This document shows positions 1 to 51,808 of a stretch of DNA of 51,808 bases, one piece after another. Source of the stretch: Calidithermus chliarophilus DSM 9957 (lineage in GTDB: Bacteria > Deinococcota > Deinococci > Deinococcales > Thermaceae); NCBI RefSeq assembly GCF_000430045.1, contig NZ_KE387027.1, positions 667,050 through 718,857 of the forward strand. Reading direction: 5' to 3'. Within the stretch, counting starts at the first letter, position 1; every line of letters begins with the position of its first letter. A program made the translations under genes and the position numbers. Under the pieces are notes generated by a model. The model had not been told where the DNA came from. It made no database searches and saw nothing but the letters and a program-made list of their open reading frames with translations.

Positions 1-1
1 G

Positions 2-553
2 TTCGGGCGGGTGGAGAACCGGCTCATCGGGGCGGCGCGGCACCTGTTGGGGGCCGCCAAAAGCTACTGGGAGGGGCAGGGCTACCGCGTGCTGGTCCTC
101 TCCGACCGCTTCGTGGGCGAGGCCCGCGAGCTGGCCCGCTTCCACGCGGCGATGGTGCAGAGCATCCGCGAGACCCGCCGGCCGGTCGCGCCGCCGGTGG
201 TGTTGCTCTCGGGGGGTGAGGCCGGGGTGACGGTCAGGGGTACGGGCAAAGGGGGACGTAACCAGGAGTTTTTGCTGTGGCTGGCCTACTTCCTGGGCGA
301 GCGCGGGGTGTGGGGCATGGCCTGCGACTCCGACGGCATCGACGGGAACACCGAGGCGGCGGGGGCGGTAATTCACCCCGGTTCGCTGAGCGAGGAGCGG
401 CTCGATACGGGGGGTAGCGGTTCGCGCCTCGAGGCCAAACAGCACCTCGCCAACAACGACGCCTACGGCTTTTTCAAAGCCCACGACGGCTTGGTGATCA
501 CCGGCCCCACCCAGAACAACCTCAACGACTACCGGGCGATTGTTGTCGAGTGA
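2..553 (+). CDS. Glycerate 2-kinase (MOFRL family), C-terminal part
   Basis: This is the carboxy-terminal part of an ATP-dependent glycerate 2-kinase of the MOFRL (TtuD/GckA) family, which phosphorylates D-glycerate to 2-phosphoglycerate in the cytoplasm. The frame is open to the window edge, so the start and N-terminal domain lie outside; the GTG at 11 is internal. Visible family signatures are GGRNQEF, then DSDGIDGNTEAAGA, and near the end NNDAYGFF and TGPTQNNLNDYR. Older annotations call this family hydroxypyruvate reductase. It ends in TGA at 551-553 and is followed by nearly 500 non-coding bases. Confidence 0.85.
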   Translation, partial: FGRVENRLIGAARHLLGAAKSYWEGQGYRVLVLSDRFVGEARELARFHAAMVQSIRETRRPVAPPVVLLSGGEAGVTVRGTGKGGRNQEFLLWLAYFLGERGVWGMACDSDGIDGNTEAAGAVIHPGSLSEERLDTGGSGSRLEAKQHLANNDAYGFFKAHDGLVITGPTQNNLNDYRAIVVE

Positions 554-947
554 CGCTCTTCCCGGATGGTGGGAGTGGGGACCGGTGTGGGGTGCTTTGG
601 TTTGGTGTCCCCCGCTCCGCCGTCGGGGGAGCGAGGGGGAGGCCATTCCACGTGGCGAGGGCATCGCAGTACGCGATCCGGCATACGCCGGAAACCTGCT
701 CCCCCTGGCGGCCCCCGAGGGACTCGCGGGCATGCCGCCGGGCCTCAGTGCCCGCGTACGCGGGGGTGCGGGCCGCACCTTGACCCGGCGGCATGCTCGT
801 CTGCGCCACCCCGCCCACCCCCTCCCCCGTGAGCCGCATAGTCACGACTGGGGCACGGCAGCGACCACCGAGCGCCCGTCCACGGGGAAGTGGGGCTGTA
901 GTTGGCTTACAGGCCGGGCACAACCCCAGTGGATGATTTATCCCAAT
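554..947. other. Intergenic stretch, no gene recognised
   Basis: About 390 GC-rich bases between the kinase tail and a heptad array. Open frames here on either strand look like compositional artefacts: they lack ribosome binding sites and recognisable domains. An imperfect GC hairpin lies around 608-640 and could terminate kinase transcription, but it has no T-run. No RNA gene could be recognised. Confidence 0.5.
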
Positions 948-953
948 AGGGCG

Positions 954-1016
954 TTCAGCTATCGGCTATCAGCTATGGGCTATCGACCATCGACTATCGA
1001 CTATCGGCGTACACCG
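954..1016. repeat. Heptad tandem array (ATCGRCY type)
   Basis: Seven consecutive 7-bp units at 961-1009 (ATCGGCT, ATCAGCT, ATGGGCT, ATCGACC, ATCGACT, ATCGACT, ATCGGCG) with weaker units on both sides. The array covers the place where a -35 box would sit for the -10 element at 1024-1029. Confidence 0.9.
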
Positions 1017-1020
1017 ACAC

Positions 1021-1029
1021 TGATATACT
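1021..1029 (+). promoter_or_regulatory. Extended -10 promoter of the MFS gene
   Basis: TGATATACT forms an extended -10 (TGN followed by TATACT). It ends 10 nt before the ATG at 1040, so the transcript would have almost no leader. No -35 box is visible because heptad repeats occupy that position. Confidence 0.55.
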
Positions 1030-1039
1030 CGCCCCAACC

Positions 1040-2263
1040 ATGCAGCAAACCCGCCCGGCTGGCGTCGCGCGCTACTTCGGATTCTCGGCCTACTGGTTCG
1101 GTTTTTCCTTTCACTGGTTCTTGTTGCTGCCCCTGCTGATGCCCGCCGACGTGTTGCGTTTCGTGGGCCAGGAGCAGCAGGGCACCTACCTGGGGTGGTT
1201 GGCCGGGACTCTGGCCCTCATCCCGTTGCTGTTGCCGCCTTTTCTGGGTATCTGGTCGGACCGGCTGGGGAAGCGGTTGCCCTTCATGGTGTGGGGCACG
1301 GCGATCAACGTGCTGGGGCTGGGGGTGATGTTCTTCGCGCCCGACTACTGGGTGTATGCGGGGGGGTATGTCCTGGTGCAACTGGGCAACTCGGTGGCTT
1401 CGGCCCCGTATGCCGCGCTGATCCCCGACCTGGTGCCCGCGCACGAGAAAGGGGCGGCCAGCGGGGTGATGGGCTTCTTCCAGCTCTCGAGCCAGATCGC
1501 CGGCGGGGTGGCGGCCTTCGCGCTGGGGGGCAGCCGCGAGGGGCAGTACCTCGCGATCATCCTGGTGCTCATCGTCTGCACCTTCATCACCCTGCGCAGC
1601 GTGCGCGAGCCCCGGGTCAAGCGCGACGCCGAGCCGCTCGACCTGCGGGTGTTCTTCCGGCCGCAGTACGCCGGGTTCCGCTGGGTGTTCCTCACGCGCG
1701 CCCTGGTGGAGTCGGGGCGTTATGCTATCCAGCCTTTTTTGCTGTTCTACCTCAAGGACGTGGTTCAGCAGTTCCGGATCGGGCCCGTCGTCCTGCCCTC
1801 GGCCGACCTGGCCCTGGCGGCCTTGCTGGTGCTGCTCTCGCTCACGGCGGCCCTTACCGCGATCACCAGCGGGCCCTACTCCGACCGGGTCGGCAAGAAG
1901 CCGGTGATCTACTTCGCTGGGGCGGTGATGGGGGTGGCCGCGCTGGGCTTCGCCCTGACCCAGAACTTCGCCGTGGCCGCGCTGGCGGCCCTCGTCTTCG
2001 GCCTGGGCTACGGGGCCTACGTGAGCGTGGACTGGGCCATGGCGACCTCGGTCCTGCCCGACGCGTCGAAGCACGCCCGGGACATGGGCGTGTGGCACGT
2101 GGCCCTGGTGTTCCCCCAGCTTTTTCAGGGGGTGTTCGGCCAGATCCTCGACGCTGGCAACCGGGCGAACCCCAACGGGGGCTACCCCGTCCTTTTCGCC
2201 GTCGCCGTGACTTTTTTCGTGTTGGGGACGGTGTTCATTTCCCGGGTCCGGGGCGTGCGGTAG
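1040..2263 (+). CDS. Major facilitator superfamily transporter
   Basis: A 407-residue inner-membrane carrier with about twelve hydrophobic segments. The MFS loop 2-3 signature is visible as GIWSDRLGKR near residues 70-80, and a second copy, SGPYSDRVGKK, opens the C-terminal half, as expected from the internal duplication of the fold. An FFAPDYW stretch and a conserved PY(A)ALIPDLVP motif resemble the sugar/drug MFS branch that includes SLC45-like carriers. The substrate cannot be told from sequence. It is transcribed alone between the kinase tail and the deoxyhypusine-synthase-like gene. The ATG follows an extended -10 element by 10 nt. Confidence 0.8.
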   Translation: MQQTRPAGVARYFGFSAYWFGFSFHWFLLLPLLMPADVLRFVGQEQQGTYLGWLAGTLALIPLLLPPFLGIWSDRLGKRLPFMVWGTAINVLGLGVMFFAPDYWVYAGGYVLVQLGNSVASAPYAALIPDLVPAHEKGAASGVMGFFQLSSQIAGGVAAFALGGSREGQYLAIILVLIVCTFITLRSVREPRVKRDAEPLDLRVFFRPQYAGFRWVFLTRALVESGRYAIQPFLLFYLKDVVQQFRIGPVVLPSADLALAALLVLLSLTAALTAITSGPYSDRVGKKPVIYFAGAVMGVAALGFALTQNFAVAALAALVFGLGYGAYVSVDWAMATSVLPDASKHARDMGVWHVALVFPQLFQGVFGQILDAGNRANPNGGYPVLFAVAVTFFVLGTVFISRVRGVR

Positions 2264-2278
2264 GGGCACTTTCGTGGG

Positions 2279-2306
2279 TTGAATTCCCCGGCGCTTCCGG
2301 TACACT
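2279..2306 (+). promoter_or_regulatory. Promoter of the deoxyhypusine-synthase-like gene
   Basis: TTGAAT (2279-2284) and TACACT (2301-2306) are separated by 16 bp, a reasonable sigma-70 promoter. Transcription would start near 2313 and give a leader of about 175 nt, which is exceptional in a window where most visible promoters are leaderless. Confidence 0.55.
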
Positions 2307-2312
2307 TTCACA

Positions 2313-2489
2313 CTGATGCCCACGCGGGCAGGGGCGCTAGGCCTGAAGCCGAAGGGGGGAGCCCACAGCGTTCGCCCACCCCGCGAGCTGAACCTCAGCT
2401 TGGGCCGTGCGGGAGCTTCGCCTGAGACGATCTCATTCTCCACGCACAATGCGGGTGCAAGCTGAGACCTCGAGCCGAAGGAGGATTTC
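2313..2489 (+). promoter_or_regulatory. Candidate structured 5' leader (cis-regulatory RNA)
   Basis: The leader holds several short stems: TGCCC/GGGCA (2317-2330), CCCGC/GCGGG (2380-2384 with 2409-2413) enclosing AGCTGA-ACC-TCAGCT (2386-2400), TGAGA-CGA-TCTCA (2423-2435) and CGCA/TGCG (2443-2453). CTCAGCTTG (2394-2402) is also a perfect 9-nt complement of CAAGCTGAG (2458-2466), so it could leave the local hairpin and pair downstream. CCTC (2468-2471) can pair with GAGG of the ribosome binding site (2481-2484). These competing pairings are riboswitch-like. It matches no riboswitch class I can recognise. Confidence 0.4.
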
Positions 2490-3467
2490 ATGTCTCGTGG
2501 AGCAGTGAGCCAGTTCATCAAGCACCACTTCCGCCACTTCAACGCCGCCGCCCTCGTGGACGCCGCCGAGGGCTACAAGCGCCACCTCGACAACGGCGGG
2601 GCCATGATGATCACCCTGGCGGGGGCCATGAGCACCGCCGAGCTGGGCATCTCCCTGGCCGAGATGATCCGCCGGGACAAGGTGCAGGCCATCTCCTGCA
2701 CCGGGGCCAACCTCGAGGAAGACCTCTTCAACCTCGTCGCCCACGACCACTACGAGCGCGTGCCCCACTGGCGCGACCTCACCCCCCAGGACGAGCAGGA
2801 CCTGCTCGAGCGCCACATGAACCGCGTCACCGACACCTGCATCCCCGAGATGGAGGCCATGCGGCGGCTCGAGGGCGCCCTCATCGACGAGTGGACCGCC
2901 GCCGACAAGGCGGGCGAGCGCTACTTCCCCCACGAGTTCCTGTACCGCATCATCCGTTCGGGGAAGCTCGAGCAGTACTACCAGATCGACCCCAAGGACT
3001 CCTGGGTGGTCGCGGCCGCCGAGAAGAACCTGCCCATCTTCGTCCCCGGCTGGGAGGACAGCACCACCGGCAACATGTACGCCGGCCACTGCCTCGCGGG
3101 CGAGATCAAGAACGTGCACACCGTTAGAGGCGGCATCGAGTACATGATGGTGCTGGCCGACTGGTACGTGGAGACCTCCAAGAGCCACTCCATCGGCTTC
3201 TTCCAGATCGGCGGCGGGATCGCGGGCGACTTCCCCATCTGCGTGGTGCCCATGCTGCACCAGGACATGCGCCGCCCCGACATCCCGGTGTGGGGCTACT
3301 TCTGCCAGATCTCCGACTCCACCACCAGCTACGGCTCCTACTCCGGCGCCGTGCCCAACGAGAAGATCACCTGGGGCAAGCTGGCCGTGGACACGCCTAA
3401 GTACATCATCGAGTCGGACGCGTCCATCGTGGCGCCGCTGGTTTTCGCCGTCGTGCTGGATTGCTGA
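2490..3467 (+). CDS. Deoxyhypusine synthase-like protein
   Basis: A 325-residue cytoplasmic NAD-dependent enzyme of the deoxyhypusine synthase fold. In eukaryotes and archaea this family moves the aminobutyl group of spermidine to eIF5A; bacteria lack that substrate, and bacterial relatives include homospermidine-forming and unassigned enzymes. Visible are the NAD-site stretch SCTGANLEEDLFN near residues 70-85 and the C-terminal GSYSGAVPNEKITWGK, whose Lys297 aligns with catalytic Lys329 of the human enzyme; His257 is placed like human His288. By ungapped alignment human Asp316, a spermidine ligand, is Tyr here. The start has an ideal GGAGG ribosome binding site. A role in the polyamine metabolism of a thermophile is plausible but unproven. 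Confidence 0.75.
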   Translation: MSRGAVSQFIKHHFRHFNAAALVDAAEGYKRHLDNGGAMMITLAGAMSTAELGISLAEMIRRDKVQAISCTGANLEEDLFNLVAHDHYERVPHWRDLTPQDEQDLLERHMNRVTDTCIPEMEAMRRLEGALIDEWTAADKAGERYFPHEFLYRIIRSGKLEQYYQIDPKDSWVVAAAEKNLPIFVPGWEDSTTGNMYAGHCLAGEIKNVHTVRGGIEYMMVLADWYVETSKSHSIGFFQIGGGIAGDFPICVVPMLHQDMRRPDIPVWGYFCQISDSTTSYGSYSGAVPNEKITWGKLAVDTPKYIIESDASIVAPLVFAVVLDC

Positions 3468-3477
3468 GAAGGACTGC

Positions 3478-3598
3478 GGAACGTCGAACGTCCAACGCCG
3501 AACGCCAGGGGCAAAACGCTAAACGCAAAACGCAAAACGCCGGTAGCTATCGGCTATCGGCACTCCCGTAGGGGCGCACTGTGGTGCGCCCTGGTCCT
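3478..3598. repeat. Composite heptad element, palindromic core type 2
   Basis: Twelve 7-bp units run without a break from 3478 to 3561 (pattern NNAACGC turning into TATCGGC). They are followed by the palindrome GGGCGCAC-TGTG-GTGCGCCC at 3572-3591, which ends eight bases before the galK stop codon. It lies between the convergent deoxyhypusine-synthase-like gene and galK, so the hairpin may also end both transcripts. Confidence 0.85.
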
Positions 3599-4642
<1,044 letters not shown>

Positions 4643-4676
4643 GAGCTTCTCCGAAGGAGGCGTATTGCAGGTGGCT

Positions 4677-4704
4677 ATCGACTATCGACCATTGACCATC
4701 GGCA
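4677..4704. repeat. Heptad array inside the gal operon
   Basis: Four 7-bp units (ATCGACT, ATCGACC, ATTGACC, ATCGGCA) in the 69-bp gap between the M24-fold gene and galK. They must be transcribed as part of the operon mRNA. Confidence 0.85.
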
Positions 4705-4711
4705 GTAACAC

Positions 4712-5707
4712 TTACCCTTCCATCACCAAAGGCCGCAGCCGCCCGGCGAACTCGGCCGTGGGCCACTCGGGGTCGGGGGTGAGGTTCTCGAGGCCGGTGG
4801 GGGTGAGGAGGAAGGTGTCCTCGACCTTGGCGCCGGGGAGGCTGGGGTTGTAGGCCAGGAGCATGCCGGGCTCGAGGCGCACCTCGCTGCCGGGCAGGGC
4901 CAGGAACTCGCGGGGCCGGTAGCCCGCGACGCCGCCCTGGTGGTGGTTCTCGAACTCCTCGGCGCGCCCGATCCCGGCGTAGGCCTCGCGCACGGCCTGG
5001 GCCACCTGGCCCAGCGTCGCGCCGGGGCGGGAGGCCCCCAGCGCCGCCGCCTCGACCTGCACCACCTGGGCCCCCAGGGCGCGGGCCTCGGGGTGGCCGA
5101 AGCTGCGCAGGCGGGTCGCGCTCAGGATCAGGCCGTGGCGGCGCCCGCAGACCACGCCCATGAACAAGCGCCCCAGCGGGCGGTTCTTGGGCAGGGGGTG
5201 GCGGTACTTGAAGACGCGCTCCTCGCCCGCGACCAGCAGCACCACCGGCTGGATGCCCCGGGTCCAGAGTTCCTCGGCGAGGGCCCCGGCCAGGTCCCAC
5301 TCGCTCCAGCCGCCGTCGGCGAAGCGCATGGCCTCGCCCAGCGCGGCGGCCAGGTCGCGGCCCAGCGCCCGCGCGCGGTCCTGCTCGCCCTGCGAGAGCG
5401 CCACGCGCAGCGGGGTGAGGTCGTGCTGCAGGTCGGTGGGGCCGGGGGGGTCGAAGGGGGCGTGCCAGGGGTAGGAGAGCACCTCGAGCCCCAAGGTCTC
5501 CTCCTCGGCCATGCGGGCGGCCTCGATGCGGCTGGTGTGCAGGCGCAGCGTGTCGGAGACCTCGAGCCAGCCCACCCCGCGCAGCGTGACCACGGTGTTG
5601 TCGCCCCCGGTGAGCCAGGCGAAGTTCTCGGGCTGCTGCACGAAAAGGCGCTCCAGGCCCCTCTGGTCCATCCAGTCGCGCAGCCGCCGCAGGGCCGCCT
5701 CGTTCAT
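4712..5707 (-). CDS. M24 (pita-bread) fold protein, probably non-catalytic
   Basis: A 331-residue protein with a creatinase/prolidase-like N-terminal domain and a C-terminal pita-bread domain typical of M24 peptidases. The positions where active M24 enzymes carry the first two Asp metal ligands read VVCGRRHGLILSATR, with no aspartate. The usual xGHGIG histidine motif is replaced by ENHHQGGVAGYRPREF, although EPGM and VEDT near the end are kept. Loss of the paired Asp ligands argues against di-metal peptidase activity. It overlaps the galT stop by four bases (ATGA), so it is translationally coupled to a sugar gene. A sugar- or peptide-binding role is possible; its function is unknown. Confidence 0.75.
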   Translation of the reverse strand: MNEAALRRLRDWMDQRGLERLFVQQPENFAWLTGGDNTVVTLRGVGWLEVSDTLRLHTSRIEAARMAEEETLGLEVLSYPWHAPFDPPGPTDLQHDLTPLRVALSQGEQDRARALGRDLAAALGEAMRFADGGWSEWDLAGALAEELWTRGIQPVVLLVAGEERVFKYRHPLPKNRPLGRLFMGVVCGRRHGLILSATRLRSFGHPEARALGAQVVQVEAAALGASRPGATLGQVAQAVREAYAGIGRAEEFENHHQGGVAGYRPREFLALPGSEVRLEPGMLLAYNPSLPGAKVEDTFLLTPTGLENLTPDPEWPTAEFAGRLRPLVMEG

Positions 5708-6744
5708 AGGCGCACCTCGCGCAGCTCGCGGGCGGTGTTCTCGGGCAGGGCGTCCATGGCGAAGGTGCCCGAGCCGATCTCGGTCCCGGCGAGGTACTTG
5801 AGCTTGTCGCGGCTGCGCAGGGGCGGGTAGAACTCCACGTGGAAGTGGAAGCGCTCCTCCTCGCCCTTGGGGGCGGCGTGCAGGACCATGATGTAGGGGA
5901 AGGGCCGGTCGAAGAGCTTGTCGTAGCGGGCCACCATCTGGCCGAGCTGCTGGGCGAAGCTCGAGACTTCGGCGTCGGAGAAGGTCCAGGGGCCGGGGTG
6001 GAAGCGCTTGGGGAAGACCCAGACCTCGTAGGGGTAGCGGGCGAAGGGGGGCACCACGCAGAGGGTGTGCTCGTCCTCCTGCACGGTGTAGGGGCCGAGC
6101 TCGGGGAGCAGCTCGAGCAGCACCGGGCGCTGGCGGAAGGCCTCGACCTCCTTCTGCAGGATGGGCGGCACCCAGGGGTAGGCGTAGATCTGGCCGTGGG
6201 GGTGGTGGATGGTCACGCCCACCTCCACGCCCCGGTTCTCGAAGGGCATCACGAAGACGATCTCCTCGCGGGCCAGCAGGTCGGTGTAGCGGTCGGTCCA
6301 CACCCGCAGCAGCAGCTCGCGCTGGGCCTGGCCGAGGGTGGCGAGGCTGCCGGTGAGCTCGGGGGTGAAGACCACCACCTCACAGTCGCCGTTGGCCTCG
6401 CGGGTGGGCACGGGCAGGCCATCGGGCGGGGTCCCGGCGCGGGGGGAGAGCGAGGGCCAGCGGTTTTGCAGCACGGCGATCTCGAAGTCCTCGAAGGGGA
6501 TGTCGGTGGGGAAGCCGCCGGGCTTGCTGGGGGCCAGGGGGTCGTACTCCTTGGGCGGCAGGAACACCCGCCCCTGGCGGTGGGCGGCGTAGACCACCCA
6601 CTCCTGGCGCAGGGGGTGCCAGCGGGCGTGGGAGCTGGGGGCCCCGGTGGCCTCGCCCTCCTCGAGCGGGGGCAGGGTGTGGGGCTGATGGCCGTAGAGG
6701 TAGATGTAGCGGCCGTCCTTCTTCTGGTAGACCCGTTTATGCAT
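5704..6744 (-). CDS. galT: Galactose-1-phosphate uridylyltransferase
   Basis: A 346-residue HIT-superfamily enzyme that exchanges UMP between UDP-glucose and galactose 1-phosphate. The active-site motif HPHGQIYAYPW is at residues 181-191, with His183 as the nucleophile by comparison with E. coli His166. ENRGVEVGVT precedes it and FHFHVEFYPP is near the C-terminus. The N-terminal CxxC zinc site of the E. coli enzyme is absent: the corresponding stretch reads RWHPLRQEWV. The start overlaps galA by eight bases and the stop overlaps the M24-fold gene by four. No galE is present in the window. Confidence 0.93.
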   Translation of the reverse strand: MHKRVYQKKDGRYIYLYGHQPHTLPPLEEGEATGAPSSHARWHPLRQEWVVYAAHRQGRVFLPPKEYDPLAPSKPGGFPTDIPFEDFEIAVLQNRWPSLSPRAGTPPDGLPVPTREANGDCEVVVFTPELTGSLATLGQAQRELLLRVWTDRYTDLLAREEIVFVMPFENRGVEVGVTIHHPHGQIYAYPWVPPILQKEVEAFRQRPVLLELLPELGPYTVQEDEHTLCVVPPFARYPYEVWVFPKRFHPGPWTFSDAEVSSFAQQLGQMVARYDKLFDRPFPYIMVLHAAPKGEEERFHFHVEFYPPLRSRDKLKYLAGTEIGSGTFAMDALPENTARELREVRL

Positions 6745-8212
6745 CGCGACCTCCGAGCCACTCGCCGAAGTCCACCTCGCGCTCGCCCAGGCGGTAGCGG
6801 TAGGGGCCGGTCTGGGTCACCGGCACCTCCTCCCGCAGCCAGCGCTCCATCGCCGCCCGCTCGTCGGGGTCGAGCCACTGGGGCGGGTCGGAGGTGGCGA
6901 GGAAGCCGGCGACCTTGGCGAGGTCTTGGAGCACCTGGCGCTGGGGCGGGCTGAGCAGGTTGTAGCGGGTGCGGAAGTAGGCCACGTCGGGGTCGGTCTG
7001 CACCAGCGGGCGCAGCCACAGCCGGTGCAGCGAGGTGCGCAGCGCGTTGAGGCCGCCGGGCCCGGTGAGGTCGTGCAGGTAGTCTTCGCGGTCCTCGTTG
7101 CGCCACAGCGGGGCCACGTCGGGGCCGATGCGCAGGCCGTCCACCAGCCCCAGCGAGGGCAGGATGGGCGCGCCGCAGGCCAGGATGTACACGTCTTCGC
7201 CCGCCGCCTCGCGCACCGTCCGCAGCGCCTCGCGGTAGGCCTGCTCGCGGGGGATGTTCTCGTGGCGCACGCCGGGGAGCGCGGCGGCGTAAAGGAAGTC
7301 GAGCTTGAGGTAGCGGTAGCCCCAGCTCACCGCCCGCTGGATCACCCCGCGCAGCCAGGCCTGCACCAGCGGGTGGGTGGTGTCGAGGGCGTAGTAGGGG
7401 CTGCCCCAGTTGAACCCGGCGGGCACCAGCTCGCCCTGGGCGTCGTGCAGCAGCCAGTCGGGGTGCTCGCGGTAGAGCCTCGAGCTCGGCCGCACGATGA
7501 AAGGGGCCATCCACAAGCCCGGGGCGTAGCCCGCCTCGCGGATGCGCACCGCCAGCGAGGGCATGCCGGAGGGGAACTTGGCGTTGGGCTCCCAGTCGCC
7601 CATGTCCTGCTGCCAGCCGTCGTCGAGCTGCACGACCTCGAAGGGCAGCCCCTGCAGGCCCTCGAGCACCTCCTGGACCACCGTCTCGCTGACGCCGGTG
7701 TAGTAGCTGTACCAACTGCACCAGACCCGGGGCGCGGGGCTCTGCCCGCGCTGGCCCAGCCGCTCGGCGAGCACCTGGGCGTAGTGCGCGAAGACCGTGG
7801 CTTCGTCGCCGTGGGCCACGTACCAGTCGCCCGCCCCGCTCTCGTAGAAGCCGCGCAGGGCCCGCCCGTGGGCCTCGACCCGGCCGCCCGGGGCCAGGGC
7901 GCCCAGCAGCAGCACCTTGCCGTCGGGGGTCTCCACCGCGCCCAGGGCGCTGCCGCCGTGGCGGGGGGAGAGGGCGTAGACCGGGTCGTCGGCCTGGGGG
8001 CGCCGCTCAGGGGGCTGCATGGGGACGGGCGGGGGCTCGAGCTCGAGCCACGTCGCCAGGCTCCAGCTCTGCCAGCCGTGGCGGTAGAAGCGGGCGGGGG
8101 CCTCGGGCTGGTTGAGCTGCACGGTGCCCCCGTGCAGCAGGTAGCCCGTCCCGGCCGCCTGGCTGGACTCGGCCTGGATCTCGAGTTCAAGTCCGGCGAA
8201 GATCAGTCGCAC
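6737..8212 (-). CDS. galA: Alpha-galactosidase, GH36
   Basis: A 491-residue glycoside hydrolase of family 36 releasing terminal alpha-galactose from melibiose and raffinose-type sugars. The catalytic barrel shows WCSWYSYY (residues 164-171), LDDGWQ and YLKLDF with nucleophile Asp305. The acid/base Asp365 lies in LRIGPDVAP, exactly 60 residues later, the same spacing as in the Thermotoga maritima enzyme (327/387). There is no secretion signal, so substrates are cleaved in the cytoplasm after import. The GTG start at 8212 lies inside the end of the symporter gene (26-bp overlap). Confidence 0.92.
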   Translation of the reverse strand: MRLIFAGLELEIQAESSQAAGTGYLLHGGTVQLNQPEAPARFYRHGWQSWSLATWLELEPPPVPMQPPERRPQADDPVYALSPRHGGSALGAVETPDGKVLLLGALAPGGRVEAHGRALRGFYESGAGDWYVAHGDEATVFAHYAQVLAERLGQRGQSPAPRVWCSWYSYYTGVSETVVQEVLEGLQGLPFEVVQLDDGWQQDMGDWEPNAKFPSGMPSLAVRIREAGYAPGLWMAPFIVRPSSRLYREHPDWLLHDAQGELVPAGFNWGSPYYALDTTHPLVQAWLRGVIQRAVSWGYRYLKLDFLYAAALPGVRHENIPREQAYREALRTVREAAGEDVYILACGAPILPSLGLVDGLRIGPDVAPLWRNEDREDYLHDLTGPGGLNALRTSLHRLWLRPLVQTDPDVAYFRTRYNLLSPPQRQVLQDLAKVAGFLATSDPPQWLDPDERAAMERWLREEVPVTQTGPYRYRLGEREVDFGEWLGGRDA

Positions 8213-9479
8213 GTTTCACCTCCCAGGGGAAGTGGCGCGCCACCAGCGCGGCCAGCGTCAGGGCCACGAAGGGGATCACGCCCATGAAGAAGCGGAAGGC
8301 CTCGCCCGCCTGGGTGCCGGGGTTGGCGCCACTGTAGTAGCCGAACAGCGGGCCCAGCAGGGCGAAGCACAGCCCCAGCAGCACCCCCGAGATGCGGGTG
8401 ATGAAGCCGTAGACGCTGTAGTAGATGGCCTCGCGGCGCCGCTGGGTGGCGTCGGCGTCGCGGTCGATGATCTCGGCCAGCACGATCTCGCCCAGCACGC
8501 TCACCCCGCTGTAGCCCACGGCGAGGAGGCAGCCGATGGCGATGGCGCCGTAGAGGTTGAGGGGCAGGGCGAAGAGCAGGCTGGCCGAGGCGAACAACGT
8601 GATCGCCAGGATCCACGCGGGCTTGATGCCGCGCCACAGCGCCACCCGCGCCCACACCGCCACCAGCGGCAGCGAGAGGATGAACACCGGCCCCAGCAGC
8701 AGCGAGGCCTGGCTGTCGGGCAGGCCCAGGGCGTACTTGACGTAGAAGGGGATCCCGGCCTGCAGCAGGCCCAGCACCAGGCTGATCAGGCTCCCGGCGG
8801 CGGCGAAGACCCAGAAGGGGCGGTTGCTGAGGGTGATGCGGAAGGCCTCGACCAGCCCCAGGGGCTCGGGGGCCTGGGCCTGGGGGTCCTCGCGGGTGCT
8901 GGCGATGGTGAAGCTCACCAGCAAGATCCCCACCGCCGCGCAGACCACCGCCATGCCGGTGAAGCCCAACTGGTCCTTGAGCAGGGGCACCAGCACCACC
9001 GCCAGCAGCAGCCCCACCACCTGAAAAGCCTGCTTGACCGCGCTGGCCCTGGCCCGGGCGTCGGGGCTGCGGAAGAGCTCGGGGAAGAGGGCGGAGTAGT
9101 TGGTCCAGGTCATGGCCGCCGCCGTCTCGAAGAGCAGGATGCCGACGAGGAAGTAGTAAAACAGCAGCCCGCTCTCGCGGATCGCCTCGGGCGGGGAGAA
9201 GACCACCACCAGCATCAGCATGTACAGCGGCAGCCCCGCCATCAGCCAGGGGCGGCGCCGGCCCAGGCGGCTTTTGGTGCGGTCGGACCAGTAGGCGAAG
9301 AAGGGGTCGTTGAAGGCGTCCCAGACCGAGTAGACCGTGCGCGCCAGCGCCAGCAGCGCGGCCGCGAGCCCCAGGAAGTCGGTGTAGAAGTACCACAGGT
9401 ACAGCCCGAAGGCCTGCCCGGGGAAGGTCAGGCCCAGCATCCCGATGCCGTAGGTCAGGGGCGTGCCTCGAGTGCTCAT
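8187..9479 (-). CDS. GPH-family sugar:cation symporter
   Basis: A 430-residue membrane carrier of the glycoside-pentoside-hexuronide:cation symporter family (MelB/LacS type), with about twelve transmembrane segments. The family hallmark VWDAFNDPFFAYWSDRTKSR is near residues 48-67, followed by GRRRPW. It probably imports melibiose, lactose or a related galactoside using a sodium or proton gradient. It shares an operon with an ATP-driven importer for what seems to be the same class of sugars. The start is placed at the ATG (9479) that overlaps the deacetylase stop as ATGA; an upstream in-frame ATG at 9494 lies inside that gene. Confidence 0.88.
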   Translation of the reverse strand: MSTRGTPLTYGIGMLGLTFPGQAFGLYLWYFYTDFLGLAAALLALARTVYSVWDAFNDPFFAYWSDRTKSRLGRRRPWLMAGLPLYMLMLVVVFSPPEAIRESGLLFYYFLVGILLFETAAAMTWTNYSALFPELFRSPDARARASAVKQAFQVVGLLLAVVLVPLLKDQLGFTGMAVVCAAVGILLVSFTIASTREDPQAQAPEPLGLVEAFRITLSNRPFWVFAAAGSLISLVLGLLQAGIPFYVKYALGLPDSQASLLLGPVFILSLPLVAVWARVALWRGIKPAWILAITLFASASLLFALPLNLYGAIAIGCLLAVGYSGVSVLGEIVLAEIIDRDADATQRRREAIYYSVYGFITRISGVLLGLCFALLGPLFGYYSGANPGTQAGEAFRFFMGVIPFVALTLAALVARHFPWEVKRATDLRRT

Positions 9480-10285
9480 ACCGCTCCTCTCCATACTTCC
9501 CGTACCTCCCGCCAGGTCAGGAGCTCGAACTCGCCGATCACCCGCCGCACCTCGGGGTCCTTGAGGGCCTCGAGGTCGGCCTTGCGGCCCTGCCAGTCGC
9601 CCAGGGACTGCCCCTCGGCGTCGGCACAGGCGGCGTGGTGGATGAGCTGGTAGACCCCGGCGCCCAGGCCCGACAGCGCCTGCAAGTACCACTCCCGCCG
9701 CTGCTGGGGGGGAACGCCGTAGCCGTCCACCACCGTCACCTGCGGCAGGGCCGAGCGCTCGCGCAGGGCCTGCAGGGCGGCGAGGAAGTCGGGGGGCAGG
9801 CGGACGTCGTCGAGGTTGCCCGGGATGAGCGCGGGCAGCCGGTGCTCCTCGGCCAGCCGCACGTAGATCTCGGCCAGGTCGGGGCGCAGCAGCGCGCCCA
9901 TGTGCGAGTCGAGGTGGGTCACGTCGAAGGCCCGCAGGGCCGCCTCGATCTGCGCGCGCAGCTCGGCCTCGACCTCGGCCGCCACCAGGCGCGGCCAGGC
10001 GTCCTCGAGGGTGCGCCAGAACAGGCCCTGGGGGTTGCGCAGGCTCGAGCCCGGGCTCAGGGGGTGCAAGCGCATGGAGTCCTGGCCGCTGGTGAGCGTC
10101 AGGTGCACCCCCAGGTCGGGGCCCGACACCTCGCCCACGCAGCAGCCCATCATCATCACCGAGCCGGTGGGGAAGCCCAGCTCGCGGTAGGCCCGGTTCT
10201 GGGCGCGGCTCAGCCCCAGGTCGTCGTGGTGTACGATCAGGGCCCGCTTGCCCTGGAGTCCCAGCTTGATCCACAGTTCGTTCAC
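9476..10285 (-). CDS. YdjC/ChbG-family carbohydrate deacetylase
   Basis: A 269-residue member of the YdjC family, metal-dependent deacetylases of which E. coli ChbG removes acetyl groups from chitooligosaccharides. HHDDLGLS near residue 20 provides the catalytic and metal-binding aspartates, and THLDSHMG supplies metal-binding histidines. I chose the GTG at 10285 because GGAGG lies five bases upstream and GTGA overlaps the stop of the beta-galactosidase gene; a GTG 12 bases further upstream lacks these. Its place in the operon suggests the imported sugar may be N- or O-acetylated, which is inference. Confidence 0.82.
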
Positions 10286-12222
10286 GTGCGCCTCCACGCA
10301 CTGACCCCGTAGGCATCTACGGTAGGCCCGCCCAGGACGAACTCGGCGCCTTCGGGAGCGGGAACAGCCTGGGGGTGGGGTGCGTAGTTGAAGGCGAAGG
10401 TGAGATCACCGCGCTGCCGCAGGCGCAGGCCCTCGGGCAGGGGGTGAGCGCGGAGGCCCAGGCTGCCGGCCAGGCGTCCCAGGTAGGCGACGAGGAACTC
10501 CCGGGTGGGCCAGAAGGCCAGGTAGCGGAGGTTATTGTTCTGGAAAATCGCGCCCTTGCCATCAGCAAAATTGCCTATCGGCTCGAGCGCCGTCTCGACC
10601 CACTCGCGCCAGACGGACGAGCGGTAGCGCCCCCCCTCCCACTCGACCTCGAAGTCCACGCCCGGCCGCAGCGACTCGACCCGCACCACCTTGACGGGCA
10701 GCAGCGCTTGCAGCGGCCCCGGGGGCAGCTCGGGGGGGATGCCCAGGAATTCGGTCTTGGAGCCCGTGCGCGGCCCGAGCACGACGGCGGCCTGGGCGGA
10801 GCGCAGGGCCTCCAGCATTTCCTCCCGCACGATGGGCGTGCTGGGCACCACCACCAGGCGGTAGCCCTCGAGGCTCCCCCCCGGCCTCACGAAGTCCACG
10901 TCCAGGCCGAGCGAGCGCAGCGCCTGGTAGAAGGTCCAGGCCAGGTCGCGGTAGTTGAACTCCTGGCCCTGGGGCTGGGCGCGGTAGAGCCAGTCGGCCT
11001 CGTAGTCGAAGACCAGGGCCACGGGGGCTGGGTGGGTGGGGGGCAGCTCGAGCGTCCCCAGCTCCCGGGCCACCCGCTCGGCCTCGAAGTAGCCCACGTC
11101 GGGCTGGAAGTCGGGGCGGTTGAGCCCGGCGTGGAACTGCTCCTGGGCCTGGGGGAACTGCCGCCAGCGGAAGTAGCTCACCACCTCGGCCCCGTGGGCA
11201 AAGGCCTCCCAGGTCCAAAGCCGCACCATGCCGGGGGCGGGCGAGGGGTTGTGGGCCGCCCAGTTGACCGGCCCCGGCTGCTGCTCCATCACCCACCAGC
11301 GCCCCTTGACGCCGCGGTAGAGGTCGTGGTGGAAGGCGGCCATGTCGGGGTGGCCGGTGCGGGCGTAGCGCACCTTGTCCTGCTGGCTCACCGGCAGCAC
11401 GTCCATGTCGGTGAAGCCCAGCGGGTAGCTGTCCCAGCTCGCGACGTCGAGGTCTTCGGCCAGCTTGAAGTGGTCGAAGTCGGGGGTGTAGCCCATGAAG
11501 TTGTGGGCGATGAAGCGCCCCGGCGAGTGCGCGCGCAGGATCTCGACCTGCGCGCGGTTGTAGGCCGCGACCTGGTCGGAGGAGAAGCGGTAGAAGTCGA
11601 GCCAGTGGGAGGGGTTGGCCTCGGTGACGGTGAGGTTGGGCAGCTCGACCTCTTCGAAGCTCTGGTACTCCATGCTCCAGAAGACGTTGCCCCAGGCCGC
11701 GTTGAGCGCGCCGACGTCGCCGTAGCGGGCCCTCAGCCACTCCCTAAACGCCCGCAGGTCTTCGGGGCCGTAGCTGCGGGTGGTGTCGTGGCAGCCGTAC
11801 TCGTTATCGACCTGCCAGCCCGCCACGTGGGGGTGGGTGCCGTAGCGCCGGGCGAAGAGGGTGGCGATGCGGCGGGAGTGCTCGAGGTAGCTTCGGCTGG
11901 AGAAGGTGTAGTGCCGCCTCGAGCCGAACTTGCGCACCCGGCCCTGGACGTCGTAAGCCAGGACGTCGGGGTGCTTGTCGACGAGCCACTTGGGCGGGGT
12001 GGGGGTGGGGGTGCCCAGCACCACCTTGAGCCCCTCGCGGCCCAGGGTCTCGATGGCGTCGTCGAGCCACTCGAACTCGAGGTGCCCCTCACGGGGCTCG
12101 ACGCGGCTCCAGCCAAACTCGCCGACGCGCACGTAGGTCAGGCCCAGCTCCCGCATCCTCCGGGCGTCCTCGGCCCAGCGCTCGCGGGGCCAGTGTTCGG
12201 GGTAGTAGCACACGCCTAGCAT
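10282..12222 (-). CDS. Beta-galactosidase, GH42
   Basis: A 646-residue family 42 glycoside hydrolase. It begins [11 protein letters not shown], the family N-terminus. The acid/base Glu141 is in [11 protein letters not shown] and the nucleophile Glu313 in [11 protein letters not shown]; the Thermus sp. A4 enzyme uses Glu141 and Glu312. The barrel is followed by a trimerisation domain (about residues 395-590) and a small C-terminal beta domain, giving normal length. No signal peptide is seen, so it acts inside the cell on imported beta-galactosides. It starts 135 bp after the second permease gene, and that gap contains a short heptad array. Confidence 0.95.
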
Positions 12223-12312
12223 CCGGTCCTCACAGGTAGGTCTCGACGAAGTTCATAAGGGCTGAAATCCGGGCGAAAGCGGGAACTCAGGGGTGTTGGG
12301 CGCTGGGCCGCC

Positions 12313-12333
12313 ATCGGCCATCGGCTACCGGCA
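12313..12333. repeat. Short heptad array inside the gal operon
   Basis: Three 7-bp units (ATCGGCC, ATCGGCT, ACCGGCA) in the 135-bp spacer between the permease gene and the GH42 gene. Confidence 0.7.
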
Positions 12334-12357
12334 TTTTTCGCCTCCGGCGACCCCATG

Positions 12358-13194
12358 TCAGTCCTTCACCCCCCCCGCCGCGATCCCCGCGATGAACTGC
12401 CGCTGCAGGAAGATGAAGAGGATCAGGAAGGGCACCGTCATCAGCACCGCGCCCACCATGATCCCGCCCCAGCTCACCCGCGTGAGCCCGATCAGCGAGC
12501 CCAGCGCCACCGGGGCGGTGAGGGCGGCCTTGTTGTCGGGGGAGAGCACCAGCAAGGGCCAGAGGTAGTCGTTCCAGGCGGTGAGGAAGAGGATGAGGGA
12601 GAGCGCGGCCATGGCCGGGCGCACCAGCGGCAGGGCGATCTGGAAGAAGATGCGCCACTCCCCGGCCCCGTCGATGCGGGCGGCCTCGAGCAGGCTGCTG
12701 GGCAGGCTGAGGAAGCTTTGGCGCATGTAGAACACCCCCAGGCTGTTGGCCAAGGCGGGCAGCACCACCGCCCAGTAGGTGTTGGTGATCTTGAACTCCC
12801 GCGCGATGAGGATGTACTGCGGGATCACCACCACGAAGTAGGGGATGGTGAGGGTGGCGATGACGATGGTGAACAGCGCGGTGCTCCCCCAGAAGCGGAA
12901 GCGGGCGAAGGCGTAGCCCGCCAGGCTGGTCAGCAGCACCGAGAGCACCGTGTAGATGAGCGAGACGGCGATGCTGTTGAGCAGGGTGCGCGAGAAGTTG
13001 GTGTCGGCGTTGAGGTTTTGCAGGTTGGTGAAGAAGTCGCCGCCCGGCAGGAGGGGGGTGGGGGTGCTGAAGATGTCCCGCTCCGGCAGCGTCGAGAAGA
13101 CGAACATCAGCCACAGCGGGGCGAGCCACAGCAGGGCCAGGGGCACCAAAAACACGTGCAGCCAGATCGAGCGGATGAACTGCTGGCGGCGCAT
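12358..13194 (-). CDS. Sugar ABC transporter permease, MalG type (galactoside system)
   Basis: A 278-residue inner-membrane subunit of a CUT1-family carbohydrate importer with six predicted transmembrane segments. The EAA loop that docks the ATPase reads EAARIDGAGEWRIFFQ near residues 182-197. It starts directly at the stop of the MalF-type gene (TGA then ATG, no gap). It precedes the galactosidase genes, so a galactoside is the likely cargo. No ATPase gene is linked; in Thermus one MalK-like ATPase serves several importers, and the same is inferred here. Confidence 0.9.
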   Translation of the reverse strand: MRRQQFIRSIWLHVFLVPLALLWLAPLWLMFVFSTLPERDIFSTPTPLLPGGDFFTNLQNLNADTNFSRTLLNSIAVSLIYTVLSVLLTSLAGYAFARFRFWGSTALFTIVIATLTIPYFVVVIPQYILIAREFKITNTYWAVVLPALANSLGVFYMRQSFLSLPSSLLEAARIDGAGEWRIFFQIALPLVRPAMAALSLILFLTAWNDYLWPLLVLSPDNKAALTAPVALGSLIGLTRVSWGGIMVGAVLMTVPFLILFIFLQRQFIAGIAAGGVKD

Positions 13195-14046
13195 TCAGTC
13201 CCTCCCGAAGAAGCGGAGCTGCATCAGCGAGAACACCGCCGCCAACAGCGCCACCGTGTAGGCGATGGCGGAGGCGTAGCCGAAGTTGAAGCTGCGGAAG
13301 CCCTGCTGGTAGAGGTAGGTGCCCAGCGTCATGGTGGCGGTGCCGGGGCCGGAGTTGGTGATGAGGAAGGGCTCGGTGAAGAGCTGCAGCGTGCCGATGA
13401 TCGAGAGCACGAAGCAGAACAGCAGCACCGGCCGGATGCCCGGCAGCGTGATCCGCAAGAACTGCTGCCAGGGGGTCGCCCCGTCGATGGCGGCGGCCTC
13501 GTAGATGTCCTTGGGGATGCTCTGCAGGCCCGCCAGGATGATGATGGCGTTGTAGCCAGTCCAGCGCCAGGTGACCACCAGGATGATGACGGTCATGGCC
13601 GGGCCCGGCGCGTACAGCCAGTCCACCGGGCCCAGCCCCAGCGCCTTCAGGCCCGAGTTGACCGCGCCGAAGTCGGTGTTGAAGATCAGGCGGAACACGG
13701 CGGAGTAGGCCACCGCGCCCACCACCACCGGGGCGAAGAAGGCGAAGCGGAAGAGGGGTCTGAATTTGAGCAGTTGCGAGTTGAGGGCCACGGCCAGCGC
13801 GGTGGCGAGGGCCAGCATCAGCGGCACCTGGATGAGCAGGATCAAAAAGGTGTTGCGAAGGGCGTCTTGAAAGGTGGCGTCTTGAAAAATGCGCCCCCAG
13901 TTGACCCCGGGGTTCCACGCCCAGGGGAAGGAGCGCGTGTCGAGAAAGGACAGGTAGATCGAATAGAGGATGGGCCAGGCCCAGAAAACGCCGAAGATGA
14001 GCAGGTAGGGGAGCAGAAAGGTATAGGGGGTCAGGTTCCTCCGCAC
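13195..14046 (-). CDS. Sugar ABC transporter permease, MalF type (galactoside system)
   Basis: A 283-residue CUT1-family permease with six predicted transmembrane helices, partner of the MalG-type protein encoded next. The EAA loop reads EAAAIDGATPWQQFLR near residues 186-201. The GTG start has GGAGG four bases upstream. A strong GC hairpin (14084-14111) lies between this gene and the binding-protein gene before it, and would lower permease expression relative to the binding protein. Confidence 0.9.
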   Translation of the reverse strand: MRRNLTPYTFLLPYLLIFGVFWAWPILYSIYLSFLDTRSFPWAWNPGVNWGRIFQDATFQDALRNTFLILLIQVPLMLALATALAVALNSQLLKFRPLFRFAFFAPVVVGAVAYSAVFRLIFNTDFGAVNSGLKALGLGPVDWLYAPGPAMTVIILVVTWRWTGYNAIIILAGLQSIPKDIYEAAAIDGATPWQQFLRITLPGIRPVLLFCFVLSIIGTLQLFTEPFLITNSGPGTATMTLGTYLYQQGFRSFNFGYASAIAYTVALLAAVFSLMQLRFFGRD

Positions 14047-14083
14047 AGCTCCTCCACAGGGGACGGGGTGGGGGCTTTAGAAA

Positions 14084-14111
14084 GAGGGGTGGGGCAAACC
14101 CCCCACCCCTC
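14084..14111 (-). terminator. Attenuating hairpin between binding-protein and permease genes
   Basis: GAGGGGTGGGG (14084-14094) pairs perfectly with CCCCACCCCTC (14101-14111) around a 6-nt loop. On the minus-strand transcript it is followed by UUUCU, so it could be a partial terminator or a barrier to 3' decay. Confidence 0.65.
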
Positions 14112-14122
14112 CCGCTCGAGGC

Positions 14123-15394
14123 CTACTTGGCGACGGGCAACCCGGTCGCGGACGAGATCTGCTTGGCGGCGTTGTCCAGGGCTTCCTTGGCGCTCTTGAC
14201 CCGGCCGGCCACGTAGTCGGCCTGGGCCTTGACCACGATCTGGCGGGCTTCCTGGAAGTACTGGGTGCCGCGGGCCTGGGGCACGTCGCCCAGGGTGTCG
14301 AGGATGGTCTTCCAGACGGTCTGGCCGCCCCAGTACTTGCTCGCGGCGTTGACGTAGGGGTCCTTGAGGGCGGGCAGGTAGGAGGGCACGAGGCCGTACT
14401 CCTTGAGCATGGTCACCTGGCCCTCGGTGGTGGCGAGCGCGTGGCGGATGAAGGCCCAGGCGGCGGCCTTGTTCTTGGAGGAGGCGGGCAGGGCCAGGGC
14501 CGAGCCGCCCAGGTTGGCCGCGCGCACCCCGCCCTTCTTGGCGGCGGGCATGCGGAAGACGCCCCACTTGCCCTCGAGCTCGGGCGCGTTGGAGCGGATG
14601 GTGCCCTCGTACCAGCCGCCGAACATGCTGGTAGCCACCTTGCCGGCCTTGAAGGCCTGGATCTGCTCGTTCCAGCCGCCCTGCATCACCACGCCCGAGT
14701 CGATGAGCTTCTTGACGGTCTCGAGCGCGGTCACGCAGCCGGGCTTGTTGACGGTCACGCTCTTGGCGTCGTTGGAGAAGTAGAAGCAGCCGTTCTGGTT
14801 GGCGAGCATGCGGAACCACTCGTCGTCGGTGCCGTTGGCGATGACGCCCACCTTGGCGCCGGTCGCGGCGACGATCTTCTTGCCGGCTGCGATGTAGTCG
14901 TCCCAGGTCTCGATGGAGTCGGGGTTGACGCCGGCTTTCTGGTAGAGGTCGCGGCGGTAGAACATCATCACGGGGCCGGAGTCCCAGGGCATGGCGTAGG
15001 TCTTGTTGCCCACCTGGAGCTCGGTCCACTTGAAGGCCGGGAAGTTGCCCTTGAAGGCGTTGGCGCTGGGGGCGAGGGTGTTGAGGTCGGTGAAGCAGTT
15101 CGGGAAGCGGGCCCAGAACACCTCGGCCTCGTTGTTCTCCACCGAGTACACGTCGGGCAGGTCGGTCCCGCCGGCTGCACAGCCCGAGAGGCCCTTGTCG
15201 TAGACCTGCTGGTTGCCCAGGTCGACGATGTTGACCTTGACGTTGGGGTACTGCTTGTTGAAGCTGGGCACCGTAGCCTGGAGCGCCTTGGCCGCGATGT
15301 CCCACGACCACACCGTAATCTCGCCACTGATGTTGCCCTGAGCCATGCCCAGGCTCGCGGCAACCATCCCTAGGGTCATCAGCCGTTTGACCAT
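14123..15394 (-). CDS. Extracellular sugar-binding protein (galactoside ABC system)
   Basis: A 423-residue periplasmic solute-binding protein of the CUT1/MalE class. A Sec signal peptide covers about the first 20 residues (MVKRLMTLGMVAASLGMAQG) with an Ala-Gln-Gly cleavage region and no lipobox. The mature protein has ISGEITVWSWDI and many Trp and Tyr residues that could stack on sugars. I chose the ATG at 15394, behind GGAGGAG, over an in-frame ATG at 15457 that lies outside the signal-peptide context. First gene of the galactoside operon, behind a good promoter. Bound sugar inferred from the downstream galactosidases. Confidence 0.9.
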   Translation of the reverse strand: MVKRLMTLGMVAASLGMAQGNISGEITVWSWDIAAKALQATVPSFNKQYPNVKVNIVDLGNQQVYDKGLSGCAAGGTDLPDVYSVENNEAEVFWARFPNCFTDLNTLAPSANAFKGNFPAFKWTELQVGNKTYAMPWDSGPVMMFYRRDLYQKAGVNPDSIETWDDYIAAGKKIVAATGAKVGVIANGTDDEWFRMLANQNGCFYFSNDAKSVTVNKPGCVTALETVKKLIDSGVVMQGGWNEQIQAFKAGKVATSMFGGWYEGTIRSNAPELEGKWGVFRMPAAKKGGVRAANLGGSALALPASSKNKAAAWAFIRHALATTEGQVTMLKEYGLVPSYLPALKDPYVNAASKYWGGQTVWKTILDTLGDVPQARGTQYFQEARQIVVKAQADYVAGRVKSAKEALDNAAKQISSATGLPVAK

Positions 15395-15512
15395 AAAACT
15401 CTCCTCCCGGAATCCGAACAATGCCCCTCGCGGGCACCCTGGTTGAACCACGCACAAGCCCGACCCAGTCAGCGAAACGCGTCGGTTAATGGGCGGCTTG
15501 GGGTTCAGGCGG

Positions 15513-15541
15513 AGTCTACCTAGCTTGCGTTAGCTTGTCAA
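15513..15541 (-). promoter_or_regulatory. Promoter of the galactoside operon
   Basis: On the minus strand TTGACA (15536-15541) and TAGACT (15513-15518) are 17 bp apart, the best sigma-70 promoter in the window. Transcription would start near 15505, leaving a leader of about 110 nt before the binding-protein gene. Confidence 0.8.
15521..15537 (-). promoter_or_regulatory. Direct repeat in the gal promoter spacer
   Basis: TAGCTTG occurs at 15521-15527 and again at 15531-15537, exactly one helical turn apart, between the -10 and -35 boxes. A protein bound here would block RNA polymerase, so this is a candidate repressor site. Confidence 0.5.
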
Positions 15542-15546
15542 CACCT

Positions 15547-15560
15547 TCGAAAGTTTTCGA
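15547..15560 (-). promoter_or_regulatory. Candidate DeoR-family operator upstream of the gal promoter
   Basis: TCGAAA-GT-TTTCGA is a perfect 6-2-6 palindrome five bases upstream of the -35 box. Its CTTTCG core also occurs twice in the promoter of the adjacent DeoR-type gene. DeoR-family operators are often built from TTTCG boxes. Confidence 0.6.
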
Positions 15561-15679
15561 GACGTACTAAGTGGTACCTCGGCGGGCTCGCGAAACGGCG
15601 TTCTCGCGCCCCCTCGAGGTGACGGTCGGCGAAGCAAGCGTATCCCTTCCAAGGGGCGGTATCGCCCTCCGCTACGCGG

Positions 15680-15754
15680 ATAACTTCGGTCGGCCGCCCC
15701 GCCAAGGCGGGGCGGAGCCGCCGAATGGTGACGAACTGACCGAATCTGGGATCA
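15680..15754. repeat. Hairpin plus shared MITE-end sequence (second copy)
   Basis: CCGCCCCGCC-AA-GGCGGGGCGG (15694-15715) is a perfect 10-bp palindrome, followed at 15735-15754 by ACTGACCGAATCTGGGATCA. The latter matches 19 of 20 bases of the right end of the element at 38336-38466. It sits just beyond the end of the DeoR-type gene. The rest of 15561-15680 shows only small GC stems and no gene. Confidence 0.6.
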
Positions 15755-15766
15755 CCCTGGGGCCGG

Positions 15767-16540
15767 TTAAACGGCGACCACCTCGAGCCCCGCCGCGCGG
15801 AGCTGCTCGAGGTCCTCGGCCCGGGCCTTGCGGCTGGTCACCAGCAGCCGCGCCGACTGCAAAGGGCCGATCCGGGCCGCGGCGACCTGCATCACCTTGG
15901 AGTGGTCGGCGAGGAGGATGGACTCGCGCGCCGAGCGCATCATGGCCCGCTTGATCTCGGCCTCCTGCAGGTTGGTGTTGGTGAGGCCGCGCTCGGGGTG
16001 GACCCCGTTGCAGCCGATGAAAGCCTTGTCGGCGTTGATCTCCTGCAGCAGCAGTGTGCCGTAGGGGTTGACGAGGGAGTGCTGCTGGGGCCGCAGCGTC
16101 CCCCCTGTGACGATCACGGTGACGCCGGGGTGCGACTCGAGCATGAGCGCGATGTTGAGCGCGCTGGTCACCACCACCACGTTGCGCAGCCCCTGCGGCA
16201 GGGCCTTGGCGAGCTCGGTGGTGGTGCTGCCGACGTCGAGGATGACGGTCTCGCCGTCCCGGATGAGCCCGGCGGCGTACTGCCCGATGCGCTCCTTCTC
16301 GCGGGCGTGCACCTGGCGGCTGGCCTCGAGCGGCAGCTCGAAGCGCTTGCTCTCCGAGGGCACCGCGCCGCCCCGCGTGCGCCGCAGCAGGCCGCCGCCC
16401 TCGAGGTGCTCGAGGTCGGTGCGGATGGTGACGGAGGAGACGTTGAAGTGCGAGGCGAGGTCGCTCACGCGCACCTGGCCGTCCCTGCGCAGGATGTCCA
16501 GGATCTCCCGGTGGCGCAGCGTGGCTTCCAGAGAGGGCAT
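15767..16540 (-). CDS. DeoR-family sugar-responsive repressor
   Basis: A 257-residue cytoplasmic regulator. Residues 1-55 form a winged helix (LRHREILDILRRDG, then SSVTIRTDLEHLEGGGLL, the DeoR recognition helix). The rest is the sugar-phosphate-isomerase-like sensor domain with DVGSTTTELAKAL, VTGGTLRP and CNGVHPERG, which binds phosphosugars. I chose the ATG at 16540: it lies six bases after a clear -10 box, so the mRNA is leaderless; an in-frame ATG at 16576 is upstream of that promoter. Adjacent to the galactoside operon, whose promoter carries the same CTTTCG boxes, so it likely regulates that operon and itself. Confidence 0.88.
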   Translation of the reverse strand: MPSLEATLRHREILDILRRDGQVRVSDLASHFNVSSVTIRTDLEHLEGGGLLRRTRGGAVPSESKRFELPLEASRQVHAREKERIGQYAAGLIRDGETVILDVGSTTTELAKALPQGLRNVVVVTSALNIALMLESHPGVTVIVTGGTLRPQQHSLVNPYGTLLLQEINADKAFIGCNGVHPERGLTNTNLQEAEIKRAMMRSARESILLADHSKVMQVAAARIGPLQSARLLVTSRKARAEDLEQLRAAGLEVVAV

Positions 16541-16576
16541 AGCGAAAGCATACGAAAGTTTGTACAACTTTGCCAA
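16541..16576 (-). promoter_or_regulatory. Leaderless promoter and autoregulatory boxes of the DeoR-type gene
   Basis: On the minus strand TTGGCA (16571-16576) and TATGCT (16547-16552) are 18 bp apart, and the -10 box ends six bases before the ATG. Two CTTTCG boxes 10 bp apart overlap the -10 region. Binding there would shut off the gene, consistent with autorepression. Confidence 0.65.
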
Positions 16577-16605
16577 GCCGCGCCCACCGGCGCGCGCTTT
16601 TCCGG

Positions 16606-16611
16606 TATAAC
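16606..16611 (+). promoter_or_regulatory. -10 element of the GNAT gene
   Basis: TATAAC ends seven bases before the ATG at 16619, indicating a leaderless transcript. No convincing -35 box is visible. Confidence 0.5.
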
Positions 16612-16618
16612 CGTGCCT

Positions 16619-17158
16619 ATGGTCGTGGACGTGACCACCTACTACCTCCAGATGCTCTCGCCCGCCGAATTGCGGCCCTCGAGCGCCGCGGTCGAGGGGC
16701 TCGAGATCCGCCAGGCCAAGATCCCCCTGCCCGAACTTAACCGCTTCTTCTACACCGCCGTGGGCGGGGACTGGTACTGGGTCGACCGCCTGGGCTGGAC
16801 CTACGAGCAGTGGCGGCAGTGGGTGGAGCGGCCCGAGCTCGAGACCTGGGTGGCCTACTTCCAGGACACCCCGGCGGGCTACTGTGAGCTCGAGCGGCAG
16901 GGCGAGGCCATCAACGTCGCCTACTTCGGCCTGTTGCCGCGCTTCGTGGGCCTGGGCATCGGCGGGGTGCTGCTCACGCGCTGCCTCGAGCGGGCCTGGG
17001 AACTGGGTGTGCGGCGGGTCACGGTCAACACCTGCACCCTGGATGGCCCCTATGCGCTGGCCAACTACGAGGCGCGGGGCTTCAAGCTCTACCGCCAGGA
17101 AACCGCGCCTAAAGAACTGCCTGACCAGCCTCCGGGGCCCTGGCCGGGCTCGAGGTAG
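16619..17158 (+). CDS. GNAT-family N-acetyltransferase
   Basis: A 179-residue acetyltransferase of the GCN5 family. The acetyl-CoA-binding motif A is visible as LLPRFVGLGIGGVLLTR near residues 105-121, followed by VNTCTLDGPYALANYEARGFKLYR, the usual alpha4 region and beta-bulge with the conserved NYxxxGF. The protein has a distinctive N-terminal part with VGGDWYWVDRL, resembling bacterial GNATs of unknown substrate. It is transcribed divergently from the DeoR-type regulator and convergently with the second sugar transporter. Substrate unknown. Confidence 0.8.
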   Translation: MVVDVTTYYLQMLSPAELRPSSAAVEGLEIRQAKIPLPELNRFFYTAVGGDWYWVDRLGWTYEQWRQWVERPELETWVAYFQDTPAGYCELERQGEAINVAYFGLLPRFVGLGIGGVLLTRCLERAWELGVRRVTVNTCTLDGPYALANYEARGFKLYRQETAPKELPDQPPGPWPGSR

Positions 17159-17164
17159 TTAAGG

Positions 17165-17305
17165 GTCGTACGTCGTACGCCAAACGCAAGACGCCAAACG
17201 CAAGACGCCCTGGCCCTCGGTCCTTGACGGCGGTTTACCACGAGCCTTCCGCCCTCCGCTTACCGCTGACGGCTGATAGCTGACGGCTGACGGCTGACCG
17301 CTACC
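17165..17305. repeat. Composite heptad element lacking the central hairpin
   Basis: GTCGTAC/GCCAAAC/GCAAGAC heptads (17165-17210) are followed by a short unique stretch, the shared module TTTACCACGAGCC (17231-17243), and CTGACGG heptads (17267-17300). The last unit runs into the stop codon of the permease gene at 17301-17303. It lies between convergent genes. Confidence 0.8.
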
Positions 17306-18109
17306 CCTTCACCGAGCCTGCCAGCAGACCCCGGATGAAGTAGCGCCCCAGGAAGATGTAGACCAGGAGCGTGGGGAGGGCGGCCAGCAGGGCTCCGGCC
17401 ATCGGGAGGTTCCACTTCACGGCCTCGCCGCCGGCGAGCTGGGCCAGGGCCACGGTGATGGGCTGGTTGGCGGGGCTGCTGACCAGCGTCACGGCGAAGA
17501 GGAACTCGTTCCAGATCTGAGTGAACTGCCAGATGATCACCACCACGAAGCCGGGGACCGACAGCGGGAAGATCACGTTGCGGTAGATGCCCCAGAAGCC
17601 CGCGCCGTCGATGCGGCTGGCCTCGACGAGCTCGTCGGGGATTTCGGCGTAGTAGTTGCGGAAGATCAGGGTGGTGATGGGCAGGCCGTAGACCACGTGC
17701 ACCAGGATCAGGCCCCACAGGCTGCCGCCCAGCCCGATCTCGCGGATGAACTGGAACAGCGGGATCAGCACGGCCTGGTAGGGGATGAACATGCCGAAGA
17801 GCATGAGGGGGAAGATGACGTTGGCGCCGGGGAAGCGCCACTTGGAGAGCACGTAGCCGTTGATCGAGCCCAGGATCGCCGAGAGCAGCGTGCCCACGAG
17901 GGTCAGGACGAAGCTGTTCTGCAGCTTGGGCAAGAAGGCGTTCCAGGCCTGCGCGAAGCTCTCCCAATACCACAGGCGGGGCAGTTGCCAGGTGCTCTCG
18001 AGGGTGATCGCCGCCGGCTCCTTGAGCGCGGTCACCACCACCAGGTACACCGGCAGCAGGAAGAACAGCGTCGCCAGGGCCAGGATGCCGTACTGCACCA
18101 CGCGCCAGA

Positions 18110-18113
<4 letters not shown>
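17301..18113 (-). CDS. Sugar ABC transporter permease, MalG type (glucose/galactose system)
   Basis: A 270-residue CUT1-family permease with six predicted membrane helices. The EAA loop reads [16 protein letters not shown] near residues 177-192, ending IFPLSVP. The ATG at 18113 overlaps the stop of the preceding permease as ATGA. By similarity of the whole cluster to the Thermus glucose/mannose importer it probably carries glucose, galactose or mannose. It is the last gene of the ROK-binding protein-permease-permease operon. Confidence 0.9.
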
Positions 18114-19234
<1,121 letters not shown>

Positions 19235-19256
19235 TTCTTGCCTCTCCCGCCCCCGT

Positions 19257-19283
19257 CCCCTCTCCCCGGCGAGGGGAGAGGGG
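19257..19283 (-). terminator. Hairpin between binding-protein and permease genes (second importer)
   Basis: CCCCTCTCCCC (19257-19267) pairs perfectly with GGGGAGAGGGG (19273-19283) around a 5-nt loop. No T-run follows on the minus strand, so it is more likely an mRNA-stabilising barrier than a full terminator. Confidence 0.6.
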
Positions 19284-19300
19284 GGTGGGGTGTACGGTGT

Positions 19301-20536
19301 TTACCGGCCCAGGCGCACCTGGTCGGCGATGGCCTGCGCGGCGTTGGCGGCAGCCCTGGCGTTCTTGGAGCTGAGGTAGATCTCCATCACGGTGCCCCAC
19401 TGGCTGCTGAAGGACTCGGGGGCCACGGCGCCGTGGACCAGCGAGCCCACGATCTTGTTGCTCTTCCAGTCGCGCGCCGCCGACTGCAGGTAGGCGTTGT
19501 ACTTCGAGAGGTCGGAGTCGGTGCGGGCGGCGATGGAGCCTTTGAGCGGGTTGAAGGCGTCCTGGCCTTCCTTCGAGCCCAGCAGCTTGAGCCAGTTGAG
19601 CACCTGGGTGCGGTTCTTCACGCCCTTGGGCAGCCCGAAGGAGTCGGAGAGCATCATGAAGGTGCCGCTGGTGCTGGGGGAGGGGGCCCAGCCGAAGCCC
19701 TCGCCGGGCTTGAGCTTGAGGGTCGTCACCATGTAGCCCGCGGCCCAGTCGCCCATGATGTTGAAGGCCGACTGGCCCTGCACCACGCGGTCGGTGGCCT
19801 GCTGCCAGGAGAGGCCCGAGGCGTCCTTGTTGGCGCAGTCGAGCACCTTGCCGAAGGTGTCCCACACCGCGACGGCCTTGGGGTCGTTGAACTTGAGCTT
19901 GCCGTTCCAGAGGTTGGCGTAGCTGTCGGGGCCGAGCACGCCCAGGGCCACCGACTCCCACAGGTGCTGCTGGGTCCAGGCCTCGCCCAGCGCCAGCGGG
20001 GCCTCCACGCCCTTACCCTTCAGCGTGGCGCAGGTGGTGAGGAACTCGGCCCAGGTCTTGGGCGGCTGTACGCCCCACTCGCGCAGCTTGGCGGGGTTGT
20101 ACCACATGACGTTGGAGCGGTGGATGTTCACGGGCACGCTCCAGATGCCGCCGTTGTAGGAGAGCAGGTCGATGAGGCCCTTGGGGAACTTAGTTAGCCA
20201 GCCCTCGCTCTTGTAGAGGCTGCTGAGGTCTTCCATACGCCCCGCGACCACCCAGGTGCCGATGAGCTCCTGCCCGGCGTGCACCTGGAAGCTGTCGGGC
20301 GGATCGCCGCCGAGCATGCGGGTCTTGAGCACCGCGCGCGCGTTGACGCCCGAGCCGCCGGTCACGGTGGCGTTGACCACCTCCACGTTGGGGTACTTCT
20401 TCTTATACAGGTCGAGCAGGGCCTGCAAGGCGGGCCCCTCGTCCCCGGCCCACCAGGAGAAGATCTCGAGCTTCCCCTGAGCCAGCGATACCGACGTCAA
20501 TGCGGTTGCTGCTAAAGCCAGTAGCCACTTGCGCAT
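19301..20536 (-). CDS. Glucose/galactose-binding protein of a sugar ABC transporter
   Basis: A 411-residue periplasmic binding protein with a Sec signal peptide ([20 protein letters not shown]). The mature sequence [51 protein letters not shown] and [11 protein letters not shown] agrees closely with my recollection of the T. thermophilus glucose/galactose-binding protein. The ATG at 20536 follows GAGGAGG; an in-frame ATG at 20566 would precede the signal peptide awkwardly. It lies 35 bp after the ROK gene, so both are co-transcribed. Confidence 0.92.
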
Positions 20537-20571
20537 ATGCTCCTCCTCAAAACGTGCCTTCGCCAATCGGT

Positions 20572-21765
20572 TCAGCCTAGGGCCCGGGGGGAGATTGGCG
20601 GGTTCCCTTCCCGGACGCCCCCATTAGCTAAGAAGCGCTGCAGCACGAGGGCGGCAGCGCCCATAGCCGGAGCCAGGTGCCCGAACGCGCTGGGCCGGAT
20701 GGGCAAGCAGGCGTGCTCGGGGATGAAAGCCAGTTCGCTCAGCCGCCGGCGGGTGGGGGCCTCGAGCCACTGCCAGGCCTCGGCCCCGGCCCCGCCCAGC
20801 ACCACCACGGCGGGGTCGAAGGTGACGGCCAGGTTGGCGACGAGCCGCCCGAGCTGGCCGCCCAGGGCCTCCAGGGCCTCCAGGGCCGGGCCGTAGCCCT
20901 GCCCCGCGAGCCCCAAGATGCCCCAGAAGTCCTCCGTGCGCCGGCTCAGGGCCTGGAAGTGCTGCTCGAGCGCGCGCAGCGAGAGCTCGGTCTCGAGGCA
21001 GCCCCACCGCCCGCAACTGCACGGCCGGTCGCTGCCCTCCTTCCAGTGCCCCAGCTCCCCAGCCGCCCCGAAGTGCCCGCGGTAGACCTGCCCGTCCACC
21101 ACCAGCCCGATGCCCAGCCCGGTGCCCAGCATCACGTAGGCCAGGGGGCTGTGGCTCTCGCCCCAGAAGGCCTCGCCCAGCGCCGAGGCGTTGGCGTCGT
21201 TCTGCACGACCACCGGCAGGCCCAGCAGGGCCTCGAGCTGCTCGGCGGGCGCGGCGTTGCGCCAGCCGGGGCCGGGGGCGTACACGAGGGTCTGGTCGTC
21301 GCGCACCACCCCGGGCACCGTGAGGCCCAGGCCCAGCAGGCGCTCACGCCCGGGGACGTGCTGCCGGATCTGCCCCGCGATGCGCTCGAGGCGCTGGGCG
21401 AGGGGCGTGTCGGAGGCTTCGGGCCACTCCAAAAGCTGCTGGGTCTGGCTGCCCAGGTCGAGCACGATCACCACGGTGTTCTTCACCCCGAGCTCGACCC
21501 CCAGCGCCAGCGCCCCCTGCGGGCGCAGCTCGAGCAGGATGCCCGGCCGCCCGGTACCCGAAGCCGAGGCCTGCGGGCTGCCCTCGCTGAGCAGCCCCTC
21601 GCCGATGAGCTCCTGGGTCAGGCTCGAGACGGTGCTCTTGGTCAGCCCCAGCTCGCGCGCCAGGTCGGCCCGGCTCGAGGGCCCCCGCCGCCGGATGGAC
21701 TCCAGCAGCAACCGGCGGTTTTGCCGTTTGATGGCTTGTTGATCTAAAGGCGAATGCGGCGGCAC
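20572..21765 (-). CDS. ROK-family transcriptional repressor
   Basis: A 397-residue regulator of the ROK (repressor, ORF, kinase) family. Residues 10-75 form a winged helix ([20 protein letters not shown]). The C-terminal sugar-kinase-like fold has LGVELGVKN and [14 protein letters not shown], and the zinc motif [10 protein letters not shown] (Cys-X-Cys-Gly-X2-Gly-Cys). ELGHWK near the zinc site suggests sugar binding as in Mlc/NagC/XylR. The GTG start has GAGGT six bases upstream. A XylR-like operator 25-49 bases upstream suggests that it represses its own operon and so its glucose/galactose importer. Confidence 0.92.
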
Positions 21766-21789
21766 GGCAGACCTCGAAGACCTGGGTAC

Positions 21790-21814
21790 TTAGTAAGTTG
21801 ACTGAACGAACCAA
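21790..21814 (-). promoter_or_regulatory. XylR-like ROK operator
   Basis: TTAGTAAGTT, a 5-bp centre, and AACGAACCAA form an imperfect inverted repeat (7 of 10 positions symmetrical). It has the same 10-5-10 layout and TTAG...AA ends as the Bacillus XylR operator. It lies just upstream of the ROK start and overlaps possible promoter boxes (TTGGTT and TAAGTA on the minus strand, 16 bp apart). Confidence 0.6.
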
Positions 21815-21950
21815 GCAGAGCCTAAGGCTGCCCCTCGCCCGTTGTCAAGTGGGCTGCCGGAACGAGGCGCGAACGAGGAAGGGGTGCACGGCCCCCAGGC
21901 CCCGGAGCTGCGGCTGCCGCCGGCTCAGGAGGCTAGGGGAGGCGTGCTTT

Positions 21951-22382
21951 TCACGGCAGATCCGAGGCTGGCGCGAGGCTGGGAGAGCTGAACCCGGGCG
22001 GCAGCACCTCGCCCCGGACGGCTATGGCTATGGCGGCCAGCAGGTCGTCCAGGCCCACAGGCTTGTGGAGCACGCCCAGCACGCCCTGCTCGGCCGCCCT
22101 CGCGTCGATCGCGTCGTCGGTGGCGGCGGTGAAGAGCAGCGCGGGGGAGGTGGCCCCCGCCTCGCGCATCCGCTCGAGCAGGGTCAGGCCGTCCTGGCCG
22201 ATGAGCTTGTAGTCGAGCAGCAGCAGGTCGGGGGCCGCGCTGTACACGAGGGCGAAGGCCGCGCCGGCGTCGGGGACGGCCGTGACCTCGTAGCCGGCGA
22301 GGGTCAGGGCTCGAGCCACGAAGGCACGGGTGGAGGTGTCGTCGTCGATCACGAGTATCCTGTACCGCCTGAGCCCTTCCAT
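21951..22382 (-). CDS. Single-domain response regulator
   Basis: A 143-residue protein consisting almost entirely of a CheY-like receiver domain, with no output domain. The acidic pocket is DDD at 13-15, the phospho-acceptor is Asp57 in LLLLDYKL, the switch Thr is in LLFTAAT and the conserved Lys is in LHKPVG. The last 20 residues are low-complexity. No histidine kinase gene is nearby. Its partner is unknown; it could act in a phosphorelay or on motility. Confidence 0.88.
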   Translation of the reverse strand: MEGLRRYRILVIDDDTSTRAFVARALTLAGYEVTAVPDAGAAFALVYSAAPDLLLLDYKLIGQDGLTLLERMREAGATSPALLFTAATDDAIDARAAEQGVLGVLHKPVGLDDLLAAIAIAVRGEVLPPGFSSPSLAPASDLP

Positions 22383-22491
22383 AGGCTGCCCCCTTCACCC
22401 GCTATGCTTTACCAGCCGGGGCTTAAAAATCGCTCAAATCCGCGAAGGCGCCGCTTCTTCGCTCGAGGCCCCGCGAAGGGCCGGCCGGCGG

Positions 22492-22956
22492 CTAGCCGCG
22501 CGTGGGGCGCAGGCGTTCGCTCGAGTCCAGCAGGATGGTCACCGGCCCGTCGTTGACCAGGTGCACCTTCATGTCGGCCTGGAACACCCCGGTCTCGACG
22601 TGCAGGCCCTGCTCGGCCAGCAGGTCGCAGAAGCGCTCGTAGAGCCGCTTGCCCTCGTCGGGGCTGGCGGCCTCGCTGAAGCCGGGGCGGTTGCCCTTGC
22701 GGGTGTCGGCGTAGAGGGTGAACTGCGACACCGCCAGCACCTCGCCCCCCGCCTCGGCCAGGCCCAGGTTCATCTTGCCCTGCCCGTCGGGGAAGACCCG
22801 CAGCCCGGCGATCTTGCGGGCTAAGTAGGCGGCGTCCTCGAGCGTGTCCCCCCGCCGCACCCCCAGCAGGACCAAAAACCCCGCGCCGATCTGGCCCACG
22901 ATCTGGCCCTCGACCACGACCTTCGCCTCGGATACCCGCTGCACCACCGCGCGCAT
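22492..22956 (-). CDS. dtd: D-aminoacyl-tRNA deacylase
   Basis: A 154-residue homodimeric enzyme that hydrolyses D-amino acids, and glycine mischarged on tRNA-Ala, from tRNA. It begins [13 protein letters not shown], the family signature, followed by [17 protein letters not shown] (catalytic core) and NDGPVTI with the cross-subunit Gly-cis-Pro motif. Length is typical. The start is 33 bp from the divergent cysteine-synthase-family gene. Confidence 0.96.
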
Positions 22957-22989
22957 ATACTGGGATACCTTACAACCCCAGGAGGCCTT

Positions 22990-23922
22990 ATGGCGGATGT
23001 CCGTGGCAGTGTGCTCGAGGCGATCGGCAACACCCCGGTGGTCGAGCTCGGCAAGGTGCCCCCCGCGGGGAGCGCCCGGGTGGTGGTCAAGCTCGAGTAC
23101 TACAACCCCACGGGCTCCTATAAGGACCGCATGGCGCTCGCCATGATCGAGGAGGCCGAGAAGCGCGGCGACCTCAGGCCGGGGATGAGCGTGGTGGAGT
23201 ACACCGGGGGCTCCACGGGGTCGTCGCTGGCGTTCGTCTGCGCGGTGAAGGGCTACGCCTTCCGGGTGGTCTCCTCCGACGCCTTCGCCCGGGAGAAGCT
23301 GCGGACGATGGAGGCCTTCGGGGCCCATTTGACGCTGGTGCCCAGCCAGGGCGGGAGGATCACCCCCGACCTGATCCCCCGGATGATGGAGAAGGCCCGG
23401 GAGATGGCCCAGGAGCCCGGCACCTACGCCACCGACCAGTTCAACAACGCCGACTCCCTCAAAGGCTACGGCCGGATCGGCCTCGAGCTGCTCGAGCAGA
23501 CCGGCGGGGCGCTCGACGGCTTCTGCGCGGCGGTGGGGACGGCGGGGATGGCCATGGGGGTCTCGAGGGCCCTGAAGGAGGCGGGGAAGCGGGCCAGGGT
23601 GGTGATCCTCGAGCCCGCCTCCTCCGCGGTGATCTCCACGGGGAAGGCCGGGGCCCACCACGTCGAGGGCGTCGGGGTCGGGTTCGTGCCCCCGCTGCTC
23701 GACCGGGCGCTGTACGACGAGGCCTGGGGGATCGCCGAGCAGGAAGCCCGGGCCATGGCCCGCCGCCTGGCGCGGGAAGAGGGCATCTTCACCGGGACCT
23801 CGGGCGGGCTGAACGTGGTGGGCGCCCTGCGCCTGGCCGCCGCGCTGGGCGAGGGCCACACCGTGGCGACGGTGGTGTGCGACAGCGGGCTGAAGTACCT
23901 GGCGGGCGACCTCTACGCCTAG
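22990..23922 (+). CDS. Cysteine synthase / cystathionine beta-synthase family enzyme
   Basis: A 310-residue PLP enzyme of fold type II. Lys45 in NPTGSYKDR is the PLP lysine and the phosphate-binding loop reads [10 protein letters not shown]. An active-site TSGG motif appears as GTSGGLN. The C-terminal motif [10 protein letters not shown] resembles the DSGLRY end of cystathionine beta-synthases more than the classic O-acetylserine sulfhydrylase end, so the exact substrate is open. ATG start with AGGAGG five bases upstream. Its stop shares CTAG with the stop of the convergent DegV gene. Confidence 0.85.
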
Positions 23923-24746
23923 CGCGGCCCGGCGAAGATCGCGGAGGTTCCGGGGCCGGTGTGGGCCGCCACCGCCGCGCCGCACTCCCGCACGCCCTCG
24001 ACCACCACGCCCTCCTGCCGGATGAGGCCGCGCAGGGTCTCGACGGCCTGGGGGTTCTCCGAGTGGGCCAGGATCACCCGGGCCCCGCCGGGGTAGTCCT
24101 TGTGCAGCAGCTCGGCCATGCGCTCGAGCCCCTTGTGGTAGCCGCGCACCCGCTCGCGCGGCTGCACGGTGCCGCCGTAGACCTCGAGGATGGGCAGGAT
24201 CTTCAGCAGGCTGCCCACGAAGTGCTGCAAGCCCCCGATGCGCCCGCCCCGGTGCAGGTAGGTGAGGGTGGCGGGCAGCACGTACCCCCGGATCTTGGGG
24301 AGCAGGGGCGCCACGGCGGCCTCGAGGCCCTCCCACGGCACCCCCTGCGCCAGCTTGCGCCGGGCCTCCTCGAGCACGAAGTGCAGCCCGCCGTTGACGC
24401 TGAGCGAGTCGAGCACCTTGACGCGCTCGCCGAAGCGCTGGGCCACCGCCTTGGCCGTGGAGACCGTTCCCGAGAGCTTGGAGGAGACGTGCACCGACAC
24501 GATGCGGTCGAAGGCGCCCAGCAGGCGCTCGTACAGCGCCTCGTAGTCCTGCGGTAGGGGCTGGCTGGTGCTCACCTTCTTCCCGCCGAGCTGGGCCTGC
24601 ACCACCTGCTCCAGCCGGATCTCGACGTGATCACGGAAGGCCTTGCCCTCGACGATCACCTGCTGCGGGATGAGGTAGACCCCCTGGGCCTCCGCTTGCT
24701 CGGGGGTCAGGCCGATGGTCGAGTCCGCGACGAAGGCGGTTTTCAT
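23919..24746 (-). CDS. DegV-family fatty-acid-binding protein (copy 1)
   Basis: A 275-residue DegV/FakB-type protein. FakB proteins hold a fatty acid while the kinase FakA phosphorylates it, feeding exogenous fatty acids into phospholipids. Signatures are FVADSTIGL at the start, [14 protein letters not shown] around residues 60-75, [12 protein letters not shown] and HRGGRIGG. The ATG at 24746 follows AGGAGGT; an in-frame ATG at 24773 lacks a ribosome binding site. A paralogue lies just upstream on the same strand; no FakA gene is in the window. Confidence 0.9.
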
Positions 24747-24832
24747 AGGACCTCCTGCCGTGAAGTGGGCCACTGGCTAAAAAGTCGATGCTCGATAACC
24801 GGGAGTCGTCCAGGGCCTGGGGCCTTCATCTT

Positions 24833-24849
24833 CCGTTGCTTATGACGCA
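24833..24849 (-). promoter_or_regulatory. Shared upstream motif of DegV copy 1
   Basis: On the minus strand GCGTCATAAGCAACGG is nearly identical to the sequence upstream of DegV copy 2 (25881-25898). CATAAG may be the -10 box. The motif may have been duplicated with the gene. Confidence 0.4.
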
Positions 24850-24861
24850 TAACATCCACCG

Positions 24862-24976
24862 GCGTCTGGCGTTCGGCTCTCAGCTATCGGCCATCAGCTA
24901 TCGACCATCGACCATCGACTATCGACCATCGACTATCGACCATCGACTATCGACCATCGACTATCGACTATCGACC
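24862..24976. repeat. Longest pure heptad array
   Basis: Thirteen perfect-length 7-bp units fill 24886-24976 (ATCGGCC, ATCAGCT, then eleven ATCGACC or ATCGACT), preceded by weaker units (GGCGTCT, GGCGTTC, GGCTCTC). ATCGACC and ATCGACT largely alternate, giving a 14-bp superperiod. It lies between the two DegV genes, ending eight bases before the stop of copy 2. Confidence 0.95.
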
Positions 24977-24984
24977 TCTCCCCC

Positions 24985-25827
24985 TCAGAGGCTATAAGCG
25001 TAGAACCCGTACAGCCCGGGCCCGGTGTGCGTGGAGATCACCGCGCCTACTTCGCTGCTGCTGCGCTCCTCGACGGGCAGACCCGAGCTGCTGATGGCCT
25101 CCTTGAAGGCGGCCACCGCGCTGGCGTCGCCGTTGTAGAGGTAGTAGATGCGGATGTGCTTGCGGCCCTGGGCCCAGGTTTTGAAGCCCTCGACCACCTC
25201 GGCCAGGGCCTTCTTCTCGCCGCGGGCACGCCCGGCGGGCTCGACGCGGCCCTCCTTGATGGTGAGGATGGGCTTGATGCCCAGCAGCCCGCCCAGCAGG
25301 GCCTGGGCCCCGCCGATGCGGCCGTTCTTCTTGAGGTACTCCAGGGTGGCGAGGGAGAAGAGCACCTTGTGGTCGGTGCGCATGCGCTCGAGCTCGGTCA
25401 TCACCGAGCGCAGGTCGGCACCCTGGTCGAGCATCTCCTTGGCCCGCTCGACCATCATCCCGATGCCTTGCGAGGCGGCCAGGGAGTCGAAGACGGTGAT
25501 GCGGCCGGGGAACTCGGCCGCGGCGAGCTGGGCCGACTGGGCCGTGCCCGAGAGCTTGGAGGAGATGTGGATGGAGAGCACGTGGTCGGCGCTGTTCAGG
25601 GCCCGCTCGTAGGCCTCCTTGAAGTCCTGGGGGGAGGGCTGGCTGCTGCTGGGCATCTCGGCCCCCGCGCGCACGCCTTCGAAGATGTCGGCGGGCCGGA
25701 TCTCCACCCAGTCCTTATGCACCTTGCCCTTGAAGTTGACGTACAGCGGCACCACCTGCACCCCCAGCGTCTGGGCTTGGGCAGGCGGTAGGTCTGAGGT
25801 CGAGTCGGTCACCAGTGCGATTTTCAT
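24985..25827 (-). CDS. DegV-family fatty-acid-binding protein (copy 2)
   Basis: A 280-residue DegV/FakB-type protein, paralogue of the gene downstream. Signatures are LVTDSTSDLPPAQ, SSSQPSPQDFKEAY, HISSKLSGTAQSAQ, KKNGRIGGAQALLGG and the C-terminal HTGPGLYGFYAYSL. The two copies probably differ in fatty-acid preference, as FakB paralogues do in Firmicutes; this is inference. ATG start with AGGAGG five bases upstream. Confidence 0.92.
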   Translation of the reverse strand: MKIALVTDSTSDLPPAQAQTLGVQVVPLYVNFKGKVHKDWVEIRPADIFEGVRAGAEMPSSSQPSPQDFKEAYERALNSADHVLSIHISSKLSGTAQSAQLAAAEFPGRITVFDSLAASQGIGMMVERAKEMLDQGADLRSVMTELERMRTDHKVLFSLATLEYLKKNGRIGGAQALLGGLLGIKPILTIKEGRVEPAGRARGEKKALAEVVEGFKTWAQGRKHIRIYYLYNGDASAVAAFKEAISSSGLPVEERSSSEVGAVISTHTGPGLYGFYAYSL

Positions 25828-25880
25828 CTGTCCTCCTTGATGGCCCGCAGCCGAATAACCCCCTGCGGGAAGGCGTATTG

Positions 25881-25898
25881 CCCGTTCATTTATGACGC
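25881..25898 (-). promoter_or_regulatory. Shared upstream motif of DegV copy 2
   Basis: On the minus strand GCGTCATAAATGAACGG lies about 55-70 bases upstream of the start and matches the motif before copy 1. CATAAA may be the -10 box. Confidence 0.4.
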
Positions 25899-25940
25899 TG
25901 CAAGTCTAGCACACGGCACCGCGAAGCACCCCGCGGGCGC

Positions 25941-25970
25941 TTGTACGGTATACCAAAGGGGTGGTAGATT
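25941..25970 (+). promoter_or_regulatory. Leaderless promoter of serA with GGTATACC palindrome
   Basis: TTGTAC (25941-25946) and TAGATT (25965-25970) are 18 bp apart, with a TG extension before the -10. The ATG lies eight bases after it. The palindrome GGTATACC (25947-25954) lies between the boxes and could be an operator. Confidence 0.65.
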
Positions 25971-25978
25971 CTGGCGGT

Positions 25979-27544
25979 ATGTGGCGGGTTCTGGTTACCG
26001 ATGAGATGCGGCTGGGCGAAGTGAAGAACGGGGACATCCGGCTCGATTACAAGCCGAACATGCCCCGCGAGGAGATCCTCAAGGTCATCGCGGGCTACGA
26101 CGCGCTCATCACCCGGAGCCGCACGCAGGTGGATGCGGCGCTGCTCGAGGCCGGCAAGAACCTCAAGGTGGTGGGCCGTGGCGGGGTGGGCGTGGACAAC
26201 GTGGACCTCGAGGCCGCCAGCCGCCGGGGCATCCTGGTGGTCAACGTGCCCGAGGCCAACACCCGCTCGGCGGCCGAGCTGGCCTGGGCGCTCTTGCTGG
26301 CGGCGTCGCGGGGGGTGGTGGACTCCGACCGCAAGATCCGCGAGGGCGTGTGGGACCGCAAGTACTTAGGCCTCGAGCTCGACCGCAAGACCATCGGCAT
26401 CGTGGGGCTGGGGCGCATCGGCGGGCAGGTGGCCCGCTTCGCCCGGGCCTTCAACATGCGCGTGCTGGCCTACGACCCCTACATCCCCCGCACCCGCGCC
26501 GAGACCCTGGGCGTCGAACTCCTCGACGACCTGGCCGACGTGCTGCGCCAGTGCCACTTCCTCACCGTGCACACCCCGCTCAACGAGGAGACCCGCGGCC
26601 TGATCGGCCGGCGCGAGCTCTACCTGCTGCCCAAGGGCGCGGTGGTGGTCAACGCCGCGCGGGGGGGCATCATCGACGAGAAGGCCCTCATCGAGGTGCT
26701 GGGCGAGGGACACCTCTTCGCGGCCGGCCTCGACGTCTTCGAGCTCGAGCCCCCCAACGTCGAGCACCCGCTGGTGCAGCACCCCAAGGTGACCCACACC
26801 GCGCACCTGGGCGCCAACACCTTCGAGGCGCAGGACCGGGTGGGGGAGGCGGTGCTCGAGCGCGTGATCGAGACCCTGCAGGGCAACCTGGCCTACGCGC
26901 TCAACACCGGCTTCGACCCCGAGGGCCTGCAGATGTTCCAGGGCTGGCTGCCGCTGGGCGAGGCGCTGGGCAAGCTGCTGCCGCAGATCACCCAGGGCCG
27001 CCCGCAGGCGCTGGAGGTCACCTTTTACGGCGACTTCGAGAAAAACCCCGACCCCATCGCCTCTGCGGTGGCTAAGGGCCTCTTGGGGAGCGTGCTCGAG
27101 GAGGGCGCGGTCAACCTGGTCTCGGCGCGGCCCCTGCTGCGCGACCGGGGTATCCCCCTCAGCACCCGCCACGTCGAGCAGCCCAAGGACTACCTCCAGG
27201 TGATCGAGGTGGCCCTCGAGACCGACCGCGAGACCCGCAAGGCCCGCGGCGCGGTGCTGGGGGGCAAGCCCCGTATCGTGGGCATCGACAGCCAGCACGT
27301 CGAGGTGGTGCCCGAGGGCTTCATGCTCATCTGCATCAACCGCGACCAGCCCGGCGTGGTGGGCAAGGTGGGCACCCTGCTGGGCGACTCCGGCGTGAAC
27401 ATCGCCGGGATGCAACTCGGCCGCGACAACCCCGGCGGGCACGCGCTGTTCGTGCTGGGCGTGGACCAGCGCCCCGGCGAGGCGGTGCTCGAGGCCCTGC
27501 GCGGCCTGGACGTGCTCGAGCGCGTTGACCTGGCCGAGCTATGA
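25979..27544 (+). CDS. serA: D-3-phosphoglycerate dehydrogenase
   Basis: A 521-residue enzyme of the long type that oxidises 3-phosphoglycerate to 3-phosphohydroxypyruvate, the first step of serine synthesis. The NAD site is GLGRIGGQVARFA (144-156). The catalytic triad is Arg228 (NAARGG), Glu257 (DVFELEPP) and His276 (HTAHLGANT). An intervening ASB domain follows, and the last 80 residues are an ACT domain (RDQPGVVGKVGTLLGDSGVN) that may bind serine as feedback inhibitor. The start is the ATG at 25979, eight bases after a -10 box. Confidence 0.95.
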   Translation: MWRVLVTDEMRLGEVKNGDIRLDYKPNMPREEILKVIAGYDALITRSRTQVDAALLEAGKNLKVVGRGGVGVDNVDLEAASRRGILVVNVPEANTRSAAELAWALLLAASRGVVDSDRKIREGVWDRKYLGLELDRKTIGIVGLGRIGGQVARFARAFNMRVLAYDPYIPRTRAETLGVELLDDLADVLRQCHFLTVHTPLNEETRGLIGRRELYLLPKGAVVVNAARGGIIDEKALIEVLGEGHLFAAGLDVFELEPPNVEHPLVQHPKVTHTAHLGANTFEAQDRVGEAVLERVIETLQGNLAYALNTGFDPEGLQMFQGWLPLGEALGKLLPQITQGRPQALEVTFYGDFEKNPDPIASAVAKGLLGSVLEEGAVNLVSARPLLRDRGIPLSTRHVEQPKDYLQVIEVALETDRETRKARGAVLGGKPRIVGIDSQHVEVVPEGFMLICINRDQPGVVGKVGTLLGDSGVNIAGMQLGRDNPGGHALFVLGVDQRPGEAVLEALRGLDVLERVDLAEL

Positions 27545-27593
27545 CCGCGCTCGCACCTCCGGTCTCGAGCGCGTTGACCTGGCCGAGCTGTGA
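27515..27593 (+). repeat. Duplicated 3' end of serA
   Basis: The last 30 bases of serA including its stop (27515-27544) recur at 27564-27593 with one mismatch (stop TGA kept, A to G before it), 49 bp apart. The second copy lies outside the gene and encodes nothing. It records a local tandem duplication or a shift of the gene end. Confidence 0.9.
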
Positions 27594-27619
27594 GCTTGTG
27601 TTCACGCGCTGGTGTTGCG

Positions 27620-27637
27620 GGGTGTGTTTAAACACCC
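27620..27637 (+). terminator. Possible hairpin after serA
   Basis: GGGTGT-GTTTAA-ACACCC is a 6-bp stem with a 6-nt loop, 76 bases after serA. No T-run follows. It may end serA transcription just before the aminotransferase promoter. Confidence 0.4.
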
Positions 27638-27670
27638 ACGCCCACGCGCCCAACCCTGAGCCCTACCCGC

Positions 27671-27676
27671 TACACT
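27671..27676 (+). promoter_or_regulatory. -10 element of the aminotransferase gene
   Basis: TACACT ends seven bases before the ATG at 27684, indicating a leaderless transcript. No clear -35 box. Confidence 0.5.
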
Positions 27677-27683
27677 TGATGCC

Positions 27684-28748
27684 ATGTCCGTCTACCGCCC
27701 CCGCCTGCTGACCCCCGGCCCGGTCGAGCTCCACCCCAAAGCGGTGGAGGCCTTGGCCCAGCCCCAGTTGCACCACCGCACCGACGAGGCCCGCCGCCTC
27801 TTCAAGGCCGCCCGCGAGGGCTTGAAACAGGCCTGGAACACCCAGGGTGAGGTGCTCATCCTCACCGGCTCGGGCACGGCGGCCATGGAGGCGCTGGTGC
27901 TCAACCTCTTCGCGCCCGGCGAGCGGGTGTGGGTTCCGGTGCACGGCAAGTTCAGCGAGCGCTGGGCCGAGATCGCCGAGGCGCTGGGCCTCGAGGTGCT
28001 GCGCACCGACCTCGAGTACGGCAAGAGCGTCCCGCCGGAACTGGTCGAGGGGCTGGGGGGCCCCTTCCACGGCGCGCTGCTCACCCACTCCGAGAGCTCC
28101 ACCGGCGCCCTCAACGACGTCAAGGCCCTGGCCCAGGCCTTCAAGGCCCGCTTCCCCGACGCGCTGGTGGTGGCCGACATGGTCACGAGCCTGCTGGTGA
28201 GCCCGGTGGCGCTCGAGCTGTGGGGCATAGACGCGGCGGCTTCCGGCTCGCAGAAGGGGACCATGTGCCCGCCCGGGCTGGGCTACGCGGCGCTCTCGCC
28301 ACGCGCGCTGGGGCGCCTCAAGCCCCGCGGCTACTACCTCAACCTCGCCAAGGAGCTCAAAGTGCAGGGCGAAGGCGAGTCGGCCTGGACGCCCGCCATC
28401 AACCTCGTGGCGGCGGTGGCCGGGGTGCTGGGCGCGGTGCTGCCCGAGCTCGAGGACCACATCTGCCTCAAGGCCAAGCAGAACGCCCTGCTCTACGAGG
28501 CCGGCGAAGGCGCGGGCCTCAAGCCGGTCCCCGAGGTCAGGAGCCCCGCCACCACCGCCTTCTACCTCCCCGAGGGGGTCAAGTACGCCCAGGTCAAGGA
28601 AGCCTTCGCCCTGCGCGGTGCCACCATCATCGGCGGGCAGGGTGTGCTCAAGGGCAAGATCTTCCGGGTCTCGCTGATGGGCTACAGCGACCTCTACGAT
28701 GCCTACGCGGTGGCCGAGCTGATCCGTGAGGTGGTGGCTTCGTTGTAG
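27684..28748 (+). CDS. Class V aminotransferase (serine/alanine-glyoxylate type)
   Basis: A 354-residue PLP enzyme of fold type I. It begins LTPGPVELHP, typical of alanine-glyoxylate/serine-pyruvate aminotransferases. Other signatures are LTGSGTAAMEA (PLP phosphate), HSESSTGALNDV, and Lys191 in GSQKG, the PLP lysine. It lies directly after serA and could act as the phosphoserine aminotransferase of the pathway, a role class V enzymes of this type fill in some organisms; serine-glyoxylate exchange is the alternative. The proximity of a glycerate kinase gene in the window is not close enough to decide. Confidence 0.85.
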   Translation: MSVYRPRLLTPGPVELHPKAVEALAQPQLHHRTDEARRLFKAAREGLKQAWNTQGEVLILTGSGTAAMEALVLNLFAPGERVWVPVHGKFSERWAEIAEALGLEVLRTDLEYGKSVPPELVEGLGGPFHGALLTHSESSTGALNDVKALAQAFKARFPDALVVADMVTSLLVSPVALELWGIDAAASGSQKGTMCPPGLGYAALSPRALGRLKPRGYYLNLAKELKVQGEGESAWTPAINLVAAVAGVLGAVLPELEDHICLKAKQNALLYEAGEGAGLKPVPEVRSPATTAFYLPEGVKYAQVKEAFALRGATIIGGQGVLKGKIFRVSLMGYSDLYDAYAVAELIREVVASL

Positions 28749-28755
28749 GTGGGGG

Positions 28756-28925
28756 GTACGGGTCGTACGCAAAACGCAAAACGCAAGACGCCAAACGCCA
28801 AACGCTCTTTCCCCCCCCCTTAGCAAGGGGGGCCGGGGGGGATAAACCCTCCCCGCCGGCCGGGAGGGGTGAACCGCGAGCCACAAGCTGACCGCTGACG
28901 GCTGATGGCTGACCGCTTCCCCCTT
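28756..28925. repeat. Composite heptad element, core type 1 (copy A)
   Basis: Order: heptads GTCGTAC/GCAAAAC/GCCAAAC (28756-28805), hairpin CCCCCCTT-AGC-AAGGGGGG (28814-28832), GGGGGGATAAACCCTCCCCG, GGGAGGGGTGAACC, GAGCCAC, then CTGACGG heptads ending ACCGCTTCCC. The same order occurs at 45592-45810 and, inverted, at 30670-30895. Confidence 0.9.
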
Positions 28926-28973
28926 CCGGCCTGCGAAGCCTGACGGAATTACCGCCTGCTTGCAAAAATCCGT

Positions 28974-28979
28974 TAGACT
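28974..28979 (+). promoter_or_regulatory. -10 element of the carboxylase gene
   Basis: TAGACT ends six bases before the ATG at 28986, so the mRNA is probably leaderless. A TTG codon at 28980 immediately follows the -10 box and is too close to be transcribed as a start. Confidence 0.55.
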
Positions 28980-28985
28980 TTGCTC

Positions 28986-30668
<1,683 letters not shown>

Positions 30669-30669
30669 G

Positions 30670-30895
30670 GCCCTAAGCCGTCAGCCCTCAGCGAAAAGCA
30701 GGGGTTCGTGGCTCGTGGTAACCCCACCCCTGCCCACCCCGCCAGCGGGGTGGGGTATCCCCCCAGCCCCCCTTGTTAAGGGGGGTAAAGAATGGGCGTT
30801 TTGCGTCTTGCGTTTGGCGTTTGGCGTACGGCGCAGGACGTACGACCCGCGCCCGGCTATCGGCTATGGGCTACCGGCGTTCGGCTACCAACCCT
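30670..30895. repeat. Composite heptad element, core type 1 (copy D, inverted)
   Basis: Read on the minus strand: ATCGGC-type and GTCGTAC/AACGCCA heptads (30895 to 30790), hairpin CCCCCCTT-AAC-AAGGGGGG (30767-30785), a second stem CCACCCCGC/GCGGGGTGG, GGGGTTACCACGAGCCACGAA, then GCTGAGG/GCTGACG heptads. It is the same module order as copies A and B, in opposite orientation. Confidence 0.88.
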
Positions 30896-30935
30896 CGCCC
30901 CTTAGTGACCTTTTCCCGTATTCCCTCCCCAATTT

Positions 30936-30953
30936 CAGGTATCCTGAGCTCAG
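30936..30953 (+). promoter_or_regulatory. Palindromes upstream of the DUF433/DUF5615 pair
   Basis: CAGG-TAT-CCTG (30936-30946) and the perfect palindrome CTGAGCTCAG (30944-30953) overlap around a possible -10 box TATCCT (30940-30945). Toxin-antitoxin promoters are commonly autoregulated through such palindromes. A 6-bp stem GACCCC/GGGGTC lies in the leader. Confidence 0.4.
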
Positions 30954-31072
30954 ACGACCCCCGCCAGCGGAGCTAGTTTTTACGGGGTCTTCGGCTCAGA
31001 GCGCGATCCTTCCCACGCCTGAACCGGAGACCTGGGCTGCGCTTGCGTAAGGCGGAAGTCGGGGAGGCTTTC

Positions 31073-31351
31073 TTGAAACTCAGCGCCCGGTCTCACGACG
31101 CTCTGCTCTCCCGCATCAACTCCAACCCCGAAATCCTGCGTGGTCGGCCCCGTATTAAAGGAACCCGCATCGCCGTGCACACCGTCCTGGAGGCGCTGGC
31201 GGCGGGTTTGTCGGTGCAGGAGGTGCTCGAGGAGTACCCGCCCCTCACGGCCGAGGACGTGCAGGCCGCGCTGCTCTACGGCGCTCGCATGAGCAATTAC
31301 GAGTGGATCCAGCTCAACGTCTATGACGACCCTGAAGATCTTGCTGGATGA
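31073..31351 (+). CDS. DUF433 protein, candidate antitoxin
   Basis: A 92-residue protein of the DUF433 family, a winged-helix fold often paired with PIN-like toxins. The family core is visible as ILRGRPRIKGTRIAVHTVLE followed by GLSVQEVLEEYPPLTAEDVQAALLYGA. I prefer the TTG at 31073, six bases after GGGGAGG; a TTG at 31043 would add ten residues and lacks a ribosome binding site. Its end overlaps the DUF5615 gene by 29 bp, so the two are translated together. Confidence 0.82.
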   Translation: MKLSARSHDALLSRINSNPEILRGRPRIKGTRIAVHTVLEALAAGLSVQEVLEEYPPLTAEDVQAALLYGARMSNYEWIQLNVYDDPEDLAG

Positions 31352-31688
31352 GAACATCCCCACCACCGTGCTGTGGTGGCTGATCACCGAGGGCCACGAC
31401 GTGCTGATGGTGCGCGACGTGGGGCTTTCGGGCCGCTCCGACGAGGCGCTCAACGCCTACCTCCACCGCGAGCGGCGCGTGCTCATCACGCTCGACCTCG
31501 ACTTCAGCGACCCCATCAAGCTGCCGGTGGGGGCCGGGCGCATCGTGCTGCACCCCGACGTGACCGACGGCGAGCTCATCCGCCGGATGCTGCGGCACTT
31601 CTTCGCGCGGGGGCTGCCCCGCCCCGGCGAGCTCTACGTGGTGCAACCCGACGGCGTCGCGCGGTACGATAACCCGGCGTTGCCGTGA
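31323..31688 (+). CDS. DUF5615 PIN-like protein, candidate toxin
   Basis: A 121-residue protein of the DUF5615 (PIN-like, Mut7-C related) family. KILLDENIPTTVLWWL carries the first acidic residues, VLMVRDVGLSGRSDEALNAY the second cluster, and VLITLDLDFSDP the third, the pattern expected of a metal-dependent ribonuclease site. With the upstream DUF433 protein it forms a module widely predicted to be a toxin-antitoxin system; the activity of this pair is not shown by sequence. Its stop is nine bases before the HMG-CoA lyase gene. Confidence 0.85.
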   Translation: MTTLKILLDENIPTTVLWWLITEGHDVLMVRDVGLSGRSDEALNAYLHRERRVLITLDLDFSDPIKLPVGAGRIVLHPDVTDGELIRRMLRHFFARGLPRPGELYVVQPDGVARYDNPALP

Positions 31689-31697
31689 GGGTGAAAA

Positions 31698-32546
31698 ATG
31701 AAATGGGTGGAGTGTCCTAGGGATTCGTGGCAGGGTTTCGCGGGGTTCATCCCCACCGCCGAAAAAGTCGCCTACCTGAGCCGCTTGCTCGAGGCGGGTT
31801 TCCGCCACCTCGACCTCACCAGCTTCGTCTCGCCGAAGTGGGTGCCGCAGCACGCCGACGCCGAGGCGGTGCTGGCCGAGCTGCCCCCGCCCCAGGGGCG
31901 CGAGTACCTGGTGATCGTCGCCAACGAGAAGGGCATGGAGCGGGCCCTGGCCGCCCCCAACGTGACCAGCGTGGGCTATCCCTTCTCGATCAGCGAGACC
32001 TTCCAGCTCAAGAACGTCAACAAGACCGTCGCCGACTCCTGGGATCAGGTGGCCCGCATGCGCGACCTGGCCGCAGGGCGGCTCAACTTCGTCGTGCACC
32101 TTTCGATGGGCTTCGGCAACCCCTACAGCGACCCGTGGAGCCCCGAGCTCCCGGTGGAGTTCGTGGGCCGCCTGCGGGAGATGGGCATCCGCGAGATCGC
32201 CCTGGCCGACACCTACGGCGTGGCGAGCGCCGAGGTCATCGGCCAGACCCTGCGGGCGGTGGTCGGGGCCTTCGGGCCCGAGGACATCGGGGCGCACCTG
32301 CACTCCAGGCCCGAGGGAACGCTCGAGAAGGTCGACGCCGTGCTCGCCAGCGGGGTGCGCTGGCTCGAGGGCGCCCTGGGCGGCATCGGGGGCTGCCCCT
32401 TCGCCGGGGACGACCTGGTGGGCAACCTCAGCACCGAACAGGTGCTGCCCTACCTGGCCCAGCAGGGGGTCGAGGTGGGGGTGCGGCTGGAGGGGCTGCT
32501 CGAGCTCGCCGACGCGGCAGCCCTGCTGCGCACGCGCTTTGCCTAG
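31698..32546 (+). CDS. Hydroxymethylglutaryl-CoA lyase
   Basis: A 282-residue TIM-barrel lyase that splits HMG-CoA into acetoacetate and acetyl-CoA, the last step of leucine breakdown. VECPRDSWQ near the N-terminus is the metal/substrate loop, ADTYGVA and HLHSRPEG carry metal ligands, and GGIGGCPFAGDDLVGNLSTE holds the signature catalytic Cys. The start lies nine bases after the DUF5615 stop, suggesting co-transcription with that pair. Some family members act on other 3-hydroxy-acyl-CoAs. Confidence 0.9.
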   Translation: MKWVECPRDSWQGFAGFIPTAEKVAYLSRLLEAGFRHLDLTSFVSPKWVPQHADAEAVLAELPPPQGREYLVIVANEKGMERALAAPNVTSVGYPFSISETFQLKNVNKTVADSWDQVARMRDLAAGRLNFVVHLSMGFGNPYSDPWSPELPVEFVGRLREMGIREIALADTYGVASAEVIGQTLRAVVGAFGPEDIGAHLHSRPEGTLEKVDAVLASGVRWLEGALGGIGGCPFAGDDLVGNLSTEQVLPYLAQQGVEVGVRLEGLLELADAAALLRTRFA

Positions 32547-32550
32547 AAGA

Positions 32551-32572
32551 AGGCGGGCCTGTGGGCCCGCCT
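32551..32572 (+). terminator. Hairpin after the HMG-CoA lyase gene
   Basis: AGGCGGGC-6 nt-GCCCGCCT, a perfect 8-bp stem five bases after the lyase stop. No T-run follows. The position supports a role as terminator. Confidence 0.6.
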
Positions 32573-32661
32573 ATCCGGTATGAGTGCATGCGCTAGCTGT
32601 TTGAAAGCTTATCGACCAGCGACGACTTTTACCCGAAGCCCTCATCGCGGTTTGCTGGTAT

Positions 32662-32684
32662 CTTGCCGCTTCCCCGGCGGCAAG
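32662..32684 (-). terminator. Hairpin downstream of the small membrane gene
   Basis: CTTGCCGC (32662-32669) and GCGGCAAG (32677-32684) form an 8-bp stem with a 7-nt loop, 60 bases beyond the stop of the minus-strand 51-residue gene. It could end that transcript. Confidence 0.4.
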
Positions 32685-32744
32685 AACGGTCTTGGAATGG
32701 CAGATCGGCCCGTCCGCGCCGGCCAGGCACCCCGCAAACCGCTC

Positions 32745-32900
32745 TCAGCGCTTGGGCTCGTCGTCCGTGACCACGACCACCGCGGTGTGGTAGGGGTTGA
32801 GGGCTTCGCGGTGGATGGCCTGCATCTGCCCCATCGAGCGCCGCACCATCATCGCTGCCACCGCCACGAACGCCAGGATCGCCAGGATCGTCCAGACCAT
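32745..32900 (-). CDS. Small single-pass membrane protein (51 aa)
   Basis: A short gene easily missed by length cut-offs. The ATG at 32900 follows AAAGGAGG by six bases, an excellent ribosome binding site. The protein begins MVWTILAILAFVAVAAMMV, a single hydrophobic helix, followed by RRSMGQMQAIHREALNPYH and a TDDEPKR tail, so it is probably anchored with a basic/polar C-terminal segment in the cytoplasm. No family is recognised. It is transcribed alone between the convergent HMG-CoA lyase gene and the divergent lipoprotein gene. Confidence 0.65.
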   Translation of the reverse strand: MVWTILAILAFVAVAAMMVRRSMGQMQAIHREALNPYHTAVVVVTDDEPKR

Positions 32901-33011
32901 TCATCGCCTCCTTTGTTGGCCCAGGGTAGCGCAGGGGAGAGGGGGGCTCTGCCAAAAATGACCATCTCAGCCAACTCAGGGCCAGCCGTAGTATCACGGG
33001 GCTGAAAGGCG

Positions 33012-33728
33012 ATGGTGACAATGAAAATTCCCAAGAGGCGGTGGCTCATTCCGGCTGCATCGGCAGGGGTGCTCCTGGCCTTGAGCGGGTGCATCCCCAG
33101 CACTTACGGCAATTCCGTCTACGCCCCGCTGGACCTGGCGGCTAGCCCTGTCCCCGTGCTCGAGCCCGGCAAGACCTGGTACCTCTCCCAAGCCTACGAC
33201 CCTGCCGAGTGGCGGGTGTTGCTGGTCGAATTCCGCAAACGTCCCCGCGACCCGGCCAACCCCACGCCCGAGGAGCAGGCCTGGCGGCTGGTGACACAGC
33301 GGGTGAGCCAGGTCTACGACGGCCAGGCGGTCTGGAGAGCCCCGGCCGAGGTCTTCCGGGAGAAGCTGGAGCGGGGGAATTACGCCTCGCTGCCCTCGCC
33401 GGGCCCGACGGGGGAGCGCATCTTCTCGCTGCCCTTCTTCGAGGCCAGCACCCTGAGCGCGCCGCCGGGGTGGAGGGTCGGGCTTCAGACGCCGCTGGGC
33501 ACCCTCGAGCCCCTCGGCCGCGAGGTCTGGTTCGAGGAGGAACTCGAGGGCACCTACCGCTTCACCCAGACCCGCTTCCGCAGCACGGTACGGCCCGTGT
33601 TCGTGCTCGACATCCCGCCCGGCACCCCGCCCGGGGCTTACAGCGCGCGGCTCGAGGTGCGCAACACCTTCACCGAGCGCTCGCTCCTCATCGACCTGGC
33701 GGTCCGGGTGGCCCCTGGGGCGCAATAG
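33012..33728 (+). CDS. Predicted lipoprotein of unknown function
   Basis: A 238-residue protein with a lipoprotein signal: basic MKIPKRRW, a hydrophobic core, and lipobox LSGC with the cysteine near residue 27. The mature part is rich in beta-strand-like stretches and Pro; the last third (FVLDIPPGTPPGAYSARLEV) resembles an Ig-like/Big fold as in bacterial surface proteins. The start could be the ATG at 33012, the GTG at 33015 or the ATG at 33021; the protein is the same apart from three residues. No function can be assigned. Confidence 0.72.
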   Translation: MVTMKIPKRRWLIPAASAGVLLALSGCIPSTYGNSVYAPLDLAASPVPVLEPGKTWYLSQAYDPAEWRVLLVEFRKRPRDPANPTPEEQAWRLVTQRVSQVYDGQAVWRAPAEVFREKLERGNYASLPSPGPTGERIFSLPFFEASTLSAPPGWRVGLQTPLGTLEPLGREVWFEEELEGTYRFTQTRFRSTVRPVFVLDIPPGTPPGAYSARLEVRNTFTERSLLIDLAVRVAPGAQ

Positions 33729-33871
33729 GCGCTTTGCGGTAAAACGCTTCCCCGGCCCTCGTAAAGCCCTGCGGGGATCATTCCCTCGACCGGCAGCCAG
33801 ACCTCGCGCGAAAAGGTCCTCGAGAACGGACGCGAAGCCCTGCGTTCCTGCCGTACCGGGCCAATAAACAC

Positions 33872-33901
33872 CCCGGGGTAGCGGCCTGCCGCTGCCCCGG
33901 G
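33872..33901 (-). terminator. Terminator of the sucCD operon
   Basis: A 14-bp stem (CCCGGGGTAGCGGC with GCCGCTGCCCCGGG, one mismatch) with a 2-nt loop lies 14 bases past the sucD stop. On the minus strand it is followed by GGTGTTTATTGG, a moderately T-rich tail. Confidence 0.75.
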
Positions 33902-33915
33902 TCATGCGGTTCGGA

Positions 33916-34788
33916 TCAGCCCAGCTTGGCCCGCACCAGCTCGACGATCTCGTCGATGGTGTCGGCCACCGGGACGCCCGCCGCCGCGAAGGCGGCCAGC
34001 TTGGACTCGGGCGTGCCCACGTTGCCCATGATGATGGCCCCGGCGTGGCCCATCTTCTTGCCCTTGGGCGCGCTGCGCCCGCCGATGAAGCCCACCACTG
34101 GCTTCTTCATGTGGGCCTTGATGTACTCGGCCGCGTCCTCCTCGTCGGAGCCGCCGATCTCGCCGCACACCACCACGGCTTCGGTCTCGGGGTCGTCGTT
34201 GAACATCGGCAGCAGGTCCTTGAAGGTGGTGCCGATGATGGGGTCACCACCGATGCCGATGCACGTCGAGATGCCGTAGCCCGCGTCGGAGAGGGCCTTG
34301 GCGGTCTCGTAGGTCACGGTGCCCGAGCGGCTGATGAGGCCCACCCGGCCGCGCTTGAAGACGTTGGCGGGCATGATGCCCAGCTTGCACTCGCCGGGGG
34401 TGATGAGGCCGGGGCAGTTGCCGCCGATGAGGCGCACGTTGCCCATGGCCTTGATCTCGGCCACCGCCTTGACCATGTCCATGGTGGGGATGCCCTCGGT
34501 GATGAGCACCACCAGCGGGATGCCGGCGTGGGCGGCCTCGAGCGCCGCGTCGGCCGCGCCGGGCGCGGGCACGAAGATGATCGAGGCGTCGATGTGGTGG
34601 TGGTTGGCCGCTTCTTTGACGGTGTCGTAGACCGGGATGCCCTGCGCGGTCTGGCCGCCCTTGCCGGGGGTCATGCCGGCGACGACCTGGGTGCCGGCCT
34701 TGATCATCTGCTCGGTGTGGAAAGCGCCCTCGCGCCCGGTGATGCCCTGCACGAGAACTCGAGTGTTCTTATTGACAAGGATGCTCAC
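33916..34788 (-). CDS. sucD: Succinyl-CoA synthetase alpha subunit
   Basis: A 290-residue subunit of the citric-acid-cycle enzyme that converts succinyl-CoA to succinate with nucleotide formation. The CoA-binding Rossmann part has [16 protein letters not shown], and the phosphorylated histidine is His248 in KKMGHAGAI (E. coli His246). [10 protein letters not shown] and RSGTVTYE are family motifs. The GTG at 34788, with GGAGG six bases upstream, gives the usual start [15 protein letters not shown]; an in-frame ATG further upstream overlaps that binding site. Confidence 0.96.
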
Positions 34789-34819
34789 GCGAAACCTCCG
34801 AAAAGACACATAGGGTCAG

Positions 34820-34904
34820 AAGGGCAAAGGGTAAAGAGGTGAAAAGCAGGGGTAGGGGTTGCCGTTTTCGCTTTTGACCTTTTCACCTTTCGTGCCTTTT
34901 GCCT
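34820..34904 (-). repeat. Intercistronic inverted repeat between sucC and sucD
   Basis: Two arms of about 30 bases form a long imperfect hairpin with a perfect core AGGTGAAAAG (34837-34846) and CTTTTCACCT (34879-34888). The arms are purine/pyrimidine-biased and AT-rich for this genome, with loose AAGGCAA/AAGGTGA-like units of 7-8 bases. It fills most of the 116-bp gap. Confidence 0.65.
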
Positions 34905-36041
34905 TCAGCCCTGCCCTCCGGTCATCGCGACGACGGCCTTGGCGGCGTCGACGGAGGTGGGGTACATGTAGATGGGGCGGCCCTCGAGCAGCGTCTTGGC
35001 CTCCTCCTCGGCGGTCCCGGCGACGCGCATGGCGACGGGCTTGGTGAGAATGCCCTCGTCCATGGCCCGGATCACGCCCTTGGCGACCTCGTCGGCGCGG
35101 GTGATCCCGCCGAAGATGTTGATGAACACGCCCTTGACGTCGGGGTCCTTGAGCACCACCTTGAGCGCGTTGTACACCACGTCGGCCTTGGCCCCGCCGC
35201 CGATGTCGAGGAAGTTGGCGGCCTTGCCCCCGACGCGCTGCACGAGGTCGAGGGTGTACATCACCAGCCCGGCGCCGTTGCCGATGATGCCCACGTTGCC
35301 GTCGAGCTTGACGTAGGCGAAGCCGTAGTTGGAGGCTTCGACCTCGAGGGGGTGCTCGGCCTCGGCCTCGCGAAGCCGGGAGAGTTCGGGGTGGCGGTAG
35401 AGGGCGTTGTCGTCGAGGACGATCTTGGCGTCGGCGGCCACCACGTCGCCGCCGGTGGTGATCACCAGCGGGTTGATCTCGGCCGTCGAGGCGTCGATGC
35501 CCTCGTAGGCCTGGTAGAGCTGCACGAGGATCTGGGCCAGCTTGTTGAGGTTGCCCTCGAGGCCGGCCCGCTTGACCAGCGCGCGCGCCTCGAAGGGCCG
35601 CAGGCCCTTGTGGGGGTCAATGGGGTGCTTGATGATGGCGTAGGGGCGGGCGGCGGCCACCTCTTCGATGTCCACGCCCCCTTCCTTGGAGAGCATCAGC
35701 ACCACGCGCTGGGTCACGCGGTCGAGGATGAGGCCGGCGTAGTACTCCTTGGCGATGTCGACGGCTTTGGCCACCAGGACTTTCTTGGTGATGAAGCCCT
35801 TGATGTTGAGCCCCAGGATCTGGCTGGCCTTCTCGCGGGCCTCCTCGGGGGTTTTAGCCAGCTTCACGCCGCCCGCCTTGCCTCGGCCGCCGGTGTGCAC
35901 CTGGGCCTTGATCACCACCATGTCCCCGAACTCGGTAGCGATCTGCTTGGCTTCGTCGGCGGTGTAGGCGATCTTGCCGGGGGGGACCGGGATGCCGTAT
36001 TTCGCCAGGATCTCTTTGGCCTGATACTCGTGTAGATTCAC
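34905..36041 (-). CDS. sucC: Succinyl-CoA synthetase beta subunit
   Basis: A 378-residue ATP-grasp subunit partnering SucD. It begins [20 protein letters not shown] and shows [18 protein letters not shown] (nucleotide binding), EINPLV (metal binding) and [15 protein letters not shown]. The GTG start has GGAGG five bases upstream. First gene of the sucCD operon, behind a TATAAT box at 36088-36093. Length is normal for the family. Confidence 0.96.
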
Positions 36042-36087
36042 CGTTGCCTCCTAAAACGCTGTGAGGGTATGGCCTCAACCGTGGCGT

Positions 36088-36115
36088 ATTATACGTTTTT
36101 CACGTGCGGGGCCAA
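36088..36115 (-). promoter_or_regulatory. Promoter of sucCD
   Basis: A perfect TATAAT on the minus strand (36088-36093) lies about 45 bases before the sucC start, leaving a normal leader with ribosome binding site. TTGGCC (36110-36115), 16 bp upstream, is a weak -35 candidate. Confidence 0.6.
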
Positions 36116-36190
36116 AAAGCGTCAGGCTCCGTGCAATAGCGCGAAACCGGGGCTTTCGCGGGCGGGAGGGCGCCGGGGGCTTGGCCGTGA

Positions 36191-36219
36191 CGAAAGTCAT
36201 GCCCCGGCTATGACTTTCG
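36191..36219 (+). promoter_or_regulatory. Palindromic operator upstream of the envelope cassette
   Basis: CGAAAGTCAT-9 nt-ATGACTTTCG is a perfect 10-bp inverted repeat, extended by TGA on the left. It lies 52-80 bases before the first gene of the PspC/LiaF-like cassette. It looks like a dimeric regulator site; the regulator is unknown. A second small stem (AGTCC/GGACT) follows. Confidence 0.55.
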
Positions 36220-36270
36220 ATGGAGGAAAGTCCACCCCGCAGGGACTACTATGGCCTCGAGGAGGGCAAC

Positions 36271-36894
36271 ATGTCAGACAAGAATTCCAGACCAATTATC
36301 GGGCTCGTGCTGGTAGGGCTGGGCCTGCTGTTCCTGCTGCAAAGCATGGGCATTTACATCAGCGAAACCCTCATCGCGCTGGTCTTCGCCGGGGCGGGGC
36401 TGGGGTTCGTGGTCTACTTCCTGCAGGACCGCACCCGTCCCTGGGCCCTGATCCCCGGCTTCGTGCTTCTGGCGATCAGCGCCCTCATCGGCTTCGGCGA
36501 GCAGATGGGCAGCCTGGGCGGGACGCTGTTCCTGGGGGCCATCGGGCTGGGCTTCCTCGGCGTCTACCTCTACCGGCGGGAAAACTGGTGGGCCGTCATC
36601 CCGGCGGGCACCCTGCTCACCCTGGCGGTGGTGGCGGCCATCGGCGAGAGCCGCTGGGTCGACGGGGGGACCGTGTTCTTCGTGGGCCTGACCATCACCT
36701 TCGCCGCCGTTTTCGCCCTCGGCCAGCGCTGGGCCATCTTCCCGGCGCTCGGGACCGGCCTGCTGACCCTGCTGACGATGGGGTGGTTCACGGGGGTTTT
36801 CGAGGTGCTGCTCCCGCTGGCGATGATCGCGGGCGGGGCCTACCTGTTGTGGCGCAACCGCAAGCCAGGCGACACGAAGTTGCTGGAAAAGTGA
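36271..36894 (+). CDS. Membrane protein with LiaI/LiaF-like N-terminal module
   Basis: A 207-residue integral membrane protein with about eight hydrophobic segments arranged as short hairpins. Its N-terminus, IIGLVLVGLGLLFLLQSMGI, matches the two-helix module (DUF5668/LiaF-like) that recurs in the two following genes. The ATG at 36271 follows GAGGAGG; an ATG at 36220 would start inside the operator region. First gene of a three-gene cassette that also encodes a PspC protein, suggesting envelope-stress sensing. Function unknown. Confidence 0.75.
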   Translation: MSDKNSRPIIGLVLVGLGLLFLLQSMGIYISETLIALVFAGAGLGFVVYFLQDRTRPWALIPGFVLLAISALIGFGEQMGSLGGTLFLGAIGLGFLGVYLYRRENWWAVIPAGTLLTLAVVAAIGESRWVDGGTVFFVGLTITFAAVFALGQRWAIFPALGTGLLTLLTMGWFTGVFEVLLPLAMIAGGAYLLWRNRKPGDTKLLEK

Positions 36895-36975
36895 CGCCCG
36901 ACCCGGCCGGGGGAGGTGCTGGCTTCCCCCGGCCCGGGGATGGCCGCGCTGAAGGAGCGGCCTCGGAGGAACCCG

Positions 36976-37404
36976 ATGAATGAACCGCGAAAGCTCTACC
37001 GCAGCGAGAAGGACCAGGTGATTGCCGGGGTCTGCGGCGGTCTGGCCGAGTACTTCAGCATCGACCCCGTCCTGGTGCGGGCGCTGTTCGTGCTGCTGGC
37101 CCTGTTCGGCGGGGGCGGCTTCGTGCTCTACCTGATCCTGTGGATCGTCATCCCCAAGGCCAGCGCCGCGCCCGCCGGTTCGGAGGACACCCTGCGGCAG
37201 GGCTTCGAGGAGGTACGGGGTGAGGCCCGCAAGATGGTGCAGGGCGGGCGCAGCAGCGCCACGCTGGGCTGGATCCTGCTGCTGGTGGGCGCGTGGTTCC
37301 TGCTCGACAACCTGGGCTGGCTGCGCGTCAACGGCGACTTGTTGTGGCCGGCGCTGCTGATCGGGCTGGGTGTGGTCCTGCTCCTGCGGGAGCGCAACCG
37401 CTAG
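36976..37404 (+). CDS. PspC-domain membrane protein
   Basis: A 142-residue protein. Residues 5-60 are a PspC domain (KLYRSEKDQVIAGVCGGLAEYF, VRALFVLLALFGGGGFVLYL, WIVIPK), linked in other bacteria to the phage-shock/envelope-stress response. A linker of about 35 residues follows, then a LiaF-like two-helix module (WILLLVGAWFLLDNLGWLRV, WPALLIGLGVVLLL). The fusion of PspC with this module is known in envelope-stress proteins. ATG at 36976 with GGAGGAA five bases upstream; 12 bp before the next gene. Confidence 0.9.
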   Translation: MNEPRKLYRSEKDQVIAGVCGGLAEYFSIDPVLVRALFVLLALFGGGGFVLYLILWIVIPKASAAPAGSEDTLRQGFEEVRGEARKMVQGGRSSATLGWILLLVGAWFLLDNLGWLRVNGDLLWPALLIGLGVVLLLRERNR

Positions 37405-37416
37405 CCGGAGGGGCTT

Positions 37417-38283
37417 ATGGTCGGTGCCATCATTCTGATCGCGGTAGGGCTGATCTTCCTGCTGCAGAACCTGGGCTGGCTCTCCTGGGACGTGTGGGGG
37501 GCCATCGGCCAGATCTGGCCGCTGATCCTCATCGCGGTGGGGCTCGATTTCCTGCTGGGGCGCAACAACCGTTACCGCGGCCCCATCCTGCTGGGCACCG
37601 CGGCGCTGGCCGTGGTGCTGGTGCTGTTCTACGCCCTCCGGCCCGCCTCGCCCGGCGGCGTGGAGCAGGTGAGCGAGGCCCTCCAGGGCGCGCGGCAGGC
37701 CCGCGTGGAGCTCTCCCCGAGCGTGACGCGCCTCGAGGTCGGTGCGCTGCCCGCCGGCAGCCCCAACCTGGTCGAAGGCCAGCTCGGGCTGCTGCGGGGG
37801 GAGCGCCTCGAGCGCGACACCGGCCGCGACGGCGATGCCCTGCGGGTGAGCTACCGGACGCAGGGCAACACCCGCGGCCTGACGGGCAACCGGGGCTCGA
37901 GCTGGCAGGTGAACCTCAGCCCCGACGTGCCCCTCGACCTGCGGGTGAACGCCGGGGTGGGGGAGACCCGGCTCAACCTGCGCCTCCTCCGCGTCGAACA
38001 GCTCGACCTCGACAGCGGGGTGGGCCGGGTCTACGTGGAGTTGCCCGAGCGGGGACAGCTCGAGGCCGACGTCTCGGGCGGGGTCGGCGAGATCGAGGTG
38101 GTGGTGCCCGCGGGCGTGGCCCTGCGGGTCAAGGCCGACCGGGGCCTCGGCGCCCTCGACCTGCCCGACGGCCTCGTGCGCCGGGGGGAAGACCGCTACG
38201 AGAGCCCCGACTACGAGGGGGCCGCCAACCGGGTGGACCTCGAGATCAACGGCGGGATCGGCCGCATCCAGGTCCGGCGCTGA
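37417..38283 (+). CDS. LiaF-like membrane protein with toast-rack C-terminal domain
   Basis: A 288-residue protein. The N-terminal 75 residues contain three hydrophobic helices, including ILIAVGLIFLLQNLGWLSWD and WPLILIAVGLDFLLG, the same module as in the two genes before. The rest is a beta-rich domain with repeated GVGETRLNLRLL, GVGRVYVELP, GVGEIEVVVP and GIGRIQVRR motifs, the pattern of toast-rack (DUF4097/LiaF-like) adhesive beta domains. It probably senses or scaffolds envelope stress together with the PspC protein. GGAGG ribosome binding site. Confidence 0.82.
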   Translation: MVGAIILIAVGLIFLLQNLGWLSWDVWGAIGQIWPLILIAVGLDFLLGRNNRYRGPILLGTAALAVVLVLFYALRPASPGGVEQVSEALQGARQARVELSPSVTRLEVGALPAGSPNLVEGQLGLLRGERLERDTGRDGDALRVSYRTQGNTRGLTGNRGSSWQVNLSPDVPLDLRVNAGVGETRLNLRLLRVEQLDLDSGVGRVYVELPERGQLEADVSGGVGEIEVVVPAGVALRVKADRGLGALDLPDGLVRRGEDRYESPDYEGAANRVDLEINGGIGRIQVRR

Positions 38284-38289
38284 AAGAGA

Positions 38290-38318
38290 GCGGGAAGCTA
38301 CGCCCTGTAGCTTCCCGC
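38290..38318 (+). terminator. Terminator of the envelope cassette
   Basis: GCGGGAAGCTAC-GCCCT-GTAGCTTCCCGC is a perfect 12-bp stem with a 5-nt loop, seven bases after the last gene. No T-run follows. Confidence 0.7.
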
Positions 38319-38335
38319 CACTGCCGTCCGGGGGT

Positions 38336-38463
38336 CATACCGGATTCAAAAAGATAATCATCCGAACCAAAGACCCTCAGAGGCTATCTTTTTGAATCCC
38401 AGAGCACTCCCTTCGGCCCTGTCAGTCCGCCGCCAAACGGCGGCGGACTGACCGAATCTGGTA

Positions 38464-38466
<3 letters not shown>
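38336..38466. mobile_element. Candidate MITE-like nested inverted-repeat element
   Basis: About 130 bp with imperfect terminal inverted repeats (TCATACCGGATTC at the left; reverse complement of the right end TGATACCAGATTC, 11 of 13 matching). Inside are a perfect 15-bp inverted repeat GGATTCAAAAAGATA (38342-38356 with 38385-38399) and a perfect 14-bp hairpin GTCAGTCCGCCGCC (38421-38434 with 38439-38452). The AT-rich arms stand out in this genome. The right end supplies the trpC stop codon, and a related end lies at 15735-15754. No coding capacity and no clear target duplication. Confidence 0.55.
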
Positions 38467-39249
<783 letters not shown>

Positions 39250-39277
39250 CGCATCATGCTACCAGAAGCGGCGAGGG

Positions 39278-39515
39278 GTCAGCCGTCAGCCAGTGACCCG
39301 TGGCCTGTGGATCGCGGCTAGTGAAAAGAAAAGAAAGAGCGAGGGCGGGCACGGGGGCCCGCCCCTACGTCATGCGTCTTGCGTACGTCGTACGACGTAG
39401 GACGTAGGACGTACGACCCGCGTTCGGCGTTGGGCGTTCGACGTTAGGCGTATTGCGTACGACGCCGGGCGCAGGACGTACGCCCCGCGCCCGACCATCG
39501 ACGTCCACCCATCGC
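39278..39515. repeat. Composite heptad element, core type 2 (copy E, inverted)
   Basis: This element fills most of the 320-bp gap between trpC and the patatin gene. It has CCGTCAG-type heptads (39279-39292), a GTGACCCGTGGCC module, a short A/G-rich tract, the palindrome GGGCGGGC-6 nt-GCCCGCCC (39343-39364), then about 20 heptads (39371-39512: GTCGTAC, ACGTAGG, TTCGGCG, GACCATC). Read on the minus strand it matches the copy at 47270-47425 through GCATGACGTAGGGGCGGG. Confidence 0.88.
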
Positions 39516-39557
39516 CAAAGCATCCCAGGCTCTCATTCTGAACTGACCCGCTGCCCC

Positions 39558-39563
39558 TACTCT
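39558..39563 (+). promoter_or_regulatory. -10 element of the patatin gene
   Basis: TACTCT ends six bases before the ATG at 39570; a leaderless transcript is likely. No convincing -35 box. Confidence 0.4.
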
Positions 39564-39569
39564 GAGGGT

Positions 39570-40442
39570 ATGGGAGTCGTGCTTGCGCTTGGGGGAGGTG
39601 GAGTCCGGGGAGTCGCCCATCTGGGTTTGCTCAAGGTTCTGCGCGATGAAGGCGTTCCCATCGCGGGGATCGCGGGCAGCTCGGCGGGGGCGCTCGCCGC
39701 GTCGATCTATGCCTTCGACCTGCCCTTGGAGCCTAGCTTCGTGCTGCACACCCTCTACGACCCCGACCTCGACCGCCTGCAAAAAAGCGGCAAGCTGCGC
39801 CACTGGATGCGGGTGATGGAGTTTTTGCGCAAGCCCACCCTGGCCGAGGGACGCTACTACCAGGAAGGGCTCTCGAGGCTCTTCGGCACCAAGAACATCG
39901 AGGAGAGCCCCATCCCGCTGGTGATCCAGGCCGCCGACTTCAACACCGGCGAGCTCATCCCCCTGCGCACGGGATCGCTGGCCCAGGCCATCCGCGCCAG
40001 CAGCGCCATCCCCAGCATCTTCCCGCCGGTGCGCCTCGACGGGCGCGTGCTCGTCGATGGCGACGTAGCTGAGAAGGTGCCGGTCACGGCGGCACAGAGC
40101 CTGGGGCTGGGGCCGGTGCTGGCCTTCGACGTGTCCAACCCCTACGTCTGGAGCGAGCCCAGGACGGCGCTCGAGGCCGCCCTCCAGGCCGGTGAGGCCT
40201 CGCGCCGCCGCCTCGTCGAGCTGGCGCTGGGCCAGGCCGACCTCGTCGTGCGCCTCAACCCTCCCCACCCCATCGACACCTTCGACGCTTCCCAGGCGGG
40301 CGTGCTGTTCGAGCTCGGCCAGGAGCGCGCCCGGGAGGTTCTGCCCGAACTGCGCCGCCTCCTGCGGCCCCCGGTCTCGGGGGCTACCCCCGCGCCCCAC
40401 TGGTGGTCACGGCTGTTCAAGCTGGCGCAGAAGGCCAGCTAA
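39570..40442 (+). CDS. Patatin-like phospholipase (RssA/NTE type)
   Basis: A 290-residue cytoplasmic or membrane-associated lipid acyl hydrolase. The oxyanion loop is GGGGVRGVAHLG (8-19), the nucleophile elbow GSSAG has Ser38, and the dyad Asp lies in LVDGDVAEKVPV. PSIFPPVRLDG is the typical segment before it. ATG at 39570 is used because it begins the patatin fold directly; longer in-frame starts run into repeat DNA. Its 3' end overlaps the convergent small membrane gene by 36 bp. Confidence 0.88.
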   Translation: MGVVLALGGGGVRGVAHLGLLKVLRDEGVPIAGIAGSSAGALAASIYAFDLPLEPSFVLHTLYDPDLDRLQKSGKLRHWMRVMEFLRKPTLAEGRYYQEGLSRLFGTKNIEESPIPLVIQAADFNTGELIPLRTGSLAQAIRASSAIPSIFPPVRLDGRVLVDGDVAEKVPVTAAQSLGLGPVLAFDVSNPYVWSEPRTALEAALQAGEASRRRLVELALGQADLVVRLNPPHPIDTFDASQAGVLFELGQERAREVLPELRRLLRPPVSGATPAPHWWSRLFKLAQKAS

Positions 40443-40844
40443 GCCCGCGAGGTACGCCCCGACGGCGAAGCCTGCGGTCAACAGGCCCCACGGCAGCAAT
40501 TCCGCCCGCAGCCCCAGCGCGGCCAGCATCAGGCCCGTGGACAGCGCCGCCACGTCCAGCAAGGCCATCGCGGCGTAGCGGCTTTTCTGCTTGCTGGCGC
40601 GAGCGAGCCGTTTGCGCCGCAACAGCCAGGCCCACGCCGCCAGGGCGGTCCCCAGGTACACCGCGCCCACCCAGCCCGGCACCGGCCCCAGCGGCCCCAT
40701 CAGCCCGTACGCCAGCGCGGCCAGCAACGCCTGGGCTGCGCCGCCGGCGGCGTAGAGCCACAAGTAGCCCCGCCTGCGCTCCGGCAGCGGGGCCTGCGGC
40801 TCGAGCAGCGCCTCGAGCCAGTGCTGGAAGGCGGGGGTGGGCAT
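40407..40844 (-). CDS. Small integral membrane protein after the TRAP permease gene
   Basis: A 145-residue protein with four predicted membrane helices after an amphipathic N-terminus (FQHWLEALLEP). A basic RRKRLARASKQKSRY loop sits between the second and third helices. No family is recognised with confidence. It starts three bases after the TRAP permease stop, so it is co-transcribed and could be an accessory to the transporter, but this is inference. The C-terminal 12 codons overlap the end of the convergent patatin gene. Confidence 0.68.
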   Translation of the reverse strand: MPTPAFQHWLEALLEPQAPLPERRRGYLWLYAAGGAAQALLAALAYGLMGPLGPVPGWVGAVYLGTALAAWAWLLRRKRLARASKQKSRYAAMALLDVAALSTGLMLAALGLRAELLPWGLLTAGFAVGAYLAGLAGLLRQLEQP

Positions 40845-40847
40845 CGC

Positions 40848-42917
40848 TCAGGTCTGGGCGGGCCTTCGGCCCAGCACGAAGCGCTGCAGGAGGTACACGG
40901 CGGCGAAGAGGGCGATGCCGATGAAGTCGCTGACGTAGCCGCTCGAGACCAGCAGCAGCGCCGAGGCCAGCATCACCAGCCGCAGCAGCCAGTTCACGTT
41001 CCCCGCCAGGTAGCCGATGGTCGCCACCGAGAAGGCCGTCATGCCCAGCAGCGCCGAGGCCGCGATCCATAGGCCCTCGCCGAAGCTGCCGACGCCGATG
41101 AGCAGGATCTTGGGGTCGAAGACGATCATGTAGGCCAGCAGCGCCGTGCGCAGCTCGTAGACGAAGCCCTGCACCCCGGTCTTGAAGGGGTCGCCCTTGG
41201 AGATGGCGGCGGCGGCGTAGGCCGCCAGCGCCACGGGCGGGGTGGAGTCGGCCATGATGCCGAAGTAGAAGGCGAAGAAGTTGATGCAGATCAGCAGGAT
41301 GGCGACCTCGCTGGTGCCGAAGCTGAGGCTGCCGTAGTCGAGCCCGGCCTCGGTGCCCAGCTTGAACAGCGTGGGCGCGATCAGCGTCGCCATGATGATG
41401 TAGTTGGCGGTGGTGGGCACGCCCATGCCCAGGAAGAGGCTGATGAGCTGCGCCAGCACCAGCGCCGCGATGAAGTTGCCGAAGGACAGCGTGCGCATGA
41501 TGTCGGCCAGGCCGGTGCCCACGTTGGTGATGAGCACCACGCCCACGATGATCCCGGCCACGGCGGTGGCGATGGCGATGCCCACCATGTTGCGCGCGCC
41601 GTTCTCGAGCCCCTCCACGATCATCTGCCCACCCGAGCGCAGGCCCAGCAGCAGGTTGTTGCCGCGCCAGCCCCGGTAGAGCTCCTGCAACACAATCACG
41701 CCCATCAGCACGAAGACCGTGTAGAGCGCGGAGGTGTTGGGGGTGAGGGGGCCGTTGATCCCGGCGCGGAAGGGGTCGTCGAAGAGCAGGCAGTACAGCA
41801 GGAAGGCCAGCACCAGCAGGTAGTGCAGCCCGCCGCGCAGGGTCTTGCCGAAGTCGGGGAGTTCGCTGCGGGGCATCCCGCGCAGGCCCAGCTTGGCGGC
41901 CTCGAGGTCGGCCACCACCAGCAGCGAGCCGTAGGCCAGGATGGCGGGCAGGATGGCGAAGATGATGATCTGGGGATAGGGCACGCCCAGCAGGTCGGCC
42001 ATGATGAAGGCCGCCGCGCCCATCACCGGGGGCATGAGCTGGCCGTTGGAGGAAGACGCCACCTCGATGGCCCCGGCCTTCTCGCGGGTGTAGCCCGCGC
42101 GGATCATGGTCGAGATGGTGAAGTTGCCGCCGGTCACCACGTTCGACACCGACGAGCCCGAGACGATGCCGTTGAGCGCCGAGGCGATGATGGAGGCCTT
42201 GGCCGGGCCGCCGCGCACCCCGCCCAGCAGGCTGTAGGCCAGGTCGGTGAAGAACTGCCCGGCCCCCGCCCGGTCGAGCAGCGCCCCGAAGAGCACGAAC
42301 ACGAACACCGTCTCCGCCGAGACCGCGATGGGGGTGCCCCAGATGGAGTCGTTGGTGTTCATGAAGAGCTGGTTCATCAGGGAGCGCCAGGTGGCACCCG
42401 CGTGCAGCTCGCCCAGGATGCCGGGCAGCTCGAGCTTGATCAGCCCGGCAGGCCCGGTGAGGGCGAAGAGCATGAACAGCCCCGCGATGATGGGCATGGC
42501 CGGCCCGATGGCCCGCCAGGCCGCCAGCAGCAGCATGACCACGGTGGAGGAGGCCACCAGGACGTCGGTGGGGTTGCCGAAGCCGCCGCGCTCCTCGAGG
42601 ATGCCCCGGTACTCGAACACCGCGTAGAGCGCCGAGCCCACCGCGACGACGCCCAGGATCCAGTCGAACCAGGGGACGCGGCGTCTCGAGCTGCGCTTGC
42701 CGAAGGGGTAGACCAGAAACACCAGAGCGAAGGCGAAGGCCAGGTGGGTGGCCCGCCAGACCAGCTCGTTCAGCGTACCCACGTAGGTGGCGTACATCTG
42801 AAACAGGCTCCAGCCCACCGCCAGCCCCAGAACCAGCCAGCGCACCCAGCCCTGGGGCTTGCGTCCGCCGAACTCGACCTCTTCCAGAAGTTGTTGGGCT
42901 TTATCAACCTCGCTCAT
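40848..42917 (-). CDS. TRAP transporter permease, fused small and large subunits
   Basis: A 689-residue membrane protein of the TAXI-type tripartite ATP-independent periplasmic transporter. The N-terminal 170 residues are the four-helix small subunit (DctQ-like) and the rest the large subunit (DctM-like) with about twelve further segments; motifs include ASALNGIVSGSSVSNVVTGG, SSNGQLMPPVMGAAAFIMA and GMGVPTTANYI. It imports a carboxylate-type substrate with sodium or protons. It follows the TAXI binding protein gene but a real terminator lies between, so it is made in smaller amount. ATG with AGGAG five bases upstream. Confidence 0.92.
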   Translation of the reverse strand: MSEVDKAQQLLEEVEFGGRKPQGWVRWLVLGLAVGWSLFQMYATYVGTLNELVWRATHLAFAFALVFLVYPFGKRSSRRRVPWFDWILGVVAVGSALYAVFEYRGILEERGGFGNPTDVLVASSTVVMLLLAAWRAIGPAMPIIAGLFMLFALTGPAGLIKLELPGILGELHAGATWRSLMNQLFMNTNDSIWGTPIAVSAETVFVFVLFGALLDRAGAGQFFTDLAYSLLGGVRGGPAKASIIASALNGIVSGSSVSNVVTGGNFTISTMIRAGYTREKAGAIEVASSSNGQLMPPVMGAAAFIMADLLGVPYPQIIIFAILPAILAYGSLLVVADLEAAKLGLRGMPRSELPDFGKTLRGGLHYLLVLAFLLYCLLFDDPFRAGINGPLTPNTSALYTVFVLMGVIVLQELYRGWRGNNLLLGLRSGGQMIVEGLENGARNMVGIAIATAVAGIIVGVVLITNVGTGLADIMRTLSFGNFIAALVLAQLISLFLGMGVPTTANYIIMATLIAPTLFKLGTEAGLDYGSLSFGTSEVAILLICINFFAFYFGIMADSTPPVALAAYAAAAISKGDPFKTGVQGFVYELRTALLAYMIVFDPKILLIGVGSFGEGLWIAASALLGMTAFSVATIGYLAGNVNWLLRLVMLASALLLVSSGYVSDFIGIALFAAVYLLQRFVLGRRPAQT

Positions 42918-42976
42918 AAAGCTCCTTCAAGGGATAACCCGAAGAATATACGCCATTTCGCCCCGTTTCGCACCCG

Positions 42977-43008
42977 AAAAAAAACGGGGACGGCCATGCC
43001 GTCCCCGT
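42977..43008 (-). terminator. Intrinsic terminator between TAXI binding protein and permease genes
   Basis: ACGGGGACGGC-CAT-GCCGTCCCCGT (42984-43008), a perfect 11-bp stem, followed on the minus strand by eight T residues (42977-42984). It starts 13 bases after the binding-protein stop. The strongest canonical terminator in the window; its place inside the operon implies partial read-through. Confidence 0.9.
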
Positions 43009-43021
43009 GGGGGTGAGATGG

Positions 43022-43978
43022 CTACTTCAGGACGCCGATCTCCTTGTAGAAGCGCTCGGCGCCGGGGTGCAGCGGCACCGGCAGGCCCCGCACCGCGCCC
43101 TTGGTGGTGAAGTAGCGGGCGAGGTTGGGGTGGATCTCCTTGAAGGCCTTCTCGTTGCCGATGGTGGCCTTGAGCACCTTGTAAACGGCGTCGGCGCTCA
43201 GGGACTCGGCCGCGACCCACATCGACTTCACGGCCGCGGTGATGGTGCTCACCGACTCGCCCTTGTAGGTGTTGCCGGGCACGACGACCTGGTCGTAGAA
43301 GGGGTACTTCTTCTGCATGGCCTTGATCTTGTCGGGGTCGATGGGCACGAGGTTGACCTGGGTGGTCAGGGCGAGGTTCTGGATGGCGGAAGCGCCCAGG
43401 CCCACGGTGTAGAACATCGCGTCGGCCTTGCCCTCCTGGAGCTGGGTGATGCCGGCCGAGGCGCTGGCGCGGATGGTCTGGCCGAGGTCGGAGAAGCTCA
43501 TGCCGTAGGCCTCGAGGACGTGGCGGGTGTTCTGCTCGGTGCCCGAGCCCACGTCGCCCACGATGACGCGCTTGCCCTTGAGGTCGCCGATGGAGGTGAT
43601 CTTGGAGTCGCGGCGGGTCACGACGTGGATGACCTCGGGGTAGAGCACCGCCACGCTGCGGATCGACTTGACCGGCTTGCCATCGAAGGCGGCGATGCCG
43701 GTGCCGTTGTAGGCGAAGTAGGCGATGTCGTTTTGCACCAGCGCCATCTGGAGTTCGCCCGAGGCGATGGCGGTGATGTTGAACACGCTGCCGCCGGTGG
43801 AGCGGGCGTTGGCGCGAACGTCGATGTTGGCATCGTTGATGAGCTTGGAGATGCCGGTGGCTACGGGGAAGTACACCCCGGTGGTGGAGCCCGAGCCGAA
43901 GGTGATGAAATCGGCGGCCAGGGCGGAAGCGGTCAAAACAGCCGCACCGATTATGCCCAACACAGCAGGTCTACGCAT
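43022..43978 (-). CDS. TAXI-family TRAP substrate-binding protein
   Basis: A 318-residue periplasmic binding protein with a Sec signal peptide (MRRPAVLGIIGAAVLTASALA). The mature protein begins ADFITFGSGSTTGVYFPVA, the TAXI signature with the substrate-binding Thr/Gly loop; RSTGGSVFNI, VGDVGSGTEQNTR and QEGKADAMFYTVG follow. Known TAXI proteins bind glutamate, 2-oxoglutarate or related compounds; the ligand here is unknown. The ATG at 43978 follows GGAGG; an ATG 24 bases upstream would spoil the signal peptide. Confidence 0.92.
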   Translation of the reverse strand: MRRPAVLGIIGAAVLTASALAADFITFGSGSTTGVYFPVATGISKLINDANIDVRANARSTGGSVFNITAIASGELQMALVQNDIAYFAYNGTGIAAFDGKPVKSIRSVAVLYPEVIHVVTRRDSKITSIGDLKGKRVIVGDVGSGTEQNTRHVLEAYGMSFSDLGQTIRASASAGITQLQEGKADAMFYTVGLGASAIQNLALTTQVNLVPIDPDKIKAMQKKYPFYDQVVVPGNTYKGESVSTITAAVKSMWVAAESLSADAVYKVLKATIGNEKAFKEIHPNLARYFTTKGAVRGLPVPLHPGAERFYKEIGVLK

Positions 43979-44000
43979 GGTTTGCCTCCTTCGCGCGAAC

Positions 44001-44065
44001 ATTATACTTAAGCCCCCCCACTACGGCCACCGGATAAGCCACGGCGATAACGTCCGTAACGTAAA
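44001..44065 (-). promoter_or_regulatory. Promoter region of the TAXI-TRAP operon
   Basis: A perfect TATAAT on the minus strand (44001-44006) lies 22 bases before the start, leaving room for GGAGG. Upstream, TAACGT occurs twice with a 9-bp period (44047-44061), a possible operator. No clear -35 box is seen. Confidence 0.5.
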
Positions 44066-44152
44066 TCTTTTTAAGGATGCCGGCGCGTGGCCGGTCGTTG
44101 TCGGCCTTTTCAGGCCTGAGGAGGCCTCGAGCGCCAGGTGGTGCGGAGGGGG

Positions 44153-45049
44153 TCAGGCCGGGCTGAGGGCGGCTCGAGCGGCCTGGGCGTCGCGGGCGAT
44201 CTGGGCCTTGAGCTCCTCGAGCGAGCCGAACCTCATCTCGTCGCGGATCTTGTGCAGGAAGGCCACGGTGAGCTCCTGGCCGTAGAGGTCGCCGGCGAAG
44301 TCGAAGAGGTGCACCTCGAAGCGCAGCGCCCGGCCGTCTACGGTGGGCCGGTAGCCCACGTTGGCCACCGCGCCGTACTCGCCCTCGTGGGTCTGCACCC
44401 GCACCGCGTACACCCCCAGCGGCAGCACCTTCATCGCCGAGACCTGCAGGTTGGCGGTGGGGAAGCCCAGCGTGCGCCCGAGCTTATCCCCCTCCACCAC
44501 GATGCCCCGCGCCGAATAGGGCCGCCCCAGCAGGCGGCTGGCCCCCTCCACGTCGCCCGTCTTGAGCAGCTCGCGGATGCGGGTGGACTTGACCGCGCCG
44601 CCGTCTCCGGGAAGCTCGAGCAGCGGCAGCACCCGCGTGGGGGCTACGGTCTGGAGGTCCTCGAGCCCCCCGGCCCGCCCGCGCCCGAAGCGGAAGTCCT
44701 CGCCCACGTAGATCAGGTGGGCCTCGAGGCCGCGCAGGTCGCCGAGAAACTCGCCCTTGTCGCGCCGGGCGAACTCCTCGTTGAAGGGCACGATCAGGGC
44801 AATCTCCACCCCCAGGGCCCGCAGCAGCTCGGTCTTTTCGGAGAGGTCGGTGAGGAAGCCCTCGCCCTTCATGAAGACCTTGCTGGGCGGGTCGAAGGTG
44901 TAGACCAGCAGGGGCATGTGGTGGGCGTGCGCGTCCTGCAGGGCCTGTTTGAGCAGGTGCTGGTGGCCCAGGTGCAGGCCGTCGAAGCTGCCCACGGCCA
45001 CGACCTTGGGGCCGGGCGGGGCGTCTTGGGGGTCATTGATCAGCAGCAT
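44153..45049 (-). CDS. ribF: Bifunctional riboflavin kinase / FAD synthetase
   Basis: A 298-residue enzyme making FMN from riboflavin and FAD from FMN. The N-terminal nucleotidyltransferase domain has GSFDGLHLGHQHLL (18-31) and VGEDFRFGRGRAG; STRIRELL closes it. The C-terminal kinase domain has GRTLGFPTANL, LPLGVYAV and VANVGYRPT. The ATG start lies inside the end of the Nudix gene (17-bp overlap), so the two are coupled. Confidence 0.95.
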   Translation of the reverse strand: MLLINDPQDAPPGPKVVAVGSFDGLHLGHQHLLKQALQDAHAHHMPLLVYTFDPPSKVFMKGEGFLTDLSEKTELLRALGVEIALIVPFNEEFARRDKGEFLGDLRGLEAHLIYVGEDFRFGRGRAGGLEDLQTVAPTRVLPLLELPGDGGAVKSTRIRELLKTGDVEGASRLLGRPYSARGIVVEGDKLGRTLGFPTANLQVSAMKVLPLGVYAVRVQTHEGEYGAVANVGYRPTVDGRALRFEVHLFDFAGDLYGQELTVAFLHKIRDEMRFGSLEELKAQIARDAQAARAALSPA

Positions 45050-45530
45050 AGGCGCTCAGGTGGAAGAGGATGCCGGCCATGGCCGAGGCCGAGATCTGCA
45101 CGCGGCCCGCTCGAGCCCCCTCCAGCACCTCGCGGGGGTCGTGCCACTCGACGGTGATGTCCTCGTCGTCGTCGGGGGTGCCCGAGGCCGGGCGCAGGTC
45201 GCGGGCGCGGAAGACGTGGAGCTTCTCGTCGCAGAAGCCCGGGCTCACGTAGAAGCTGTTGAGGTAGCTGAAGTCGCCGGTGAGCTGGGTCTCCTCGGCC
45301 AGCTCGCGCCGGGCGGCCTCGATGGGATCCTCCCCGTCCTCGATGAGCCCGGCGGGGATCTCGAGGGTGTCGCTGCCGACAGCGGGCCGGTACTGCCGCA
45401 CGAAGAGGATCTTCCCGTCCTGCTCGGCCACGACGCACACGGCGTCCTTGTGCTCGATGATCTCGAATTTCTCGTCCTCGATGGCCAGATTGAGGATGCG
45501 TCCTTGGTAGAGGTAGCGCCGCTGGGGCAT
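45033..45530 (-). CDS. Nudix hydrolase, ADP-ribose pyrophosphatase-like
   Basis: A 165-residue Nudix enzyme, probably splitting ADP-ribose or a related nucleoside diphosphate sugar. The Nudix box reads GLIEDGEDPIEAARRELAEE, complete through the metal-binding REXXEE; the next positions are TQL instead of the usual xGU, so the box glycine is a glutamine. YRPAVGSDTLEIPAG before the box is typical of ADP-ribose pyrophosphatases. The ATG lies six bases after TATACT, hence leaderless. Coupled to ribF, which fits flavin and nucleotide metabolism. Confidence 0.88.
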   Translation of the reverse strand: MPQRRYLYQGRILNLAIEDEKFEIIEHKDAVCVVAEQDGKILFVRQYRPAVGSDTLEIPAGLIEDGEDPIEAARRELAEETQLTGDFSYLNSFYVSPGFCDEKLHVFRARDLRPASGTPDDDEDITVEWHDPREVLEGARAGRVQISASAMAGILFHLSAYAADQ

Positions 45531-45536
45531 GGGGAA

Positions 45537-45542
45537 AGTATA
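45537..45542 (-). promoter_or_regulatory. -10 element of the Nudix-ribF operon
   Basis: TATACT on the minus strand ends six bases before the ATG at 45530, a leaderless promoter. A -35 box is not evident. Confidence 0.6.
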
Positions 45543-45591
45543 TGGCGCTGGGAGGGGTGGGTCGTAGGTCCTTGGGCGGAGGGGGGGATAG

Positions 45592-45810
45592 CTGATGGCC
45601 GAACGCCCAACGCCCAACGCCGAACGCGAAACGCGAAACGCAAAACGCAAAACGCAAGACGCGAGACGCTTTGTTCCCCCCTTAGCAAGGGGAGTTAGGG
45701 GGGATAAACCCTCCCCGCGTGCGGGGAGGGAAGGGGAGGGGTGAACCACGGGCCACGAGCCTTTCGCTGACGGCTGACGGCTGACCGCTGACGGCTTACC
45801 GCTTCCCGTC
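45592..45810. repeat. Composite heptad element, core type 1 (copy B)
   Basis: About a dozen heptads (GCCCAAC, GCGAAAC, GCAAAAC, GCAAGAC; 45598-45670), hairpin CCCCTT-AGC-AAGGGG (45678-45692), GGGGGGATAAACCCTCCCCG, GGGAGGGG, GGGGTGAACCACGGGCCACG, and CTGACGG heptads ending ACCGCTTCCC. It fills the region between the divergent Nudix and amidohydrolase promoters. Confidence 0.9.
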
Positions 45811-45816
45811 ACCCGA

Positions 45817-45822
45817 TAAACT
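45817..45822 (+). promoter_or_regulatory. -10 element of the amidohydrolase gene
   Basis: TAAACT ends seven bases before the ATG at 45830. The composite heptad element ends just upstream and covers the -35 position. Confidence 0.5.
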
Positions 45823-45829
45823 GATCCCC

Positions 45830-47266
45830 ATGCTACTCATCGCAGACGTCTGGACCATGACCGAGGCGGGGCGGGCGGAGGCGGTGTACCTCGAGGGTGA
45901 CCGCATCGCCGACGTGGGGCTCGAGCAGGATCTCGCGGCGAGGTATCCCAAGGCCAAGCGGGTGCGGCTGGAGCGCGTCACGCCGGGGTTGCACGACGCG
46001 CACACGCACCCGCTGGGGTGGGGGGAGCAGCTCGAGCGGCTCGACCTCTCGGGCGTGCACGACCCCCGTGAGGCGGCCCGCCGGGTGGCGGAACGAGCCA
46101 AGGGCCTGCCGCCGGGGACCTGGGTCCGCGGGGCGGGCTACCTCTTCGACCACTACCCGCACCGGTCGGTGCTGGACGAGCTGGTGCCCGATCACCCGGT
46201 CTTCCTGCGCAGCCGCGACCTGCACTCGGGGTGGGCCAACACCCGCGCGCTCGAGCTGGCCGGGGTGACGCGGGAGACCCCCGACCCCAGCGGCGGGGCT
46301 CTCGTGCGCGACGGGGACGGCGAGCCCACGGGCTATCTGCTCGAGACCGCCCAGGGCTACATCCACCGCATCCTGCCCAAGGGCAGCGTGGCCGACCTCG
46401 AGCGCGGCCTGCGCGACCTGGCCCGCCGCGGCTACACCGCCACCCACCACATGGGCTGGTGCCCGCTGGAGTACCCCGAGGAACTGGCCCGCTCCGGGCG
46501 GCTGCCGGTGCGGCTGTGGTGGGCGATGGACAAGGACAACTGGCAGGGGGTGTGGCCCGGCTGGCGCGGGGACTCGCTCGAGGTCGCGGCGGTCAAGTTC
46601 TTCGCCGACGGCGCGCTCGGCAGCCGCACCGCCTGGATGGTCGAGCCCTACCCCGACGGCACCCACGGCATCGTGCTCGACCCGCTCGAGTACATCCGCG
46701 AACAGGGCGAGGCGGCGCTCAGGGCGGGCTTCGGGGTAGTGACCCACGCCATCGGGACCCAGGCGGTGCGGGGGCTGCTCGAGGTCTACGCCCAGCTCGC
46801 CCCCCTGGCCTCTGCCTCCCGCCCGCTCCGCATGGAGCACGCCCAGCACGTGCGTGACGAAGAAATGCCCCGCTTTGGGGGCCTGCCCATGGCCCTCTCC
46901 ATCCAGCCGATCCACGCGCTCGAGGACGCCGGCCTCGTGCGCCACCACCTCCCCGGCAAGGAGCACGAGGCCTTCCGCCTGCGCGACCTGTGGAACACCG
47001 GCCTCCCCATGGCCTTCGGCTCCGACGCCCCGGTAGCCCCGCCCGACCTGCTCGCCGGGGTCCAGGCCGCCCTGCGCAACCCCGTCAACCCCGCCCAGTC
47101 CCTCACCGAGGAAGAAACCCTCTGGGCCTTCACCCGAGGCGCTGCCCTGGCCGCTGGCTGGCCCCATCACGGCCTGATCCGCCCCGACGCCCCTGCCGAC
47201 CTGACGCTCTGGGAGGGCGGGAAGCCGGTGGGGCGGGTGTTCAGGGGGGAGGTAGAGTTGGGGTAG
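45830..47266 (+). CDS. Metal-dependent amidohydrolase (YtcJ-like)
   Basis: A 478-residue member of the amidohydrolase superfamily, YtcJ-type branch. PGLHDAHTHPLGWG (52-65) provides the first metal-binding HxH, the central KFFADGALGSRTAWM is the carboxylated-lysine region typical of this branch, and RMEHAQHV, SDAPV carry the later His and Asp ligands. The C-terminus returns to the beta-sandwich (PADLTLWEGGKPVGRV). Substrates of YtcJ-like enzymes are mostly unknown N-substituted amides. Transcribed alone. Confidence 0.85.
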   Translation: MLLIADVWTMTEAGRAEAVYLEGDRIADVGLEQDLAARYPKAKRVRLERVTPGLHDAHTHPLGWGEQLERLDLSGVHDPREAARRVAERAKGLPPGTWVRGAGYLFDHYPHRSVLDELVPDHPVFLRSRDLHSGWANTRALELAGVTRETPDPSGGALVRDGDGEPTGYLLETAQGYIHRILPKGSVADLERGLRDLARRGYTATHHMGWCPLEYPEELARSGRLPVRLWWAMDKDNWQGVWPGWRGDSLEVAAVKFFADGALGSRTAWMVEPYPDGTHGIVLDPLEYIREQGEAALRAGFGVVTHAIGTQAVRGLLEVYAQLAPLASASRPLRMEHAQHVRDEEMPRFGGLPMALSIQPIHALEDAGLVRHHLPGKEHEAFRLRDLWNTGLPMAFGSDAPVAPPDLLAGVQAALRNPVNPAQSLTEEETLWAFTRGAALAAGWPHHGLIRPDAPADLTLWEGGKPVGRVFRGEVELG

Positions 47267-47269
47267 CTG

Positions 47270-47425
47270 GGGCGCCGAACGCCGGACGTCTAACGCCGAT
47301 GGCCGAACGCCGGACGCCGGGCGCGGGTCGTACGTCCTGCGCCGTACGCCGTACGCAAAACGCCCAACGCCGAACGCTAACCGCATGACGTAGGGGCGGG
47401 CCCCCGTGCCCGCCCTCGATCTTTC
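47270..47425. repeat. Composite heptad element, core type 2 (copy F)
   Basis: About fifteen heptads (CCGAACG, CCGGACG, TCTAACG, CGGGTCG, TACGCCG; 47274-47380) lead into GCATGACGTAGGGGCGGGCC. The palindrome GGGCGGGC-CCCCGT-GCCCGCCC is at 47394-47415, followed by TCGATCTTTCCCC. It matches copy E (39278-39515, other strand) across core and flank. Confidence 0.9.
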
Positions 47426-47472
47426 CCCTGAAAGCTGATATCCACCGCCCTCAATCCCAGCTCCCCCCGCAT

Positions 47473-47522
47473 TTTGGTACACCAAACCGTGTAAACTTAT
47501 GCCCAAGTTGCCCTTGGGCAAC
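47473..47522 (+). promoter_or_regulatory. Promoter, palindrome and alternative hairpins upstream of ppc
   Basis: TTTGGT-AC-ACCAAA (47473-47486) is a perfect palindrome near the -35 position. TAAACT (47492-47497) is the likely -10. The short leader can form either GCCCAAG-TTGCC-CTTGGGC (47501-47519) or GTTGCCC-TT-GGGCAAC (47507-47522), which exclude each other and lie just before the ppc start. Confidence 0.5.
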
Positions 47523-47530
47523 CGTTCCCT

Positions 47531-50209
<2,679 letters not shown>

Positions 50210-50231
50210 CCTCCCCAAGCCTGTCTGCCTC

Positions 50232-50267
50232 TGGCATAATGGCTGGGGGAGCACCCCCGACTTTTTT
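50232..50267 (+). terminator. Hairpin and T-run inside the ppc-NYN gap, with extended -10
   Basis: An extended -10 (TGGCATAAT, 50232-50240) is followed by GGGGG-AGCA-CCCCC (50245-50258) and TTTTTT (50262-50267). The hairpin with T-run would terminate ppc. Because it also lies downstream of the NYN promoter, it may act as an attenuator in the NYN leader. Confidence 0.6.
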
Positions 50268-50281
50268 AGAGGAGACAACGC

Positions 50282-50842
50282 ATGAACAATTTTCCGGGTT
50301 GGAGCCCTGCCCAGCGCGTGGGGCTGTTTGTGGACACCCAAAACCTGTACCACTCGGCGCGCGACTACTACGACAAGAACGTCAACTTCGAGAGCCTCCT
50401 GAGGTACGCCACCGCCCAGCGGCACCTGGTGCGGGCCACGGCCTACGTGGTCGAGCGCGAGGGCGACACCTCGGCGTGGCCCTTCATCTACAAGCTCAGC
50501 ACCATCGGCTACCGCGTGCGCCGCATGAACCTGCACGTCAAGGAGACCACCGACGAGGGCAAGCCCATCTACGAGGGCAACTGGGACATGGGCATCGCCG
50601 CCGACATGGTGCGCCTGATGCACACCCTCGACGTGGTGGTGCTGGGCTCGGGCGACGGCGACTTCGTCGACATCGTGGAAGTCCTGATGGAGCGCGGCAT
50701 CCGCGTGGAGGTGATCGCCTTCAAGGAGACCACCGCCCAGCGCCTCATCGACGCCGTGGACCGCTTCGTGCACCTGCCCGACATCCCCGACCCCTTCATG
50801 CCCAACCGCGAGCGCCCGGTGCCCAGCACGACCGAGAAGTGA
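50282..50842 (+). CDS. NYN-domain (LabA/DUF88) protein, putative ribonuclease
   Basis: A 186-residue protein almost wholly made of a NYN domain, a PIN-like metal-dependent RNase fold. LFVDTQNLYHSARDYY gives the first acidic site, GNWDMGIAADMVR the second and VVLGSGDGDFVDIVEV the third; together they form the expected Asp-rich centre. Relatives include LabA/YlxP-region proteins whose substrates are unknown. ATG start with GAGGAGA seven bases upstream. Confidence 0.88.
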   Translation: MNNFPGWSPAQRVGLFVDTQNLYHSARDYYDKNVNFESLLRYATAQRHLVRATAYVVEREGDTSAWPFIYKLSTIGYRVRRMNLHVKETTDEGKPIYEGNWDMGIAADMVRLMHTLDVVVLGSGDGDFVDIVEVLMERGIRVEVIAFKETTAQRLIDAVDRFVHLPDIPDPFMPNRERPVPSTTEK

Positions 50843-50888
50843 AGGCCGCCAGGCACGGCGGGGACGCGAAGCCTTCGCCGTAGGCCCG

Positions 50889-51808
50889 TCACCCCAGCTC
50901 CCGCTCGAGCTGCTGTAGCCGCTCCTCCTCCCGCCGGGCCAGTTCGCCCTCGCCCGCCGAGCGGTAGAGGCGGATGAGCTGGCGGCGGGCCTCGAGGTCG
51001 TAGGGCTCCAGGCGCACGAGGGCCTGGAGGTGTTCGATAGCGGCCTGGGGGTTCTCGGGGGCCGTGAGCTCGACCAATCGCCGCAGCAGCCGCGCGCGCA
51101 GGGCCTCGGCGGCCGCGCGCTCCTCGGCGAACCACTCCGGGAAGCTGGCGAGCGGTTCGCCCTGGGCGAGCTCGAGGGCCTTCCGCAGGGCCGGGGGCTG
51201 GAGGCTGGAGGGCAGGCGCAGCGCCTCCTGGGCGGCCCGCTCGAAGGCGGTGAGGTCGAGCCGCACGGGGAAGGCGAGCTCGAGGCTGCCCCGGCCGCCC
51301 TCCACCACCTTCTGGCCCAGCGTGCGGTTGAGGTGGTAGATGGCGGTCTGCAGGCTGCCCACCGGGTTGCCGGCGTCGGCCCAGAACAGCTCGGCCAGGG
51401 CCTCCCGCCGCTGGGGGCCGTCGGCCAGGGCCAGCCGGATCAGCAGGGCCAGGCTCTTGCGGGTGGGGAAGGCGGCCTCGGTGTAGGTGCGGCCCAGGAA
51501 GCGCAGGGTGCAGGGGCCGAAGGTGCTGAGCTCCAGCGGGAACAAGGCCCGCAGGGCGGGGTCCTTCGCGGCCAGGGGCGCCAGCCGGGCGGCGAGGTCG
51601 GGGTCGTCGAGCAGCGCCCGGTACTGCTGGGTGAGGATGAGGTCGAGGGCCTCGTGGAGGTCCTCGGGCCGGCCGCGGTGCAGCAGGGCGAGGGCGAGCT
51701 CGAGCCGGGCTTCCTCGCCGCGCGCCTGCGCGACGAGCGAGTCCAGGCTTCGCTCCCCCAGCAGGGCGAGCTCGAGCTCGGCCCGCAGGCCCACCGGCAG
51801 GGCGGCCT
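50889..51808 (-). CDS. BTAD/SARP-type transcriptional activator, C-terminal part
   Basis: At least 306 residues of a regulator whose N-terminal part lies beyond the window; the frame is open to the edge. LSTFGPCTLRFLGRTY, FPTRKSLALLIRLAL and ELFWADAGNPVGSLQTAIYH form an OmpR-like winged helix as in AfsR/SARP proteins. The following all-helical bacterial transcriptional activation domain has TPR-like repeats (ALVRLEPYDLEARRQLIRLY). The extra helical stretch before the winged helix suggests a large multi-domain protein. Target genes are unknown. Confidence 0.82.
   Translation of the reverse strand, partial: AALPVGLRAELELALLGERSLDSLVAQARGEEARLELALALLHRGRPEDLHEALDLILTQQYRALLDDPDLAARLAPLAAKDPALRALFPLELSTFGPCTLRFLGRTYTEAAFPTRKSLALLIRLALADGPQRREALAELFWADAGNPVGSLQTAIYHLNRTLGQKVVEGGRGSLELAFPVRLDLTAFERAAQEALRLPSSLQPPALRKALELAQGEPLASFPEWFAEERAAAEALRARLLRRLVELTAPENPQAAIEHLQALVRLEPYDLEARRQLIRLYRSAGEGELARREEERLQQLERELG

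Follow-up and report, generated by a model that had tools for sequence, protein, structure and literature searches.

RNAs that sense polyamines have long been proposed, but to our knowledge convincing cases are few. Among other riboswitches, preQ1 and SAM-II control translation at the ribosome binding site and have a short core beside the Shine-Dalgarno (SD) sequence. The spermidine riboswitch is a variant of SAM-I with a four-stem fold, for which transcription termination has been shown and of which 13 examples are known (PMC10853860). On the enzyme side, PMC10981699 describes CdmS (TTHA1570) as the caldomycin synthase of Thermus thermophilus, which converts two agmatines to caldomycin, toward homospermidine.

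The window analysed here is a stretch of 51,808 nucleotides from Calidithermus chliarophilus DSM 9957, in which, as a sequence-only reading had noted, a leader of ~175 nt precedes a gene of the deoxyhypusine synthase (DHS) family. That reading was also right to regard the leader as undescribed: it matches no Rfam 15 family at the gathering threshold, a relaxed search of the window returned chance matches only, no account of it was found in the literature searched, and it is absent from the results of PMC10981699 in the portions drawn on here. Like the spermidine riboswitch, it is a 5′ leader RNA that would tune a polyamine-related gene, but it differs in its short core, which adjoins the SD sequence in the genera with CdmS, and in occurring only in Thermaceae; SAM-I had no Rfam match in the leader at either the gathering or the relaxed threshold, and thus no four-stem aptamer of that kind was recognised. 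With preQ1 and SAM-II it shares a short conserved core by the SD sequence and the possibility of mutually exclusive pairings, but in the CdmS genera the SD partner lies inside the coding sequence, and Rfam 15 offers no match. The CdmS-type genes of Thermaceae have the leader core and the DHS family in common with the window gene, whereas the window enzyme is ~28% identical to theirs and falls below the NCBIfam cut-off.

We propose that the conserved core (Table 1) is a Thermaceae-specific cis-regulatory RNA that controls translation of the single DHS-family enzyme, probably as a riboswitch-like sensor, and from the sequence comparisons below we put the probability of this reading at roughly 0.55. 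This leader most likely controls translation in a riboswitch-like manner and serves homospermidine synthesis.

Table 1. Features of the leader and its gene, with positions in the window, and loci of a second leader element in other genomes.
Feature	Position	Strand	Evidence
Promoter-like site, TTGAAT 2279-2284, 16-nt gap, TACACT 2301-2306	2279..2306	+	read directly
GGCG 2333-2336 and small hairpin P1 (GGC 2340-2342 / GCC 2348-2350)	2333..2350	+	alignments
Conserved core, GGGGGGAGCC-N-UUCGCCCACCCCGCGAG, ~34 nt	2354..2387	+	pattern matches, covariance model, alignment
Proposed hairpin P2, 2354-2357/2379-2382, 2358-2359/2376-2377, 2361-2362/2374-2375; bulged A2360, A2378	within 2354..2387	+	alignment
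Possible alternative hairpin H, UUCGC 2371-2375 with GCGAG 2383-2387, loop CCACCCC	2371..2387	+	aligned rows
Genome-specific insert, ~83 nt, single copy, CGAG on both flanks, carries the 9-nt pairing	2388..2470	+	absent from L112
Possible start-site hairpin, CGAG 2471-2474/CUCG 2494-2497 and GAA 2477-2479/UUC 2487-2489	2471..2497	+	homologous pairing in L112, L114, L085
SD GGAGG in the loop of the possible start-site hairpin	2480-2484	+	
DHS-family gene, 325 aa, uncharacterised subfamily	2490..3467	+	PF01916 1.6e-38
Element 2 loci, L153, L154, L156, L190, L191, L193-L198	upstream of cdmS-type genes, families f2 and f3		

Comparison across genomes establishes both the conservation of the core and its association with one gene. 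In 42 of 50 Thermaceae genomes the strict pattern GGGGAGCCN{2,30}CGCCCACCCCGCG matches exactly once, each time in front of a DHS-family gene, and it has no match in 61 other Deinococcota genomes; a reversed-pattern control also gave none, with ~0.3 expected by chance. Eight Thermaceae genomes are without a strict match. In one of these (G033) the contig is broken, and all seven readable leaders of the others have either a variant core (AGUC in L083, L084 and L158, UUCGUUCACCCC in L085, GUUGGCCCACCCC in L096) or a recognisable divergent form (L097, L098). A covariance model of the core finds one strong match in each genome and no second copy that convinces; six weaker matches that were inspected as possible second copies fell inside coding regions or in front of unrelated genes and were judged to be chance. 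The model gives the divergent L097 and L098 low scores (E 0.004 and 0.08), and 2347-2387 of the window, itself a member of the training set, scores 45.1 bits. The sequence-only reading had staked its proposal on conservation of the leader in Thermaceae relatives; the leader is indeed conserved there, and the conserved part is this core, which that reading had overlooked. A leader core conserved in many species is one of the features by which riboswitches are recognised.

This core stands before two types of enzyme. The window type occurs in genera g1, g3 and g4 and the CdmS type in g5 and g2 (probably Thermus and a close sister), and the two DHS-family types are ~28% identical. The window protein lies below the cut-off of each NCBIfam equivalog compared, namely CdmS (NF002699, 89.4 vs 500 bits), the SpeY-type homospermidine protein (NF001980, 107.6 vs 450 bits) and DHS (TIGR00321, 82.8 vs 304 bits). 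The DHS family is represented by one gene in every Thermaceae genome, apart from a split gene in G070. Both types have orthologues outside Thermaceae at 64-81% identity, all without the core, and no core was found in the distant phyla that carry the window-type gene. The same downstream neighbour lies behind the window-type gene in two g4 genomes and behind CdmS in one g5 genome. On the simplest reading, the coding sequence was replaced behind a retained leader; that the leader outlived such a replacement makes autoregulation by the enzyme less likely and points to a signal from elsewhere, more probably a shared metabolite or a separate, general factor. Association with one metabolic function, independent of the orthology of the enzyme, is again a riboswitch-like feature, and the shared leader predicts that the uncharacterised DHS subfamily of the window feeds the same homospermidine route. 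As to the genes themselves, the split cdmS-type gene (L145, G070:C231:1218-2098) is interrupted by an in-frame TAG in a genome that is 65% complete and may reflect a sequencing error; the shared neighbour (downstream in L083 and L126) has a VLEIGAFTG motif and is methyltransferase-like by eye, and Pfam gave only TPR matches around threshold.

In the CdmS genera, the core directly adjoins a helix of 12-13 bp that would bury the SD sequence and whose partner is codons 6-10. The stretch GCGUAGAAAGGAG, immediately 3′ of the core, pairs with CUCCUCUCUACGC in these codons at 12 of 13 positions, and in the leaders of CUUCUUUCUACGC form (L135, L152) GCGUGGAAAGGAG pairs at 13 of 13, wobbles included. 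The helix reaches 12-13 of 13 pairs in 26 of 28 leaders, with a shuffle chance of <=2e-4 in the two tested. In 27 genes, 215 sites are conserved at the amino-acid level; the codon is invariant at 125 of them, and only one of these 125 codons ends in A or U: the UCU of the helix, a codon that makes up 4-6% of serine codons in sampled g5 regions. Measured against a synonymous-codon null, the cost of opening the site falls in the top 0.5-5% in four of five representatives and in the top 10% in the fifth. The helix of the CdmS-gene leader is predicted to be closed at 37 and at 65 °C, the energies at 65 °C being extrapolated. Owing to the pairing, the codon invariance and the opening cost, we regard the predicted sequestration of the SD sequence in g5 and g2 as well supported.

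For the window's own branch (g1, g3, g4), the comparison is suggestive of a start-site hairpin. AUGUCUCG opens all eight window-type MSR genes and is still kept in L085 and L114, although these carry a 13-residue N-terminal extension of different sequence; among 41 invariant codons in MSR-type genes, no other ends in U. The CUCG of this hairpin is able to pair with the CGAG that ends the core, the form in L114 and L085 being GCGAG-c-CAUA/UAUG-u-CUCGC, and in the window a second CGAG beside the SD sequence (2471-2474) could replace the core-terminal one in the pairing. Sequestration of the SD sequence was not significant against the synonymous-codon null in g1 and g4.

The hairpin proposed within the core, P2 (GGGGGG-A-GC...GC-CC-A-CCCC), is consistent with the alignment but not proven. 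Across the aligned leaders 96.6% of its cells are paired; none of its eight pairs has a two-sided change, the core being too invariant for this test to decide, and L097 and L098 depart strongly from it. Hairpin H takes the form (N)ACGC/GCGU in the CdmS genera, a U-A to A-U exchange and a single compensatory change between genera, which argues weakly for H as an alternative pairing; its predicted probability in folding is low, and for the CdmS genera folding gives no sign that it competes. By eye, an H-type pseudoknot of GGCG/CGCC and GGGG/CCCC is possible; it shares the L097 and L098 changes with the nested alternative, and L096 misfits. On the 5′ side of the core, P1 keeps its position in relatives with variable sequence, Thermus-like genera having CCUGCC/GGCAGG instead. 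Two other mechanisms were considered and rejected: attenuation by an upstream open reading frame, as the L126-type leader has no upstream start codon, and an intrinsic terminator, as the leader lacks a U-run.

We infer sensing, a riboswitch mechanism and a polyamine ligand from these elements, in a leader whose core hairpin is without covariation. The core would fold as P2, stack on the SD helix and hold it closed (OFF); a signal that altered P2, perhaps by freeing UUCGC/ACGC to pair with GCGAG/GCGU, would expose the site (ON). The putative signal is probably a metabolite of the route from agmatine through caldomycin to homospermidine, or the resulting polyamines. According to PMC10981699, a cdmS knockout of Thermus thermophilus exists and the polyamine chemistry of this organism is known, so that the hypothesis is directly testable there.

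The stems from which the sequence-only reading had assembled its riboswitch are a different matter. The complementary stretches do exist, CTCAGCTTG at 2394-2402 with CAAGCTGAG at 2458-2466 and CCTC at 2468-2471 with GAGG at 2481-2484. The 9-nt pairing is nevertheless at chance level, a perfect inverted repeat of at least 9 nt arising in 10% of shuffles, and is confined to this genome, as is the stretch that forms the second pairing; the whole leader folds no better than its dinucleotide shuffles (z = -0.11; 94 of 200 at least as good). Both pairings fall within or at the edge of the insert, which carries the first and most of the second. The leader of the closest relative (L082/L112; same genus, protein 94% identical) is ~107 nt long and is without ~2388-2470, and a search with DNA 2389-2472 recovered a single full-length copy in the genome it comes from and none in the 49 other Thermaceae genomes; the only match elsewhere was a partial one of 19 nt. 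The unusual length of the window leader is therefore largely due to the insert, which displaces the core to ~100 nt from the start codon. Since they belong to a private insert and are absent from relatives, where the sequence-only reading had itself expected to find them, we reject these stems and consider a riboswitch built on them scarcely credible. What survives of that proposal is that a polyamine-linked gene is preceded by a regulatory leader which is conserved in Thermaceae and plausibly acts at the ribosome binding site.

The insert has a near-terminal 9-nt inverted repeat, and unrelated hairpins occupy its place, between core and SD sequence, in L083, L084 and L124. An origin as a mobile repeat, favoured by the CGAG flanks and the near-terminal inverted repeats, was set aside when no second full-length copy was found. 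At the other end of the leader, the TACACT of the promoter-like site fits TANACT, and a TANACT-type -10 lies upstream of nearly all the leaders of relatives; a strict sigma-70 scan missed the site in the window.

Conservation of the core could also have causes other than an RNA sensor. A dedicated RNA-binding repressor or activator that responds to polyamine status might recognise the core, the RNA itself then not being the sensor, and a core that hardly varies, shows little covariation and occurs once in each genome is what one would expect of a protein-binding site no less than of an aptamer. We nonetheless think such a protein unlikely, if still a serious contender: no candidate is known, the enzyme itself is an improbable binder because two ~28% identical enzymes have a common site, and a regulatory protein for one gene would be costly to maintain across all genera. 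Less probable again is a device without an aptamer, either a plain RNA thermometer or an SD hairpin rich in G and C that the abundant long polyamines stabilise non-specifically. The helix that buries the SD sequence in the CdmS genera would suit such a device, as would the more than 20 unusual polyamines of Thermus thermophilus described in PMC10981699, but the invariant core upstream of the helix would then be superfluous. The same source reports more homospermidine at lower growth temperature, whereas expression induced by melting should give less, and a helix that is predicted closed at 65 °C does not favour a thermometer.

We give very little weight to a transcription factor that binds a DNA operator just 3′ of the promoter. 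The halves of the core do form an imperfect inverted repeat near the promoter, but their spacing varies from 5 to 11 nt, as expected of an RNA and not of an operator; the distance from promoter to core also ranges from ~20 to ~90 nt, and in the CdmS genera the core adjoins a conserved helix of the mRNA.

A more specific form of the riboswitch-like reading, which we advance tentatively and at less than even odds, holds that the core defines a new class of riboswitch that responds to agmatine, caldomycin or homospermidine and was retained when the enzyme under its control was replaced; a second, unrelated element would serve the same function for CdmS genes in other Deinococcota families. This element 2 is a different leader, found at the likely transcription start before CdmS genes of families f2 and f3. 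It has the form GGAGC-N-CC-GAUG-GCG-[hairpin]-CGU-A-GGGCUCC, often followed by CCGUGG, which is complementary to CCACGG at the start of the element. Its covariation is significant (99% paired, two pairs with two-sided change, a score reached by none of 500 shuffles). The model built on it has one convincing match in each of 11 genomes, upstream of a CdmS-type gene in all 10 whose positions were compared, and five loci tested had no Rfam match at E <= 1. Element 2 and the Thermaceae core are thus both conserved leaders before CdmS-type genes, but they differ in sequence and fold, and their models match different genomes.

Two minor observations concern neighbouring sequences. In genus g18, a possible degenerate element 2 (CGUAAGGCUCC) lies before cdmS in L157 and L192. 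In the window, the spacers around the locus (957-1012 and 3480-3560) contain short repeated runs, of the GGCTATCGAC/AGCTATCGGC type and of the AACGC(A/T)AAACGC type.
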